Shown piece by piece: positions 1 to 64,000 of a DNA stretch of 64,000 nucleotides. The notes beneath the pieces are model-generated. The model was not told the origin of the DNA. It made no database searches and worked only from the letters and a program-made list of their open reading frames with translations. The first letter of the stretch is position 1; the number at the start of each line of letters is the position of its first letter. Made by a program: the position numbers and the translations under genes. Origin of the DNA: Ignavibacterium sp. GTDB lineage: Bacteria; Bacteroidota; Ignavibacteria; Ignavibacteriales; Ignavibacteriaceae. Where the stretch lies: NCBI GenBank assembly GCA_032027145.1, contig JAVSMP010000001.1, forward strand, positions 3,353,116-3,417,115. The letters run 5' to 3'.

Positions 1-26
1 AATACAATTCCTACAATTACTTCCAT
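1..26 (-). CDS. Start of a gene running off the left edge
   Basis: An ATG at 26-24 on the minus strand opens a frame reading MEVIVGIV before the window ends. It is preceded by a GAGGATAAATAAA leader that resembles a ribosome binding site, and it starts one base after the stop codon of the His-rich metal-binding protein, which would make it the next gene of the same operon. Eight residues are too few to name a product. Confidence 0.3.
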
Positions 27-27
27 T

Positions 28-426
28 TTATTTATCCTCTTTCACTTTAAAATCATGTTTTAAAAGATTTTCCTTTGCTTTTTCAAGCGATACTTCCTTG
101 AGTATCATTCCGCATTGGGGACATTCACCCGGTTCATCCGAAATCACATTCCAGCACATCTGATCCTGATAAACTTTTCCATCTTTGTTAACATCAATTA
201 AAGCAAGGTTAATTTCTCCTTCACGAATTATTGAACTTTCATCTTTGGATTCTGAATGATTATCGTGATTCATATCGTGATGCATTTTCTGCATAGTAGA
301 ATCGTGCTTCATATGCTCCATTTTATGATGTTCGTCTTTTTTGTCTGTCTTAGGTTTTTCCTGTGCAAATATAAAAGCACTGAAAAAAGAAACAAATACG
401 AAAGCGATTACAAATTGTTTTAACAT
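28..426 (-). CDS. Small exported His-rich heavy-metal-binding protein
   Basis: Predicted 132-residue periplasmic protein. Residues 1-21 form a signal peptide ending FAFIFA-Q-like (cleavage near A21). Residues 30-60 are very rich in His, Met and Asp (HHKMEHMKH, MHHDMNHDNH), a typical copper/silver-binding linker. The C-terminal 60 residues hold a calcium-loop-like DVNKDGK followed by a metal-binding motif with C91, C102 and C105 (MCWNVISDEPGECPQCGM). The same C-terminal module, including the NKDGK loop, ends the CusB-like adaptor encoded at 5100-6782, so the two probably share a metal-handling role. I infer a periplasmic copper chaperone or buffer. The start ATG at 426 is clear. The family resembles the heavy-metal-binding (YHS-like) domain of CusB-type adaptors. 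Confidence 0.72.
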   Translation of the reverse strand: MLKQFVIAFVFVSFFSAFIFAQEKPKTDKKDEHHKMEHMKHDSTMQKMHHDMNHDNHSESKDESSIIREGEINLALIDVNKDGKVYQDQMCWNVISDEPGECPQCGMILKEVSLEKAKENLLKHDFKVKEDK

Positions 427-527
427 TATGTTACTCCTTTATTGATTGTTAATATTAAGTGTTATTTATTATCACATTAAGTACATCATCATTGAATTAA
501 ATAGTTCGTGAAAATTATTTCAGAATC

Positions 528-1137
528 AACTCACAGTTATCTAATGCATTATCCTTCAATTATTTTACTATAACAAAAAAAATATCATTATAAAAAAGAT
601 CTAACTTATATTTTGAACAATTAACTTCTTCCTTTGTCAATACCAACTCACCCTTCTTCCCTCTCTTAAAAAGAGAGGGACTGCTTCCCCTTCTCTTCCT
701 AAGAGAAGGGGCGAGGGGTTGAGTTAAGTAAACAACTCACAGTTATCTAATGCATTATCCTTCAATTATTTTACTATAACAAAAAAAATATCATTATAAA
801 AAAGATCTAACTTATATTTTGAACAATTAACTTCTTCCTTTGTCAATACCAACTCACCCTTCTTCCCTCTCTTAAAAAGAGAGGGACTGCTTCCCCTTCT
901 CTTCCTAAGAGAAGGGGCGAGGGGTTGAGTTAAGTAAACAACTCACAGTTATCTAATGCATTATCCTTCAATTATTTTACTATAACAAAAAAAATATCAT
1001 TATAAAAAAGATCTAACTTATATTTTGAACAATTAACTTCTTCCTTTGTCAATACCAACTCACCCTTCTTCCCTCTCTTAAAAAGAGAGGGACTGCTTCC
1101 CCTTCTCTTCCTAAGAGAAGGGGCGAGGGGTTGAGTT
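528..1137. repeat. Three tandem 206-bp units, each ending in an 81-bp double hairpin
   Basis: Units begin at 528, 734 and 940 (period exactly 206). Each is an AT-rich spacer, about 125 bp, followed by an 81-bp GC-richer element at 645-725, 851-931 and 1057-1137. The element has outer inverted arms (AACTCAcCC ... GGgTTGAGTT) enclosing two perfect stem-loops: CCCTCTCTT/AAGAGAGGG with a 3-base loop and CCCCTTCTCTT/AAGAGAAGGGG with a 3-base loop. By eye the copies are identical, so the amplification is recent. The last element supplies the C-terminal codons and stop of the DUF559 gene. The structure recalls REP/MITE-type dispersed palindromes. I do not know a named family for it. Confidence 0.9.
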
Positions 1138-1521
1138 AAATAATAAATTATTCTTTATCTCTTTTATTACGTTGGATAAATCATTCAGAACTTCTTCATT
1201 CTTAAATCTGATAACTCTAATCCCAAGATTGTTTATAATATTACTTCTTATAATATCCTCAGTTATTCTGTATTTATGATACTCACCATCAAGTTCAATA
1301 ATTAATCTTTCTTCGTGGCAGTAAAAATCTGCTACAAAAAAAGAATCCTTCCCGGTTAAATCATAAAACAGTGGATGTTGTCTCAAAAATTTTCTTCCTT
1401 CCATATTTCTATTACGAAGAAATTTCCACATTATTTGTTCAGCTTCAGTAGATTTTTTTCTTAACTCTCTGCAAACAAATTTTGCTACTTCTCTAAGTTG
1501 TCCTTTTTTGTTAAGACTCAT
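1111..1521 (-). CDS. DUF559 domain endonuclease-like protein embedded in the hairpin repeats
   Basis: A 136-residue protein of the DUF559 family, a Vsr-like branch of the PD-(D/E)XK nuclease fold. The N-terminal helix carries the STEAEQIMWKFLRNR signature. The core has ADFYC followed by LIIELDGEYH, which would give the acidic D...E-x-D metal site, and then an RVIRF strand. The start ATG at 1521 follows AGGATAAATTA, a good ribosome site, and lies only 20 bases after a hairpin element (1542-1622). The last eight codons and the stop lie inside another hairpin element (1057-1137). The gene thus replaces one spacer of the repeat array. Substrate and role are unknown. A link to mobility or maintenance of the repeats is my inference. 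Confidence 0.85.
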   Translation of the reverse strand: MSLNKKGQLREVAKFVCRELRKKSTEAEQIMWKFLRNRNMEGRKFLRQHPLFYDLTGKDSFFVADFYCHEERLIIELDGEYHKYRITEDIIRSNIINNLGIRVIRFKNEEVLNDLSNVIKEIKNNLLFNSTPRPFS

Positions 1522-1541
1522 TTAATTTATCCTAAATTATC

Positions 1542-1828
1542 AACTCACCCTTCCTCCCTCTCTTAAAAAGAGAGGGACTGCTTCCCCTTCTCTTCCTAAG
1601 AGAAGGGGCGAGGGGTTGAGTTAAGTAAACAACTCACAGTTATCTAATGCATTATCCTTCAATTATTTTACTATAACAAAAAAAATATCATTATAAAAAA
1701 GATCTAACTTATATTTTGAACAATTAACTTCTTCCTTTGTCAATACCAACTCACCCTTCTTCCCTCTCTTAAAAAGAGAGGGACTGCTTCCCCTTCTCTT
1801 AGGAAGAGAAGGGGCGAGGGGTTGAGTT
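1542..1828. repeat. Fourth and fifth 81-bp double hairpins with one spacer between
   Basis: Elements at 1542-1622 and 1748-1828 enclose a spacer (1623-1747) matching those at 726-850 and 932-1056. The first carries one substitution relative to the left-hand copies (CTTCCTCCC for CTTCTTCCC). The second has the 3-base loop of the longer stem as AGG instead of CCT, that is, inverted, while the stem is unchanged. The array ends three bases before the stop codon of the RND pump gene, so the last hairpin could also act as its transcription terminator. Confidence 0.88.
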
Positions 1829-1831
1829 CAT

Positions 1832-4800
1832 TTAGTTATTCTCCAAATTCATTCTTCTCAACTCTCTCTTCTTTATTGTATAAAATATTGCAGGATAAAC
1901 AGTCAACTCCATTATCATACTTGTTAAAATCCCTCCAACCATAGGTGCAGCGATTCTTTTCATCACATCTGAACCAGTTCCTAGCCCGATTACAATTGGA
2001 AGTAAACCAAGCAGAGTAGTCATCACAGTCATCATCTTTGGTCTGATTCTTTTTACTGCTCCTTCAAAAATTGCTTCACGAAGATCATCCAGATTTTTTA
2101 ACAATCCATTCTTCTTAAATTTTTCATAAGATATATCGAGATACAAAAGCATTACAACACCGGTTTCGGCATCAACTCCGAGCAAAGCAATTATACCAAC
2201 CCAAACTGCAACCGAAAGATTAAATCCTGCTAAATACAAATACCAAATTGCACCAACCATTGAAAAAGGCAGTGCTAACAAAACTATTCCCGTTTTTATT
2301 GCAGACTTTGTATTCATATATAACAAAACAATAACGATTAAAAGTGTTAAGGGAATCACAAGCAAAAGATGTGACTCAGCTCTTTCCATATACTCAAATT
2401 GTCCGCTCCATTTTATAGAATATCCTGCGGGTAGAGTCAGGTGTTTATCAACAACTTCTTTTGCGTTCTTAATATATGTCCCGACATCAATATCATGAAT
2501 ATCAATATAAACCCAAACATTTGGTCTTGCATTTTCAGATTTGATCATTGATGGACCTTCACGCACAATAATTTTTCCGAGTTGTTCAAGAGGAACGTTT
2601 CCACCGCCTGGCAGAGAAACAAGAACCCGTTTAAGCTGATCAATATTTTCTCTATAGTCTCTCTGATATCTCATATTAACCGGATATCTTTGTAAACCTT
2701 CAACCGTCTGAGTAAGATTCATTCCACCTACAGAGGTCATAAAAACATCCTGAACATCACCAACAGTTAATCCATATCTTGCAACTGCATTCCGGTCAAT
2801 TTCAAAATCAACATAATTTCCGCCGAGAGATCTTTCAGCAAAAGCGGAACGTGTGCCGGTAACCGTTTTTACAAGAGTTTCTACCTCTGCACCCAGATCA
2901 TCCAGTAATTTAAGATCAGGTCCGGCAATCTTAATTCCAATCGGTGTTTTTATTCCGGTTGAAAGCATATCAATTCTTGTTTTTATCGGCATAGTCCAAG
3001 AATTTGTTAAACCAGCAATATGAACAGCTTCATCCAATTCATCTACGAGTTTATCTGGGGTCATTCCATCTCGCCACTGATCACGCGGTTTTAACCGAAT
3101 TGTTGTTTCGAGCATTGTCAATGGTGCTGGATCAGTTGCTGTTTCTGCTCTTCCAATCTTACCAAAAACTGATTCTACTTCGGGAAAAGTTTTGATGATC
3201 TTATCAGTCTGCTGAAGAATTTCTTTTGCTTTTGTGATTGAAATTCCCGGTAGTGTTGTAGGCATATAAAGTAAGTCACCTTCATACAAAGGAGGCATAA
3301 ATTCAGAGCCAAGTTTAGAATATGGAATTACAGTGATAAGGATTATCACAAAAGCTGAGCCCATCACCCACCATCTTTTGTTCATTACAAAATCAACAAC
3401 AGGATGATAGATTTTAATAAGAACTTTTGTAATTGGATTATCCTCTTCCTTTCTCAGCTTACCACGAACAAGAAAACCGATTAAAACCGGTACGATTGTT
3501 ACTGCAAGTATTGCTGCGCCAGCCATCGCATAAGTTTTTGTAAATGCGAGCGGCTTAAACATTCTACCTTCCTGCTGCTCAAGTGTAAAGACGGGAAGAA
3601 AAGAAATTGTAATTACTAAGAGCGAGTAAAATATAGAAGGTCCGACTTCTTTTCCTGATTCTAGAATAACAGTCCAATGTGATTTTCTTTCAATAACAGG
3701 TTTATCTTTTTCCATTGAAAGATGAGTAGCAGCATTTTCAACCATTACAATCGATGCGTCAACCATCGCTCCGATTGCAATTGCAATTCCGCCTAAAGAC
3801 ATAATGTTTGCATTAATTCCCTGAAGCCTCATTATTAAAAAAGAAAACAGAACGGCAGCAGGCAAAGTGAAGATAGCAACAAATGAACTTCTGATGTGAA
3901 GAAGAAATGCAATGATCACAAGCGCAACAATTATTGTCTCTTCAAATAATTTTCCTTTAAGATTATCTATTGCACTGTCAATTAGTGTTGATCTGTCATA
4001 AGCAATATCAATTGTTATATCTTCAGGTAAAGATTTTTTTAATTCTTCAAGCCGTTCTTTAACTTTATCAATAACCGACAAAGCATTTTCGCCGTAACGG
4101 ATAACAATAATTCCTCCGACAGTTTCGCCTTCACCATTCCAATCGGCAAGACCTCTGCGAAGTTCAGGACCTACATCAACAACTGCTACATCTCTTAAAT
4201 AAATCGGCGCTCCGGTTTTTGGTGAATTTCCGATTGCAATACTTTTTAAATCGTCAACATTTTTTATATAACCGAGAGCACGTACCATATATTCCATTTC
4301 ACCCATTTCGATAACTCTGCCGCCTACATCGTTGTTGCTTCGTTTTATTGCCATCTCAACCATCTGCAGTGGAATATTGTAATAGGCAAGTTTAGTCGGA
4401 TCAATGTTTACCTGATATTGTTTTACAAATCCTCCAACACTTGCAACTTCAGAAACACCTTCAATTGAATTGAGTTCATATCTTAAAAAGTAATCCTGAA
4501 TTGAGCGCAGTTCCTGTAAATCGTGCTTATCTGAATTAAGCGCATACTGAAAGACCCAACCAAGTCCTGTAGCATCCGGTCCAAGCTGCATTTTAACTCC
4601 GATAGGCATCTGTGCCTGAATAGTGCTTAGATATTCCAATACCCTGCTTCTCGCCCAGTAAATATCTGTTCCATCTTCAAAGGTTACATAAACCATTGAA
4701 ACGCCAAACATCGAAAATCCCCTTACATCTTTTGCGAATGGAACTGAAAGCATCTTTGTTGTCAGGGGATATGTTACCTGATCTTCAACTATTTGTGGTC

Positions 4801-4996
4801 CTTGTCCTTCATATTCGGACATAATGATAACCTGCACATCGCTTAAATCAGGAATCGCATCAACCTTAGTAGTTGTTAATGCCCAAATACCAAGTGCGAT
4901 CAGTGCAATGGTAAAAACTATTACTAAAAATTTATTATTGACTGACCATTCAATGAGTTTAGCAATCAGTCCTTCTTTATTTTGATCTAATGTCAT
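1832..4996 (-). CDS. cusA: CusA-like copper/silver RND efflux pump, inner-membrane subunit
   Basis: A 1054-residue resistance-nodulation-division transporter of the heavy-metal (HME) type. It should trimerise in the inner membrane and drive Cu(I)/Ag(I) export with the proton gradient, through the CusB-like adaptor and TolC-like duct encoded just upstream. Visible marks: N-terminal TM1 near residues 27-45, VDAIPDLSDVQV at the start of the porter domain, the proton-relay helix AIGAMVDASIVMVENAA, the second half starting with TM7 at MKNRWW-like positions, and EFMPPLYEGDLLYMP, typical of CusA/CzcA. Met-rich positions favour a monovalent metal over zinc. The ATG at 4996 follows GGAGTAATCAA. It is about 100 bp from the adaptor gene and surely in the same operon. 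Confidence 0.9.
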   Translation of the reverse strand: MTLDQNKEGLIAKLIEWSVNNKFLVIVFTIALIALGIWALTTTKVDAIPDLSDVQVIIMSEYEGQGPQIVEDQVTYPLTTKMLSVPFAKDVRGFSMFGVSMVYVTFEDGTDIYWARSRVLEYLSTIQAQMPIGVKMQLGPDATGLGWVFQYALNSDKHDLQELRSIQDYFLRYELNSIEGVSEVASVGGFVKQYQVNIDPTKLAYYNIPLQMVEMAIKRSNNDVGGRVIEMGEMEYMVRALGYIKNVDDLKSIAIGNSPKTGAPIYLRDVAVVDVGPELRRGLADWNGEGETVGGIIVIRYGENALSVIDKVKERLEELKKSLPEDITIDIAYDRSTLIDSAIDNLKGKLFEETIIVALVIIAFLLHIRSSFVAIFTLPAAVLFSFLIMRLQGINANIMSLGGIAIAIGAMVDASIVMVENAATHLSMEKDKPVIERKSHWTVILESGKEVGPSIFYSLLVITISFLPVFTLEQQEGRMFKPLAFTKTYAMAGAAILAVTIVPVLIGFLVRGKLRKEEDNPITKVLIKIYHPVVDFVMNKRWWVMGSAFVIILITVIPYSKLGSEFMPPLYEGDLLYMPTTLPGISITKAKEILQQTDKIIKTFPEVESVFGKIGRAETATDPAPLTMLETTIRLKPRDQWRDGMTPDKLVDELDEAVHIAGLTNSWTMPIKTRIDMLSTGIKTPIGIKIAGPDLKLLDDLGAEVETLVKTVTGTRSAFAERSLGGNYVDFEIDRNAVARYGLTVGDVQDVFMTSVGGMNLTQTVEGLQRYPVNMRYQRDYRENIDQLKRVLVSLPGGGNVPLEQLGKIIVREGPSMIKSENARPNVWVYIDIHDIDVGTYIKNAKEVVDKHLTLPAGYSIKWSGQFEYMERAESHLLLVIPLTLLIVIVLLYMNTKSAIKTGIVLLALPFSMVGAIWYLYLAGFNLSVAVWVGIIALLGVDAETGVVMLLYLDISYEKFKKNGLLKNLDDLREAIFEGAVKRIRPKMMTVMTTLLGLLPIVIGLGTGSDVMKRIAAPMVGGILTSMIMELTVYPAIFYTIKKRELRRMNLENN

Positions 4997-5027
4997 TTGA
5001 TTACTCCAAAACTTTTTTGCATAAGTG

Positions 5028-5100
5028 AACTCAGCTCCTTGGTTTCCCTTAGAAACAGAATAAGAGTTTAACAGTTAATCTCTTTTCAAGAGAGCGAGTT
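5028..5100. repeat. Possible diverged relative of the double-hairpin element
   Basis: The gap between the adaptor and pump genes has outer AACTC (5028-5032) and GAGTT (5096-5100). These enclose two small stem-loops, GTTTC/GAAAC (5042-5055) and CTCTT/AAGAG (5080-5094). This is the same two-hairpins-in-one layout as the 81-bp elements at 645-1828, but sequence identity is low, so shared ancestry is only a guess. It may simply be an intercistronic processing hairpin. Confidence 0.25.
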
Positions 5101-6782
5101 TATTTAAACTTATAACCATATTTATCAAGATTAACTTTTATCTCTTCAATCGAATACTCTTTCAATTTCATATTACACAATGGACATCTTCCTGATTCAT
5201 CAGAAATTACATTCCAATCCATCGGGCATTCCCATAGCTTTCCATCTTTATTCTGATCAATTGATTCAACATCAATTATACCTTGATGAACGATCGAAGA
5301 AGTATGATCGTGCTCTTGTTCTTTCATCTTCATTTCTTTCTTCTCATCCTGTTCCTTATGTTTTTCGTCTATCGTATTTGGTTTTTCATCTTTCATTTCC
5401 GGCGTTTCAGTTTTATCGGAAGAATGAACAGCAGTTCCTGTTTGAAATTGACTAACCGCAGCTTTAAGATTACTTTCGGAATCAATCAGGAATTGGGCAG
5501 ATGTTACAATTTTATTTCCTTCCTTTAATCCACTTAAAATTTGATAATAACCATCAGAATAAATCCCAAGCTTAACATGCAGAGGTTTAAATTTTCCATC
5601 GCCAAGATCTACAATTACAACATCTGTTTTTCCTGTTCTAATCACCGCGTTTTCAGGAATAACAGGTGCGGGCTTCAACGAAGGTCCATCAATTACAACA
5701 TTTGCAAACATTGATGGTTTAAGCTCACCTTTTATATTCGGAACATCAATTCTTACTTTAACAGTTCGGGATTGTTCGTCAAGTGTAGGATAAATGAACG
5801 ACACTCTTCCCTGATAATTTTTCCCTGGCAGAAAATCAAAATTAATATCAGCTTTTGAACCGATCATTACTTTCGGGATTTCATATTCATATATTTCAGC
5901 AGTTAACCAGAGATTGGCTAAATTAGCAATCCTCAAAAGTGGTTCGCCTGCCATAATTTTTTGTCCCTGAAGAATATTTTTCTCTAAAACGGTTCCTGAG
6001 TTTTGTGCATACAGAGTAACATAAGTTTTCACTTCACGGGTTTCTTTTAGTCTTTCAATTTCGGAATCAGAAACATTTAATAACTGTAATTTTCTAACTG
6101 AATTTTTCAGCATTTCATTACTGCTGCTCTTAATTTCTTCAAGAGCACTCCCCTTCAATGAGCCTTGATAGGAAAGTGCAGTTAATAATTCCTGTTGTGC
6201 AGAGACAAGCATCGGTGAATATATATCCATCAGTTTTGCACCCTTTGAAACCTGCTGCCCTGTATAATTCACATAAAGTTTTTCAACCCAACCATCAACT
6301 TTTGTAGTAACGATATATTCCTGAGTTTCATCTGTAACAAGAACAGCATTTGTAGTAACCTTCGAAGAAAGTTTTTTGTTTTCAACAATCGCTGTTTTGA
6401 TATTCATATTCTGCTGAACGTGAGGATCAATTGTTACAACACCTTCAGAACCTTCTTCATCTTCATAAACCGGCACATAGTCCATTCCCATTTCATCTTT
6501 CTGAGGATGATCAGAAATAATATCCGGATTCATTGGATTGCGGTAAAACAAAATTTTTCTTTCGCCGGATTTTTGATTTTTGTTTTTTATCGGCACTAAT
6601 TTCATCTCACAAATTGGGCAAATGCCCGGTTCATCAGAAATTATCTGCGGATGCATTCCGCAAGTATAAAGCTGTTTTTCTCCTGAGGCTGTTTCAGAAG
6701 AACCGCCGGCAAAAAATAAAAAGTAAGCAGGCACAAGTATTACAACAGCTATTATGGCTATTATTAAAATTTTCTTATTCAA
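5100..6782 (-). CDS. cusB: CusB-like periplasmic adaptor with three heavy-metal-binding motifs
   Basis: A 560-residue membrane-fusion protein linking the RND pump to the outer-membrane duct. An N-terminal anchor (residues 4-25) is followed by a metal-binding motif with C41, C55 and C58 (YTCGMHPQIISDEPG, CPICEM), then a degenerate second copy without Cys (residues 78-106, NPMNPDIISDHP, MGMDYVP). Lipoyl/barrel/hairpin adaptor domains fill the centre. A His/Glu/Lys-rich linker leads to a third module at residues 499-560 (C519, C533, C536 with a DQNKDGK loop). That module matches the C-terminus of the small protein at 28-426 and is unusual for CusB. The start codon is TTG at 6782, supported by AGGAGAAAATAAA upstream, and no nearby ATG competes. 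Confidence 0.87.
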   Translation of the reverse strand: MNKKILIIAIIAVVILVPAYFLFFAGGSSETASGEKQLYTCGMHPQIISDEPGICPICEMKLVPIKNKNQKSGERKILFYRNPMNPDIISDHPQKDEMGMDYVPVYEDEEGSEGVVTIDPHVQQNMNIKTAIVENKKLSSKVTTNAVLVTDETQEYIVTTKVDGWVEKLYVNYTGQQVSKGAKLMDIYSPMLVSAQQELLTALSYQGSLKGSALEEIKSSSNEMLKNSVRKLQLLNVSDSEIERLKETREVKTYVTLYAQNSGTVLEKNILQGQKIMAGEPLLRIANLANLWLTAEIYEYEIPKVMIGSKADINFDFLPGKNYQGRVSFIYPTLDEQSRTVKVRIDVPNIKGELKPSMFANVVIDGPSLKPAPVIPENAVIRTGKTDVVIVDLGDGKFKPLHVKLGIYSDGYYQILSGLKEGNKIVTSAQFLIDSESNLKAAVSQFQTGTAVHSSDKTETPEMKDEKPNTIDEKHKEQDEKKEMKMKEQEHDHTSSIVHQGIIDVESIDQNKDGKLWECPMDWNVISDESGRCPLCNMKLKEYSIEEIKVNLDKYGYKFK

Positions 6783-6952
6783 TTTATTTTCTCCTAAAAT
6801 TTTATTCTTTGTCTTTTGAGCTTACGCTTAATAAGTATATTTCAATTTCATTATTCGAATTAATAATTCGTGGTTAATCAATCTTTTTCACTCTATAGAA
6901 TAAATGTTATTAATCTGTTAAACATTTATGTTAATCTGATGCGAGTAATATT

Positions 6953-8203
6953 TTAGATTTTAGTTCCTGTTAAAAATTCAAGTTCGGCAATTAGCTTTAG
7001 ATAATCAGTTTTTAGTCTATACAAATTTTTCTCAATAGTATAAAGATTATCTTGCGCTTCAATAATGTTCATAAAATCAATTTCGCCAACCTGATATGAA
7101 GCAAGTGCAGATTTAAAATTTTCTTTTGCTTGCACAAAAGAGCCTTGTTCAACAAGTTCTATTCTTTCTTCTATAGATTTAAGTTTTGCTACTCTCATTC
7201 CAAATTCACGTTTCAGCATCTGAATTGAAGCTGAATATTGCTCGCGATACATTTCCTGCATTGATTTTGTCTCATCAACCATTGCACTTGCTTTGCCGCC
7301 ATAATTAAACGGTAATGAAATATCAAGCATTACCGAGAGCATATTATCAGGCTTCATTCCTTCAACTTCACTTCTGAAAGCATACTGAGCGGAAAGTTTA
7401 AACATCGGATAAAAATCATATTCTGCGGCTGATTGATTTAACTTTTCTTTTTCTTCAGATAGTTTAATACCTTTCAGAAAAGGACGATTTGCTTCAGCTC
7501 TGAAAATTAAATCATCAACATTTATTTGATTAAATTTTATTTCGGGCAGCGAATCAGTTTTCAATTCTGCTGAAGGATCTCTCAACAGCAGCGAATTAAT
7601 TACAGATAACTGCTCGTTCTCTTCACTTTTCAATGCTGCAAGCATATCTGACATTTTGGTAATCTCCAGATCAACTCTGAAAATATTTTGCTGGCTTGCA
7701 TCAGCAACAGAATACATAGATCTTACAACCTCAAGTATCTGTTTCATCAGTTTACGCGATTCAATAGTTAACTGAGTTTCTTTACGGATGTTAATTAATT
7801 CATAGTAGCTTTGAGTTATATCTTTAATGATCTCATTTCGTTTATCTATGTATTCCTGTTTTACAATTTCAACATCTTTGCTGTTCACTTTCTCTTTTGC
7901 ACTTAACATTCCGGGAAAAGGAAATTCCTGACTAAGTCCTACGACTTTAGCAGTCATCATATCTTTATTAAAAGAAAATGATGGGAGCGGAAGGCTCATC
8001 ACACCAAGCGTAAGCATCGGGTCTGGCAGATTTGTGTTTTGCTGAATCCGGTTTTCTGAAGCATTGATTTTTGCCTGATACATTTTTAGTTCCGGACTTA
8101 CCTGCAATGCTGCATCAATCAAATCATGCAGAGGTTGAACTTGTGCAAAAGAATTACTTATAAGTGCAATTAATCCAATTATTAAAACTCTGATTTTATT
8201 CAT
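6953..8203 (-). CDS. TolC-family outer-membrane efflux protein (CusC-like)
   Basis: A 416-residue outer-membrane factor. Its Sec signal ends near SFAQ (residues 1-20), and two OEP repeats of long amphipathic helices follow, with the typical DPMLTLGVMSLPLP and LSQEFPFPG near the first strand pair. Late in the second repeat is LASYQVGEIDFMNIIEAQDNLY, a common TolC-family signature. It is the first gene of the efflux operon on the minus strand, 170 bp upstream of the adaptor. The ATG at 8203 is preceded by AGGAATAATTAAG. It would form the exit duct for metal pumped by the RND complex. Confidence 0.88.
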   Translation of the reverse strand: MNKIRVLIIGLIALISNSFAQVQPLHDLIDAALQVSPELKMYQAKINASENRIQQNTNLPDPMLTLGVMSLPLPSFSFNKDMMTAKVVGLSQEFPFPGMLSAKEKVNSKDVEIVKQEYIDKRNEIIKDITQSYYELINIRKETQLTIESRKLMKQILEVVRSMYSVADASQQNIFRVDLEITKMSDMLAALKSEENEQLSVINSLLLRDPSAELKTDSLPEIKFNQINVDDLIFRAEANRPFLKGIKLSEEKEKLNQSAAEYDFYPMFKLSAQYAFRSEVEGMKPDNMLSVMLDISLPFNYGGKASAMVDETKSMQEMYREQYSASIQMLKREFGMRVAKLKSIEERIELVEQGSFVQAKENFKSALASYQVGEIDFMNIIEAQDNLYTIEKNLYRLKTDYLKLIAELEFLTGTKI

Positions 8204-8345
8204 CTTAATTATTCCTGTTATTGTTTTAACCTCGTGCTCTTCCTTTAATGCAATAGAAGAAAAGGCAAATGAGGTGAATAAATTTTAAATACTAAAAGTA
8301 TAATGGACTGGCTTAACTAGTCCAAAGAAATGGAAGACAGAAGTA

Positions 8346-8765
8346 TCAAATCAGAAGTATTGAGTTTGTAATATAAAGATCGTGATGTATTAGAAATGGT
8401 GGGGATGAATTATTATGAAAACATAAACTGTTTGAAAGTTCTACAGGTAAATGTAAGATTTCTACAGAGTGTAAAATATTTTCATTTGCTGAAGGATCTA
8501 AACTGGTTTTATTGGTGAGATATTGATCTTCAACTTTTTTATAAACAAATTTTGTCTGGCAGCAGCTTGACTGATCAAACGTAATTGACGGTTCCTGTTC
8601 AGCAGTCTGATTACTGCAACAACTGGAACTGACTGGTGCATTATGCATCGTGCATTGTTCTCTTTCAGAAACAGCCATTTTACAGAGAGTAATTGTTATC
8701 GGTAATCCTGCTGTTGAAATAACAAATAAAAATAAAAGTGAAAATATTTTAATTTTTCTAATCAT
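8346..8765 (-). CDS. Small Cys-rich exported protein of unknown function
   Basis: A 139-residue protein with an N-terminal hydrophobic segment (residues 6-26) that looks like a signal peptide or anchor. It has repeated Cys clusters (TLCK, QCTMH, SSCC, SSCC) and a PP pair near the C-terminus (NNSSPPFLIHH). The arrangement resembles small CC/PP-type exported proteins often found beside copper-efflux genes in Bacteroidota, but I cannot assign a family firmly. Its position directly upstream of the TolC-like gene, on the same strand with a 142-bp gap, suggests metal sensing or binding. Low GC and codon use match the neighbours. Confidence 0.6.
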   Translation of the reverse strand: MIRKIKIFSLLFLFVISTAGLPITITLCKMAVSEREQCTMHNAPVSSSCCSNQTAEQEPSITFDQSSCCQTKFVYKKVEDQYLTNKTSLDPSANENILHSVEILHLPVELSNSLCFHNNSSPPFLIHHDLYITNSILLI

Positions 8766-8908
8766 CGCTGATTAACATATCTAAATAATTGTTCATAAGC
8801 AATGATGATGCCGGCTAAAATGTTGCGGAATTTTAGAAATCTTTCATAAATTATTTTTCATAGGTGGAATGTGTCAGATATATTTTCCTGAAATCAAGAT
8901 TCCGGTTT

Positions 8909-10165
8909 TCAAAGATTCGCAGTAATCATCAGATAAGTCCAATATGAAATATCACTGTTTCCGAAGTATGAGCTCATCAAATCATCCGGTAAAAACAAAC
9001 TTCCACCCCAGCTTAATGCAGTTCCTCTTATTAAATTATACTTTACTGTTAAATCTAATTCCTGACCGAAAGTATTTTCATCCGCTATTGAGTTTTTATT
9101 CGACATAAAATGATGAAGCTTTACATCAAAATTCCATTTTGAATTTTCCGGAGAAAAATTTCCTGTAAGATAAAAATCATTTAAACCAAGATTACCAGTA
9201 TTTGTTGCAACATTAATAAAGTAATCCATGTATCCGTAAAATTTATGGTTAGTACCATATGCTGGCTGAAAAGTGTTCATACTTGTCGAGAAGTCATCGG
9301 GATCTGTACCTGACAGCAAATCAAATCCTAAGCCCAGTTTTGCTTCATCAAAAGAATAATTTCCTGAAAGTGAAAACAGATAAGCAGATAAATCTCTTCC
9401 TAACATATCACCAAAGTGGAAAGCAGCTTCTGAGATAATTGAAAGTTTGTCGTAATTTCCCCAGTAACTTCCTCCTAAAGTAAACATATTCAGAAAACAA
9501 GTGTCTTCGGCTATTTCTGTTCTGTCAATCTCATAATAGCCGAATAAATCAAACTTACTTTTTTCAGTCAACGTATTCTGCTTCCAGAATCCATAAATAC
9601 TTCTGGAGGGAGTTGATTGTCCGGGTGAGAGATACATACCTGGTGTTGCGTTTGCTATGTAATTTACTGATTCATCAATCCTTAAACCGAACAAATCAAG
9701 CTTCCAGGTTTCTGGCAAAATAGTAAAACGAACTCCATCAAACGATCTCCCGACATAATGTCAGCCAACTGCACCGAAAAATCTTTCTGTTCCATAAGCA
9801 ACTTCAAATCTTCCTGCCTGTATTTGCCAATCCCAATCAAACAGTTTATTAAATTTTAAGAAGCCCTGATGAAGATCAAAGTTATCAATCGGAGTAAGTG
9901 TATTTGGTTCTTCACCAAAGACTCTTGAATCCTGAAATTGAACTAAAAACGAAACGACCTCCTCGAATGTTTTTTCAACTCCAAGTCTTGTTCTCATGCT
10001 CGCAAACGTCAGCGGATGTGTACTGTTTGAAAAATCTCTTACGTCTAATTCAGTTCTGAGCTGGATTTGTCCGTTGAGTTTCCATCCTCCGCCAAGATCC
10101 TGTTGGGAAAAAATAATCGGTGATAGAGTTAATAAAACTACAAATGTTAAATTCGATATTTTCAT
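8909..10165 (-). pseudogene. Alginate-export-type outer-membrane porin broken by one in-frame TGA
   Basis: A signal peptide (residues 1-20, ending IFSQ) starts an outer-membrane beta-barrel of the alginate_exp/porin kind (GGWKLNGQIQLRTELD, ASMRTRLGVEKTF, WQIQAGRFEVAYGTERFFGAVG). Codon 135 is TGA at 9763-9761. Beyond it the same frame continues without any indel (HYVGRSFDGVRFTILPETW) to a normal C-terminus ending YWTYLMITANL at 8909. A single G-to-A change of a Trp codon explains the break. Intact length would be about 418 residues. The 3' part has no ATG near its beginning, only TTG, which argues against two genes. The start ATG at 10165 has GGAGAGAGAGAA before it. It follows nrfA on the same strand. 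Confidence 0.75.
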
Positions 10166-10190
10166 TTCTCTCTCTCCGCTTTAATTCATT

Positions 10191-10217
10191 GTCACCCTTC
10201 GAAAATCTCAGGGTGAC
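10191..10217. repeat. Dispersed-type palindrome in the nrfA-porin gap
   Basis: GTCACCCT (10191-10198) and AGGGTGAC (10210-10217) form an 8-bp perfect stem with an 11-base loop (TCGAAAATCTC). No T-run follows on the minus strand, so it is a poor intrinsic terminator. In sequence it resembles the GTCACCCTGAG...CGAAGGGTGAC palindromes scattered through many Bacteroidota genomes. It is a second palindrome family, distinct from the 81-bp element. Confidence 0.55.
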
Positions 10218-10224
10218 TGAATTC

Positions 10225-11721
10225 TTATTTCTTCAATTTATAATCGAACAAAAACCCCTGTCGTTGTTTTGCTTCTTCATCCCACTTTACTGTTGTGGTT
10301 TTCAGGAATTCTTCTTTATCGGCTTTCATCTTTTCAGGATTCAGTCCGATAAATATTTGAGCTTTTTCTTTTGAAGAAATATCAGGCATATCAATCGGGT
10401 ATTTCCAACCTTGTTTTGAAAACAGGATCGCGATTTCTCTTCTTGCCTGCTCTCCCTTTTGAATTGAAGTACCAAGAACTCTTAGGGCTTCAACCGGTGC
10501 ATGAAAACCATAAGCATTAGCAGCTGCAACCCAATCCCATCTCCATTGTGCGTGACGAATAAGTTTTAAAATAGGTTTCATTTGTTCTTCAGTAGCACCG
10601 TTATCCCAAGCAACTTTAGCTTCAATATGTGCAGCAGCTAAAGTTTTCTCCGCTATTCTTCTTATTTCTTCGATCCTATCCTGTCTGTCATAAACATCCT
10701 GTATCAATCTTGTAGTTTCTTCACGATGGCAGATCTGACAAGTGTTCGCAGTATTATTCAATGGTGATTGAATGTGATGATCAGTAAACTTAACTCCGCC
10801 TTCACTCTTGTAAGGCATATGGCAGTCAGCACAGGAAACACCGCGAATAGCATGAATGCCAGTCATAAACAATTCATAATCAGGATGTTGTGCTTTCAAC
10901 ATTGGAGCCTTGCTTAATGCATGTGTCCAATCAGTAAATTCAATATTATCATAATAAGCTTCCATATCATCAGCACTGAATCCTTTATCCCAAGGGAAGG
11001 TAAGATATTTTTCATCACCTTTGAAGTAATATTCAACGTGGCATTGTGCACAAACAAGTGATCGCATTTCCTGTCTTGAAAAACTATTTATATCTTTTCC
11101 CTGTCGTTGATATGCTTCAATAAGAGCAGGTCGTGTAATTCTCAAATTCATTGTTTTCGGATCATGGCAATCCTGACATCCGATTGGATTAATTATCTCA
11201 GAACCGAGATCAGTCCATTTTTTCTTATAGAAGTTTGCAGCACCAATTTCATTCATCACTCTAGGAACATCAGTGCTTTTACAAGTCCAGCAAGTTGCTG
11301 GCTGTGGAGAATACTGATTATCACCAGTCCTTAAAATCTTTCTGATATCTTCAATTGCATAGCCATGACCTCTTCCCTGATTGTATTCCCTTGAAAAAGC
11401 ATAACCAGCCCACATAACAACAAGCTCAGGATATTTTTCAAGATAGTCTATCATCTTTGAGCCGCCATGTTTGCTGGCAAAATCTGTATTTAACGTTTTT
11501 AGATAAGATTCAAATTCACGCGGATAGTTTTCACCCCACACTTCATTTCTTGGCTCCCAGTCGTTGATTGGTTTTACAATTTGTAATGTTGCTGATTCAC
11601 TTCGTCTTTCAATGATTGATGAAGCAAATAATCCTATTAAAAAAACTACTACTGCAGTTGCAAAAAACAAAAGCCATCCAAGCCATGGTTTATTTTTTAC
11701 TACTTCACTAATTGGTTTCAT
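10225..11721 (-). CDS. nrfA: Ammonia-forming cytochrome c nitrite reductase, catalytic subunit
   Basis: A 498-residue pentaheme periplasmic enzyme that reduces nitrite to ammonium with six electrons. An N-terminal membrane segment (residues 13-35) acts as signal or anchor. The active-site heme motif is CWTCK (C144-K148), in which Lys replaces His as axial ligand; this is the diagnostic mark of NrfA. It is followed by four ordinary motifs: CQDCH, CAQCH, CADCH and CQICH. It lies 27 bp downstream of nrfH on the same strand, so the two are co-transcribed and the products form the NrfHA complex fed by quinol. The ATG at 11721 follows AGGATAAGTT. Confidence 0.96.
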   Translation of the reverse strand: MKPISEVVKNKPWLGWLLFFATAVVVFLIGLFASSIIERRSESATLQIVKPINDWEPRNEVWGENYPREFESYLKTLNTDFASKHGGSKMIDYLEKYPELVVMWAGYAFSREYNQGRGHGYAIEDIRKILRTGDNQYSPQPATCWTCKSTDVPRVMNEIGAANFYKKKWTDLGSEIINPIGCQDCHDPKTMNLRITRPALIEAYQRQGKDINSFSRQEMRSLVCAQCHVEYYFKGDEKYLTFPWDKGFSADDMEAYYDNIEFTDWTHALSKAPMLKAQHPDYELFMTGIHAIRGVSCADCHMPYKSEGGVKFTDHHIQSPLNNTANTCQICHREETTRLIQDVYDRQDRIEEIRRIAEKTLAAAHIEAKVAWDNGATEEQMKPILKLIRHAQWRWDWVAAANAYGFHAPVEALRVLGTSIQKGEQARREIAILFSKQGWKYPIDMPDISSKEKAQIFIGLNPEKMKADKEEFLKTTTVKWDEEAKQRQGFLFDYKLKK

Positions 11722-11748
11722 AACTTATCCTGATTGATTTATTATTAA

Positions 11749-12339
11749 TTAATTCTTTTTTATTCCTAAACTTTTTTCTATCCACTTAGGTATCGGTGAT
11801 GTTAAAACCGGCACTCTTGCATAAGGAGTTGATGATAAGCTGTTAACTCTACCATGTGGAACTTCCCGATGACAATCCCAGCAATATCCATCACCTTCTT
11901 CCTGAATTTTCTGATTGCTTATTGCTCTTACTGAAATAGGGTGTATTGTTTCGATATGACAGCGAATACAATTTTGCTGAACTGCATTCCTTCCTGCTTC
12001 GTGTATTTGGATTACCTGAGGTTCAAGCCTGAATGTAAACATAAATGAGTGTCTTAGTCCATCAGTAGCTTTGAAGTAATATTTTTTTAAAATATTATCC
12101 TGCGGAACGTGACAATCATTGCAAACAGTAAATCTGCCGTGATTACTTCTTTCCCAGGTTGCAAATTGCGGTGTCATTACATGACAATTTACACAAGCTT
12201 CAGGCTTATCGGATAAATATGATGTTGCTCTGGCAACATGTAGTATAAAGAAAAATAGTCCGGTTATTATTCCAAGACTGAATAAAACCGGTATCTTCCA
12301 TTTGGGAGGCGGTTTGATTTTATCAATAACTTTTTTCAT
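11749..12339 (-). CDS. nrfH: Cytochrome c nitrite reductase, membrane quinol-oxidising subunit
   Basis: A 196-residue NapC/NirT-family tetraheme cytochrome. One membrane helix (residues 16-36) is followed by heme motifs CVNCH (49-53), CNDCH (73-77), CIRCH (124-128) and CWDCH (153-157). The CVNCHVM form, with Met two residues after the motif His, is typical of NrfH heme 1. It takes electrons from menaquinol and passes them to NrfA, encoded immediately downstream. It is the first gene of the nrfHA operon. No strong ribosome site is visible before the ATG at 12339. Confidence 0.94.
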   Translation of the reverse strand: MKKVIDKIKPPPKWKIPVLFSLGIITGLFFFILHVARATSYLSDKPEACVNCHVMTPQFATWERSNHGRFTVCNDCHVPQDNILKKYYFKATDGLRHSFMFTFRLEPQVIQIHEAGRNAVQQNCIRCHIETIHPISVRAISNQKIQEEGDGYCWDCHREVPHGRVNSLSSTPYARVPVLTSPIPKWIEKSLGIKKN

Positions 12340-12829
12340 AAACGTATGAAATTTGTTTTATTTGTTTTATTCTATTACTGGAACTGTTTTGCTTACTTTT
12401 TGTTTTTCCAGAACAAACTCCTCTAAAATAAGCAGCTATAAAATTCTGTTACTAAGATTTTGTCCTATAGCCCGGTGCAGGACGCAGGCAGGCAATCATA
12501 GTATAAATTTAGATAAAAAATTCTTTTATCAACTAGTGTTAATATATAGTTTTTTAAAACCACTTGCTTTTGAAAGAATTACGGAAATCGCACAATCACC
12601 TGCAATTTTCTTTTTAATCTATTGTGCGTTCGGTTCAATCATTCATCCCCTGATATTGATTTAAATATTGGATAAAGGTTCAATAATTATCCGTATTAGG
12701 ATTTTAATTTCTAATTATTAAATCTGCTATTCAAATTATCTTTCAATAATAATCCTGATTAACAAAAGATAAGATAAATGCCTCTTTATATCAGCTGTCT
12801 GCACAAAAAAATTTTCATCAGCTTAAATT
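12340..12829. other. 490-bp intergenic region upstream of nrfHA
   Basis: AT-rich DNA between the NapH-like gene, which ends at 12830, and the start of nrfH. It must contain the nrfHA promoter. I see no TTGACTTAAGTCA palindrome, no NsrR-like inverted repeat and no RNA gene. An open frame on the plus strand at 12353-12664 lacks homology features and looks random. Confidence 0.6.
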
Positions 12830-13927
12830 TTATTTTTTCATCTCAACTTCTTCGTTCAGCTTCTTAAACTCTCTCGTACCAGTGGGATGACCATAACTAT
12901 TCATTATCTTATAGTGCATCAGATATTCTTCTTTGGTGATACTGTTTTGCCAGTTACCGGTTAACATTGCAAATCCTGTAACAATCATAAAAACTGAAAT
13001 GATACCAATTGCTACTGTTTTCTTACTGATTCTTTTCTTACCTGAAAAAATCGTTTTCAACTCTAAAGTATCTTTTACCGGACAAACATCAACACAATTA
13101 AGACAGGTTGAACATTCATCTGATAAAACAGTTTTTACACTATCAACTTTTATAAATGATGGACAAGCTTTGTTGCATAGTCCACAATCAATACAGCTAT
13201 TAACATTTCTTTGAATTTTATTCGGGCTTAATAATGATAAGATTCCGAGTAAAGCTCCATAGGGGCAAAGAAACCTGCACCAGAAATTTCTAATAAATAT
13301 TGAAAGTAGAAACAACACAGCAATTACTATCAAGGAGGTCTGAGAAATGTCTGCAAAGAAATAATACATCTTAACATCGGATACTAAATTATATGGACTG
13401 TCAAGAAAAGCTTTTAATGCAGCTTCAGTCATTACAAAAGCAACCGAGTAAACAAGAAAACCTAACAATAAATATTTTAAGCTTCTTAAAGGATAGTCCA
13501 GCCATTTTGAAAGTTTTAATCTCCGCTTAAAAATTTTTTCTCCGAAATCACCAATAAGCTCAGAAATAAATCCAATCGGACAAAACCAGCTGCAAAAAGA
13601 TTTGCCAAAGACAAGTGAAATTAAAATGATAGCAAAAAATATAAAAAATCCTGCTGGATGAGCATTATGTATTACTCCGGTTTTTAAGAACAAATAAAAG
13701 CTCATAAAAGAACTGATGGGAAGGAATCCATCAACACCGGGCGGTCTGGAATAAAATTCCGCAGCACCATTAGTTTCCAGATATTGAGTGAACAAATAAA
13801 ATTCAACTCCAATCCATATACACAATACTGCAAAAAGAGATTGAATAATAAATCTTGTTTTCTGAATCCCCTTTTCATCATTTCGGATTATTTTCACTTT
13901 GTTCAATTTTATTTTTGTCTTATCCAT
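12830..13927 (-). CDS. NapH-like membrane-bound polyferredoxin
   Basis: About 365 residues with an N-terminal cytoplasmic tail and roughly five membrane helices. Two CxxxCP motifs lie between helices (CSWFCPIGF, CRFLCPYGA), followed by two 4Fe-4S ferredoxin motifs (CIDCGLCNKACP, CSTCLNCVDVCP) and a final helix. This is the NapH/NosR-C-terminal/YccM architecture, in which quinol-derived electrons pass through iron-sulfur centres. It lacks the periplasmic FMN-binding domain of NosR. A TTG lies nine bases further upstream in frame, but I prefer the ATG at 13927. It sits downstream of the Rrf2 gene with a 32-bp gap and was probably recruited for electron supply to Nrf or Nos. Confidence 0.82.
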   Translation of the reverse strand: MDKTKIKLNKVKIIRNDEKGIQKTRFIIQSLFAVLCIWIGVEFYLFTQYLETNGAAEFYSRPPGVDGFLPISSFMSFYLFLKTGVIHNAHPAGFFIFFAIILISLVFGKSFCSWFCPIGFISELIGDFGEKIFKRRLKLSKWLDYPLRSLKYLLLGFLVYSVAFVMTEAALKAFLDSPYNLVSDVKMYYFFADISQTSLIVIAVLFLLSIFIRNFWCRFLCPYGALLGILSLLSPNKIQRNVNSCIDCGLCNKACPSFIKVDSVKTVLSDECSTCLNCVDVCPVKDTLELKTIFSGKKRISKKTVAIGIISVFMIVTGFAMLTGNWQNSITKEEYLMHYKIMNSYGHPTGTREFKKLNEEVEMKK

Positions 13928-13959
13928 TTTTATCAATTCAATTTATCTTAAAATAATTT

Positions 13960-14391
13960 TCAAAGAACACTGATTTTATTTAATGTTTTTTCTTTGAATT
14001 TATCTATCGTTTCAGAACTAAGCATTTCATAGGCTTTGTTTCTTAATTCTCCCCATTCCTTGTGAACAGGACAAGGATTTTTTGGAGAGCAGTTGGAAAA
14101 TCCAAGGACACATGAATTAAAACTCTCAAGACCGTCAATCGCTTCAACAATATCTATTAATTTTATTTTTGATGAATGGATTGCAAGTTTGAAACCTCCG
14201 GTCTTCCCTTTTTTGGATTCAATTATTCCGCTTGCTGTTAAACTTTGTAAAATCTTTGAGGTGAATTCTTTAGGTATGTTTAATTTATTTGAGATTTCTT
14301 CAGCAGAACAAATACGATCTTCTTCCAGAGCTGCCATAAATAATACAGCTTGCAAACCGTATTCACATTTTTTGGAAAACAAAACTGTCAT
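13960..14391 (-). CDS. Rrf2-family regulator with NsrR-type cysteines
   Basis: A 143-residue winged-helix repressor. The DNA-reading helix region is AEEISNKLNIPKEFTSKILQSL, followed by the wing KKGKTGGFKLA. Three Cys, C94, C101 and C107 (CVLGFSNC, NPCPVH), have NsrR/IscR-like spacing for an iron-sulfur cluster, so sensing of NO or cluster status is likely. A close paralogue with Cys at the same three positions is encoded at 34317-34736, at the end of the nos operon. A perfect inverted repeat lies 15 bp upstream of its ATG and is probably its own operator. It is transcribed toward the NapH-like gene and divergently from the membrane cytochrome at 14676. Confidence 0.85.
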   Translation of the reverse strand: MTVLFSKKCEYGLQAVLFMAALEEDRICSAEEISNKLNIPKEFTSKILQSLTASGIIESKKGKTGGFKLAIHSSKIKLIDIVEAIDGLESFNSCVLGFSNCSPKNPCPVHKEWGELRNKAYEMLSSETIDKFKEKTLNKISVL

Positions 14392-14405
14392 ATAATAAAC
14401 AAAAA

Positions 14406-14429
14406 AAATCAGATATTTTTATCTGATTT
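14406..14429. promoter_or_regulatory. Inverted repeat in front of the Rrf2 gene
   Basis: AAATCAGATA (14406-14415) and TATCTGATTT (14420-14429) form a perfect 10-bp inverted repeat separated by TTTT. It lies 15 bp before the Rrf2 start codon in the 284-bp divergent intergenic region. Size and symmetry fit a dimeric Rrf2/NsrR operator for autoregulation, and possibly for control of the divergent cytochrome-DoxX genes. The assignment is inferred from position. Confidence 0.55.
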
Positions 14430-14675
14430 AAAATAAAAAAGTTATGCAGCATAATCAAGAAAGAATAAACGTATTAGTCTTTATTTTCTATAATTATATT
14501 ATTTTTTTCGTATTAAATACCGTTGACAGAAATAAATTATAGTGCTATCTTAAACACGACTTTAATATCTGATTATGATTAATCACTTGTCTTTATAATT
14601 GATTTGATACAGTCATTTTAATTCTGATATCGATTGCATTAATAAATTAATTCTTAAACAAAAAATATTTTACCA

Positions 14676-15950
14676 ATGGATTGGCTTAATAAACTTGCAC
14701 TACCACAATCATTTGAGCATATTGAACTTTTAGGCTATATGCTGTTAATAATGATTTTTCTTTTCATTCTGTTCAGCAGTATTGCGCTATGGGGTACTGT
14801 TTTATCGTTCTATCTAAAAAAGAACGTGAGTAAAAGTCTTAATGCAAATTACAGGCGACTTTCAAAAGAAATTATGGATATAGTTTTGTTTAACAAAACA
14901 ACCGGCATAGCGTTTTGTGTTATACCAATTATAACTATGATTATCATTTTTTCTCAACTGTTTCAGTCTCAGAGTTCTTCTGTTCAGGAATATCTTGTTT
15001 ACTCATTATTATTTTCGCTTATTGGTTTGATTTTAGTTTACAGTTACAAAAATTCATTTGACGATTTCAGACAAACAGATATTTATTCCGGTCTGATTGG
15101 TTCGATAAGTTTGTTTTTCTCTTTGTGGTTATTTATTGCTGCACTTACAAATTCAGTGTTTATTGAGTCATCACAAACAACAACTGCAATCGGATATTTG
15201 TTCACTTCAGTTGTATTGAACAGGTTCGTACTTTTATTGTTGATATCTCTTGTAATAACAGGAGCATATCTCGCTTTCGGAATTTTCAATATTAAAAACA
15301 CGCAGAAAGAAGATGATGAAGAATACTCGGGGATTGCAAAAAAATTTATTTTAAATATTGCTTTTACGGCTGCTTGTTTTATACCTGTATTTATTATTAT
15401 AGATATGAAGATGATGCCTGAGAGCTATCTGACTGCCGGTTATTTTCTTTACTTAGTCATTGGTCTTATCTTTCTTTTTATTGGATACCATCTTTTTTAT
15501 CTCCTCTACAAAAAAAGCAATAAAACAATCGCCGCTTATCTTATAGCTGTAATTATAGTTTTCTTGCTTACTTATGGTTTGAATAATCAGAAGATTATTT
15601 ACGGTGCTAACCAGTTCAATTTTGTAAAACTAAATAGTGAATATAATATTCATCTGGCAGCATTAAGGGGTGAAGATAAAGCATTAGTAATCAATGCAGA
15701 AGAGGTTTATACAGTAAAATGCGCACCGTGTCATGCTTTTGATAAAAAATTAGTTGGTCCGCCTCACGATGAAGTAATCCCGAAATATTTTAATAAAGAA
15801 AAGCAGCTAATTTCATTTATTCGAAATCCGGTTCGGGTTAATGAAGAATATCCCCCGATGCCAAATCCAGGATTAAAACCTGATGAAGCAAAAGCAGTTG
15901 CTGAATATCTTCTGACAAAAGTTCAAGAAGATATTAATACTAAAAAATAA
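14676..15950 (+). CDS. Polytopic membrane protein fused to a C-terminal cytochrome c domain
   Basis: A 424-residue protein. Residues 18-305 contain about eight hydrophobic helices with few His residues. A roughly 115-residue exported tail follows, carrying one class I cytochrome c: CAPCH (349-353) and a likely Met ligand at residue 395 (PPMPNP). The cytochrome domain resembles that encoded beside nosZ (40541-41029). I cannot name the membrane domain. It is not a recognisable NorB, cytochrome bd or cbb3 subunit. It is divergent from the Rrf2 regulator across the inverted repeat at 14406 and probably co-transcribed with the DoxX gene. A role in periplasmic electron transfer linked to nitrogen-oxide respiration is inferred only from context. 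Confidence 0.7.
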   Translation: MDWLNKLALPQSFEHIELLGYMLLIMIFLFILFSSIALWGTVLSFYLKKNVSKSLNANYRRLSKEIMDIVLFNKTTGIAFCVIPIITMIIIFSQLFQSQSSSVQEYLVYSLLFSLIGLILVYSYKNSFDDFRQTDIYSGLIGSISLFFSLWLFIAALTNSVFIESSQTTTAIGYLFTSVVLNRFVLLLLISLVITGAYLAFGIFNIKNTQKEDDEEYSGIAKKFILNIAFTAACFIPVFIIIDMKMMPESYLTAGYFLYLVIGLIFLFIGYHLFYLLYKKSNKTIAAYLIAVIIVFLLTYGLNNQKIIYGANQFNFVKLNSEYNIHLAALRGEDKALVINAEEVYTVKCAPCHAFDKKLVGPPHDEVIPKYFNKEKQLISFIRNPVRVNEEYPPMPNPGLKPDEAKAVAEYLLTKVQEDINTKK

Positions 15951-16006
15951 ATTTAATCTGTTCAATTACTGTTGATGAATGTTTAATAAATCTTAAAGGA
16001 TAGCTG

Positions 16007-16444
16007 ATGAAATCTGAAAACTTTTGGTCAATTTTAGATGACAATAGTTCGCTTGCTTATTCTCTTATCAGAATTTTTTTGGGCACAGCACTTTTTGTAA
16101 GAGGTATTTTACTTTTTTCAGACCCTGATACTATTACCCGTCTTGCAGGCGAAGATAAAATTTACTGGTGGTATTCATACATAACAATTGCTCATGTTGC
16201 TGGTGGATTTTTATTAGCTATCGGTTTTCTTACACGGCTTGCTGCTGTGATTCAGATTCCAATTCTGTTTGGAGCAGTTTTTATTATACATCTTAAACAA
16301 GGATTGCTTACAGTCGGACAGTCGTTGGAATTATCAGTTCTTGTTCTTGTTTTACTGTTAGTTTACTTTATTTTTGGTTCGGGTTCGTTAAGTGTGGACT
16401 GGAGATTAAAGAAAAAGAAACAGGAAAGTAACACTAAAGGATGA
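16007..16444 (+). CDS. DoxX-family membrane protein
   Basis: A 145-residue protein with four membrane helices in the DoxX/DoxD pattern: SLIRIFLGTALFVRGI, then ITIAHVAGGFLLAIGFLTRLAA, IPILFGAVFII and LVLVLLLVYFIFGSGSLSVDW. DoxX proteins are small quinone-associated or stress-linked membrane proteins whose precise role varies. The ATG at 16007 follows AAAGGATAGCTG, and the gene is 56 bp downstream of the membrane cytochrome, so the two likely form one operon. Confidence 0.82.
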   Translation: MKSENFWSILDDNSSLAYSLIRIFLGTALFVRGILLFSDPDTITRLAGEDKIYWWYSYITIAHVAGGFLLAIGFLTRLAAVIQIPILFGAVFIIHLKQGLLTVGQSLELSVLVLVLLLVYFIFGSGSLSVDWRLKKKKQESNTKG

Positions 16445-16477
16445 TTTGTTAAATTCTTTCCCTTGTGTATTTTTTCC

Positions 16478-16513
16478 AATGAGGAGCGGACTTTAAATCC
16501 CTCATTATATTTT
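16478..16513 (+). terminator. Probable terminator after the cytochrome-DoxX operon
   Basis: AATGAGG (16478-16484) pairs with CCTCATT (16500-16506), followed by ATATTTTTATC. It lies 34 bp beyond the DoxX stop codon. The 7-bp stem and 15-base loop make it moderate rather than strong. Confidence 0.45.
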
Positions 16514-16614
16514 TATCACAATTTCGCTTCTGCAAATTTAATAAAACCTTTGCGGACTTTGTTTTTTTGCATGTAATAAATTACTGCATCATCCGCCAAG
16601 AATCGTAAGCTTGT

Positions 16615-17244
16615 TTATTCATTAAATCTTTTTATTGCTACTTCAAAATCGTCCTTCTGATTTACGTTTAAAAACATTCCTTTCTTATATTTATCAAACT
16701 TAGCTTCAATATCTATTATTTCAGTGCTTATGCTTTGGAATAGATGCTGAACTTTAAAACTGATATTTTTTCTATACTCTTGTTCATTATTAATTAATAA
16801 ATTTTCTTTAATAAGTCTTTCTATGTCAGTCAAGATACTTTTTGAAAATACTCCGCATAATTGTTGAGTACTTCCTTCAGCATTTGGAATTGTAATATGT
16901 TTATCTGTTTTATAGTTAATAATAAATTCAATAAGTTCTCTATTTATAAACGGCATATCGCAAGCAATAATAAAGTTCTTTTCTGTTAATGAATGGAATA
17001 ATCCTGAATGTATGCCTGCAAGGGGTCCAACATTTTTATAAATATCTTCAAAAGTTTCCAGTCTGAGAAAACTATATTCTTCTGGAGTATTGGTAATCAA
17101 TAAAACTTTTCTGAATAAACCTGACATTAAATTACCGGCTCTTTCAATCAATGTTTCATTACCAATCTTTAACAATGCTTTATTAACACCCATCCTTTTG
17201 CTTTTACCGCCTGAAAGGATTATTCCTGTAATATCATCATACAT
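16615..17244 (-). CDS. mobA: Molybdenum cofactor guanylyltransferase
   Basis: A 209-residue nucleotidyltransferase that attaches GMP to molybdopterin to give the bis-MGD cofactor needed by nitrate reductase NarG, encoded 10 kb away. The N-terminus has the GTP-binding loop ILSGGKSKRMGVNKALLKIG, followed by ETFEDIYKNVGPLAGIHSGL and the metal-site strand IIACDMPFI. Length and order match MobA. It is the last gene of a minus-strand run that also encodes a membrane protein and a hemerythrin. The ATG at 17244 is preceded by a weak site. Confidence 0.9.
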   Translation of the reverse strand: MYDDITGIILSGGKSKRMGVNKALLKIGNETLIERAGNLMSGLFRKVLLITNTPEEYSFLRLETFEDIYKNVGPLAGIHSGLFHSLTEKNFIIACDMPFINRELIEFIINYKTDKHITIPNAEGSTQQLCGVFSKSILTDIERLIKENLLINNEQEYRKNISFKVQHLFQSISTEIIDIEAKFDKYKKGMFLNVNQKDDFEVAIKRFNE

Positions 17245-17279
17245 TTCTTATAACCATATTGAATAAATGTTTTTAGGAA

Positions 17280-18356
17280 TCAATTTGATTTATAATCCTG
17301 AAGAAGATAAACCAGTGAAGTTACAATAAACAGATTAAGCCTTTTAATCCCTTTGCGATTTGAACTGCTTTTCCAACTGGCTGCAATCAATCCTTTTAAA
17401 GTTGGAATTGATGATAAATACAAATCAATATCTTTTGCGTATTTATTCTGCCTGTTATAGAAAAACTTTTTAACATAATTCTTAACTCTCGGGGCAAAAA
17501 CAAAAAACCATAATGACATTATAAGTATTGATCTGCCAATCATAATCAGAATATCATTAACAACTATTTTATCAGACAGGGGATAAAAATAATTGAGGAT
17601 TACTATCACTGATGCAATAAGTAATATTATTATTGCTGATGGCTTTAACCATTTCCTTCTTTTAGCTTTTTTTAATTTCTGTTCTTCTGATACAGTATCA
17701 ACAATGGGTATAAATAAAGCGGGTTCACTAAGTTTTTTTTCAACCGATTTGGGAATTGTATATGCAAATATCCCAGCAGCAATACCAATCAGCAAATGCA
17801 TTCCTACATATAAAATAATCAATACAAAACTAAATTGAACTTGATTATTTATTGGAATAAATAACCAGTCTTTAGCAATATAGTTTAAAAGATCATCTAT
17901 GCTTTTCCACAGAGTATTTCCATAGATCAGTGTTAATACCAAAACTCTTTGAAATCCGTTAAGTAATGAAATAACAATTCCAAATATTAAGGACGAGATT
18001 AAAGTGAATCTTTTAGAAAAGAATAATAACTCTCCGATTAATCCCTGAAGCAAAACTGAAAGATAAGCAGTTGCAGGGCTGTGTGGACTAATAGCAGCTT
18101 TAATAAAAATCACAACAAAAGTAGATTTTATTATCTGTCCGCGCTTATCAGAAAATTTTGCAATCATTCCGATGAGAATTATAGCAGCGCTTGATATAAT
18201 CATGCCGCGGAAAGGCAATTTTAATGCGTGGAGCAATCCGCCCAATGTTGATTCGCTTAATGCCCAAAGTGCTGTAATCTTTCCTGCTTTTGATAAAGAA
18301 AGGAATGATTCCTTATAAAGATTTTCTGATTGGGATTGGATTTTAACTTCAGTCAA
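17280..18356 (-). CDS. Multispanning membrane protein, possibly ECF-type S-component-like
   Basis: A 358-residue protein. The first 210 residues contain about six hydrophobic helices (GLLHALKLPFRGMIISSAA, IKSTFVVIFIKAAISPHSP, AYLSVLLQGLIGELLFF). They resemble vitamin/metal-type S components of energy-coupling-factor transporters or related permeases. A cytosolic linker and two more helices follow (residues 240-300). I do not recognise a named family. It is sandwiched between mobA and the hemerythrin gene on one strand, suggesting a link to molybdenum or nitrogen-oxide physiology. The start is TTG at 18356, four bases after the upstream stop codon, with no nearby ATG. This implies translational coupling. 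Confidence 0.6.
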   Translation of the reverse strand: MTEVKIQSQSENLYKESFLSLSKAGKITALWALSESTLGGLLHALKLPFRGMIISSAAIILIGMIAKFSDKRGQIIKSTFVVIFIKAAISPHSPATAYLSVLLQGLIGELLFFSKRFTLISSLIFGIVISLLNGFQRVLVLTLIYGNTLWKSIDDLLNYIAKDWLFIPINNQVQFSFVLIILYVGMHLLIGIAAGIFAYTIPKSVEKKLSEPALFIPIVDTVSEEQKLKKAKRRKWLKPSAIIILLIASVIVILNYFYPLSDKIVVNDILIMIGRSILIMSLWFFVFAPRVKNYVKKFFYNRQNKYAKDIDLYLSSIPTLKGLIAASWKSSSNRKGIKRLNLFIVTSLVYLLQDYKSN

Positions 18357-18363
18357 TTTTATT

Positions 18364-19014
18364 CTAATCGGTCATGTTATTGAATTCTTGTTCAGTAAAA
18401 TACTTCATAGCTTGAGTGAATAAAATATTTTCCTCTCTAAAGATATGCAATTTCATTGTTTCAATAATTGCCATTCCCTGATTAAATACTGACTGATAAG
18501 TAATTTCTCTTGACCGCTGATCCGGAAGCCTGGCTGCCAAACCGAGAAAATTAAAAACAATAGCTGCAACCTGTGCAACTTTTATGTGTTCATCTTCCAT
18601 TATATTAATTCCGGTAATAGATGAATCGGCAGAGTTGTGTTCTCCTTTCTCAATCAGTTTTTTATGCAGAAGCGGAAATAATTTTTTTTCTTCTTTTGAG
18701 TTATGAATCGGAACTTTCTCATCAAAAAAAGTAAAAAATTGTTTTAATCCCTTGTTAATCTCGTCATTAAAAACCCAGTTGTTGTTTTTCCATTTGAATA
18801 ATGCTTCTTCAAACTTGATCAGAACTTCAGTAAATGCTTTATGTTCATCCATTAATTTCTGGATAAAAGGATGCATATTTTCATAAGGAACAGATTCAAT
18901 ATTTTGTGGATCGTAAGCATCGGGCGGATCCATTGGTGAAAGCTCTTCACTGCCGGTGTCTTTTTCTACAAAGCGTTTAATTGGGTCATTGTTTTTTAAT
19001 TTATCTGAGTCCAT
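18364..19014 (-). CDS. Hemerythrin-like domain protein
   Basis: A 216-residue cytoplasmic protein with a four-helix-bundle hemerythrin HHE pattern: HPFIQKLMDEHKAF, HNSKEEKKLFPLLHKKL, MEDEHIKVAQVA and KLHIFREENILF. These supply the His and Glu ligands of a di-iron site. A polar, Pro-rich N-terminus (about 45 residues) precedes the bundle. Such proteins bind O2 or NO or protect iron-sulfur clusters. The gene heads the run hemerythrin, membrane protein, mobA, and its neighbours point to NO or oxygen protection of the nitrate-respiring machinery. The ATG at 19014 is clear. Confidence 0.85.
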   Translation of the reverse strand: MDSDKLKNNDPIKRFVEKDTGSEELSPMDPPDAYDPQNIESVPYENMHPFIQKLMDEHKAFTEVLIKFEEALFKWKNNNWVFNDEINKGLKQFFTFFDEKVPIHNSKEEKKLFPLLHKKLIEKGEHNSADSSITGINIMEDEHIKVAQVAAIVFNFLGLAARLPDQRSREITYQSVFNQGMAIIETMKLHIFREENILFTQAMKYFTEQEFNNMTD

Positions 19015-19161
19015 AATAATTATTTAGCCTATATTTCTGAAATAATATGTTTTAATATAACTATTAAACTCATTAAAGTGAGTATCCTGAAAGCACACAT
19101 ATTACCACTCACTTATAAATAACAAAGGATTTTTTATCAGCCGCCCGTATAAGAAAAAAGT

Positions 19162-20469
19162 TTAATCCGCTAAATTATTGTAATTGTAGTGTAGAACATT
19201 TTCTTTTTCTTTCTCTGTACCTTTTTCTCTTTTGGGAACCATCCTAAGAAAATCACCATACTTCATCGGTTCTTCCAGTCTGCAGGACCAAACAAGTTTT
19301 TCTTTTCCATCTTTGTCCTTCCAATAAGTAATATCAGGACATCCATCACACATACTCTGATCTCCATTGGGCATTAAATCCGGAGGCTGAATAATTAAAA
19401 TTGACTGCAGATGTGCTCTTTTAAATAATCTCAATGGATTTACCACCAGATATTTCAGATAATTTTTTAATGCTTTTCTGACTCCTTTATCAAAAACAGA
19501 GAGAAGAAACATTGTTGATCTGCCCATTCGTAATGTTTTTGGAGAAGCATAACTCAGATATTTATCAAACATAAAATGATAGGATATCATTACCAGTTCC
19601 ATAAACTTCTTACCAGTGTATCCAAAAATTTTATCCTTCGTCCCGATTCTTTCAGAAAGCAGCCACTTATAATCATCAGCTTTGTGAGTGCCGTTAAGAA
19701 ATGCAGATGGTGTAAATTCAGGAAATTTTTCCCGGATCTTTTCTATAATCATCGGTGATTTCAAATCTACAACTTCTTCCTGATCTGAATGATAATGAAT
19801 ATCCGTCCAGATGATCTTGCTGTCACCAACGTAAAAATTAAACGGAGTGTTTGGAGTTATATATCGGAATAAAATAAAAACCATCGTATCAACTATATCA
19901 ATATGTTTCTGTGCCCAGGCAACGAGTTCGGGAACGTATTGAAGCGTATCTCCATAAACTGTTGAATTAAATGAGCAAGCTATTCCTCCTTCAGCAGCAA
20001 GCATATCTGCATAATAAAAACGAAGTTCGTTAAGCTCAACTTCATTTTTGTTACGCCATTTTTCTTCTCTACCTCTTCCTTGCTTTGAATCTATGTGGAA
20101 TGTAAAGCCAAATACTCCGGCTTTCTTAAGCTCGTGAAGTAGTTCTTTTGTAAGAGCTATTCCATTAGTATTAATAATCGGTTTTAATCCTCTTGATTTT
20201 ATTTCCTTTACCAGTTCAATAATATGCGGATATACTAGAGGATCACCGCCAGCTATAGAGATACAATCTGATTTTCTTTGTGACTGGAAAAAATCAAGTT
20301 CGTGGTTAATCTGTTCAATGGATTTATGTGAATCTTTGATATTCTTCCTGTAACATCCGTAACAACTAAGGTTACATTGCGATGTTGGCTCGAGCCATGT
20401 TATGCCGTTATCTGGCATTGTCCAGGGCATTCTATAGAGTGATTCAATTGGGAAATATGGCTTTTCCAT
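19162..20469 (-). CDS. Radical SAM protein with a Cys-rich C-terminal motif
   Basis: A 435-residue enzyme. The SAM/4Fe-4S motif is CNLSCYGCY (C32, C36, C39), followed by the SAM-binding SIAGGDPLVYPHI and the INTNGI strand. Near the C-terminus a second Cys set (CDGCPDI, VWSC) could bind an auxiliary cluster, as in SPASM or NirJ-like proteins, although the spacing is not classical. The middle has two hydrophobic stretches that suggest membrane association. The substrate is unknown. The ATG at 20469 follows AGGAGCAACAAAA. It is flanked by a CopD-like gene and the hemerythrin run, all on the minus strand. Heme or peptide modification are both possible. Confidence 0.78.
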   Translation of the reverse strand: MEKPYFPIESLYRMPWTMPDNGITWLEPTSQCNLSCYGCYRKNIKDSHKSIEQINHELDFFQSQRKSDCISIAGGDPLVYPHIIELVKEIKSRGLKPIINTNGIALTKELLHELKKAGVFGFTFHIDSKQGRGREEKWRNKNEVELNELRFYYADMLAAEGGIACSFNSTVYGDTLQYVPELVAWAQKHIDIVDTMVFILFRYITPNTPFNFYVGDSKIIWTDIHYHSDQEEVVDLKSPMIIEKIREKFPEFTPSAFLNGTHKADDYKWLLSERIGTKDKIFGYTGKKFMELVMISYHFMFDKYLSYASPKTLRMGRSTMFLLSVFDKGVRKALKNYLKYLVVNPLRLFKRAHLQSILIIQPPDLMPNGDQSMCDGCPDITYWKDKDGKEKLVWSCRLEEPMKYGDFLRMVPKREKGTEKEKENVLHYNYNNLAD

Positions 20470-20552
20470 TTTTGTTGCTCCTATTTATTAACAAAATTTT
20501 TTAAATAATTATTTTGATTTTAAACTTTCTTTATAAAGTACTCTTCGTTTCA

Positions 20553-21020
20553 TTACCAAAGCATTGATGCACAAATTAGTATCAATATTCCAAGTATTAA
20601 ATTCGTTGTTGCAAGTAACTCTAATCTTTTTTTGAATAATAAGAATTTTTCCCTGGGCTTTTCACCGGGATTTGGCATATTTTTTCGTAATCCCGGAACA
20701 ACTATTCCGCCGATTACAATTCCAACCAAAACAACACCGAGGATAAAAATATGTTTTATAAGAAGAACGATACCAAATTGAGTTGAAATATTCAATAACA
20801 TTTCACCAGGAGTTTTTAGGAAGCCAGTTATAATGAGAATTATTATTGCAACCCAGGCAATTATAGAAAATCTTTTAGCAGCTATGCCCTGTAGTTTACC
20901 GCTTTCACCAGGATCTATTTTGGATACTGATGGCAATAAAATAAAATGAGTGTATATCATACCGCCGATCCATACTGATGTACCGAGCAGATGAAAAAAA
21001 TTAATTGTTTGGTCAGCCAT
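20553..21020 (-). CDS. CopD-like four-helix membrane protein
   Basis: A 155-residue integral membrane protein. FFHLLGTSVWIGGMIYTHFILLP is the first helix and carries His residues typical of the CopD/copper-resistance D domain. Three more helices follow (IIAWVAIIILIITGFL, LIKHIFILGVVLVGIVIGG, TNLILGILILICASML). Members are linked to copper uptake or heme binding. A more distant relative is encoded at 47362-47847. The ATG at 21020 follows AAGGAATAAAAT. It is the first gene before the radical SAM gene on the minus strand, 83 bp upstream of it. Confidence 0.7.
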   Translation of the reverse strand: MADQTINFFHLLGTSVWIGGMIYTHFILLPSVSKIDPGESGKLQGIAAKRFSIIAWVAIIILIITGFLKTPGEMLLNISTQFGIVLLIKHIFILGVVLVGIVIGGIVVPGLRKNMPNPGEKPREKFLLFKKRLELLATTNLILGILILICASMLW

Positions 21021-21621
21021 ATTTTATTCCTTATATTTTTTAATAATGAATGTTTATTAAAGACTTAACCAAGATATTCTATCGATGCTGCAGTATTGTT
21101 TTACTGCTCTTCCCTTTATAAATAAAGTGGAGATAAATTTGCTTTCATTAAAATTTCAATATTACATCTACAAATTATGGTTTTGATTATTGATTGCTAA
21201 AATATTCTCATTTGAACCCTTTCTGTCTTTTTAAACAATTCTACTTCTTGTTTTTCATTCTGCAAAAATTTTACATTTACTTTGAATTAATAAATTACTG
21301 CTATTACACTAATGGAATTAAATATATTTATAGAAATTTAAATCGCGGGTCTTTTTTTATGAATATTTATTGCCTCTGAGACAGGAGAAGATTAAGATAA
21401 GTGTAGCTTTGTGATTTTTTTTCTCATAGGATTTACCAACTTATAACCGCGAATCTCTGACACACTCATTCGCTTATATAGTAAACTTATCAGTCATTGC
21501 CCATATTTCATAATAAAATTTAGAAAATTTCAATTGAAGAACAAAATAATTTTTTTTTTTTGCAATATTCTTTTTTAGAATTTGGAACATTCCTTTTTTA
21601 TTCACTAATTTTCACTTAACT
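21021..21621. other. 601-bp divergent intergenic region
   Basis: Very AT-rich DNA between the CopD-like gene (minus strand) and the TehA-like gene (plus strand). It must hold both promoters. I see no RNA gene, palindromic operator or conserved coding sequence. A short plus-strand frame around 21194-21379 has a composition expected from AT-rich chance. Confidence 0.6.
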
Positions 21622-22713
21622 ATGAGTAACAAAACTAATACTCCACACAGTGGAAACTCTTTAATCCGATTAAGAGAGATTATAAAAAATCTTCCGTCTG
21701 CATATTTCGCGATGGTTATGTCCACGGGTATTATTTCTATTTCCTGCTATCTACTTAAAATTAATTGGATAGCATATCTGCTCTTCTGGCTGAATTTATG
21801 GTTTTACATTTCGCTTGTGCTTTTAACTCTTTTAAGACTTCTATTTTATCACAAAGAATTCTTAAAGGATATGATTGATCATCAGAAAGGACCGGGTTTT
21901 TTTACCATTGTTGCTGGTTCATGCATTCTTGGCAGTCAGTTTATAATTATTTATGATAATCATTCAGCATCATTTATTCTTTGGATAATCGGACTTGCTG
22001 CCTGGATTATTTTAAACTATTCAATCTTTACTGGATTTACTGTAAAAGAAAATAAACCGCCATTAGACGAAGGAATTACCGGTGCATGGCTTCTGGCAGT
22101 TGTCGCAACACAATCTATTGCAGTACTTAGCACATTACTTGCAACTAATCTGTCGCAACCATTTAAATTACAAATGAATTTTTTAGCTCTTTGTATGTGG
22201 CTTTGGGGCGGCATGCTTTATATCTGGATGATATCGCTTATCTTTTATCGTTATACTTTTTTTAAATTTGTTCCGGGAGACCTTTCGCCACCTTATTGGA
22301 TAAACATGGGTGCAATGGCAATATCTACTCTTGCGGGTTCACTCTTAATTTTAGAAACTGATAATGCTCCTTTTGTGCAATCCCTGCTACCATTTATAAA
22401 AGGATTTACAATTTTTTATTGGGTTACAGGTACATGGTGGATACCAATGCTTTTCATACTCGCTATTTGGAGACATATCTATAAAAGGTTTCCTCTTAAA
22501 TATGATCCTTTATATTGGGGAGCTGTCTTCCCTCTTGGGATGTACACTGCCTGCACATTCCGTATGGCTTATGCATTAAATATTCATTTCTTGGATAAAG
22601 TGCCTGAGTATTTTATTTACATAGCTCTTATAGCATGGTTAGCAGCGTTTGCCGGATTTGTTAAATCAGTTTTAATTCAATTTAAATGGCTGATCAGCAA
22701 AAGTGCGGTTTAG
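21622..22713 (+). CDS. TehA/SLAC1-family (tellurite resistance/dicarboxylate) membrane channel
   Basis: A 363-residue protein with about ten membrane helices. LPSAYFAMVMSTGIISI is the family's first-helix signature, and the short KFVPGDLSPPYWINMGAMAIS motif before a late helix is shared with TDT-family members. SLAC1/TehA channels pass small anions, and bacterial relatives have been linked to tellurite, nitrate, sulfite or dicarboxylate export. Position next to narK, with converging transcription, makes nitrate or nitrite a reasonable but unproven substrate. The ATG at 21622 was chosen as the only good start. Confidence 0.83.
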   Translation: MSNKTNTPHSGNSLIRLREIIKNLPSAYFAMVMSTGIISISCYLLKINWIAYLLFWLNLWFYISLVLLTLLRLLFYHKEFLKDMIDHQKGPGFFTIVAGSCILGSQFIIIYDNHSASFILWIIGLAAWIILNYSIFTGFTVKENKPPLDEGITGAWLLAVVATQSIAVLSTLLATNLSQPFKLQMNFLALCMWLWGGMLYIWMISLIFYRYTFFKFVPGDLSPPYWINMGAMAISTLAGSLLILETDNAPFVQSLLPFIKGFTIFYWVTGTWWIPMLFILAIWRHIYKRFPLKYDPLYWGAVFPLGMYTACTFRMAYALNIHFLDKVPEYFIYIALIAWLAAFAGFVKSVLIQFKWLISKSAV

Positions 22714-22743
22714 ACAATCAAATTTTTAATACCAGATTTATCT

Positions 22744-22784
22744 TCTTCACAATTGTAATTATCTCAGAAGTGTGAAGATTTTTC
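22744..22784 (+). terminator. Terminator between converging tehA-like gene and narK
   Basis: TCTTCACA (22744-22751) pairs with TGTGAAGA (22771-22778), followed by TTTTTCTATT. It is 30 bp beyond the TehA-like stop codon, in the short gap between convergent genes. Confidence 0.5.
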
Positions 22785-22850
22785 TATTAAATTTTTAATA
22801 AGATTCCTATTTAATCCGCAAATGACAAGAATTATTTTCTTACAATTAAT

Positions 22851-24326
22851 TTACTCCAGACCCTCAACCACTTTTGGGTCCAAAGTTTTTGTTACAGATT
22901 TATGTAACCATGTTAAACAGATAGCTGCAAGAATCAGCATCATAAACCAGCTTGAAGTCCAAACTCCTGAAAAACTAAGCACATATCCAAAAATTATCGG
23001 TGCTATAAATCCTCCTAAACCGCCGAGCACACCCACCATTCCGCCTACTACTCCAACTTCATTAGGAAAATATTCCGGAATAAATTTATAAACTGCACCC
23101 ATACCAAGCCCCCAGACAATACCAATTAAGAACACAAATCCAGAAAATATCCAGACATTAGCCTGAAAGAAAATCCTCGTAACACCTTTGGCAAGCAGCT
23201 CTCGTTTCTGAACCTGATCACCTACTTTAACCGCCGGCTCGTTCCAGGATTCTATTTTAGGCAATACAAGAGTTTCATCAGATTCGGGATTAAAATCAGA
23301 AGACTTTTTTATCAATGGATATTTATGGTCATCAAGAATTATTTCATTTTCATTCACTTCAGTAATTACTCCGCTTTGATCAGCCATAATACCTGAACCG
23401 GGTGAGTAAATCTCCATCTTAGGAAATATCAACAGAAATGATAAAACAATTGATACGCTGAACACGTTAAACAATACTCTTTGCGGACCGAATTTATCTG
23501 CAAGCCATCCACCTAAAGCACGTACAATCCCTGAAGGTAAGCTAAATGCAGAAGTTAGAAGTCCTGCTGTAATAAGCGACATATAATATGCATTCACATA
23601 ATAAGGAATCAACCATTGAGAAAAAGCAACAAAGCATCCGAATACCAGAAAATAATACAAGCCAAAACGCCAAACCTGCACTTGTTTTAAAGGCTTGGTA
23701 AGCTCTTTAAATGATTTCTTCTTTTCAGGAACTCTTTTGTTTGAAAACAGAAAGAAGACTATCCCCATAATCAGCAGAACAGCTGCATAGATTTGAGGCA
23801 GATATCTCCAACTTTCAATATTCACTCCATTGTCAGTTAACATATTTAATAATCTGGGTGCGAATATCGCTGTTAAAGCAGTACCGATAGTTCCAACACC
23901 AAAAATACCAAGTGCAGTTCCTTGCTGTTTTTTGGGAAACCAAAGTGATACATAAGCAACTCCGCAGGCAAAACTTGAACCAATTATCCCAAAACAAAAA
24001 CTTAATACTGCAAAGATTAAATAATCATTAGCAAATGAAAGCAGATACATCGGTACAGAACAAAGAACAAGCAGTAAAGTAAAAACAATCTTTCCGCCGA
24101 ATTTATCAGTTAGAATACCAATCGGAAATCTGAAAACTGCACCCGATAAAACCGGAATACCGAGCAGCCAACCAACTTCTACGCTGCTCCACTTAAATAC
24201 ATTATTATCAACAAGAAATGCTACCAGTATTCCATTAATTGTCCAGGCAGAAAATGAGAGCATAAATGCAAGAGTATTAAGAAATAAAATTTTGTAAGAC
24301 CTGAAGTCGGCTTTTTCTATATTCAT
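22851..24326 (-). CDS. narK: NarK-type nitrate/nitrite transporter with an extra domain
   Basis: A 491-residue major facilitator protein, the last gene of the nar operon, moving nitrate in and/or nitrite out. The two substrate Arg positions are visible in FRFPIG (R66, TM2) and GIVRALGGW (R269, TM8). Gly-rich signatures lie in TM5 (FGVGTIGTALTA) and TM11 (GGMVGVLGGLGGFIAPIIFG). Residues about 303-383 are an extra hydrophilic segment between predicted TM9 and TM10 that reads like a small beta barrel (SGVITEVNENEIILDD ... VKVGDQVQKRELLAKG), reminiscent of lipoyl/biotinyl-like hammerhead folds. Ordinary NarK proteins lack it. The frame is continuous, so it is not a sequencing artefact of the simple kind. 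Confidence 0.9.
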   Translation of the reverse strand: MNIEKADFRSYKILFLNTLAFMLSFSAWTINGILVAFLVDNNVFKWSSVEVGWLLGIPVLSGAVFRFPIGILTDKFGGKIVFTLLLVLCSVPMYLLSFANDYLIFAVLSFCFGIIGSSFACGVAYVSLWFPKKQQGTALGIFGVGTIGTALTAIFAPRLLNMLTDNGVNIESWRYLPQIYAAVLLIMGIVFFLFSNKRVPEKKKSFKELTKPLKQVQVWRFGLYYFLVFGCFVAFSQWLIPYYVNAYYMSLITAGLLTSAFSLPSGIVRALGGWLADKFGPQRVLFNVFSVSIVLSFLLIFPKMEIYSPGSGIMADQSGVITEVNENEIILDDHKYPLIKKSSDFNPESDETLVLPKIESWNEPAVKVGDQVQKRELLAKGVTRIFFQANVWIFSGFVFLIGIVWGLGMGAVYKFIPEYFPNEVGVVGGMVGVLGGLGGFIAPIIFGYVLSFSGVWTSSWFMMLILAAICLTWLHKSVTKTLDPKVVEGLE

Positions 24327-24365
24327 AACACTAATCTCACCCTGTAACTATAAAAGAATAGTTAA

Positions 24366-25094
24366 TTAATTATTTTTAGATTTTGTTACCGACCATATAG
24401 AGCGTGGATTCCGAATTTTTTTTCTATTCCAATTCCATATAACTTTTTGATACGGTCTCCATAAATAACTTAGCGGAAAGACAAGAAAATGGACTAATCT
24501 TGAAAATGGAATAAGCAGCACAATTAAAAAGGCTGTTGCTATGTGCAACTGTATTACAAGCGGCAAATTAATAATAGGATCAATTTGGGGATTAAGAGTA
24601 AAAATTGATATTAAATATGGTGATAGTACAGAAGCAAACCACGAAGAGCCCCAGCGATAACCGTATGCAATCCATAAACCTAAAAATATTTCTGCAATTA
24701 ACAATATCTCTATTATCATATCCATTTTGTTTGTAACCATCTTGATTCTTGGATTGGTTTTTCTCCTGATAAAAAGATGAATTATTCCAACGAATGTTGT
24801 AATACCAAAAACAAATGCTGTAATTTCAAGAATTATTAATCTTACAGGATGGCTGTTCCACAATAGCACTTCCCTTGGAAACAGAAATGCAGTCAAATGC
24901 CCGAAGAACAGAAAAACAATTCCATAGTGGAATGGAACAGAACCCCAGAAAAGCTTCCTGCCTTCAAGAAATTCGGACGATAAAGATGAATACTTAAACT
25001 TTTTACTTTTATACCTATAAATAGTACCTATCAAAAAAACAATAAGTGCTATATAAGGCAGTGCTATAAAGAGAAAATTATTTAGTAATGTCAT
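24366..25094 (-). CDS. narI: Respiratory nitrate reductase gamma subunit (cytochrome b)
   Basis: A 242-residue membrane subunit with five helices that binds two b hemes and oxidises quinol for NarGH. Heme-ligand His residues are visible in SVPFHYGIVFLFFGHLTAFLF and in IQLHIATAFLIVLLIPFSRLVHF. The basic tail (WRPYQKVIWNWNRKK) is typical of NarI. It lies 9 bp downstream of narJ and 39 bp upstream of narK. The ATG at 25094 follows AGGAAAATATT. Confidence 0.93.
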   Translation of the reverse strand: MTLLNNFLFIALPYIALIVFLIGTIYRYKSKKFKYSSLSSEFLEGRKLFWGSVPFHYGIVFLFFGHLTAFLFPREVLLWNSHPVRLIILEITAFVFGITTFVGIIHLFIRRKTNPRIKMVTNKMDMIIEILLIAEIFLGLWIAYGYRWGSSWFASVLSPYLISIFTLNPQIDPIINLPLVIQLHIATAFLIVLLIPFSRLVHFLVFPLSYLWRPYQKVIWNWNRKKIRNPRSIWSVTKSKNN

Positions 25095-25103
25095 AATATT
25101 TTC

Positions 25104-25763
25104 CTATTCAGGTAATTCCATTTCTTTGGCAAATTCAGTCTTAAAATTACTTCCATCGGCTGAGTTATTAACATCTCTGCCGAAATCTGTATTCAGAACT
25201 ATCAATAATGCTTTTAGAATAGACTGATAAACTGTTCCGTATTTCTTTTCTTGCTGTATAATTGTTCTATGATGCTTTTGATAGACCTTATTCTTTTTAT
25301 CTATATTAGTACTTTCAAACTCATCAATAATTTTGTTAAGCGCCGGTATAATAATTAATCCAACAAGATCATTTTTAAACTCATTATCATCGTGTTTACT
25401 TAATAGATTTAAAACATTTGGTAAATGATCAGCTAATTCTGTAGAACAATCATTGCCGGCCTTATTATGCTCCCTGTTTAAGTTCGCTAACAATTCACCT
25501 CTTTTATAATCATCACCGAACAAAGTATAACCAATATCAAGAGTTGATATAGCCTGCACATCAAAAGTACGCGTAAATATTTCTTCCCATTTCCAGATAG
25601 ATATTGATTTTGCAAATTCAAAAAACTCAGCCATCATTTCAGAAGCACCAGGATAATCATTGTCCAATAAATTCTGCATTTGATTAACTGTCTTTCGAAC
25701 TTCTTCATCCGGATAAGTTAATGCTGAGGCAAATTGTTTATAAATTTCTGATTTAAAACTCAT
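25104..25763 (-). CDS. narJ: Nitrate reductase assembly chaperone
   Basis: A 219-residue all-helical cytoplasmic chaperone of the NarJ/TorD group. It holds NarG until the molybdenum cofactor is inserted and the complex docks on NarI. The N-terminus SEIYKQFASALTYPDEEV, the central IWKWEEIFTRTFDVQAISTLDIGYTLFGDDYKRG and ELADHLPNVLNLLSKH match the conserved NarJ blocks. Gene order narG-H-J-I supports the call. There is a 99-bp gap to narH with no obvious hairpin. Confidence 0.92.
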   Translation of the reverse strand: MSFKSEIYKQFASALTYPDEEVRKTVNQMQNLLDNDYPGASEMMAEFFEFAKSISIWKWEEIFTRTFDVQAISTLDIGYTLFGDDYKRGELLANLNREHNKAGNDCSTELADHLPNVLNLLSKHDDNEFKNDLVGLIIIPALNKIIDEFESTNIDKKNKVYQKHHRTIIQQEKKYGTVYQSILKALLIVLNTDFGRDVNNSADGSNFKTEFAKEMELPE

Positions 25764-25862
25764 TCATTAGTCCGGGTTTATATTTATTACAAAATCATCA
25801 AGCATATTAAAATTGTTTACCTATTAATAACTTACTTTGATTAATTATACATCTTAAAACAA

Positions 25863-27413
25863 TCACACTCCTCTAACTGGTCTTTCTTTAAATCCAAATC
25901 CGGTTGAACCTTTTTCGTCAGCAGTACTTTCCAGCATTTCAATTGCTTGTTCACGATGAGCTGGCGGTATAACGAATCTTTCATCAAATTTTGCAAGTGA
26001 TGTCAAAGCATAAATTGCATCTGCCTGTTCAGGGCTTAATCCTGTATCTGTTAAAGCAGAATTAACTTTTTCAGCGGATAGATCACCAACCGTTACACTT
26101 CTTCTGTGTATTCTAACAGCCATCATCTTTTTAAGAACAGGACTTATTTTAGAGGTATCACCGGCACCAAAAAGATTTGCCATATACTGCAATGGAAATC
26201 TTGCTTTTTCAATAGTTCCCCAAAGTTCTTCGGTACTTGTATCATACAACCAGTTATCATCCCATCTTTTTGCAATCGGATTCAGTTTATCGTTTTGTGC
26301 TCCATTCTTTGATTCGCTTAAAGATGCCATAACAGGCAACAATGGCGGAACATAAAATAGCATTGGTAAAGTTCTGAATTCAGGATGCAGCGGCAGTGCA
26401 AGTCCCCATTCTTTTACAAATTTATAAACGGGTGAATTCTGTGCTGCATGTAAGGTTGAATCAGCAATGCCATTAGCTTTTGCTGCAGCAATAACTTTTT
26501 CATCAAACGGATTAAGAATAATATCAAGCTGCTTTTCGATCAGATTATTATCATTAGCAGAAGCTGCTTCATGAATACGATCAGCATCATAAAGCATTAC
26601 ACCTAAGTATCTGATTCTTCCAACACAAGAGTGCATACAGGCTGGAGTTAATCCTGCTTCAAGCCTGGGATAACATAAAATACATTTCTCCGACTTTCCT
26701 GTGTGCCAGTTATAATATGATTTTTTATATGGACAAGCAGTAACACACATTCTCCAGGCACGGCAAACATTCTGATTAATCAGAACGACGCCGTCTTCGC
26801 CTCTTTTATAAATTGCACCAGATGGACAAGAAGCAACACAAGCAGGGTTAAGACAATGATTACAGATTCGCGGTAAATAAAACATTGCCATTTTTTCAAG
26901 CTGAAACATCGCTTCCTGTTCAGCAGGAGAAAGATTTTCCAGATTAGGATCATTTCTTGCATAGTCAGGTGTCCCGCTCAGATCATCATCCCAGTTAGGT
27001 CCTGCCTTTATATCAATTGGTTTTCCGGTAATCAGAGAAATTGGTCTTGCAACAGGTTGATCATCCTGCTCAGGTGATTCGATCAGGTCCAGATATTTAT
27101 AAGTCCATGGCTCATAGTAATCATCAATTACCGGCAGGTACGGATTATGAAAAATATTTGCCAGTCCTTTAAACTTTCCGGATCCTTTTAAGGAAATGCT
27201 TCCGTTATTTTTCTCCCAGCCTCCTCTATAGATTGTCTGATCTTCCCACTTAGAAGGATAACCTGTACCTGGTTTTGTTTCAACATTGTTCCACCACATA
27301 TATTCAGCACCTTTACGATCAGTCCAGATATTTTTACATGCAATTGAACAAGTATGACAGCCGATGCACTTGTCTAAATGAAACACCATTGATATTTGTG
27401 ATCTTACATCCAT
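25863..27413 (-). CDS. narH: Respiratory nitrate reductase beta (iron-sulfur) subunit
   Basis: A 516-residue protein carrying three 4Fe-4S clusters and one 3Fe-4S cluster between NarI hemes and NarG. Motifs: CIGCHTCSIACKNIW at the N-terminus, CNHCLNPACVASCPSGAIY, and CRAWRMCVTACPYKKSYY, in which Trp replaces a Cys as in the 3Fe-4S site of NarH. CILCYPRL and ACMHSCVGRIRY follow. Length is near that of E. coli NarH. It starts 108 bp after narG. The ATG at 27413 has no strong ribosome site visible. Confidence 0.96.
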   Translation of the reverse strand: MDVRSQISMVFHLDKCIGCHTCSIACKNIWTDRKGAEYMWWNNVETKPGTGYPSKWEDQTIYRGGWEKNNGSISLKGSGKFKGLANIFHNPYLPVIDDYYEPWTYKYLDLIESPEQDDQPVARPISLITGKPIDIKAGPNWDDDLSGTPDYARNDPNLENLSPAEQEAMFQLEKMAMFYLPRICNHCLNPACVASCPSGAIYKRGEDGVVLINQNVCRAWRMCVTACPYKKSYYNWHTGKSEKCILCYPRLEAGLTPACMHSCVGRIRYLGVMLYDADRIHEAASANDNNLIEKQLDIILNPFDEKVIAAAKANGIADSTLHAAQNSPVYKFVKEWGLALPLHPEFRTLPMLFYVPPLLPVMASLSESKNGAQNDKLNPIAKRWDDNWLYDTSTEELWGTIEKARFPLQYMANLFGAGDTSKISPVLKKMMAVRIHRRSVTVGDLSAEKVNSALTDTGLSPEQADAIYALTSLAKFDERFVIPPAHREQAIEMLESTADEKGSTGFGFKERPVRGV

Positions 27414-27520
27414 AATATTTTAATTATTATTTATTAATGATTATTGTTTTTCTATCTGATTTTTCAATTTCTTTTATCCTGTTTTTTCAGGATAATAAAT
27501 CATCACTTTCTATAGATAAA

Positions 27521-30500
27521 TTAAAAATTAACTTTGTCCATCTTTTTAACAACAACGTGCGTATCTCTGTTCGGTGCCGATGGTCCCCAATAATTAAAAT
27601 GATACGAAAACTGAGCATATCCGCCAGCCAGCAGATTAGGTTTCAAATGAATCCTTGTTATACTGTTATTCATACCGGCTCTTTTATTTCCACGAACTTG
27701 TGATTTCGGAATTGATATTGTTCTTTCTACGGTATGATAAACGATGCAAACACCTTTTGGTATTCTTGTGCTGACAACAGCTCTGGTGCAATAAACCCCG
27801 TGATCGTTATAAACTTCAACCCAGTCATTATCATTTATTGAAAGTTCCTTAGCATCTTCTTCATTAAGCCAGCATGGCTCCATACCTCTCGAAAGAGTAA
27901 GCATTCTTATATTATCCATATACGTTGAATGAATATGCCATTTACCATGCGGTGTTAAACAGTTAAGCACTTTAGCTTCACCGAATTTTAAAGTTTCTTT
28001 TAAATCACCATAAGCCTGATACCTTGGAGAAGGTTTATATGTAGGCAGATTTTCACCAAAGCTAAGATACATATCATGATCAAGATAAAAATGCTGTCTT
28101 CCGGTTAATGTACGCCATGGAACCAGACGCTCTACGTTATATGTATATGCTGAATAGGCTCTACCATCATTCATTAAACCTGACCAAACCGGCGAGTTGT
28201 GATATCTTCTTGGTTGTGCTTGTAAGTCTTTAAAATTTATTCTGACATTTTTATTGCCTTCTGCCAGATCAGCAAGCACAAGTCCTGTTTTTGTTTCCAT
28301 GTATTTATAAGCTCTGTATGCTAACTCGCCATTAGTAAGAGATGATAGATAAAGAACGGCATTAACAGCAGAAACATCTTCTTTAATTGATGGATAGGTT
28401 TTGCCGTCGAATTTTTCAACCGGAAAATGATAAGAGTCTATCATATCATCATAGAAGTCATCGCACTTATAATGATTACCATGAGCGCCCAAACCTTTGC
28501 TTTTTATATTGGGTCCCAGCGAGATATACTTATCATAAATTTTGGTAAAGTCTCTTTGAAGCACTGTAATTTTCTGTGTTGTCTTCCCTGCGATAACATC
28601 GCATTCGCCTAAATACCAATCCTTCATAGAAGGCTGAGTAATTTCATCCGGTGAATCGTGGGAAAGAGGACTTGTAACTACATCAACTTGAGTTTGCTTT
28701 AAATGTTTTTTAGCTGTTTGACTGGTTGCCCATGCAATATTTCTAAAAATATCCCAGTCAGTTTTTGCTTCCCATACCGGAGGGATAGCAGCAGATAAAG
28801 GATGTATAAAAGAATGCATATCAGTACTATTTAAATCATCCTTTTCGTACCAGGAGGCTGCAGGTAAAACAATATCAGAATAAAGTGCGGATGAATCCAT
28901 TCTGAAATTTAAATCAACAACTAAATCCATTTTACCAACCGGCGCTATATCATGCCACTTTACCTCTTCGGTTTTATCTTCACTGTCTTTTGCAATAATA
29001 TTTGTGTGAGTTCCAAGATAATGATTAAGGGCATATTCGTGTCCTTTCATACTTCCGGCTATTGCGTTACCACGCCAGATAAACCACACTCTAGGAAAGT
29101 TTGTATCCTGATCGGGATTTGCAATTGAAAATTCAATTTCTTTATTCTTGATTTTTTCTAAAACAATTTTCTTCAATTCATCCGGATCATTTGAATTACA
29201 TTCTTTAGAAAGTTCAAGACTATTTTTATTAAACTGCGGATAAAACGGCATCCATCCCATCCTAACTGATTTGAATATCATATCAGCCATGTGTTTATTT
29301 GCCAATTCATTATCCGGCACAGCATTATATTTTGAAGTCTTTCCGTCATATCTGTACTGACAAGTATTTATATAATGCCACAAAGGAGTTTGTTGTAATC
29401 GTACTGCATCAACCCAATCTCTTGCAAATGCAATATTTGACCAGGAATCCTGCGGTGCTAACTTTTCCTGCCCAACATAATGATTTAAGCCGCCGCCGTT
29501 TTTCCCAACACATCCGCACATCATAAGAGCCATTGCACCAGCACGATAAATAAGATTTTGATGGAACCAATGATTAACACCGGCGCCGATGATAATCATA
29601 CATTTACCCTCAGTGTTGATTGCAGTTTGAGCCCACTCTCTTGCAAAGCTTACTACTGCTTTTGAATCAGCTCCCGTAAAAACTTCCTGCCATGCCGGAG
29701 TATAAGAAGAGTCTTTATCAGAATAATCTTTTGGATAATCACCGCCTAATCCTCTGTCAACTCCATACTGTGCCATTATCAAATCATAAACAGTTGTAAC
29801 AGGTATTTTCTTACCATCGCTTGTTTCAATAAGTTTTACAGGCACACCTCGTAAACGTTTAGTATTTAAACCGAACTCCGTAAACTCTACCTGCAAAATT
29901 TTATCATTAGATTCAGTAAGACTTAACACAGGATCGTATTCTTTATTATCGGTTTCATTTTCATATTTAAGATTCCAGTTGCCTTGTTTTGAATCCCATC
30001 TGTGACCGATAGTACCTTTTGGTACTACAAGCTTACCGGATTTGGAATCAATATTTAAGAATTTCCAGTCTCCGTTATTAATATCTTTAAATTCAGATAT
30101 TCTGTTTGCTCGAACAAGTCTGCCCGGCTTAAAATTACCATTATTATCTTCAAGCTCAACAAGGAAAGGAGAATCAGTATATTTTTTTACATAATCTATA
30201 AAGTAAGGTGATTTTTTCTCGTGATGATATTCTTTAAGAACAACATGTGTAACCGCCATCCAAAATGCACCGTCACTGCCGGCATGAAGAGGAAACCATT
30301 GATCAGAAAATTTTGCTACCTGACTAAAGTCCGGCGAAAAAACAATTGTCTTTGTTCCATTGTGTCTGCTTTCAGCAAAGAAATGCACATCTGGTGTTCT
30401 TGTCATATTAAGGTTTGCACCCATTACAGCAATCATTTTAGAGTTATACCAATCTGCACTTTCACAAACATCGGTCTGCTCTCCCCATATTTCGGGAAAT

Positions 30501-31129
30501 GCATTCGGAAGGTCACAATACCAATCATAAAAACTAAGATTAACACCACCGAACAATTGAAGAAACCTGCTGCCAGCAGCATAACTAAGCATAGACATTG
30601 CAGGAATGGGTGAAAAACCAATAACTCTATCCGGACCATATTTTTTAGCAGTATAGATATTAGCCGCAGCAATTATCTCAAGCACTTCATCCCAGGTAGC
30701 TCTTCTAAATCCGCCTTTACCTCGGGCTGTCTGATAAGCTTTTCTTTTTTCCTTATTGTTCTGAAGATTTTCCCAAGCAGTTAATGCATCACCGGTTTTT
30801 AGTTTTTCTTCTCTAAAGGCATCTATTAAAGCACCTCGGATAAGCGGATATTTAATTCTCAGCGGGCTGTATAAATACCACGAAAAAGAAATTCCTCTCT
30901 GACATCCGCGGGGCTCATAAGGCGGCAGTGAACCTTCTAATTGAGGATAATCAAGCTGCTGTGTTTCCCATACAACTATTCCATCTTTAACATGAACCTG
31001 CCATGAACAGCCGCCGGTGCAATTTACACCGTGTGTACTTCTTACAATACGATCGTGCTGAAAACGGTTTCTGTAAAACTCTTCCCACTTACGGGTTTGA
31101 GGTGATATTAAATCCTTAATCCAACTCAT
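27521..31129 (-). CDS. narG: Respiratory nitrate reductase alpha (molybdenum) subunit
   Basis: A 1202-residue catalytic subunit that reduces nitrate to nitrite at a bis-MGD molybdenum centre. The N-terminus has no twin-arginine signal, and [22 protein letters not shown] leads into the FS0 cluster motif (H then CTGGC and the later RGCQRG), so a cytoplasm-facing enzyme is expected. [16 protein letters not shown] and [18 protein letters not shown] are typical of NarG, as is the C-terminal [11 protein letters not shown]-like region ([18 protein letters not shown]). It is directly preceded by a diheme cytochrome c gene (27 bp) and followed by narH. Confidence 0.97.
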
Positions 31130-31156
31130 AGAAAATTTCTCACTGTTAGATAAATA

Positions 31157-32041
31157 TTAAATTGATTTTAACTGTCTTTTAAAAATTGAGTCATTGACGC
31201 TTTTTCTTTTTCGTTTCCACCAGATAACTCCGTAAACACCGAACAGAATAACTCCGCCAATAATTCCTGCATATAAAAATATCTGTTGAGGGGTTGCGGG
31301 TTCCTGCAATGAAACAACGAAATCAGCATTCTTTAAAAAAGCAGTAAGATAAAATGATTCATCTGCTGTAACCAGATGATTTGAATATGCTGCTTTCATA
31401 ACCGGGAAAGGCGGATTTGAAATGATGGAATGAACTCCATTTACTCCAAGACGTGTAACAACATTAGTTAGATCGAGTGCTAAAAGCCCGCCGCTCACTA
31501 CTTCGTCATTAACAACATTATGACAGGAAATACAAGCAGGTCCGCCGTTAGTTAATCTCTGCTCGCCCGAAAATATTTTTCTGCCGGTAGTAAATTCATT
31601 ATCACGCGCCTGTTCAAGCGTTAATCCTGAGCTTAATACGATCGGCTGAATTTCAGTTACAACTGCACCAGTTGATTGCTGTTTGATATAACTTAAAACA
31701 TCTTTTATCTCTGCATCAGATAAATTCTGATCCGGCATTATTGACTTATTAAATTCATTAAAAATAGCAACAGCATCAGCATCACCGCTGTTAACCATAC
31801 TTTGAGATGATCTGATAAATTTTATAAGCCAGCTTTCAGGTCTTAAATCCTGTATATTTATTAAATCAGGTCCAACCAGCTTTCCTTTACCTATGGTATG
31901 ACAAGCTTGACAAATACCTTTAAATGTCGTCTCACCAGGCGATTGCGGATATAAAAATGATGATAGATTGAATGTTAGTAAAAATAAAACTGTAAAGGTG
32001 AGTAACTTTCCATTGTAGTTTCTAAAAGAAGTATAAAACAT
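31157..32041 (-). CDS. Membrane-anchored diheme cytochrome c of the nar operon
   Basis: A 294-residue exported protein. A signal segment covers residues 12-33. The first cytochrome c domain has CQACH (44-48) and a likely Met ligand at IMPDQN, and the second has CISCH (170-174). One C-terminal helix (about residues 251-272) followed by a basic tail (WWKRKRK) anchors it in the membrane with hemes outside. It is the promoter-proximal gene of the nar operon. It could connect the periplasmic c-type pool with NarGHI or serve another branch, comparable in position but not in detail to NarC-type cytochromes of some nar operons. The ATG at 32041 follows AAAGGTGAAAG. Confidence 0.85.
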   Translation of the reverse strand: MFYTSFRNYNGKLLTFTVLFLLTFNLSSFLYPQSPGETTFKGICQACHTIGKGKLVGPDLINIQDLRPESWLIKFIRSSQSMVNSGDADAVAIFNEFNKSIMPDQNLSDAEIKDVLSYIKQQSTGAVVTEIQPIVLSSGLTLEQARDNEFTTGRKIFSGEQRLTNGGPACISCHNVVNDEVVSGGLLALDLTNVVTRLGVNGVHSIISNPPFPVMKAAYSNHLVTADESFYLTAFLKNADFVVSLQEPATPQQIFLYAGIIGGVILFGVYGVIWWKRKRKSVNDSIFKRQLKSI

Positions 32042-32448
32042 CTTTCACCTTTCAAATGCAAATGATTATTAAACTTTTGTTAATTAGGACACTATAATAT
32101 CTGCTCCGTACTAAAAACCTGTTCTAAGGTTGAGCATAGATAATTATTATAAATATAAATTGCAAATAATGAGCTTCTAAAAATCTATTTTTATTTCTCT
32201 TCTTTTCTTGAAGAAAATTTGGAAATATTATTTATTATCCGAAAAGAGGTATAACAAAAGATAAACTGCCTTTAATTCTTATATTTATTATAAATCCGGT
32301 TATAAATAATAATCCCTGATTTCAAACTATTATCAGGATTCTCTGTCAGTTTGAGAGAAGCAGAATTACTCTGATAAATCTTTTATTTCTTAACCAATAT
32401 TTTTTAGTTTTGCAAAAACAATCGTACAATTTTGAAAGACACTGCCAC
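32042..32448. other. 407-bp divergent intergenic region, nar operon and dipeptidase promoters
   Basis: AT-rich DNA between the nar-operon cytochrome (minus strand) and the C69 dipeptidase (plus strand). It must carry the nar promoter. I found no TTGACTTAAGTCA palindrome here and no clear Fnr-type TTGAT-N4-ATCAA site. No RNA gene is visible. Confidence 0.6.
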
Positions 32449-34077
32449 ATGAAAACCAATCTGACCATACTGCTTTTTTCTATTCTGTTATTTTCTCTTT
32501 TTATTCCATCACAAAGTACAGCCTGCACTTCGATAATCGTTACGAAGAGCGTTTCAAAAACCGGCTCACCGATTATTACTTATTCGTGTGATGGAGAGTT
32601 TCATCCGATCCTAAGCTTATTCCCTGCATCTGATCATAAACCGGGTGAAATGCTTGAGCTTTCAAACTGGTACGGTCAAAAATACAGCATCAGACAAGTC
32701 GAACATACATACAGGGTTGTTGGTTTGATGAATGAATATCAGGTTGCAATTGGTGAATCAACCTGGGACGGAAGACCTGAGCTGGAAAATACAAAAGGAT
32801 CTTTTGATTATTATACTTTGATGCTTATTGCATTACAACGCTCTAAGACAGCACGCGAAGCAATTAATGTAATGACTTCGCTTGTTGAAGAATATGGTTA
32901 TGCAAGCACAGGTGAATCTTTTTCTATTGCAGATAAAGAAGAAGCTTGGATAATGGAGATGATTGGACCCGGTGAAGGCGGTAAAGGTGCAATATGGGTT
33001 GCGATAAGAATTCCAGATGGATATGTTTCTGCACATGCAAATATGTCCCGCATACATGAATTTCCACTTAACGATCCTGAAAATTGCATCTATTCAAAAA
33101 ATGTAATTTCATTTGCAACCGAAAAGGGTTACTTCGATCCTTCAAAAGGAAAGCCGTTTAGTTTTTCAGATGCTTATAATCCTCCGACAGAAGAGCAGGT
33201 GCGTTATTCTGCAAGAAGGGTTTGGAGTATTTTCAGAAGAGTTTCACCTTCACTAAACCTAAGTCCAGCATACAGTTCGTTTGAAGAAAATGCATTGCCT
33301 TATCCTCTTTACATCAAAGCTGATAATAAACTTGACGTTAAGGATGTAATTGAATTGCACAGAGATCATTATGAAGGAACTGAATTTGATATGACACAGG
33401 ACTTAGCTGCCGGTCCTTTTAATGCACCTGATAAATGGCGTCCGATGAAATGGGAAGTTGATGGAAATAAATATGCATGGGAAAGACCAATTGCTACTCA
33501 GCAGGCAGCTTTTGTTTTTGTTGCAGAACCACGCACTGATCTGCCGGATGAAATTGGCGGAATATATTGGTATGGGTTAGATAATCCTTATACTAATTTC
33601 TTCGCGCCGTTCTATACTTCCATAACTTCTTTACCAAAATCTTATACTGTTGGTAAGTTAAGTAAATTTACGCGCGAGTCTGCCTGGTGGGCTTTTAATT
33701 TTGTTGCTAATTATGCAAATCTTAGATGGAGCTATATGATCCAGGATATTCAAAAAGTTCAGGATGAAATTGAAAATGATTTCTTCGGCAAACAATCAGA
33801 AGTTGAAGCTGAAGCTAAAAAGTTATTAACGGAAAATCCTGCAGAGGTGGAGAAATACCTTACTAAATATTGTGTTGAAAGTGCTGAAACCGGAATTCAG
33901 AAGTGGTGGGACCTTGGCGATTTTCTAATAACAAAATACAATGATGGCTATATAAAAAATGATAAAGGACGACCGCAGGAAATTGGTTATCCAGAGTCCT
34001 GGCTGAAGACAATTCCGAAAGAGAAGTTAGAAAAATACAGATTGCGACAAGAACGCGACGGCGTAGGTGAGTTGTAG
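32449..34077 (+). CDS. C69-family dipeptidase (Ntn hydrolase)
   Basis: A 542-residue exported peptidase. Signal peptide MKTNLTILLFSILLFSLFIP ends at QSTA, and the next residue is Cys (CTSIIVTK), which in C69 peptidases becomes the N-terminal catalytic nucleophile. SDGEFHPIL-like SCDGEFHP, ESTWDGRP and GEGGKGAIWVA are family signatures. An in-frame TTG 39 bases upstream exists, but ATG at 32449 starts the signal peptide directly and is preferred. The Cys could also be read as a lipobox, though STAC followed by the C69 core favours autoprocessing. It is a single gene, unrelated in function to its nitrogen-oxide neighbours. Confidence 0.88.
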   Translation: MKTNLTILLFSILLFSLFIPSQSTACTSIIVTKSVSKTGSPIITYSCDGEFHPILSLFPASDHKPGEMLELSNWYGQKYSIRQVEHTYRVVGLMNEYQVAIGESTWDGRPELENTKGSFDYYTLMLIALQRSKTAREAINVMTSLVEEYGYASTGESFSIADKEEAWIMEMIGPGEGGKGAIWVAIRIPDGYVSAHANMSRIHEFPLNDPENCIYSKNVISFATEKGYFDPSKGKPFSFSDAYNPPTEEQVRYSARRVWSIFRRVSPSLNLSPAYSSFEENALPYPLYIKADNKLDVKDVIELHRDHYEGTEFDMTQDLAAGPFNAPDKWRPMKWEVDGNKYAWERPIATQQAAFVFVAEPRTDLPDEIGGIYWYGLDNPYTNFFAPFYTSITSLPKSYTVGKLSKFTRESAWWAFNFVANYANLRWSYMIQDIQKVQDEIENDFFGKQSEVEAEAKKLLTENPAEVEKYLTKYCVESAETGIQKWWDLGDFLITKYNDGYIKNDKGRPQEIGYPESWLKTIPKEKLEKYRLRQERDGVGEL

Positions 34078-34316
34078 CTTGAGTGAAGAAATTAGATTTG
34101 GTGATTAATGGTATTAATACATTAAGCAACTTTGAAAAAATATTTGCTCCAAACCTATCACTTGGGAAAAGTCCAGATAAAAAGATTATCTGAAAGTTAG
34201 TCGTAATACATTAAAGCAGCAAAAAAATAAAATAAGTGTTGATACTGATGAATTTATCTCACTGTTTCTATTAATCAACAGCTGAGTGAGAAATTACATT
34301 TAGTATTTAAAAGCAA

Positions 34317-34736
34317 TTATGCGTGGAGAAACTTCTCCTTAAAATTGCCAACCGTTTCATTGCTCAGCATATTATAGGTTTGGTTTAATATATTACTCCA
34401 TTCATCCTGAAGAAAACACTTTTTATATTTCCTGCAGTTATTAAATCCGAGAATACAGCTTTTAAAAATATCCAATCCATCAACTGCTTTTATAATATCA
34501 ATCAGCTTTATTTCATCTGCATTGACTGCAAGTTTAAAACCGCCGTCTCTTCCCTTGCGCGAAAAAACCATTCCTTTATCGGTCAGGTCTTGTAAAATTT
34601 TGGATATAAATTCTTTTGGTATGTTCAGCTCTTCAGATATTTCTTTTGCTGAGTATAATTTATTGTTCTCTTTAGTGGCTAAATAAATAACCGCCTGTAA
34701 TCCATACTCGCATTTTTTAGAAAAGAATGATGCCAT
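34317..34736 (-). CDS. Rrf2-family regulator at the end of the nos operon
   Basis: A 139-residue paralogue of the regulator at 13960-14391. It shares the FSKKCEYGLQAV start, the winged helix (AKEISEELNIPKEFISKILQ) and Cys at the same positions, C94, C101 and C107 (CILGFNNCRKYKKC). A cluster-based NO or redox sensor is likely. It is the last gene of the nos run, 12 bp after nosY, so its level follows nos transcription. This suggests feedback control. No inverted repeat like that at 14406 is seen just upstream, consistent with lack of its own promoter. Confidence 0.85.
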   Translation of the reverse strand: MASFFSKKCEYGLQAVIYLATKENNKLYSAKEISEELNIPKEFISKILQDLTDKGMVFSRKGRDGGFKLAVNADEIKLIDIIKAVDGLDIFKSCILGFNNCRKYKKCFLQDEWSNILNQTYNMLSNETVGNFKEKFLHA

Positions 34737-34748
34737 TGAATAACTCAG

Positions 34749-35537
34749 TTAAAAATCTTTTTTATTAAAGCTTCGCAATCCAAAAAGAAACGGGATAATA
34801 AACCATAAAACCATCAAACCGGCTGATACCAGAACGCCCATCGAGGTACCGAAAAATTTATTGAACAAAGCACCTGTATATCCCATCAAAGCAGAAATAT
34901 TAAAATCAAGTATGAAAAATATTCTTGCCAGGTCAATCGGATTTATTAAGCTGATCCCAAGAATAATATTTTCAATAGGATAGTCTCTGAAAAAATAAGT
35001 AATGAATAAAATCAATCCATCGTAAATTACTGCAAGCATCAGCCAGATAAGAATTGAAGCTCCTAAACCTTTTGCTTTATCAGAAAACTTTATTGCAGTT
35101 AAAAACGCAATTGATGTAAATATAAGTGTAAGAGCAAAGCCGTTTATCGTAAGGATTAAAACAGGCGCAATGCCTTCAGTGTTTGCACCGGTAAAAATAA
35201 ATCCGATAAATATTCCGGCTACAAAGCTTAAAGCAAGCGGAACAGCATTGCCAAGATATAATCCAAAATAAAGCGATCTTCTGTCAAGAGGCTGACAAAG
35301 AACCATTTGTATATAATCATTCGAGTTATAAACATACATCGTTCCGAAAATTATACTTACTAATGGAATAACTATCAGTACAATATTCATCAGACTTAAT
35401 ACTGCTTTGCCTGTTTCATCTTCAAAGTTGAACATTAAAAAAGACAGAATTAAAAAGAAAGAAAAGTAAAATATTATCCATTTACTTCTCAGTGAATTGC
35501 TAAACTCAAACTTTATGATTTTTAAAATCAGTCCCAT
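34749..35537 (-). CDS. nosY: NosY-type ABC transporter permease
   Basis: A 262-residue integral membrane protein with about six helices in the ABC-2 permease pattern. It begins KIIKFEFSNSLRSKWIIFYF, a typical NosY N-terminus. With NosF and NosD it forms the NosDFY complex needed for maturation of the CuZ centre of nitrous oxide reductase. It overlaps the 3' end of nosF by ten bases, showing tight coupling. Length is standard for the family. Confidence 0.9.
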   Translation of the reverse strand: MGLILKIIKFEFSNSLRSKWIIFYFSFFLILSFLMFNFEDETGKAVLSLMNIVLIVIPLVSIIFGTMYVYNSNDYIQMVLCQPLDRRSLYFGLYLGNAVPLALSFVAGIFIGFIFTGANTEGIAPVLILTINGFALTLIFTSIAFLTAIKFSDKAKGLGASILIWLMLAVIYDGLILFITYFFRDYPIENIILGISLINPIDLARIFFILDFNISALMGYTGALFNKFFGTSMGVLVSAGLMVLWFIIPFLFGLRSFNKKDF

Positions 35538-36244
35538 TTAAAATCCTTATTCATCATAGCTGCAATTGCATTTTCAAGTTTAGTTTCTCCGCTTAATCCG
35601 ACAAGGTTTTTAAGTGAACCATCAAAAACAATTTTACCTTCAATCAGGAAAATTATGTTATCTGACAGCTCTTCAATTTCAGCCATAATATGCGAAGTAA
35701 GAATTACAGTTTTTCCTGCATCTCTTTGTTCTATTATTTTTCTTTTAAGATTTGCAGATGCAACAGGATCAAGCCCGGCAGTAGGTTCATCAAGAATAAT
35801 TATTTTCGGATTAAACATTAAAGCAATACAAGCACTTACCTTTTGCTTATTGCCGCCGGAAAGATTTCTGATTTTTTTATTTAGTTCAGTCTGTAGATTT
35901 AATATGTTTATTAACTCCGCATTACCGTTCATCTGCTGCATTCTTAAATCACTGATCATACTGAATACTTCATTAACAGTAAGGTTATCAGGGAAGCTTG
36001 CAGCCTGAGGCATATATCCAATATCTTTTCTGTAAAGATGTTCTTTAATAACAGATTTATTGTTTAAAAGAATTTCTCCCTTATCAGGCTGTACTAGACC
36101 AAGAATTGATTTAATGATTGTTGTTTTACCTGAGCCGTTTGGACCAACAATAGCAGTTATTTTACCAGGTTCAATTTTTAAGGATATATTTTTTAAAACC
36201 TGATATTTGCCAAAAGTCTTTTCTATGTTTTTCAGCTCAATCAA
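35528..36244 (-). CDS. nosF: NosF-type ABC transporter ATPase
   Basis: A 238-residue ATPase. Walker A is GPNGSGKTT, the Q-loop region GYMPQAA, the signature LSGGNKQK and Walker B IIILDEPTAGLD, followed by the switch LTSH. Start is TTG at 36244, supported by GAGGAAACTAAA upstream. The TTG overlaps the nosD stop codon in a TTGA sequence, a four-base overlap typical of coupled translation. It powers NosDFY for copper-sulfur centre assembly on NosZ. Confidence 0.92.
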   Translation of the reverse strand: MIELKNIEKTFGKYQVLKNISLKIEPGKITAIVGPNGSGKTTIIKSILGLVQPDKGEILLNNKSVIKEHLYRKDIGYMPQAASFPDNLTVNEVFSMISDLRMQQMNGNAELINILNLQTELNKKIRNLSGGNKQKVSACIALMFNPKIIILDEPTAGLDPVASANLKRKIIEQRDAGKTVILTSHIMAEIEELSDNIIFLIEGKIVFDGSLKNLVGLSGETKLENAIAAMMNKDFKWD

Positions 36245-37485
36245 TTTAGTTTCCTCATCAAGGGCGATTGATCAACTAAAGTTTCAGGAGTTAATGAAGG
36301 AAAAACACTTTCTGCAATGTTCAGTAAATCAATAAACAAGCTGTTTAATAAGATCAATGATGGTTCATTTTGTTGTGCCATAATTGAATACAGCTTAACC
36401 GGTCTGTAAGGAACATCGCCAATGCCATCTTTATCAAGATCATAGCCGTCATATTTACTCCAGTAATTTGCATTAAACTGGTTAAAATTTTGTCTGCTGT
36501 TTGTTGACAGATCAAATGTATTTGCAATAAAATTGTTTGAACTGAAAATATTTTCCATCGAGTTTGCCATTAGTTTAATTGCCCAGCCGTTTTTTTCAAA
36601 CTGATTATAAAAAAACTCGGAGCCATCACAGCCTTCGATAAATATTCCTGTAGTATTTTCAATAAAATAATTTTTCAGAATTTTACTTCGGGAAATATCC
36701 TTAAGCAGCAAGCCATAGGAAGCAGGTCCCCAATTATTATTGAACATATTTCCTTCCATATCAACATAACGGGAATACATTACGGCAACTCCGGCACTAT
36801 TTTTTTCAAAATGATTTGTATAATATTTACAGCTGTCAGAAAACATAAAATGCAAACCATATCTTAAATTATTTACACCATAATTTTTACTGATGATTGT
36901 CTGCCTGACAAATTCAAGATAGATTCCATCGCGGTGCCCTTTTATTTTATTACCGGTTATCTGGCTGTCGCGGCAATACCATAAATGAATACCATTGCCG
37001 GATGAAGTTTCTTTTTTGCCATAAGCTTCAAAATAGTTGTTAAGCACTTTGCAGTTTCCGGATTTAGCCAGATAAACACCAAAGAAGTTTCCGAAGAATC
37101 TGCAGTCTGATACAATTCCGTTTTTTGTATTTTCAAATCTTACAGCAGCATTTTCTTTAAGATAACTAACACCGGCATTTTTAAATGTAATTCCGGAAAT
37201 TGAAACATCATCTGCATGGACAGTAAATATTTCATATTGATTATCACCGTCTATAACAGGATTATTTTCACCAATAAACTTTAACGGCTTTGTAATTATA
37301 ATGTTGCCTTCTTTGTAATAACCGGATTTGATTATTATCTCGTCGTAGGGTTTTGCAATTTCGATTGCTTTAGAGATAGAACTTACAGTAGTGTTTTTAT
37401 CTACAATAATTTTATCAGCATAAATCGTAATTTGAATTGCCAGCAGAAAAAAAAATAAACGCGATATTCTTAAATGAATTTTCAA
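36241..37485 (-). CDS. nosD: NosD, periplasmic beta-helix copper-centre assembly protein
   Basis: A 414-residue exported right-handed beta-helix (CASH/NosD) protein. The signal segment at residues 7-23 is followed by repeated Asn/Gly-rich rungs (GVYLAKSGNCKVLNNYFEAYG, GNGIHLWYCRDSQITGNKIKG, GIYLEFVRQTIISKNYG) and a C-terminal NANYWSKYDGYDLDKDGIGDVPYRP block, diagnostic of NosD. It acts in the periplasm with NosF and NosY. The start appears to be TTG at 37485, one base after the nosL stop, with only a weak ribosome site (AGAGAAATG). No ATG lies nearby in frame. Confidence 0.92.
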   Translation of the reverse strand: MKIHLRISRLFFFLLAIQITIYADKIIVDKNTTVSSISKAIEIAKPYDEIIIKSGYYKEGNIIITKPLKFIGENNPVIDGDNQYEIFTVHADDVSISGITFKNAGVSYLKENAAVRFENTKNGIVSDCRFFGNFFGVYLAKSGNCKVLNNYFEAYGKKETSSGNGIHLWYCRDSQITGNKIKGHRDGIYLEFVRQTIISKNYGVNNLRYGLHFMFSDSCKYYTNHFEKNSAGVAVMYSRYVDMEGNMFNNNWGPASYGLLLKDISRSKILKNYFIENTTGIFIEGCDGSEFFYNQFEKNGWAIKLMANSMENIFSSNNFIANTFDLSTNSRQNFNQFNANYWSKYDGYDLDKDGIGDVPYRPVKLYSIMAQQNEPSLILLNSLFIDLLNIAESVFPSLTPETLVDQSPLMRKLN

Positions 37486-37935
37486 TTACATTTCTCTTAC
37501 AAGATCAGACAGATCTTCAAACTTCAATTGTGTACCGCCAAACTCCTGCAGAACCGGATTTAACTGTGCTTCATTTTCAACAGCTAATACATTCAGCCCC
37601 ATCGGACTTCTCAAAGAATCATTCTTAAGATAGATAGCTGTTTCAGCATTAATAATATTTCCCGGGTCAGAATAATTACTTACCCAAAGAGAATGATAAT
37701 CATCTTTTGTCATTTTCTGATTTTCTAAATAGCCAACGAGACATTCAATCGAATCAAAAAAATAAATTTTACCTTTAGCTGTAACCATCTCTGAACCGTA
37801 ACGCTTATCCATAACAAGCATTTTGCAAAACTCACATTCATCTTCGCCATAGCTGATTGGTTTTGGTTCTTTACTGCATCCGACAAACAATATTGTTATC
37901 AGAACGAAAAAACTATATTTAAATTTATTTTGCAT
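37486..37935 (-). CDS. nosL: NosL copper chaperone lipoprotein
   Basis: A 149-residue outer-membrane or periplasmic lipoprotein. The signal peptide ends in the lipobox FVGC (Cys 20). The copper site is CEFCKMLVMD, the characteristic CxxCKM of NosL, followed by KRYGSEMVTAKGKIYFFDSIECLVGYL. It delivers copper for NosZ maturation. It overlaps the end of the upstream membrane-protein gene by 11 bases and abuts nosD. Confidence 0.92.
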   Translation of the reverse strand: MQNKFKYSFFVLITILFVGCSKEPKPISYGEDECEFCKMLVMDKRYGSEMVTAKGKIYFFDSIECLVGYLENQKMTKDDYHSLWVSNYSDPGNIINAETAIYLKNDSLRSPMGLNVLAVENEAQLNPVLQEFGGTQLKFEDLSDLVREM

Positions 37936-38506
37936 TTTTACTTTCTCTACTCAAATACAAAGCAGCAACATTTAAAAGAATCGAAATAAAAATTACAATA
38001 GCTGCAACAGATGGTAATGATGTTGCACTTATATTCAGTAATTGTTTGGAGCCGAATATTGGCGGCATATATGTCATTCCCGGCACTTTTATCGGTGCAT
38101 TCGGGTTTAAATTATGTCCGTAATCATAAGCCCACATATAAAAATCATATATGCCGATTGCCCCGAGTATAACAAAAAGTATCAGCCAGATGTAGATTAG
38201 CTTTTTATTTTTCAGATAAGCATTTAACAAACCAAATAGAATCATAAAAATCATGATATAGGGCATAATTTCTAATTCCGGTATTGCATCCGGCTCAATT
38301 ACTTTCATACCGATATAATGATTAAGTCCATTAATATTTTGCAGGTCGTTTGGTCTAAGCCCTGAAATTTCATTCAGCCAGATTCTTAAACCAAGTCCTT
38401 CAGGATACTGTGGTGCATCAAGATCAATCGTCCAGAGCGGAAAGAAAAAGGTAAGAATTAGTATTACTGCGCCAATGGCAATTAAAGCAGCCGATTTAGT
38501 TTTCAT
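37925..38506 (-). CDS. Membrane protein of the nos operon, function unknown
   Basis: A 193-residue protein with four membrane helices: SAALIAIGAVILILTFFFPL, IMPYIMIFMILFGLLNAYL, LIYIWLILFVILGAIGIYDF and SVAAIVIFISILLNVAALYL. Conserved-looking extracytoplasmic loops contain WTIDLDAPQYPEGLGLRIW and PGMTYMPPIFGSKQLLN. Proteins of this size and layout sit between nosZ and nosL in nos clusters of Bacteroidota relatives. No enzymatic motif is visible. Copper handling or NosZ maturation is inferred only from position. The ATG at 38506 follows GAGGAAAAT and lies just beyond a strong hairpin. Confidence 0.7.
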   Translation of the reverse strand: MKTKSAALIAIGAVILILTFFFPLWTIDLDAPQYPEGLGLRIWLNEISGLRPNDLQNINGLNHYIGMKVIEPDAIPELEIMPYIMIFMILFGLLNAYLKNKKLIYIWLILFVILGAIGIYDFYMWAYDYGHNLNPNAPIKVPGMTYMPPIFGSKQLLNISATSLPSVAAIVIFISILLNVAALYLSRESKNAK

Positions 38507-38514
38507 ATTTTCCT

Positions 38515-38550
38515 CAAAAAAGAAGAGGAACTGTTTTTCCAGTTCCTCTT
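38515..38550 (-). terminator. Hairpin with T-run between nosZ and the downstream nos genes
   Basis: On the minus strand AAGAGGAACTG pairs with CAGTTCCTCTT (an 11-bp perfect stem, 38523-38533 with 38540-38550), followed by CTTTTTT. It fits an intrinsic terminator. Because the maturation genes follow directly, partial termination that lets nosZ be expressed more than the accessory genes is the likely role. Confidence 0.75.
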
Positions 38551-38560
38551 TAACAACTCA

Positions 38561-40519
38561 TTATTTTCCTAAACTGTAAGATAGTTGGATATTTGAATTA
38601 GCCGGTGATACTCTTATGTATCCCTGCATTTCCTGATGTAATGCTGAACAGAAATCTGAACAGTAAAATGGAAATACACCAACTTTCTTCGGTTCCCATT
38701 TAATTGAAAGTGTTTGACCGGGCATTATCAACAACTCAGAATTATTCATTCCTTTCATTGCAAAACCATGCGGTATATCCCAATCCTGTTCAAGATTTGT
38801 AACGTGGAAGTAAACCACATCGCCAATCTTTATACCTTCGATATTATCCGGTGAAAAATGACTTCTTATTGCAGACATATAAATGTGAACTTCATTACCC
38901 TTTCTTTCAACACGGGTGTCTTTCTCAGATTTAACTGCATAAGGATTTCCGTTATCTTCAATCCTGTATATTTTCTGAGAGTTTTTCATAATAAGCTCTG
39001 CAGGAATAGCCTGTGCATAATGCGGCTCGCCGACAGTTGGGAAGTCAAGCAATAATTTCATTTTATCGCCGGTGATATCAATCAGTTGGGCTGATTGTGT
39101 AAGCTCCGGACCAGTTGGCAGATATCTATCCTTTGTAATTTTATTTAGAGCTATAACATATTTACCCCAGGGTTTCTTACTATCGCCGCCGGGAATACAT
39201 AAATGCCCGATTGAATAATAAGTCGGGATTCTGTCAACAACTTCCCATGTACCTAATTTCCACTTAACAATTTCTGATGAAATAAATGATGAGGTGTAAG
39301 CATAACCGTTACCGTCAAATTCAGTATGCAATGGACCAAGCCCTGGATTTGAAACTTCGCCTGCAACAACAGCATCATATTTTAGAATAGGTATTCCATT
39401 GATTTCACCATCAAACTGTTTATCTTCGATAGCCTTTATCATTTTATCAAATGAATGAACGGGAATAACAGTAGCTAACTTGCCACCTGCAACGATATAT
39501 TGACCGGTTGGATCAACATCCACTCCGTGAGGTGATTTTGGAGTAGGCAGATAATAAATCATTCCGGGACAGTCTTTCGGATCAAGAACTTTTACCTGTT
39601 TATTAAGCTGGCTGACTGCAGTATGGGTTTTTTCATCCACATAATTTCTATAATACTCTGCAGAAACAGTTTTAGCTTTACCTTCCTTAAGATATTGTTC
39701 AGCTTTTTTCCAATTGATAGCAGCAATAAAATCTTTATCATTTTTTGAAGCATTAATTTCCAACAGTGTATTTGCCTGCTCTGAATTATAACTTGTAAAG
39801 AAAGCCCAATCGTGTGAAGGACCTTTACCTGCATGAGCAAGATCGTAATTAAAACCGGGAACAATTATTTGAAATTCCAGATTCATGTTTTCCGTTTGCG
39901 GATCAAGCTTAATAAAACTAATAGTTCCCTTAAAATTTTCTTTATATGATGAAATTGACACATCACTTTGCGGGATCGGAACACTGAATCTTGTAGAAGC
40001 AACTATATATTCTGTATTCTCTGTTACAAAAGGCGAACCGTGATTACCTGCTGAATTTGGTATTTCAATTATCTCTTTCGTTTCAAATTCTTTCAGATCA
40101 ATTCTTGCAACACGCGGAGTATTATTTCCGTTAATAAAAATAAATCTTCCATCAGGAACACCATCTGTCATTGAAAGCTCCGGATGATGAGAGTCATCCC
40201 ATGGAATAAATCCATAAGTAGTGTTAAGCATTGCTTTTGTTTCTTCAGAATATCCGTAACCTGTTTCAGGATTCTGTGAGAAAACCGATATGGTTTTGAA
40301 ATGTCTTCCTGAAGGAAGCCCATACACTCCCATTTGCCCGCTAAACCCTCCAGAAGTAAACAAATAAAACTCATCATAATTACCTGGGGCAACATAAACT
40401 CTTTCAGCTTCGTTACCTGATAATGAGCTTTTGGACTGATTACATCCTACATAAGCCAGGACAATCAGCAACATAGCTCCAAATGCACCAAATAGAAATT
40501 TTTTTGAAATGTTTTTCAT
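38561..40519 (-). CDS. nosZ: Nitrous oxide reductase, clade II (Sec-dependent)
   Basis: A 652-residue copper enzyme reducing N2O to N2. The signal is a Sec/lipoprotein type (LLIVLAYVGC, Cys 26) with no twin-arginine motif, which marks clade II. CuZ His ligands are visible in the propeller: DDSHHPEL, AGNHGSPF, SPHGVDVD, GPLHTEFD, GHLCIP and EPHYAQ. The C-terminal cupredoxin domain holds CuA: IPHGFAMKG and FYCSDFCSALHQEM (C620, C624, H628, M631). It follows the cytochrome c gene by 21 bp and should be fed electrons by it. The stop is followed by a strong hairpin with a T-run. Confidence 0.97.
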   Translation of the reverse strand: MKNISKKFLFGAFGAMLLIVLAYVGCNQSKSSLSGNEAERVYVAPGNYDEFYLFTSGGFSGQMGVYGLPSGRHFKTISVFSQNPETGYGYSEETKAMLNTTYGFIPWDDSHHPELSMTDGVPDGRFIFINGNNTPRVARIDLKEFETKEIIEIPNSAGNHGSPFVTENTEYIVASTRFSVPIPQSDVSISSYKENFKGTISFIKLDPQTENMNLEFQIIVPGFNYDLAHAGKGPSHDWAFFTSYNSEQANTLLEINASKNDKDFIAAINWKKAEQYLKEGKAKTVSAEYYRNYVDEKTHTAVSQLNKQVKVLDPKDCPGMIYYLPTPKSPHGVDVDPTGQYIVAGGKLATVIPVHSFDKMIKAIEDKQFDGEINGIPILKYDAVVAGEVSNPGLGPLHTEFDGNGYAYTSSFISSEIVKWKLGTWEVVDRIPTYYSIGHLCIPGGDSKKPWGKYVIALNKITKDRYLPTGPELTQSAQLIDITGDKMKLLLDFPTVGEPHYAQAIPAELIMKNSQKIYRIEDNGNPYAVKSEKDTRVERKGNEVHIYMSAIRSHFSPDNIEGIKIGDVVYFHVTNLEQDWDIPHGFAMKGMNNSELLIMPGQTLSIKWEPKKVGVFPFYCSDFCSALHQEMQGYIRVSPANSNIQLSYSLGK

Positions 40520-40540
40520 AAGCGCTCCCTTTTATTAGTT

Positions 40541-41029
40541 TTATTTTTCTTCAGCTACTTTTCTAAAATAATCAAGTAATGCCTTAGCATCATCAATAGT
40601 AAGATTTTGATTCGGCATAGGCGTCATATATTCAGCAAGCAATTTCTTTGCTTCAGGGTGTCTATGAAGGTTTTCATCCGGATTTAACATATAGTTTATT
40701 ATGTATTCCGGGGTTCTCCTTTTGATTATATCTCTTTGTGCAGGACCGACATATCGTTCATCTAATTTATGACACGCTGCACATTTTGTATCAAATATTT
40801 CCTGCCCTTTTTTTACAAGTAGCGGATCAATTGGTCCTAAGTCTAATTTTTTCTTAACCGGACCGATACCGTTTTCAAGTTCAAAGTCTGTAAGTCCGCT
40901 TGCATTTTCTTTTTTATCAGTATTAGAATTTTCCTTATTGGTGTTATCACCACAAGATATTAACGCAACTAATCCAAAAACCAGCAGCAAGGTAAATAAT
41001 AATTTTCCTTTCGATGAAAGTAAGAACAT
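40541..41029 (-). CDS. Lipoprotein cytochrome c of the nos operon
   Basis: A 162-residue monoheme cytochrome. The signal peptide ends in the lipobox LISC (Cys 26). A polar linker (residues 27-60) is followed by a class I domain with CAACH (83-87) and a likely Met ligand in YMTPMPNQN. It is the first gene of the nos operon, 21 bp upstream of nosZ, and most probably the immediate electron donor to the CuA centre (NosC-like role). The domain resembles the cytochrome tail of the membrane protein at 14676-15950. Confidence 0.9.
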   Translation of the reverse strand: MFLLSSKGKLLFTLLLVFGLVALISCGDNTNKENSNTDKKENASGLTDFELENGIGPVKKKLDLGPIDPLLVKKGQEIFDTKCAACHKLDERYVGPAQRDIIKRRTPEYIINYMLNPDENLHRHPEAKKLLAEYMTPMPNQNLTIDDAKALLDYFRKVAEEK

Positions 41030-41100
41030 AAATACTCCTTATAAGTTAATTTAAGATTTTTTCTATGATTGTAATTTAAGGAACGATTATACTTTTTATC

Positions 41101-41132
41101 AAAAAAATATAATCGGATTTTTTACTCCGATT
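41101..41132 (-). terminator. Intrinsic terminator after the GAF gene
   Basis: On the minus strand AATCGGA (41132-41126) pairs with TCCGATT (41117-41111) around an AT-rich loop, followed by ATATTTTTTT. It lies 11 bp beyond the GAF-protein stop codon and separates that operon from the nos operon. Confidence 0.7.
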
Positions 41133-41143
41133 AAATTAAAAAG

Positions 41144-41674
41144 TTATTTGAAATTTGTCAAATTTGCTTTATCAGGATTCACAAAATTTTCATTCAAAGA
41201 GATTTCTTTTAACGAATTAAAGATCAATTCACACTCTTTTTTATCCTTTTCTGTAATTCTATTGAAATAAATACAGATTACATTTGTTACTTTCTCCCCT
41301 TGAATAATCGGGATGCTTATAGAAGAATTCAATCCGGATTTGATCAATATATCATTTCTTAAGAAAGTACGTTCATTCAGTAAATCTTCAAACACTACTG
41401 GGAGCTTTTTTTCCCAGGCTTTTCCGATAATTCCTATTCCGTTTGCAAATTTAAAATATGAACTATACTTAGAGAACTTTTCAAAATAACTGTCATTGTT
41501 ACTCCAATAACCAGCCCAAACCATAAACTTATTTGATTGAGCTAATTGCCAAATCTCAGAATAGCGCCAGTTATTTATACTGCAGATTTTTTTTTGAAAA
41601 TATATTAATGAAGATATTGTATTCCCCCATTCACTCAACTCAGATATTATTTTTGTGTATTTGTTCTCTTCCAT
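41144..41674 (-). CDS. GAF-domain protein
   Basis: A 176-residue cytoplasmic protein. From about residue 25 it has a GAF fold pattern: NNWRYSEIWQLAQSNKFMVW, then GIGIIGKAWEKKLPVVFEDL and GLNSSISIPIIQGEKVTNVICIYF. No output domain is attached, so it may be a stand-alone sensor or an adaptor. GAF folds bind cyclic nucleotides, heme or small ligands, or act in NO sensing (as in NorR). Here the ligand is unknown. It lies 9 bp after the cupin gene, in a two-gene operon whose upstream DNA holds a TTGACTTAAGTCA palindrome. Confidence 0.75.
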   Translation of the reverse strand: MEENKYTKIISELSEWGNTISSLIYFQKKICSINNWRYSEIWQLAQSNKFMVWAGYWSNNDSYFEKFSKYSSYFKFANGIGIIGKAWEKKLPVVFEDLLNERTFLRNDILIKSGLNSSISIPIIQGEKVTNVICIYFNRITEKDKKECELIFNSLKEISLNENFVNPDKANLTNFK

Positions 41675-41683
41675 TTGCGCGAT

Positions 41684-41998
41684 TTACTTTATCATTGTTA
41701 ACAACATCTTAGAATTAGACATTGCTTTCAATCCATGTGGAATGTCCGCAGGCATAATCAGATATTCACCTTTCTTTATGTAGTGCGGATTTCCTCCGAT
41801 TGTTATCTCCATTTCACCATCAGCCAAATAAACTATAGCTTCATAAGGTGATGTGTGTTCAGTTAAAGATTCATCTTTGGAAAAAGCGAACAATGTAATG
41901 TTTCCATTTGGTTTTTTAACTATCTGCTTACTCACAATTGAACCATCCTGATAGTTAATTGCTTCAATTAATTTTTCGTGTTTAATTATTTCTGACAT
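41684..41998 (-). CDS. Small cupin protein
   Basis: A 104-residue single-domain cupin. SLTEHTSPYEAIVYLADGEMEITIGG is cupin motif 1 and IKKGEYLIMPADIPHGLKA is motif 2; together they give a His/Glu/His metal site. One of three small cupins in this 16-kb block (others at 49866 and 51637), all beside putative NO-stress genes. The substrate is unknown. It is the first gene of an operon with the GAF protein. The ATG at 41998 is clear. Confidence 0.82.
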   Translation of the reverse strand: MSEIIKHEKLIEAINYQDGSIVSKQIVKKPNGNITLFAFSKDESLTEHTSPYEAIVYLADGEMEITIGGNPHYIKKGEYLIMPADIPHGLKAMSNSKMLLTMIK

Positions 41999-43092
41999 CT
42001 TTTTTTTTGATTTAGTTGAGCAAAGATAATGATTATTGATTTAATCATCATGCTGAAAAAGTATTAAAAATTAACCAAAAACAGTACAATCATTCAAATA
42101 TTACAACTGCTTGTGTATTAAATGCTGTGCTGGTTATTCTTTCTATTTTTAAAATGAACAACCGGTTTTAATTTCTAAAAAAAACACTTAAAAAATAATC
42201 TTTCCATAAAATCTATTCCTTGACTTAAGTCAGGTTTGCGTAGTTCTGATTCTCAAATTACACCCTATGTTGAATACAGCTTATTTAGTCAAAGAAATAG
42301 AAACAGTAACAATTTATTTTATTGGGATATATATAAATACAAATCCTTATCAGTATATGCTGTTGAATAATTGATAACCATTATGCAGGATTTTTTTATG
42401 AATTATTCATAATAACTAAAAAAGGCGGATATGTTGTGTTTGAAGTTGGAATAGTTAAAAATAGAAAAGAAAAGCTTGATGAACACATTTTGCCTTTAGG
42501 AGTTAAAGCCGGTTTTAAGGCAATAGCTTTTGCAATTAAACAATGACAATAAGCGAACTAACACAAACAGAATCGTGTTGTTTAAAATAGAATAAAAATA
42601 TCCACAAGAAATTATCAATACACTGTAATCGCAATAATGAAGATATCGAATAATCTTTAATTATTTTAATTCATTGTTGAACGGTTTTATTTGCTTGATC
42701 AAACAACTAAACTACTCACCTCTTCTCTTACTAAGTGCAGTGGCTGGTGGATGACAGTTTAACTTTACATTGATACAAAGGTAGTAAAGCTGATAAAATC
42801 GAAGCTGGTACAAAAGTTTATATTACAGGTTGAGTAACGAAGAAAGAAACTAACTATACACCCAAACAGGATTTTGGCGTTAAGTTATCTGATCACAATG
42901 TTTACAAATATTTCCATATTCAGAAATAAATTTATATGATATGAATACTCCAAAAGTGGAAATTATAATTACAAAAGAAGTAAATGGGACTAGTCAAAAT
43001 CCTGCCAGAATTTAAAAGTGCTGCAGTTCAGGTTGTTATTAAATTATAACCTGTAAAGCAGCACTAAACAATTACAAAAAAATTTCCTCTAT
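41999..43092. other. 1.1-kb region without an intact gene, apparently decayed coding DNA
   Basis: Between the cupin start and the end of the folate-ligase gene. Several plus-strand stretches read like protein but are broken by stops and frame changes: 42427-42546 (EKLDEHILPLGVKAGFKAIAF), 42776-42838 (KADKIEAGTKVYITG) and 42938-43010 (MNTPKVEIIITKEVNGTSQN). I cannot name the source genes. The region also holds a TTGACTTAAGTCA palindrome at 42220. A long inverted repeat at 43018-43067 (GTGCTGC/GCAGCAC with inner AGGTT/AACCT) may terminate the folate-ligase transcript. Confidence 0.5.
42220..42233. promoter_or_regulatory. TTGACTTAAGTCA palindrome 1 (Crp/Fnr-type operator)
   Basis: TTGACTTAAGTCAG, with a perfect TGACTTAAGTCA dyad, 222 bp upstream of the cupin-GAF operon. 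The two other perfect copies (47951 and 56869) are also intergenic and upstream of minus-strand genes in the same block. The TTGAC-N4-GTCA layout fits Crp/Fnr-family regulators of the DNR/NnrR/HcpR kind. One such regulator is encoded at 57011-57712. Confidence 0.55.
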
Positions 43093-44775
43093 TTAAAACA
43101 ATCCGATTATTTCTCCTTCTTCGGTTACATCCATTTTTGCAGCAGCGGGTATCTTTGGTAAACCCGGCATCAACATCATATCACCGCAAACAACTACTAA
43201 AAATCCTGCTCCAGCAGAAAGATTAACATCACTAACAGTCAAAACCCACTCATCAGGTACACCAATAACTTTTGGATTATCTGATAGAGACATCTGTGTC
43301 TTAGCAATACAGATTGGTAAATTTCCAAAACCAGACTGGACAAATTTTTCTATTTTAGCCTTTGCACGTTTTTCAAAATAAACATCTTTAGCTCCGTAAA
43401 TATTTGAAGAAAGGGCACGAATCTTTTCTTCAACTGACATATCAAGTTCATACATAAATTTCTTTTGCGGATTTTTATTTGCTTCGACTAATTTTATTGT
43501 CTTTTCTGCTAACTCAATTGTTCCTTTGCCGCCCTTGGCATAAGCTTCATGAGGGGCAACTTCAACACCAAGTTTTTCGCACAATTCAGTAATCATCTTT
43601 ATTTCATCAGGAGTATCTTTTGGGAACCTGTTGATTGCAACAATAACCGGAACACCAAACTTTTTCATATTCTTTATGTGAACTTCAAGATTACCTAAAC
43701 CTTTTTTAAATGCTTGGGGATTTTCTTCATACAACAGCGATTCGGGTTTTGATTTTACTCCGCCGTGATATTTGATAGCTCTGCACGTAGCAACAATTAC
43801 AACTGCTGATGGCCACATCGGATTTTTTCGACATACAATATCAAAAAATTTCTCTGCACCCAAGTCTGAACCAAATCCGCACTCTGTAACGACATAATCA
43901 GCAAGCTTAAGTGCAATTTTATCAGCAATAACACTATTAGTACCATGAGCGATATTTGCAAAAGGACCAGCGTGAACTAAAGCCGGAGTATTTTCATTAG
44001 TCTGAACAAGATTTGGCATAATAGCATCATTAAGTAAAACTGCCATTGCATTATTAGCCTGAAGATCCTTGGCGTGCACTATCTCCTGCTTGTGATTATA
44101 TCCAACAGCAATTTCACCAAGTCGTCTTTTTAAATCTGTCCGTGATTCTGCCAATGCAAGAATAGCCATTACTTCAGACGCAGCAGTAATTACAAATCCG
44201 GTTTCTCTCGGCACTCCATTGACACGACCGCCTAATCCAACAACTATCTGACGCAGTGCTCTGTCATTCATATCCATTGTTCTATTCCAGAGAATATTTG
44301 TAACATCAATACCAAGATCGTTTCCTTTGAGTATATGATTATCAAGCATAGCAGCAAGCAGATTATGTGCAGCAGTGATTGCACCAAAGTCACCGTTAAA
44401 ATGGAGATTAATCATTTCCATCGGCAAAACCTGCGAATGTCCTCCGCCGGCAGCACCACCCTTCATACCGAAAACCGGACCAACAGAAGGCTCGCGTATA
44501 GCAATAATTCCTTTTTTACCTAATTGATTTAATGCCTGCCCTAATCCGATTGTTGTTAATGTTTTACCTTCTCCAAAATTGGTAGGACTCATCGCAGTAA
44601 CTAAGATAAGTTTACCATCAGGATTGTTTTTAAGTTTATCAAGAACATTTAGTTTGATCTTGCCGGTGTATTTACCATAATAATCAAAATCATCCTCAGA
44701 TATTCCTAATTGATCAATTATTTCTTTGATACTTTTTAGTTTTACCTGGCGTGATATTTCTAGATCTGTAGGCAT
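43093..44775 (-). CDS. fhs: Formate-tetrahydrofolate ligase
   Basis: A 560-residue ATP-dependent enzyme forming 10-formyl-tetrahydrofolate for one-carbon metabolism. Signatures: the P-loop region SPTNFGEGKTLTTIGLGQALN, the REPSVGPVFGMKGGAAGGGHSQV stretch, and LVHAGPFANIAHGTNSVIAD. Length matches the usual 555-560 residues. It is a single gene with housekeeping function, flanked by about 1.1 kb of decayed DNA on one side and 0.4 kb of AT-rich DNA on the other. The ATG at 44775 is preceded by AAGGGAGTAATT. Confidence 0.96.
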   Translation of the reverse strand: MPTDLEISRQVKLKSIKEIIDQLGISEDDFDYYGKYTGKIKLNVLDKLKNNPDGKLILVTAMSPTNFGEGKTLTTIGLGQALNQLGKKGIIAIREPSVGPVFGMKGGAAGGGHSQVLPMEMINLHFNGDFGAITAAHNLLAAMLDNHILKGNDLGIDVTNILWNRTMDMNDRALRQIVVGLGGRVNGVPRETGFVITAASEVMAILALAESRTDLKRRLGEIAVGYNHKQEIVHAKDLQANNAMAVLLNDAIMPNLVQTNENTPALVHAGPFANIAHGTNSVIADKIALKLADYVVTECGFGSDLGAEKFFDIVCRKNPMWPSAVVIVATCRAIKYHGGVKSKPESLLYEENPQAFKKGLGNLEVHIKNMKKFGVPVIVAINRFPKDTPDEIKMITELCEKLGVEVAPHEAYAKGGKGTIELAEKTIKLVEANKNPQKKFMYELDMSVEEKIRALSSNIYGAKDVYFEKRAKAKIEKFVQSGFGNLPICIAKTQMSLSDNPKVIGVPDEWVLTVSDVNLSAGAGFLVVVCGDMMLMPGLPKIPAAAKMDVTEEGEIIGLF

Positions 44776-45195
44776 AATTACTCCCTTATAATTTTATAAT
44801 AGCACAAATAATTAAGGTAAAAAGCAATTTTCTTTCTTTTACATCTGATCATTTAGTTTATTCTTGTGTGGAAGATCAATATTTCTATGATACTTAACAA
44901 GAAAGAAAAATTGTTTTAATTACCGTTACAAATATCATAAAAATTATAATCATTAAATAAGAATTCCTGATTAATACTTTGTTGAGAAAGACAGATTTAA
45001 GCGGGGTTTATTTACAAGTGGTGTTAATGATGTTGCTACAAATAAATTAATCTTCTTCAAAAGAATTCATCTTTGAATATGTACAGTTTTGATTTTACTC
45101 AGACTGTCATTATCAGCAAAATAAATTCTTTAGAAAAATAACAGTCTTCTGTGTCAGTGAATGCAATTATGCCAAATAAGCAGTTGGAAGTTATC
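44776..45195. other. 420-bp intergenic region upstream of fhs
   Basis: AT-rich DNA holding the fhs promoter and the end of the methyltransferase transcript. No RNA structure, operator palindrome or convincing coding sequence is visible. A short plus-strand stretch near 44998-45075 reads as a plausible peptide before a stop, but carries no recognisable motif. Confidence 0.5.
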
Positions 45196-45981
45196 TTAGT
45201 TTTTCCGGGCAATAATCACCACAGCATTCATACTATCTTTATATTTTCTGAATGTTTCCCTCATTGCCAGGATTCTCTTCCGCTCTTTTGGATGTACAAT
45301 AATATTAAATGTTATCTTTAGAGTTCTTAATAATCCTTCATCGTCAATCATACGTTTCAATTCAAGTAAACTCATCGAATTAGTTTCTACTTTTACAATC
45401 TTGAACCCTTCATTTTCCAGAAGCTTAGACCATTCACTGATTGTTAAAGGGCGTGCATTTACTTTTATTGTCTGAGCAAGTTCCCGTTGAATAATAGATT
45501 TAGTTTCTTCGTTAAGATTATCAGGAGTTAAACCAAGTTCGTGTATGCCATATAATGCACCGGGTTTCAGAATACGGTAAGCCTCTCGTATTATTTCAGA
45601 CTTTCTATGATCAGCCTGAATTGTAAGCATTGCTTCACCATAGACTTTATCATATGAATTTTCACTTAGCGTAGAATTAGCCGCATTGCCAATTACTATT
45701 CTCCTGTCATAACCGTTCTGTCCGATAATATTTTTTCTTAAAATAGATGCTGCTTCTTCATTTAGTTCTACACCGGTATAAGACTTAGGATTTTTTCGCA
45801 ATGCAACTGAAGCTGTAAAACCTAAGCCTGGTGCAAATTCCACAATTTCATCGGTTTGCTGAATATTCAGATTATTAATAAGCTTCATTGTCAGCTCTTT
45901 ACCGCCGGGACGCAAAACTTTTTTCCCCATCTTTGCTAAAATCCAATGCCCCTGATCGAAATCTAATGTTTTATTACTCAT
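45196..45981 (-). CDS. Class I SAM-dependent methyltransferase
   Basis: A 261-residue Rossmann-fold methyltransferase. SAM-binding motif I is VEFAPGLGFTASVALRK, followed by YTGVELNEEAA (acidic residue at the end of beta 2), IVIGNAANSTLSENSYDKVYGEAML and the REAYRILKPGALYGIHEL strand. The N-terminus (ILAKMGKKVLRPGGKELTMKLI) resembles ubiquinone/menaquinone- or sterol-type methyltransferases, but the substrate cannot be stated. It lies 26 bp downstream of the flavin reductase-like gene on the same strand, so the two are probably co-transcribed. Confidence 0.82.
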   Translation of the reverse strand: MSNKTLDFDQGHWILAKMGKKVLRPGGKELTMKLINNLNIQQTDEIVEFAPGLGFTASVALRKNPKSYTGVELNEEAASILRKNIIGQNGYDRRIVIGNAANSTLSENSYDKVYGEAMLTIQADHRKSEIIREAYRILKPGALYGIHELGLTPDNLNEETKSIIQRELAQTIKVNARPLTISEWSKLLENEGFKIVKVETNSMSLLELKRMIDDEGLLRTLKITFNIIVHPKERKRILAMRETFRKYKDSMNAVVIIARKN

Positions 45982-46007
45982 AGTTTATTTACGTTTTATT
46001 TTAATTG

Positions 46008-46709
46008 TTAGCTTTTTGTTATTTGATATTCTTTAAGTATAGCTTCTTCAATGATAATTAATTCATCCGGTACATCAAGCCGCTTTAAGATCGAAAATAT
46101 GTTTTTGACAAAGTGGGATGAACCATTAATGTAGAAGTATTGTTTAGTATCTGTTATGTGCATTTTTAAAAAGTTTTCATCAATTCGTCCAAAATAAAAA
46201 CCATTGTAACGCTGCTTTGTAAAAAGATTTATATAATTCAGATTAAGCATTTCGAATAATTCGTTATGCTGAATAATATCTTCCATTGTTTTGTTAGAAT
46301 AAATCAATTTGTTACCAGCAAGATTATTTTTTCCTCTTAAGTTTCGGAAAATTGAAAGAACAGGAGTAATACCTGTTCCTGCAACAATAAATATTCCCAT
46401 CCCTTTATATTTAAAACTACCCTGTGGTTTTCCAATTCTGATTTTATCTCCAATTACCGAGTTGATAATCTTCTTAACAATCATGTTGCCGTTATTATTA
46501 TACTTGATAATAAACTCAAGATAATCAGCATCAGTTAAACCGGTGAAGCAGAATAATGTTTTTCTGTTAGCTGGATCAGATGCATCAATTGAAAGGTTTG
46601 TGAATTGCCCGGGTATAAATGAATACTTTTCAGGTCTTTCAACCTTAATACAAAAAGTATCTAATGCAGCTTGTTTAATATCTAATATCTTTACTTCAGA
46701 ATAATTCAT
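46008..46709 (-). CDS. Ferredoxin-reductase-like flavoprotein, first paralogue
   Basis: A 233-residue NAD(P)H-flavin oxidoreductase of the FNR superfamily without an attached ferredoxin domain. The FAD-binding motif appears as FIPGQFTNLSI and RKTLFCFTGL, and the NAD-binding start as FIVAGTGITPVLSIFRNL. The usual C-terminal CGPPPM is replaced by INGSSHFVKNIF, so the nucleotide site is altered. A paralogue with a normal CGPPPM is at 48614-49285. A GTG six bases upstream could also serve as start. ATG at 46709 is preferred. It could pass electrons to a heme, iron-sulfur or di-iron partner in the same block. Confidence 0.8.
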   Translation of the reverse strand: MNYSEVKILDIKQAALDTFCIKVERPEKYSFIPGQFTNLSIDASDPANRKTLFCFTGLTDADYLEFIIKYNNNGNMIVKKIINSVIGDKIRIGKPQGSFKYKGMGIFIVAGTGITPVLSIFRNLRGKNNLAGNKLIYSNKTMEDIIQHNELFEMLNLNYINLFTKQRYNGFYFGRIDENFLKMHITDTKQYFYINGSSHFVKNIFSILKRLDVPDELIIIEEAILKEYQITKS

Positions 46710-46942
46710 ATTCACAAATCAACTTTTACTGATTCCAGTTATTAATAAAAAGCTGCTGATACCATTATCAAATTAATTGGAGTTTGGTTTCTTCTTTTTT
46801 CTGAATGGAATAATAATGCACGCAAATACATTTGTACATATATGCTCAAGACACTAAGCTGCTTTTTAGTTTTAACTTTAATAATTCTGATATTTTTTTT
46901 TATTTCAATGCTTTGCAACTGACAAAAAAATTAAACATTGAA

Positions 46943-47287
46943 TTATCTTGCAGCAGGAATTTTCTCTATCTCATCCATTGCAATATTGGCATGTGCATAA
47001 GCCGCACCCGATCGCATTTCAGCAGCAACCCAAACAGCTTCCATTATTTCTTCTTTTGTTGCTCCTTTTCTGATTGCTTGTCTGCTGTGTGATCTTATGC
47101 AGTATGGACATTGAGTAACGTGTGCGACAGCAACTGCTATAAGCTGTTTAGTTTTTTCAGATAATGCACCTTCTTCAAAAACAGTTTTGCTGAAATTCTT
47201 CCAGGCTTCAAGATTCTTAGTTGCATAAGCAGCTTTTTTATCAGCCAGTTCCTGAGTAGCTAACGGATATAAATTTTTTTCATCCAT
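46943..47287 (-). CDS. AhpD-like/carboxymuconolactone decarboxylase family protein
   Basis: A 114-residue helical protein with the AhpD-type redox motif HVTQCPYCIRSHSRQA (CxxC followed by His) and a GATKEEIMEAVWVAAEMRSGAAYAH helix. AhpD-like proteins are small disulfide reductases or peroxide-handling partners. Two longer relatives are encoded at 49335 and 50362. It stands between the two flavin reductase paralogues, downstream of a small membrane protein. Its natural substrate is unknown. Confidence 0.87.
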   Translation of the reverse strand: MDEKNLYPLATQELADKKAAYATKNLEAWKNFSKTVFEEGALSEKTKQLIAVAVAHVTQCPYCIRSHSRQAIRKGATKEEIMEAVWVAAEMRSGAAYAHANIAMDEIEKIPAAR

Positions 47288-47361
47288 GATTTAACCTCAA
47301 TTAAGTAGTCTTTTTATTTATAAACAGATAAGATAAAAATGAAACAGATTCAATCTTATTT

Positions 47362-47847
47362 TTAGATAATTCCGTGAGCAGCATTAATCATTAAAAGAAA
47401 TATTATTGTTAAAATAGTTAATCCAACTCTCGGAACAATCTTCATTTTTAAATGTACTTCTTCCAGCTTCTGATTATCACCCTGTTTACCCTGCATTATT
47501 TTTTTTGATAATTTCTCTTCAAGGAAAAAGTGAAAAAGTGTTAATAAGATACCAAGTGAGCTTCCAATCAAAATCGAAATTCCCCATCTGCCATACAGTA
47601 ATGCTTCAAAATTTCCGCTGGTGAGATAATAAACTAATATTAAACCTGTTAACACAACTGTTGCAGAGAATATAGACGCAAGCTTAAATATTTTTGGGAA
47701 TATTGATTTTATAACCTGTCTTCTTAAATCGCCTTCAAGTTTAGATAATGTGGGTTGAATTACAAAATTAATAACCATTACCAATCCAAGCCAAAGAGCA
47801 GCAGCCAGTATATGAATTGCGCGTATTATTGTATAAAGCTCAGACAT
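47362..47847 (-). CDS. CopD/DUF2269-like four-helix membrane protein
   Basis: A 161-residue integral membrane protein. The first helix IIRAIHILAAALWLGLVMVINFVIQP carries a His in the position seen in CopD-like proteins. LASIFSATVVLTGLILVYYL, ISILIGSSLGILLTLFHFFLEE and VGLTILTIIFLLMINAAHGI follow. It is distantly related to the protein at 20553-21020. The gene is 104 bp downstream of the second TTGACTTAAGTCA palindrome and leads the AhpD-like gene, so nitrosative or redox-stress control is likely. Confidence 0.68.
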   Translation of the reverse strand: MSELYTIIRAIHILAAALWLGLVMVINFVIQPTLSKLEGDLRRQVIKSIFPKIFKLASIFSATVVLTGLILVYYLTSGNFEALLYGRWGISILIGSSLGILLTLFHFFLEEKLSKKIMQGKQGDNQKLEEVHLKMKIVPRVGLTILTIIFLLMINAAHGII

Positions 47848-48220
47848 AATCTTTCTCGTTTCATACTTCTCAGCGTTTATCTAAAATATTTTTATACATA
47901 ATCTTAAAATTTAATTAAGGCAAAATATCTTTCATTTAAAATGTTTACCATGACTTAAGTCAGAATTAGTCATTTAATAAGCTGCACAGGATCAGCAGTT
48001 AACCAGATTCATTTTGTACTCAAATATCAGATAGTATTAAATTGGATATTATTGTTAACTGAGGCTCCGAAATCTGATTTTATAATTTTGAAATAATTAA
48101 GTGAGAAGAATCCGGTAAGTCTGTTTTCAAATAATTCTTAAGGAATGAAATCGGCTGATATACAACACGACAAACAGATTGTTCTATGTTTTCAAATTAA
48201 CAATCGTATCACAAATACAA
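47848..48220. other. 373-bp intergenic region with an operator palindrome
   Basis: AT-rich DNA upstream of the CopD/DUF2269-like gene. It contains TGACTTAAGTCA at 47951 and otherwise nothing recognisable. The DUF488 gene ends at 48221 on the same strand. Confidence 0.6.
47951..47962. promoter_or_regulatory. TTGACTTAAGTCA palindrome 2 (Crp/Fnr-type operator)
   Basis: TGACTTAAGTCA with flanking CA/GA, 104 bp upstream of the start codon of the small membrane protein at 47362-47847. It matches the dyads at 42220 and 56869 exactly over 12 bp. Distance to the start allows a promoter with the site near -40 and a leader of about 60 bases. Confidence 0.6.
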
Positions 48221-48577
48221 TCAGTTGTACTTATCAGACAATATCAGCTTTTGCAATATAACAGCATTGTTTCTAACAGTATCTTTATAGGAATAAACCA
48301 GAGTTATAGTACCTTTTTCCTTTTCAAGATTTTTGATTTGCACAAGTAATTCCTTTTTATTCTTTATTTCAGCAAGGAATTTCTTTCTGAAAGAATCCCA
48401 TTCATCAGGATTCTGGTGAAACCATTTTCGCAGTTCGGTACTTGGTGCAATATCTTTAAGCCAAAGATCTAATTTTGCTTCAGCTTTGGTTATACCTCTT
48501 GGCCATAATCTGTCAATTAAGATTCTGAATCCATCAGCTTTAGATGGTTTATCGTAAGCTCTTTTAATTTGTATCAT
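48221..48577 (-). CDS. DUF488 family protein
   Basis: A 118-residue protein of the DUF488 family: [33 protein letters not shown] at the N-terminus, [23 protein letters not shown] in the middle and [22 protein letters not shown] at the end. The fold is small alpha/beta, and biochemical function is unknown. Members often sit near redox or stress genes. It follows the flavin reductase gene at 48614 by 36 bp on the same strand and is probably in that operon. Confidence 0.88.
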
Positions 48578-48613
48578 ATAGAATTACAAAGAATAATTGA
48601 AATTCATTACAGA

Positions 48614-49285
48614 CTATAAAGCTTCTATTACAATTCTGCTTTTATCAACCTTTAGATTATCAAATATTTTTCCAACAGCATTCATCATCGGCGGAGGTCC
48701 GCAGAGATAGAACATTTTATTAAAGTCATCTATATTTGATTTAAGAAACTGTTCAGTTACAAACCCTGAGGCATACTTTCCGCTCTTATCATCTGAAAGA
48801 ATATTGATAAAATTCTTTCCAAGAATCTTTTCAAATTCATCTTTATGGATTATATCTGATTCTGTTTTATTAGCAAAGATAAGTTTATTGCTGCCAATCA
48901 TTTTTTTGCTATAAAGATCTCTTAATATCGCAATAAACGGAGTAACTCCTGCACCGCCGGCAAGAAATATTCCTTCACCTTTATAGCTGATAGCACCCCA
49001 AGGATCACTGACAATCAGTTCGTCACCTTCAACTAATTTTCCTATTTCTTTAGTAACTCCATCATGATCAGTATAACTCTTGATAGTAAACTCAAGATAA
49101 TCCCAATCATTTAATGCTGTAAATGTGAATGATCTTTTTTGATCAACAAACCCAGGTTTGTTAATTGCAACATCAGCAGCTTGTCCCGGAACAAATCTAA
49201 ATCCTGCAGGTTTCTCTAATCTATATGATCTTACGTCGTGTGTTAATCTTGTAATTTTCAGAATTTTTAATTTATGATCTTCCAT
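48614..49285 (-). CDS. Ferredoxin-reductase-like flavoprotein, second paralogue
   Basis: A 223-residue FNR-superfamily flavoprotein. FVPGQAADVAI and KRSFTFTALNDWDYLEFTIKSY bind the flavin, GEGIFLAGGAGVTPFIAILRDL starts the NAD(P) domain and YLCGPPPMMNAVGKIF is the intact C-terminal motif. It lacks a 2Fe-2S domain. It is homologous over its whole length to 46008-46709, which has lost CGPPPM. It is likely an electron donor for NO- or peroxide-handling proteins in the block. The ATG at 49285 follows a GGAGAAAA-type site. Confidence 0.88.
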   Translation of the reverse strand: MEDHKLKILKITRLTHDVRSYRLEKPAGFRFVPGQAADVAINKPGFVDQKRSFTFTALNDWDYLEFTIKSYTDHDGVTKEIGKLVEGDELIVSDPWGAISYKGEGIFLAGGAGVTPFIAILRDLYSKKMIGSNKLIFANKTESDIIHKDEFEKILGKNFINILSDDKSGKYASGFVTEQFLKSNIDDFNKMFYLCGPPPMMNAVGKIFDNLKVDKSRIVIEAL

Positions 49286-49334
49286 TTTTCTCCTAACAGT
49301 TAATGGTTTAGAACAGATTTATTTATGAATTATT

Positions 49335-49796
49335 TTATTTACCGGACTTCCGGTTTGACACATAGTGTCCGGCTTCAGATTCAAATCCAACTGCCAAACG
49401 ATTCCAGCCATTAATTACAACAATAGCAAGAGTTAATTCGACTATCTGTTCATTTGAAAAATGTTTTTTTAAATCACTAAATTGTTTTTCAGGTGCACCT
49501 TTTGAAGAAATTTCTGTAAGTGATTCGCACCATGCAAGTGCAGCTCTTTCTTGTTCAGAATAAAAGGGAGCTTCCCTCCAAGCAGCCAACACATGCAGTC
49601 TTTGTTCAGTCTCACCGATTGCGATTGCATCCTTTGTATGCATGTCTAAACAATAAGCGCATCCGTTAATTTGAGATGCCCTAATTTTTATAAGTTCAAT
49701 CAGTTTATGATCAAGAGAGCTTTTATCTGTAAATCCTTGTACAGCCATCATAGCTTTTAATGCTTCAGGTGAAGTTTTAGCCCAGTCTAATCTCAT
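49335..49796 (-). CDS. AhpD-like/carboxymuconolactone decarboxylase family protein (alkylhydroperoxidase domain)
   Basis: About 153 residues. The conserved block LIELIKIRASQINGCAYCLDMHTKDAIAIGE holds the CxxC and His of AhpD-like redox proteins, and LTLAIVVINGWNRLAVGFESEAGHY closes the domain. The start ATG at 49796 is preceded by AAAGGAGATTAAAG, an excellent ribosome site, so a longer in-frame extension to 49844 is unlikely. A close tandem paralogue lies at 50362-50823 with a cupin gene between. Confidence 0.9.
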   Translation of the reverse strand: MRLDWAKTSPEALKAMMAVQGFTDKSSLDHKLIELIKIRASQINGCAYCLDMHTKDAIAIGETEQRLHVLAAWREAPFYSEQERAALAWCESLTEISSKGAPEKQFSDLKKHFSNEQIVELTLAIVVINGWNRLAVGFESEAGHYVSNRKSGK

Positions 49797-49865
49797 CTTT
49801 AATCTCCTTTCAAATAAATATCCTTTGCAATAACATCTTATCACAAATTTTAAAATTATCCGTAA

Positions 49866-50246
49866 TTATTTCGGCTGAATTATGGTCAGCAAAAATATTG
49901 AATCTTCTTTCGCAACAACATCATGACTAATTGTTTCATCAAGAACGATAAAGCCATCCTTTGTTAAATTTATACTGCTTTCACCAGCAATGAACTTTAT
50001 ATTTCCTGATATTACAAATAATGTTATTGGTCCTTCAACTTTATGTTTATTTAATGCAGCACCTTTACGCAATGAAATCAATACAACTCTTATTTCAGAA
50101 CTTTTTTGAAGTGTGATAGCATTGCGGTCTCCTTTCTCAAATTTTGATTCTGCTTTAAGTTTTTTAATTTCTTTATCAAGTGAGAAGAATAATAAGGGAC
50201 CTGTTAAAGCCCTTTCTTTAAGTGATGGTCTTCTATTTGCAGCCAT
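49866..50246 (-). CDS. Small cupin-fold protein
   Basis: A 126-residue protein. A basic N-terminal 45 residues (NRRPSLKERALTGPLLFFSL) is followed by a cupin domain: LISLRKGAALNKHKVEGPITLFVISGNIKFIAG and DGFIVLDETISHDVVAKEDSIFLLTI. Only some metal-ligand His residues are present (H74 and H107 or thereabouts), so metal binding may be weak. It lies between the two AhpD-like paralogues on one strand. A weak palindrome TTACTTAAGTTA lies 88 bp upstream. Confidence 0.8.
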   Translation of the reverse strand: MAANRRPSLKERALTGPLLFFSLDKEIKKLKAESKFEKGDRNAITLQKSSEIRVVLISLRKGAALNKHKVEGPITLFVISGNIKFIAGESSINLTKDGFIVLDETISHDVVAKEDSIFLLTIIQPK

Positions 50247-50333
50247 TTTTTTATTCCCTATGATTGTTTAATAATTACATTTTAATCTAACAGTATAGAG
50301 TTGAATTATCATTGAGTTGAATCACAATACAAA

Positions 50334-50345
50334 TTACTTAAGTTA
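50334..50345. promoter_or_regulatory. Degenerate relative of the TGACTTAAGTCA operator
   Basis: TTACTTAAGTTA keeps the central ACTTAAGT of the palindrome found at 42220, 47951 and 56869, with both outer G/C pairs changed symmetrically. It lies 88 bp upstream of the cupin gene at 49866-50246. It could be a weak site, or chance in AT-rich DNA. Confidence 0.3.
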
Positions 50346-50361
50346 CATCAAGTTGTAATGG

Positions 50362-50823
50362 TCACTTGGCTTTTCTGCGGTGCGAAACATAATACCCGAC
50401 ATCAGAATGGAAGGAGACTGCAAGCCTGTTCCAACCATTAATTGCAACAATTGCAAGAGTCAGGGCTACAATCTCTTTATCTGTAAAATGCTTTTGTAAA
50501 TTTTTATAAAGATTTTTCGGAGCACCTTTTGAAGAAAGCTCAGTCAGAGATTCGCACCAGGCTAAAGCAGCTTTTTCTTTTTCGGAATAGAATTGACATT
50601 CTCTCCAGGCAGCTACAACATATAATCTTTGTTCGCTTTCTCCGATTGCAATCGCATCTTTTGTGTGCATTTCCAAACAATGTGCACAACCGTTTATTTG
50701 TGATGCCCTGATCTTTAATAGCTCAAGTAATTTTGGTTCAAGACTGCTTTTATGCACAAACTTCTCAAGCTCAAGCATAGAATGATAACCATCAGGCGAT
50801 GTTTTATACCAATCAATTCTCAT
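50362..50823 (-). CDS. AhpD-like/carboxymuconolactone decarboxylase family protein, tandem paralogue
   Basis: About 153 residues, collinear with the protein at 49335-49796: LLELLKIRASQINGCAHCLEMHTKDAIAIGE with CxxC and His, and LTLAIVAINGWNRLAVSFHSDVGYY at the end. The two copies clearly arose by duplication. ATG at 50823 (MRIDWYKTSPDGY) matches the paralogue's start and is chosen over an in-frame TTG 18 bases upstream. It follows the Ric gene on the same strand and may protect against reactive nitrogen or oxygen species together with it. Confidence 0.9.
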   Translation of the reverse strand: MRIDWYKTSPDGYHSMLELEKFVHKSSLEPKLLELLKIRASQINGCAHCLEMHTKDAIAIGESEQRLYVVAAWRECQFYSEKEKAALAWCESLTELSSKGAPKNLYKNLQKHFTDKEIVALTLAIVAINGWNRLAVSFHSDVGYYVSHRRKAK

Positions 50824-50891
50824 ACACAATCTTTCGTACAACTTTCTGACTGCTTTTGAAACCGTGTTGCTTCAATAAATCTTATCTATGA

Positions 50892-51623
50892 TTACACTGT
50901 TTCATTTATCTTCTTTTCAAGTTCAATAGTGCCGGGGAAAAGAATATTGTTTTCTAAATGAATGTGCATATATAAATCTTCTTCAAACTCTTTTAATAAA
51001 GAAAAAGTTACATTATAAGTACTGCAGCCATCCGGAGGTGTAGTATAATTATCTGTTAACGCAGCTATCTGTTTAAAACGCACACCTTCGTTCTCATGTT
51101 CAGATATCATAGTCTGAACAATTGTAGAAACTGAGCCTGGTTTCTTATTTCTATCAGCATCGTTATTTTCACTTAGTTTTACAAGCGCCTTAATCTTGGG
51201 AAATAACATCAACTCTTCTTTTTTCATATGCTGTGCAAGTTCACCAGCACCCTGAGTAAATAATTCTGTAATCTTAAAAAGCTCCGGATGATTATTTCCA
51301 TGAACTCTGCATAGTTTATCAAGGTATGCTTTTATTTCCGGTGACCGTTGTTCAATGTAGCGGTGGTGTTTCTTTTCAATATAATCTGCAAGTAAATCCA
51401 AAGGCCAGGATTGAAAATCAACCGTTGGCTTCTGATTAGAATTAATTACTGAATTTAATTCTTCAGTAAGCAAATCAACATTAATCTTTTTAGCTTCACA
51501 CACTTCACCAAAACTTTTATGCCCGTTGCAGCAGAAATCAATCTTGTATTTATTAAAAATAGTTGCAGTACGAAAATCATCTGCGACTATGCTGCCAATA
51601 GATTTTGATAAGTAATTATTCAT
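50892..51623 (-). CDS. ric: Iron-sulfur cluster repair di-iron protein (RIC/YtfE/ScdA)
   Basis: A 243-residue protein. The N-terminal DUF542 domain has SIGSIVADDFRTATIFNKYKIDFCCNG with the paired Cys typical of ScdA. The C-terminal hemerythrin-like bundle supplies di-iron ligands in DLLADYIEKKHHRYIEQRSPEI, CRVHGNNHPEL, HMKKEELMLFPKI, SEHENEG and HIHLENNILFPGTI. RIC proteins repair clusters damaged by NO or peroxide. It is a hallmark gene of nitrosative-stress regulons and supports reading the whole 41-57 kb block in that way. It is 13 bp downstream of a cupin gene. Confidence 0.95.
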   Translation of the reverse strand: MNNYLSKSIGSIVADDFRTATIFNKYKIDFCCNGHKSFGEVCEAKKINVDLLTEELNSVINSNQKPTVDFQSWPLDLLADYIEKKHHRYIEQRSPEIKAYLDKLCRVHGNNHPELFKITELFTQGAGELAQHMKKEELMLFPKIKALVKLSENNDADRNKKPGSVSTIVQTMISEHENEGVRFKQIAALTDNYTTPPDGCSTYNVTFSLLKEFEEDLYMHIHLENNILFPGTIELEKKINETV

Positions 51624-51636
51624 TATTGTTTCCTTT

Positions 51637-51942
51637 TTAATTTATAAATTCAATTTGTGATTCAATATCCATAATAACGACTGCTTTAAAACTGCTTAGT
51701 ATAGTCAGTTTATGTTTTGCACCAGCAGGAATTATAAACACATCATCTTTTTTAAGGTTGTAATTTTCATTATTAATTTCAAAAATTGCTTCGCCCTCCT
51801 GAACAATCACAACTGCTTCCTTTGTACTGATATGATCAGGCATACCCATTCCGGCTTCACCTGTAACACGTAATACTTTATGCTGTTCCTTTTTGTCCAG
51901 TAAAATTAATTTAGGTAATACTTTTTCCTGTATTGTATCCAT
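51637..51942 (-). CDS. Small cupin protein next to ric
   Basis: A 101-residue cupin: LRVTGEAGMGMPDHISTKEAVVIVQEGEAIFEINNENYNL is motif 1 and DDVFIIPAGAKHKLTILSSF is motif 2, with His and Glu ligands. It lies immediately upstream of ric, so the two are co-transcribed. It resembles the cupin at 41684-41998 in size and layout. The ligand is unknown. A 125-bp gap separates it from the NDH-2-like gene. Confidence 0.83.
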   Translation of the reverse strand: MDTIQEKVLPKLILLDKKEQHKVLRVTGEAGMGMPDHISTKEAVVIVQEGEAIFEINNENYNLKKDDVFIIPAGAKHKLTILSSFKAVVIMDIESQIEFIN

Positions 51943-52067
51943 TTTATCTTGTAATATTTTTTTAATATGCTCGTTATACTTTTTATTTAAGCTGGCTTTG
52001 TTTTAATAGTTTATTAAATAAAGCTGCAATCTACATTAGATATCCAGGCAGGTTTATTATTTATCAA

Positions 52068-53471
52068 TTAGTATCTTATCCAATTACGACTCTCTTTCCT
52101 CAAAAGAAAAACATGTTTTTCCTTGATCGCAGCTTTTAGAAGGTTTGCCAGAAAACCTACAAATGTTACTTTCTTAATAAGCGGTAAAGCCAGCCAGCCA
52201 ACAGCCAGATGTCTGCCCAAACTAACAACTTCACCCATTACCTTAGGAAGATATTGCTCCTTATGTTTATTGGTTACTTCTGATAATATATTTTTAGCAA
52301 CCAAACGACCTTGCTGCAAAGCAAATTGTGCCGCTGCTGGAACAGGTTTATTTGTAACCGGATTTATTGCATTGGCGCTGTCACCTATTGCATATATCTG
52401 CTTATCATCTTTGGACTGTAAAAATTCATTAACCATTACTTTGCCTGCAAGCCCGGTTTGCAGCCCGCTGTTTCTTAACAAATCAGATACTCTTATTCCA
52501 CCTGTCCAAATAAAGTTGCCAGATTGAATAACAGTTCCATCAGAAAGCATTATCTGATTACTTGTTCGCTTTATTATTTTAGCGCCCTTTAAAATACTTA
52601 TACCTTTTTCGAGTAGTTTTTTCTCTACTCGTTCAGAAAATTCTTTATCCATAAACGGCACCAACCGCTCTGCTGCTTCAATAATTATTATTTCAACTTC
52701 ACTTTTGTTAATCCCGAAGTTGGTTACACATTTAGAAGTGTGGTCTGCCAATTCACCTGCAAATTCAACTCCTGAAAGACCGCCGCCGCCGATAACAAAT
52801 CTTAAATTTTCTTTTCTTTTTAATTCATCCTCCTTAGATGCAGTTGAAGCACAAATTTTTGAAATGTGCTCATAAATTAAATCTGCATCATGTAAAGTCT
52901 GCAGAGCAAATGAATTTTCTTTCATACCCGGGATGTTGTAAAAATTAATCTTGCTTCCGATTGCAATTACCAAAAATTCAAATATCAGTTTTTCTTCTTC
53001 AGTATTATCTGAGATATGAATAATTCTATTCTTAACATCTATAAAATTTACTTCACCCAGATGAAATCTTATATTCTTATTTTTTAATATTCTATCTAAC
53101 GGAATAGTAACATCAGTGTTACGCACTGCTGCTTCGTGCAATTGTGTTTTTAATGTATGATATGGATTTTTATCAATCAGATGAATTTTATAATTGTCAG
53201 ATTTTCTGAAAAATTTTTCCAGCCTTAGTGCTGCTGTAAGCCCGCCATATCCTGCACCGATTATTACAATATTCTTTTTTAGCTGCATAGCAGACCGATC
53301 ATTTAATGCTGGTAATAAAGATTCACTTTCTGAATGATTTTGAAAAGGAAAAATCTTTGTAAACATTTCCTTGTAGTGTTCTCTTGCAAAGATATCGTCA
53401 TAATCTTTGTATTCGATTAACATAAAATCGTCTAAAATCTTTTCAATATTTTCTTCTAACAAATCTGACAT
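52068..53471 (-). CDS. NDH-2-like FAD/NAD-dependent oxidoreductase
   Basis: A 467-residue flavoprotein with an unusual 70-residue N-terminal extension before the FAD-binding GAGYGGLTAALRLEKF motif. Downstream are RFVIGGGGLSGVEFAGELADH for NADH, GNFIWTGGIRVSDLL and YAIGDSANAINPVTNKPVPAAAQFALQQG for the second FAD contact, and a hydrophobic C-terminal region (VGWLALPLIKKVTFVGFLANLLKAA) consistent with membrane association. It is probably a type II NADH:quinone oxidoreductase. It ends the operon DUF2249, oxidase-like, MIP18, oxidase-like, ferredoxin, NDH-2, so it may specifically feed that system. Confidence 0.88.
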   Translation of the reverse strand: MSDLLEENIEKILDDFMLIEYKDYDDIFAREHYKEMFTKIFPFQNHSESESLLPALNDRSAMQLKKNIVIIGAGYGGLTAALRLEKFFRKSDNYKIHLIDKNPYHTLKTQLHEAAVRNTDVTIPLDRILKNKNIRFHLGEVNFIDVKNRIIHISDNTEEEKLIFEFLVIAIGSKINFYNIPGMKENSFALQTLHDADLIYEHISKICASTASKEDELKRKENLRFVIGGGGLSGVEFAGELADHTSKCVTNFGINKSEVEIIIIEAAERLVPFMDKEFSERVEKKLLEKGISILKGAKIIKRTSNQIMLSDGTVIQSGNFIWTGGIRVSDLLRNSGLQTGLAGKVMVNEFLQSKDDKQIYAIGDSANAINPVTNKPVPAAAQFALQQGRLVAKNILSEVTNKHKEQYLPKVMGEVVSLGRHLAVGWLALPLIKKVTFVGFLANLLKAAIKEKHVFLLRKESRNWIRY

Positions 53472-53484
53472 TTTAATTCAAAGT

Positions 53485-53727
53485 TCAAATAAAATTATTA
53501 TTTACCTTTATAGCATCCATTGGACAAACAGAGATACATTTTATTTCTTCTAATTCTGCACATTCATTGCATAGTTCAGGTAAGATAAAATAATGCTCGG
53601 TTGATAATGGTTGAAACTTATTATTATAGAAATGTCCGGAACCGTTTGCTATAAATATTGCTGATTCAGGGCATTCGGATGCACAAGCAGCACAGTTTAT
53701 ACAATCATCATTAATTATCATTGACAT
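53485..53727 (-). CDS. Small two-cluster ferredoxin
   Basis: An 80-residue 4Fe-4S protein. The first motif is CINCAACASECPESAI and the second CNECAELEEIKCISVCPMDAI. The second has a longer insertion, as in YfhL/Chromatium-type ferredoxins. The start ATG at 53727 follows AGGAGAAAGGTTTTA, and its A overlaps the last base of the stop codon of the upstream gene. It is likely an electron carrier between the NDH-2-like flavoprotein and the membrane proteins of the cluster. Confidence 0.87.
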   Translation of the reverse strand: MSMIINDDCINCAACASECPESAIFIANGSGHFYNNKFQPLSTEHYFILPELCNECAELEEIKCISVCPMDAIKVNNNFI

Positions 53728-54182
53728 TAAAACCTTTCTCCTTTCGCTTCGCGATGCTGGCTTCCAACTGCTCTTATTCTTCCCCACATGGAATAGAAGA
53801 ACAAGATCATTGCCAAAACCTGAAAAGATGAAAATATAGCAACTGAAGTATTAACCCAGGGAATATAATAGTATGAAGAAATCATCTGCATTATAAATCT
53901 AAATGCTGTTGCAATTGTAATCATCCAATAAGTAATCCAGATTAAATCAGGATTATACTTTTTATCATTTTTTTCAGCTCGCGGAAAAAACCATAGTGCA
54001 ACACCCATGATCATCATCATAACAGATCCGACAAGAATAATATGGGTATGTGCTGAAACCAATTCCTGTGTATAGCCGCTTCCCGAAACATATTTTGCAA
54101 ATGACATATGCAGACCTGCTAATATGCCAACTACAAGAAAAACTAAACTTGTTTTAACAAAATATCTGACAGTTGTAAACAC
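53727..54182 (-). CDS. Four-helix membrane protein resembling a fragment of a heme-copper oxidase
   Basis: A 151-residue protein with four membrane helices: SLVFLVVGILAGLHMSF, LVSAHTHIILVGSVMMMIMGVALWFFP, WITYWMITIATAFRFIMQMI and TSVAIFSSFQVLAMILFFYSMW. The AHTHIILVGSVMMMIMGVALWFFPR segment resembles the heme-ligand helix of cbb3-type oxidases and NorB. Alone it is far too short for a catalytic subunit, so it presumably works with the larger oxidase-like protein at 54490. Start is GTG at 54182 with AAAGGAATTAAAA before it. Function is unknown, and NO binding or reduction is a hypothesis from context. Confidence 0.65.
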   Translation of the reverse strand: MFTTVRYFVKTSLVFLVVGILAGLHMSFAKYVSGSGYTQELVSAHTHIILVGSVMMMIMGVALWFFPRAEKNDKKYNPDLIWITYWMITIATAFRFIMQMISSYYYIPWVNTSVAIFSSFQVLAMILFFYSMWGRIRAVGSQHREAKGERF

Positions 54183-54184
54183 TT

Positions 54185-54487
54185 TTAATTCCTTTCAAAT
54201 AATTCTTGTTTTGCTTCAGGACTCATTTTATCGGGAGTCCATGGCGGCTGCCAAACTAAATTTACAAAGACATTTTTCTCCGGTTCAATTTGTCTTACCG
54301 CATTTTCCACCCAATTTGTTATACTGCTGTGCATCGGGCATCCGGGTGTTGTCAGTGTCATAGTTATCTTATTTGCATCTTCAGTTGATTCAATTTCATA
54401 AACCAATCCAAGATCAACAATGTTTATTCCAACCTCCGGATCAATGACACTTTTTAGCACTTTAAGTATTTCTTCTTTGTTAGCCAT
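54185..54487 (-). CDS. MIP18/DUF59-family metal-sulfur cluster assembly factor
   Basis: A 100-residue protein of the PaaD/SufT family: EILKVLKSVIDPEVGINIVDLGLVYEIE, then MTLTTPGCPMHSSITNWVENAV with the conserved TPGCP Cys, and LVWQPPWTPDKMSPEAKQEL. Such proteins help insert iron-sulfur clusters. It is nested two bases from its downstream neighbour and two bases from the upstream gene, so it belongs functionally to the oxidase-like operon, where it may mature a cluster or metal centre. Confidence 0.92.
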   Translation of the reverse strand: MANKEEILKVLKSVIDPEVGINIVDLGLVYEIESTEDANKITMTLTTPGCPMHSSITNWVENAVRQIEPEKNVFVNLVWQPPWTPDKMSPEAKQELFERN

Positions 54488-54489
54488 AG

Positions 54490-55758
54490 TTATTTCCTTA
54501 TGAATATTGTAACCATGTTAAATGAAAAGATCAGTGAACTTAAAAACATTAATGTAAATGATATTACTAATCCAATTTCATTTCTTAATGTTAACGAAAA
54601 CAGCGAACCAAATAATGCTGTTACCATAAAATAAAAACCATACAATGCAATTTTTTCATTAAACATTTCTTTTAATAACGGAACTTTTTCCAAACCAACT
54701 TTACTGCTGTATCTGTGATACCATACAAGAAACGGAACTATCTTATACATCTGCCCGACAATGAGCATTGACAGATATCCAAAGATTATCATATAACCGT
54801 AAATTAAAGTCAGGTTAGTTATGTTTTCATAATCTACAAACGCGATAAAAGATCCAAGTATAGTTGTTAATGCCAGCATCAGATATGAATAAGAAGAAAA
54901 TTTTAATCCGATATCTAATTTTTTTCTCATTCTCTTTTGGAAAATCAAAAAAACCTGTATAAGAAAAAATGAAATACCAAGTGCAATCATTGGTATAAAA
55001 ATGTAATATAAAAATGTAGTATCCTTGTAATGAAAAATAGTATTGATCCCAAGAAGCCCGACATTAATTAGCCCAAATGCCCACTTTGCAAAAGTTAACT
55101 TAAAGCCATGTGAAAGAGTAAACATTGGAATCAGTTTGTAGGTTACTCCCATTACAACCATAGAAACCCAGCCGATAATAGCAACGTGAGCATGAAGACT
55201 TAAATATTGAAGATGATCTATTTTTATATATGGTGTTCCAAGATTTATTGCCAGCAGAAGTCCTGCGATAGCTGTAACAATTAGATAGAAGATTGCACCT
55301 CCAAGATATAAACCTGTTACATTCCAATTCTTTACTCTGGTAAAGGTCATAATGATATTGAATGAAAAAATAAACATGACAAGAGTTAAAAGAATAGCGG
55401 CAATATTCATAAACATTCCTGTAGTAAAAGTCCAAAAGCAGTAAACCAGCCCAACAGCACCAACGATATAAATCCAGTATTGAACTTCTGCGAGAATTTC
55501 ACTGAATAGTTTTACTTCAAGTACTACAGGAATTAACTGAAATAATGCGCCGAAGATGATCATTGTTATCCATCCGAGTGTTGCTATATGTGTTATCGCC
55601 AGGATTTTAGGACTGAAATGATGACCGGCGATATACGAGTGATTTAACAGCAGAAAAAGATTAAGCAGTACAAACGAACTTATAGCTGTAACAAAATACT
55701 TTGATACAATTCTGAAAGGCGGCGAATATGCAGACACTATGGAAGTTGGTTCGCTCAA
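54490..55758 (-). CDS. Large membrane protein of the heme-copper-oxidase-like/NnrS-like type
   Basis: A 422-residue protein with about twelve helices. Three helices carry a shared pattern: ITHIATLGWITMIIFGALFQLIPV (H57), LHAHVAIIGWVSMVVMGVTYKLIPMF (H189, H191) and YGYMIIFGYLSMLIVGQMYKIVPF. The H-x-x-x-GW-x-x-M pattern is like heme-ligand helices of cbb3/NorB oxidases and of NnrS, but the full set of active-site His is not evident. It is neither a standard NorB nor NnrS as I know them. Start is TTG at 55758, supported by AGAGGTAACAGCAA. It is a candidate NO-handling protein. The nar/nrf/nos setting has no canonical NO reductase. Confidence 0.65.
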   Translation of the reverse strand: MSEPTSIVSAYSPPFRIVSKYFVTAISSFVLLNLFLLLNHSYIAGHHFSPKILAITHIATLGWITMIIFGALFQLIPVVLEVKLFSEILAEVQYWIYIVGAVGLVYCFWTFTTGMFMNIAAILLTLVMFIFSFNIIMTFTRVKNWNVTGLYLGGAIFYLIVTAIAGLLLAINLGTPYIKIDHLQYLSLHAHVAIIGWVSMVVMGVTYKLIPMFTLSHGFKLTFAKWAFGLINVGLLGINTIFHYKDTTFLYYIFIPMIALGISFFLIQVFLIFQKRMRKKLDIGLKFSSYSYLMLALTTILGSFIAFVDYENITNLTLIYGYMIIFGYLSMLIVGQMYKIVPFLVWYHRYSSKVGLEKVPLLKEMFNEKIALYGFYFMVTALFGSLFSLTLRNEIGLVISFTLMFLSSLIFSFNMVTIFIRK

Positions 55759-55764
55759 TTGCTG

Positions 55765-56568
55765 TTACCTCTTTTTTGTAATAACTACTTTGTAATAGTT
55801 ATCCTCTATCTTATTTGTAACTGCTGTATAGCCTCTTTCTTCTAATTTTGGATAAAGCATCATTGGCTCACGATGATGATGAACTATCATAACTGTTTTA
55901 TCATCAACCTTTGAAATGTTCTCAAGAATTTTCATCATTGGTTCCGGCGGAACTAACTGACGCACATCAAGCTCAATCATATTTTCATATTCTATAGTTT
56001 CAGTTTGCTGAGATTTAGGCTCTTCTGTTTGCAGCTCATCTGAAACTGCAGTTTTAAAGAAAAATACATTAAACACATTTTCACTTTTTTCAGTCCAGTG
56101 ATTAAAACCCTTCTTTTCCAGAACACTGTAAAGCGGGATCGGTTCGAAAGAGTTTATCAAATGTAATATCTCATCATCATTAAGAGATTTTATCTTAGTC
56201 ATTATTTCAAGAAACGGATCTTTACCTGAATCTATTATAGGTCTTACATCTAACTTTTTAATTTTATCAGAGTTTATATTTTTTAGTACTTCAGGTTTTA
56301 CAGCATCAGTCATTTTGTTTTCTGTTATTCCTTCATTAATAGTTACTGCATTATCAGAGTTAACTGATTTATTCAATTCATTTAGCAGCAGGATGAGATT
56401 TACTCCCGCTATTCCTGCTGCCTGCTCAACATTTACCCTGCTTGCTAAAGTTTTTCTCAAAATTTTATTATTAAGTTTTGAAAAATGAGGACTGTAATTA
56501 ATCAACACATCAAGGGTTTGTGGATACTCAGCAAGCATTTTTGATATTTTAGTATCTTTGGTAATCAT
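55765..56568 (-). CDS. DUF1858 plus two DUF2249 domains
   Basis: A 267-residue cytoplasmic protein. Residues 1-60 are a DUF1858-like domain (MITKDTKISKMLAEYPQTLDVLINYSPHF). Two DUF2249 domains follow: KLDVRPIIDSGKDPFLEIM ... FEPIPLYSVLEKKGF and ELDVRQLVPPEPMMKILE ... HREPMMLYPKLEERGY. DUF2249 proteins commonly sit in denitrification and NO-response operons, and their biochemical role is unknown. The gene is 14 bp downstream of a single-domain DUF2249 gene and 6 bp upstream of the oxidase-like gene. Confidence 0.85.
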   Translation of the reverse strand: MITKDTKISKMLAEYPQTLDVLINYSPHFSKLNNKILRKTLASRVNVEQAAGIAGVNLILLLNELNKSVNSDNAVTINEGITENKMTDAVKPEVLKNINSDKIKKLDVRPIIDSGKDPFLEIMTKIKSLNDDEILHLINSFEPIPLYSVLEKKGFNHWTEKSENVFNVFFFKTAVSDELQTEEPKSQQTETIEYENMIELDVRQLVPPEPMMKILENISKVDDKTVMIVHHHREPMMLYPKLEERGYTAVTNKIEDNYYKVVITKKR

Positions 56569-56582
56569 TGCTCTAAAATTCT

Positions 56583-56810
56583 TTAGACTTTGGAAATATT
56601 AACTCTCCACACCTGAGGTCCCCGCTCAACATATTCCCAGCCAAACTGATTTGGTCTTTCAGCATTGAACTGATAATATAATGGCATTGGATCGTGATCA
56701 TTAACTAATTGAAACATCTCACCATTTTTCAATTCATCAAAAGTTTTGAAAATAGTTGGATGTTTTTCTCTGGGTGGAACTGGACGAATATCAAGTTGTT
56801 TTGTTTCCAT
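56583..56810 (-). CDS. Single DUF2249 domain protein, first gene of the oxidase-like operon
   Basis: A 75-residue protein: KQLDIRPVPPREKHPTIFKTFDELKNGEMFQLVNDHDPMPLYYQFNAE, ending WEYVERGPQVWRVNISK, the complete DUF2249 pattern. The ATG at 56810 follows AAGGAGTTATA. The TTGACTTAAGTCA palindrome lies 59-72 bp upstream, at a position that would centre on -40 of a promoter. This is the first gene of a run of seven tightly spaced genes down to the NDH-2-like flavoprotein. Confidence 0.88.
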   Translation of the reverse strand: METKQLDIRPVPPREKHPTIFKTFDELKNGEMFQLVNDHDPMPLYYQFNAERPNQFGWEYVERGPQVWRVNISKV

Positions 56811-56868
56811 TATAACTCCTTTTTTTTGAATTTCGAAGTAAAATTAAACAGTTATATAATGGATTTCC

Positions 56869-56882
56869 TTGACTTAAGTCAG
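56869..56882. promoter_or_regulatory. TTGACTTAAGTCA palindrome 3 (Crp/Fnr-type operator)
   Basis: TTGACTTAAGTCAG with a perfect 12-bp dyad, followed on the minus strand after about 10 bp by TTATATAACT, a possible -10 region, and then the DUF2249 start. This is the best promoter context of the three perfect sites. The Crp/Fnr regulator gene ends 129 bp further upstream. Confidence 0.68.
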
Positions 56883-57010
56883 AATTACTTAGTTATGTAT
56901 TGTGTGCAAACAGGGGAGTTAAAGAATTTTTATTAATTCATTTGACAAAAACATATCGAAGATTAATACTTTAGCTTTTAGAGTAAACACCAACAAAAAA
57001 AATCAGGCAC

Positions 57011-57712
57011 TTACCTGGATAAATCCTCTAACCGAGTTAAGTTTACTACAAAAATTGTTTTTCCACTTACTCTTATTATCTCTTCATTTTGTAATTTTTT
57101 AAACGCACGCGAAAGAGTTTCTGTAATAGTACCAAGGTAGGCAGCGATAGTTGATTTTGGAATTGTCAGCTTAACAAATGGTTCGGGTAAATTATATGTA
57201 CCTGCAGATTTTATTTCACCAATTAAATATTTTGCAAGCCTGCCCGGCACTTCTCGTGACGCAACATCATCAAGCTGGTTTATTAATGATTTTAATCTTT
57301 TAGCAAAGCCTGCAAGCATTTTTAAAGATATTTCTGGTTCAGTTTTAAGCAGCTCCAAAAAACTTTCTTTTGGAATTAACAATGCAACAGTTTCATCAAG
57401 TGATACAGCACTAACGGGGTAATTGCCACCTTCAAAAAGCGGGATATCGGCAAAAGTATTTAACGGTTTTATTATATGCACAACTGATTCTTTACCTTTT
57501 GATGACACTTTAAATACTTTGACATTTCCCTTTAACAAAATATAGAAACCAATATAAGTATCATCTTCGTTAAAAATAATTTCATTCTTTGAAAACCTTT
57601 TCACTTTGCTGAACACAGAAATTTTTCTCAGTTGCTCAATGCTTAATTCTGAAAAAAGCGGAATATCACGTAATGTTTCTTTAGGTTTTAGATCTTTAGC
57701 AATCATTAACAT
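57011..57712 (-). CDS. Crp/Fnr-family transcriptional regulator (DNR/NnrR/HcpR-like)
   Basis: A 233-residue regulator. The N-terminal cyclic-nucleotide-like beta barrel (FSKVKRFSKNEIIFNEDDTYIGFYILLKGNVKVFK, ADIPLFEGGNYPVSAV) lacks the Cys cluster of Fnr, which fits the DNR/NnrR or HcpR groups that sense NO with heme. The C-terminal helix-turn-helix reads LTIPKSTIAAYLGTITETLSRAFKKLQNE. It is encoded directly upstream of the DUF2249-oxidase operon, with the palindrome TTGACTTAAGTCA between, and is its most likely activator. The start ATG at 57712 is two bases after the stop of the BrkB-like gene. Confidence 0.9.
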   Translation of the reverse strand: MLMIAKDLKPKETLRDIPLFSELSIEQLRKISVFSKVKRFSKNEIIFNEDDTYIGFYILLKGNVKVFKVSSKGKESVVHIIKPLNTFADIPLFEGGNYPVSAVSLDETVALLIPKESFLELLKTEPEISLKMLAGFAKRLKSLINQLDDVASREVPGRLAKYLIGEIKSAGTYNLPEPFVKLTIPKSTIAAYLGTITETLSRAFKKLQNEEIIRVSGKTIFVVNLTRLEDLSR

Positions 57713-57714
57713 AA

Positions 57715-58704
57715 TTACTCAATCGGTGGAATGTTTTGAGCAGCAATCTTTTTTTGTGCAATTGATTCATTTAATCTTTCATCAAAAAGTTTAGCAATTT
57801 CAGCTCCGATTATGAAAACTGCAGCGGTATAATAAATCCAGAAAGCAATAACAATCAGCAATGCATAAGTTCCGTATATCTTTCCCCAGGTTTGGAAGTT
57901 TGCGAGATAATATCCAAACAGAACCTTCATCCCGACCCATAATATTGAAGACCAGAATGCACCAACCAGTGCAGAGCGATGTTTGATTTTAGCAGTCGGG
58001 ATAAAACTATAAAACAAATACATCAACAAAAGCATTATAAAAATTGAAACCAGAATTGTAAAGAGTTGCTGAAAGATCGGGTGATTAAATATTTGCAGAT
58101 AATCTGAAGACTTAGCAATTGATTTAAACAATTCTAAAAGCGGCAGAGCAAGAACTGAAGCGAAGAACAATAATATCGCAATAAGTATAACTAAAAAATC
58201 TCTTAGTTTGCCAAGAAAATAATTGATATCTATTTCAGTTCCATTAATTTTATTTAATACAGTACGCATACTGCTGAAAAAACCGCTTGCTGCAAAAAAC
58301 AATCCGCTAAAACCAACAATACCGGCTATATTTTTTAATTCAACTACTTCTTCTACTCTTGTAAATATAATATCTTTAACAAATTCAGCATACTCGCTGT
58401 AAGGTATTATAGTATTTATCAAAGTAATAATTTGCAATTCCATTTCTTCAGAGCTTAAAAAATTTCCAAGTATCCAGAACATTATCAGTATTAAAGGAAT
58501 GATACATGTAAAAAGTGAAAATGCTAATCCGCCTGAAAGCAAAAAAACATTATGCCTGTCAATCCGATCATACAAACCACCAAAATAATGTTTAAAGAAC
58601 TTATATGTTCTTTGCCAGTGAGGACGGCGATGATATAGAAATCTAAGTTTTCTAAAGTATTTGAAATAAACTGAGCTTTTGTATTTTTCTTTAAGCTTAT
58701 TCAT
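57715..58704 (-). CDS. YihY/BrkB-family membrane protein
   Basis: A 329-residue integral membrane protein with a basic N-terminal tail and six helices: [89 protein letters not shown] and further. The family was once misannotated as ribonuclease BN. ATG at 58704 ([11 protein letters not shown]) is chosen. It overlaps the 3' end of purL by eight bases, and a longer in-frame extension into purL is improbable. No link to nitrogen metabolism is apparent. Confidence 0.88.
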
Positions 58705-60925
58705 CACCAGACATAATAGCGGGGATTGTATTGTAATAAATATCCGAAACTTCTTTAATGGTAATATCAAAAAGATTCTTTACTTTTAATAAAGAGCCGC
58801 CAACAAAACCAAGTTTCGTAAATTTTAACTCTGTCAGTTTAAGCTCTCTTTCAAGTTCGGAAGCATTTTCTTTTGAGACCGAAATAATTATTCTTGATTG
58901 CGATTCTGAAAACAGCGAAAAGTCTATTCTTGATTTAATCGGAATTTCAACTTCGCAGCCAATTTGTTCTTCCTGATTGATGATACAGCATTCAGCTAAT
59001 GCAGAAACAATTCCGCCTTCAGATATATCGTGTGCGGATTTTATCAATCCCAATCTGATAAGGTTTAATAGAGAATCCTGCAATTTCTTTTCTTCATCAA
59101 GATTAATTGATGGTGAATCGCCGGTAACTTTATTGTAAACAACTTTTAAGTATTCGCTTCCTCCAATCTCCTCTTTATCTTCACCAAGCAAGTAAATTAC
59201 ATCACCCTCATCTTTAAAATATGATGTAGTTATATGTTTAAGATCTTCTACTAAACCGACCATACCTATTGTAGGAGTAGGATAAACTGCAGCTTCAGGC
59301 GATTCATTATAAAAACTGACATTGCCGCCTGTAACAGGAGTTTCAAATTTTCTGCAAGCTTCTCCCATTCCTGATATTGCCTGAGCAAACTGCCAGTAAA
59401 CTTCGGGTTTGTATGGATTACCAAAGTTCAAACAATTTGTAACTCCCAATGGAATGCCTCCTGTACAAACTATGTTTCTGGCACACTCAGCAACAGCTAT
59501 TTTAGTTCCCTCTTTAGGATTTAAATAAACATACCGTGAATTGCAGTCAGTCTTCATGGCAAGTGCTTTGTTGGTTCCTTTAATAAAAATAACAGCAGCA
59601 TCACAACCAGGTCCAACTATTGTATTAGTTCTAACCATTGAATCATATTGCTGATAAACCCATTGCTTAGAAACAATATTTGGAGAAGAAAAAACTTTTA
59701 TAAAGTTCTCCTTAATGCCTTCCAGTTCAGGCAAAGTATTCTGATCAAATTTTCTGGTTTCTTTTAAATACTCGGGCTCCTTTTGTTCTCGGATGTAAAC
59801 CGGTGCTCCGCCGCCCAGCACTAACTCATACGCAGGTACTGATGCTTTAGGATTACCTTCATAATCAATGTGAAGTAAACCATCATTTGTAACTTCACCG
59901 ATTATCTCGCAATGCAAATCCCATTTCTCAAAAACTTCTTTCACATGATGTTCATAACCTCTTTTAACACAACATAACATTCTTTCCTGACTTTCACTTA
60001 GCATTATTTCATAGGCAGTCATTCCATCTTCGCGCAAAGGCACTTTATCAAGATTAATTTTCATACCAGAATTTCCCTTTGCACTCATTTCACTTGTAGA
60101 GCATGAAATTCCCGCAGCACCCATATCCTGTATTCCGATCAGCCAATCATTTTTTATTATTTCCAAAGTAGCTTCGAGCAAAAGTTTTTCAGTAAACGGA
60201 TCTCCTACCTGAACAGAAGGGCGTTTAGCTTCAGATTTTTCAGAAATTTCCTCTGATGCAAAAGTAGCGCCGTGTATTCCATCTCTGCCGGTTGAAGACC
60301 CTACAATCATCACAGGATTTCCAACTCCTTTTGCTATAGCAGAGGCAACGTGTTTTTTATTTACAATCCCGACAGCCATTGCATTAACAAGCGGATTACC
60401 TTGATATGATTCATCAAAATAAACTTCTCCGGCAACAGTTGGAACTCCGAAGCTGTTTCCATAATCTCCAATTCCGCGTACAACTCCATCAAATAAAAAT
60501 CTTGTGCGGGCATCTTTTAATGATCCGAATCGAAGTGAGTTTAAAGAGGCAACAGGACGTGCGCCCATAGTAAATATATCACGCATTATTCCGCCAACAC
60601 CGGTTGCAGCACCTTGATATGGTTCAACTGCTGAAGGATGATTATGACTTTCAATTTTAAAAGCAACTGCAAGATCATCACCGATATCAATAAGTCCGGC
60701 ATTTTCTTCGCCGGCTTCAACGAGTAATCTTCCACCGCTTCGGGGTAAAGTTTTTAATTGAGCTATGGAATTCTTATAACTGCAATGCTCGCTCCACATC
60801 ACAGAAAATATCCCAAGCTCTGTAAATGTTGGCACCCTGCCAAGAATTTTTAAAATCTTTTCCCATTCTTCTTTAATTAAACCGTGCTCTTTCGCAAGTT
60901 CAAATGTTACCAATGGTTCTTTCAT
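58697..60925 (-). CDS. purL: Phosphoribosylformylglycinamidine synthase, large subunit
   Basis: A 742-residue ATP-dependent enzyme of de novo purine synthesis, of the small PurL type that works with separate PurQ and PurS. Marks: [17 protein letters not shown] at the N-terminus, [56 protein letters not shown] and [20 protein letters not shown]. Length matches the family. The ATG at 60925 is clear. It overlaps the BrkB-like gene at its 3' end. Confidence 0.97.
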
Positions 60926-61286
60926 CAGCTATTCAGATTGATTTAAAATAGTTTAAAAATATCGTAAGGAAATATAAGGAAAGCAGGATAAAAACATCTA
61001 AAAAATACCCTTCAATATTCTGTAGTTTCACTGACTATAATAATTATTAAAATGCTGAAAGGTTAAAATCACATTAAGAACACTTAAACTAGAAAAGTAT
61101 TTTGGGTAAAGATATTCTGACGATAAAAGTATTGGGGGATCTATTTTAATAACATCGTGAGCCTGCTTAAAAAGAATATTGTTTTACAATAGATGTTATA
61201 ATTAAATAACAGGTTTCAGACCGGGGAGTTAACTTACTTATTTATCTTCAGTAAAAAATCAATAAAATTAAATCTGTCATTTCCAT
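60926..61286. other. 361-bp intergenic region upstream of purL
   Basis: AT-rich DNA between the SDR gene end and the purL start. It should contain the purL promoter. I saw no purine riboswitch signature, palindrome or RNA gene. Confidence 0.55.
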
Positions 61287-62174
61287 CTAACTTCCTTTAA
61301 CGCCCCGCACCATCTTTTCAATCTCACCCCATTGTTCGCTGGTAACAGTCTGTAGCAGATTAAACTGACCGGCTCCATTTAACCATTCACCGCCATCAAT
61401 TGTAATTACTTCACCATTTATAAAAGAAGAAAAATCAGAGAGCAGATAAGCAGCTAAATTTGCAAGCTCCTGATGTTCGCCAACTCTTTTAAGTGGAATT
61501 TTTTTAACAGCATCAAGTTTTTCTTGTAAATCGCCTGGCAGCAGTCTATCCCAAGCACCTTTTGTAGGAAACAATCCGGGAGCTATAGCGTTAAAACGAA
61601 TTCCATATTTAGCCCACTCAACAGCAAGTGACCGGGTAATTGCCAAAACTCCTGCTTTAGCAGCGGCAGACGGAACAACAAAAGCTGATCCTGTCCAGGC
61701 ATAAGTAGTTACAATATTTAACACCACTGCTTTGTTTTTATTTTCTATCCAGTGTTTACCAAAGGCAAGTGTGCAATTATAAGTGCCTTTAAGTACGATG
61801 TTTACAATTGCATCAAATGCTCTGTTTGACAATTTTTCTGTTGGGCTGATAAAATTTCCTGCGGCATTATTTACTAATGCATCTACCCTTTCAAATTTTT
61901 CCAAAGAGGCTTTCAGTAATACTTCAACCTGTTTATAATCAGAAACATCACAAGCAAATGGAAAAACATCATTATTGGTCTGTGATGAAATTTCTTCAGC
62001 GGTTTTTTTCAATACATCAATTTTGCGGCTGGTTATAATAAGTTTAGCACCAAGCTCTGAAAAATATTTCCCCATTGATTTTCCCAAGCCAGTACCGCCG
62101 CCGGTTATTAAAATAACTTTATCTTTTAATGCATCGTTTTTAAACATAGAAGTCTTGTAGTTGTTATCTGACAT
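61287..62174 (-). CDS. Short-chain dehydrogenase/reductase (dienoyl-CoA reductase-like)
   Basis: About 295 residues. The NAD(P) motif is ITGGGTGLGKSMGKYF, followed by DALVNNAAGNFISPTEKLS and the loop VPSAAAKAGVLAITRSLAVEWAKYGIRFNAIAPG. An AAAK motif (SAAAKAG) replaces the usual Tyr-x-x-x-Lys, which is characteristic of 2,4-dienoyl-CoA reductase-like SDRs rather than ordinary SDRs. The FPTKGAWDRLLP segment also fits. The ATG at 62174 is preferred over an in-frame TTG 12 bases upstream. A fatty-acid oxidation role is likely. It has no operon partner in the window. Confidence 0.88.
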   Translation of the reverse strand: MSDNNYKTSMFKNDALKDKVILITGGGTGLGKSMGKYFSELGAKLIITSRKIDVLKKTAEEISSQTNNDVFPFACDVSDYKQVEVLLKASLEKFERVDALVNNAAGNFISPTEKLSNRAFDAIVNIVLKGTYNCTLAFGKHWIENKNKAVVLNIVTTYAWTGSAFVVPSAAAKAGVLAITRSLAVEWAKYGIRFNAIAPGLFPTKGAWDRLLPGDLQEKLDAVKKIPLKRVGEHQELANLAAYLLSDFSSFINGEVITIDGGEWLNGAGQFNLLQTVTSEQWGEIEKMVRGVKGS

Positions 62175-62229
62175 TTTATTTCTCAATTCTTATTTTTTTG
62201 TAAAGATTAAAAGGCTCAATCAATATCAT

Positions 62230-62739
62230 TCAAATTTTTGTAAAAGATATTTCATCTGAAAGATGAACAATTACAGTTCGATTTATAAGTTCTATAGATA
62301 TAGCTAATTGATTACTGTTTTTCATTTTGATTATAACACCAGATATTCCCTTTAACGGACCATTTGTTATCTGAATTTTGTCACCGCTTACCAACCCTTC
62401 AAATATCTTTGGTTCCAAATCCTTCTGAAGCATCATTTTTAAACTTTCAATTTGCCATTCCGGAACCACAGCCGGTTTTCGCCCATCGCATAAACACCTG
62501 ACAATCAGTTTATCTTCCAGGGAAAGTAATCTTTCTTTCTCATCAGTATAAATAAAAATGTAGCTTGTAAAGAGCGGCGAAGTAATTACTTTCTTTCTGT
62601 CACTCCATTGTTTAATTGTTTTCTTTACAGGCAGAAATACATCGATTCCTTTAATTTTCAACGATCGCTCAACTTTAAACTCAGCCCGCGGACGAGTATA
62701 AAGTACATACCAGTTTCTGATTACTTGAGTATTATCCAT
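62230..62739 (-). CDS. UpxY/NusG-family transcription antiterminator
   Basis: A 169-residue NusG paralogue. The NGN domain starts with NWYVLYTRPRAEFKVERSLKIKGIDVFLP and continues to SPLFTSYIFIYTD. A C-terminal KOW motif (GDKIQITNGPLKGISGVIIKMK) closes the protein. UpxY proteins antiterminate long capsule or exopolysaccharide operons in Bacteroidota, but no such operon is visible on either side here. It may act on a distant locus or on the T9SS-substrate gene. The ATG at 62739 is clear. Confidence 0.88.
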   Translation of the reverse strand: MDNTQVIRNWYVLYTRPRAEFKVERSLKIKGIDVFLPVKKTIKQWSDRKKVITSPLFTSYIFIYTDEKERLLSLEDKLIVRCLCDGRKPAVVPEWQIESLKMMLQKDLEPKIFEGLVSGDKIQITNGPLKGISGVIIKMKNSNQLAISIELINRTVIVHLSDEISFTKI

Positions 62740-62912
62740 ATTAGTTTTGGGATTGAGTGTATCTGTTTTTTCAAAATAGTTTTGAAAATAAATAAATCAA
62801 TTTGAAAGAGAATATAATTAAAAAAGTTATTTTTAAGGCAATGTATTTCTTAACAGCTTTTTTCTGAATTCTGATTTTACAAAAGGATTTTAGCCAGTTT
62901 AATAATTTAAAA

Positions 62913-62941
62913 TAAAAAACCCTGACAATAATTTGCCAGGG
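62913..62941 (-). terminator. Intrinsic terminator after the sorting-domain gene
   Basis: On the minus strand CCCTGGCAAA pairs with the TTGTCAGGG side (62941-62920) and is followed by TTTTTTATT. It lies 30 bp beyond the stop codon of the T9SS-substrate gene and is a textbook Rho-independent terminator. Confidence 0.85.
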
Positions 62942-62970
62942 TAAAAAGAAAAGTGAAAATTTTCTTTGGG

Positions 62971-64000
62971 TTACTTCATCAGCAGCATCTTTTTAGTTTG
63001 GATATATTGTTTTTCTCCGGCAGAGTTAACTTCAAGCATATATAAATAAACTCCTGATGCTAACTGTCTTCCATCAAATTCTATTTCCTGATAACCAGCT
63101 TCAAATGTTTTATTATCTAACACCTCCGTAACTAATTGACCTAGAAGGTTAAATATCTTAAGGGTAACATTACTTTGTTTAGGTAATGCAAACCTGATAA
63201 CTGTAGTAGGATTAAAAGGATTAGGATAATTTTGAGATAAGCTAAATTCAGTCGGTATCATTCCGGTTTGCTTTTGCAATATATATTCACTTGAACCTAC
63301 AAGAATGCTGAAATTTTTTGAAGCAGTATTTTCTCTTATCCTAAATGATTCAGAAGTTTTCAGATTATAAAGTTTGGAAAGGCTTTTATCCAATAAATAA
63401 ACTTCCTTGTCAGCAAAATTTTCAGTTCCGGTTATATTCATACTTACAGATTGGTCTGATAAATTCTTAACATTAAACTCAAACTCCTGCCCATCGTCAA
63501 TAATTGGTCTGTAATCTTTTTGCAGAAATTTATAGTTAGTCTCAAGTTTATTGTTGACCAGATTTATATTTACATCGCAAAACTGTGAAGGCGGTGCAAA
63601 AACATCCATCATATCAACACCCTCGTTAGCCTGCTCTGTAATTCCAATATTCACAGATGCTCTAACTTCTGAATTATCTGTAAGTGTTATCTCCAATTCA
63701 TTGCTGTTTACTGAGTTTTGCTTTGGTAAAATTGATGTTGTTGAATAAGGTATCTTAAGTACAGGTAATCCTGTGTTGTTAAAGAAGTAATATCCGTTAT
63801 AAGGTTCTAAAGAGCTTGGATTAGTATAAGTGCCATTCTGAAAGAAATGGATAGGTTGTGTAATAGCATTAGAGTTCTGGACTGCAAGCCAGGAAATATT
63901 TTTATCAAATGGATTTGAAATAAGGTTCCATTCACTATGAACAGGAATATCATAAAAATTATTATCTTCAACTATAACAGAATTAACGCTTTGATTAACG
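62971..64000 (-). CDS. Secreted protein with a type IX secretion C-terminal sorting domain, N-terminus outside window
   Basis: The frame is open from the stop at 62971 to the right edge of the window. At least 343 residues are visible, without a start. The last 90 residues are a Por/T9SS type A sorting domain: FSLSQNYPNPFNPTTVIRFALPKQ, LKIFNLLGQLVTEVLDNK and LASGVYLYMLEVNSAGEKQYIQTKKMLLMK. This form is very common in Ignavibacteria. Upstream, beta-rich sequence (NLISNPFDKNISWLAVQNSN, GYYFFNNTGLPVLKIPY) gives no enzymatic clue. The product should be exported across the outer membrane and attached to the surface. Confidence 0.93.
   Translation of the reverse strand, partial: VNQSVNSVIVEDNNFYDIPVHSEWNLISNPFDKNISWLAVQNSNAITQPIHFFQNGTYTNPSSLEPYNGYYFFNNTGLPVLKIPYSTTSILPKQNSVNSNELEITLTDNSEVRASVNIGITEQANEGVDMMDVFAPPSQFCDVNINLVNNKLETNYKFLQKDYRPIIDDGQEFEFNVKNLSDQSVSMNITGTENFADKEVYLLDKSLSKLYNLKTSESFRIRENTASKNFSILVGSSEYILQKQTGMIPTEFSLSQNYPNPFNPTTVIRFALPKQSNVTLKIFNLLGQLVTEVLDNKTFEAGYQEIEFDGRQLASGVYLYMLEVNSAGEKQYIQTKKMLLMK

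Follow-up and report, generated by a model that had tools for sequence, protein, structure and literature searches.

To our knowledge, the palindrome-mobilizing enzymes known so far are HUH/Y1 enzymes, and the Y1_Tnp family contains the known RAYT-REP pairs; DUF559 proteins are common in prokaryotic genomes and mostly have no assigned role. The DUF559 units described here are like REP/RAYT systems in that a nuclease gene lies between its own palindromes and many copies without the gene occur in the genome. A parallel of this kind was drawn in the initial annotation, and it holds as far as the nuclease bounded by palindromes is concerned; it fails for the enzyme, which is a PD-(D/E)XK Vsr-like fold with no HUH/Y1 domain and thus not a RAYT, and for the RAYT-like Y1 genes of the phylum, which have different palindromes. 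The DUF559 units differ further in their homopyrimidine/homopurine stems (of the CCCTCTCC type) and in often lying in frame in essential genes. The EDxHD homing endonuclease I-Bth0305I, encoded in an intron and equipped with an additional DNA-binding region (PMC3943268), has a catalytic domain related to DUF559 by sequence and fold, whereas DUF559 units have palindromes only and no intron or intein; a DUF559 gene of Thermosynechococcus has been termed an EDxHD homing endonuclease (PMC9403480). Rickettsia palindromic elements (RPEs) are in-frame palindromes in unrelated metabolic genes (PMC10969869) and in this respect match the present palindromes, but they are about 150 bp long with no described nuclease gene, and the DUF559 unit carries one. 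Miniature elements (MITEs) and their parent insertion sequences comprise gene-bearing and gene-less copies with common terminal inverted repeats, as do the units in one genome (G166, see below); in contrast, the DUF559 unit has no DDE or HUH transposase, and no target-site duplication was seen at the one well-resolved junction. Vsr/VSP repair nucleases (Escherichia coli Vsr and Caulobacter VsrA) belong to the same nuclease superfamily, VsrA being itself a DUF559 protein, proposed as a mismatch-repair endonuclease acting with a cytosine methyltransferase (PMC12907096). We found no link between DUF559 and palindromes in the literature searched; most subscription papers lay outside this search, and novelty is thus not proven.

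An 81-bp double-hairpin element occurs five times in the window (the whole 64,000-nt stretch of DNA analyzed), and the DUF559 gene lies between the third and the fourth copy, with a complete, directly repeated element on either side (Table 1). These copies were described in the initial annotation and are borne out at the positions listed, as is its placement of the gene where one spacer of about 125 bp would be, with the last codons (..NSTPRPFS) and the stop inside an element. Its description of the locus as 206-bp tandem units is right for the array and not for the gene-bearing unit, which measures 485 bp; E4 and E5, past the gene, keep the array spacing. Folded as single-stranded DNA, a single element reaches -25.8 kcal/mol, compared with -11.75 +/- 2.44 for shuffled sequences (z = -5.8; 0 of 200 as good), and no Rfam family was matched anywhere in the window. 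In E5 the second hairpin carries its loop in the opposite orientation (TTAGGAA in place of TTCCTAA), which accounts for its three base differences and makes the 25-mer of this hairpin (1790-1814) the exact reverse complement of its counterpart in E1 to E4, an outcome that would be expected if a cruciform had been resolved or re-copied.

Table 1. Features of the DUF559 locus (positions within the window)
Feature	Position	Strand	Remarks
E1, 81-bp double hairpin	645..725		Outer arms AACTCACCC / GGGTTGAGTT; hairpins 658-680 and 687-711
E2	851..931		Same sequence as E1
E3	1057..1137		Same sequence as E1; contains last codons and stop of DUF559 gene
E4	1542..1622		One base differs from E1; about 20 bp upstream of DUF559 start codon
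E5	1748..1828		Second hairpin loop inverted relative to E1-E4
Tandem array, 206-bp unit (element plus about 125-bp spacer)	527..1143		3.0 copies, period 206, 99% match; array absent from sister species G336
DUF559 (PF04480) Vsr-like PD-(D/E)XK nuclease, 136 aa	1111..1521	minus	E = 1.2e-28; E28, D65, E76, D78 and H82 present

The only Pfam matches of the focal protein are DUF559 and a weak MTES_1575; no HUH/Y1 transposase domain was matched. Its AlphaFold model (pLDDT 89) and sequence place it closest, among PDB entries, to 3hrl (NGO0050, endonuclease-like) and 3r3p (the catalytic domain of I-Bth0305I), the latter matching DUF559 by hmmsearch (E = 1.6e-6) and ranking second best by fold (Foldseek E = 1.5e-3, probability 1.00). 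Across 143 DUF559 domains, Glu28, Asp65 and Glu76 are present in all 143, Asp78 in 97.9% and His82 in 98.6%. The focal gene is under constraint relative to its sister-species copy (dN/dS = 0.15), as are copies lying within LeuS and RecG (dN/dS = 0.08-0.17, several of these at high dS). Judged from these sequence comparisons, the nuclease is maintained in functional form, including the copies embedded in host proteins. We rejected a role as a defense system on the ground that PADLOC matched no known anti-phage defense family, and a phage origin on the ground that DUF559 matched only 2 of 50,697 phage records; 38 plasmid records matched.

We evaluated the association between DUF559 and palindromes on two independent sets of loci, comprising 63 domains from genomes of the phylum (84 of the 198 genomes sampled have PF04480 at E <= 1e-12) and 80 from a collection scan that spans Bacteroidota, Cyanobacteria, Chloroflexota, Pseudomonadota, Nitrospirota, Planctomycetota, Patescibacteria and Methanophagales archaea. 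Hairpins were counted if perfect, with a stem of at least 8, a loop of 3-10 and a GC fraction of at least 0.5, and if located no more than 250 bp from the gene. They stand on both sides of DUF559 at 29/63 loci of the phylum (46%) and 35/80 loci from many phyla (44%), as compared with 2.2% (n = 325) and 0.5% (n = 376), respectively, of the other open reading frames (ORFs) in these regions and with 0.1-0.3% of randomly chosen positions. For a hairpin on at least one side the values are 70% and 61% for DUF559 and 17% and 11% for other ORFs; this strict rule finds no hairpin within 250 bp at 30-39% of DUF559 loci. Pure pyrimidine/purine stems on both sides are found at 26/63 and 29/80 DUF559 loci (0.3% and 0% in the comparison sets). 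The flanks are also matched to each other: left and right are alike at 56 of 138 DUF559 loci (30 direct, 20 inverted and 6 both), versus 0 of 138 when flanks are paired between different loci. The association is specific to DUF559, for PF13366 (GxxExxY), another small and abundant PD-(D/E)XK family, has hairpins on both sides at 0/29 loci and on one side at 1/29, and we therefore rejected a general clustering of nucleases by repeats. Y1_Tnp genes, examined as a control, have hairpins on both sides at 3/20 loci and on any side at 8/20, with palindromes of a different sequence from those of DUF559.

Genome-wide palindrome counts were obtained by searching for the pattern CCYTCYCN{3,12}GRGARGG, with the reversed pattern as control. 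DUF559-positive genomes have a median of 7.5 and a mean of 13.0 (reversed control 1.8), and DUF559-negative genomes a median of 2 and a mean of 3.9 (reversed control 2.3); the difference is significant (Mann-Whitney p = 6e-11, on raw genome counts that ignore kinship) and runs in the same direction in 12 of the 18 families that hold both kinds of genome, and 13 DUF559-negative genomes still carry at least 10 palindromes. Two outcomes had been named in advance as evidence against a link, namely elements with no enrichment near DUF559 genes and relatives whose DUF559 genes lack flanking elements; both were examined, and the palindromes are enriched and the relatives' genes flanked, in the proportions given above.

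Many DUF559 domains are parts of larger proteins. Open frames of more than 230 aa contain 58 of the 143 domains, some of these 58 not being real fusions, and the Pfam-confirmed hosts include LeuRS, ValRS, MetH, RecG, HisF, HisA, RibE, HrpA and an amino-acid kinase (ArgB-like). An intein or a group I/II intron was rejected as an account of these insertions, since no Hint splicing domain was found in the 9 host proteins scanned, no Rfam intron at 7 in-frame loci or in the window, and the host reading frames are continuous. The palindromes themselves are translated as linkers (for example, SPLPLGEGxGEG), and the presence of many copies inside reading frames led us to reject transcription termination as their main role. 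In Pedobacter, DUF559 precedes HisF as an N-terminal fusion at seven loci, with two more in relatives; these fusions recur and look inherited, and some copies may therefore be domesticated. The editing-domain loop of LeuS, which takes DUF559 units in some genomes, contains other short repeat-like peptides in others (SEAKQSHQI, SEMLKLVQHDETERHSE and SEAKESAKSENDGHAELVEAP); in-frame repeats in general may therefore be able to land in this loop.

Each end of the unit consists of a palindrome whose homopyrimidine/homopurine stem lies within a shorter inverted arm (ctcaccc .. gggtgag), and forms with and without the gene can have the same ends. On one contig of G166, a gene-less double hairpin (at 362630) and a DUF559-bearing unit (at 366222) both have gaccccaccccccggccccctcccctccgggagagggggagcc at the start and nearly its inverse at the end, and another genome (G033) has many gene-less hairpin pairs about 113 bp apart. 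The site in G298 orthologous to the G166 unit at 366222 is intergenic and holds a different gene-less hairpin element (AACTAGTTCCCCTCCTCAGATGA..), which resembles the ends of the DUF559 unit at a further locus (L269). We left this intergenic case out as an empty site because the closer relatives G298 and G305 have other sequence there.

Both filled and empty states were found at orthologous sites, a comparison that had been suggested in the initial annotation. A helicase gene (AddA-like by our reading) holds a unit in G166 and is empty in G298, G305 and G255, whose flanks are 90/89%, 90/87% and 88/87% identical to those of G166; relative to G298 the net insertion is 495 bp, or 165 codons, in frame, and at its junction (one case) the unit end GGTGAGGC resembles the ancestral GGGGAGGC. 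For LeuS in one family of the phylum sample (f24), the unit is present at 3 of 30 loci, and the remaining 27 hold just 25-48 residues at the site. At the focal locus, the sister species G336 (86% DNA identity) has the order element, gene, element, spacer, element, and G330 (82%) has neither the gene nor the elements between the same flanking genes. Because the site in G336 is filled and has no array, the gene and its elements are older than the tandem array.

We consider it probable that DUF559 and its flanking palindromes together make up a small mobile element belonging to a widespread family, in which the nuclease most likely cuts its own palindromes, with repair then spreading them. The Vsr-like PD-(D/E)XK nuclease, the sole gene of the unit, would cut the palindromes, recognized as a cruciform, in hairpin form or by sequence, both in the element and in gene-less copies, and repair would then place copies of the unit or of its palindromes elsewhere; the gene-less double hairpins would be non-autonomous derivatives. 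Since the palindromes usually keep an open frame and encode linkers rich in Pro and Gly (SPLPLGEGxGEG type), a unit could settle in frame in the loops of essential proteins unspliced. The arrival of the focal unit would predate divergence from the sister species, and later recombination between identical elements would have amplified the 206-bp spacer units. The pairing seen at the focal locus looks like a selfish element that recurs in many bacterial phyla and in some archaea. The earlier proposal of a nuclease tied to its own palindromes, possibly mobile and belonging to no family with a known name, is supported, and we infer from this pattern both palindrome cleavage by DUF559 and movement driven by it. 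More tentatively, with somewhat less confidence than we place in the mobile unit itself, we suggest that these units form a nuclease-only class of element, in which a Vsr-like PD-(D/E)XK enzyme without a transposase mobilizes the gene-bearing and many gene-less units and enters essential genes in frame and unspliced by means of ends that code for flexible linkers.

A different enzyme might instead move the palindromes in trans (a Y1/RAYT-like or other transposase), DUF559 being a passenger captured between two copies. This would fit the focal gene, lying as it does between two complete direct-repeat elements, and the finding that genomes with both DUF559 and Y1_Tnp are richest in palindromes (median excess 8, as compared with 2 for DUF559 without Y1; p = 0.007, kinship ignored). 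The surplus where the two genes co-occur may reflect cooperation or shared ancestry, and a helper transposase is therefore possible. However, the median excess is 0 both in genomes with Y1 and no DUF559 (n = 61) and in those with neither, and the palindromes that flank the Y1 genes differ in sequence from those of DUF559; for these two reasons we rejected RAYT as the sole mover. Two further points count against capture: a comparable nuclease, PF13366, was not taken up (0/29), and DUF559 remains catalytically intact. On balance we regard the passenger explanation as unlikely.

Less likely still, DUF559 could be a Vsr-like or cruciform-resolving nuclease kept by the cell, found near palindromes through acting on them or through shared permissive sites, with no mobility driven by the enzyme. 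The proposal of the Caulobacter protein VsrA as a VSP repair nuclease (PMC12907096), the apparent conservation of the HisF fusions across Pedobacter and the acceptance of other repeat-like inserts by the LeuS loop are in keeping with such a role, but presence and absence at orthologous sites, multiple copies within a genome, a large number of unrelated host genes and an occurrence in only 84/198 genomes of the phylum argue against it. The least probable of the accounts that we weighed holds that the palindromes are older than the gene and that homologous recombination among scattered copies shuffles DUF559 cassettes. Unequal recombination best explains the focal tandem array, and direct-repeat flanks occur at 36/138 loci (30 direct and 6 both); recombination by itself, however, explains neither why DUF559 in particular is bounded nor the inverted-repeat flanks at 26/138 loci. 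If the mobile-unit interpretation is true, DUF559 would account for the CCCTCTCC..GGAGAGGG repeats, which are abundant, and for inserts of the PLPxGEG type in bacterial proteins, another nuclease fold would join the palindrome-mobilizing enzymes, leuS, valS, metH and recG would contain unspliced mobile genes, and the origin of in-frame palindromes would become directly testable.

The focal genome, a single 3.67-Mb contig, holds further copies. A second array (199109-200184) has six double-hairpin elements in units of about 199 bp and no DUF559, and weaker copies of the element lie at 1873675, 3340280 and 399911. The second complete DUF559 domain of this genome (320509-320826) is inserted in frame in a type I restriction hsdR frame of 1231 aa, with the hairpin CCTCTCCCtatGGGAGAGG directly after it and a similar hairpin, CCTCTCCCactGGGAGAGG, about 200 bp upstream. 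About 60 residues ahead of this insertion, the same hsdR gene (L053:1140-4835) contains a gene-less palindrome, read as PKSSPTGRGQGEGVL, and one gene has therefore taken two units. A third, partial DUF559-like nuclease domain (3636580-3636756) lies N-terminal to a RecQ-like helicase.
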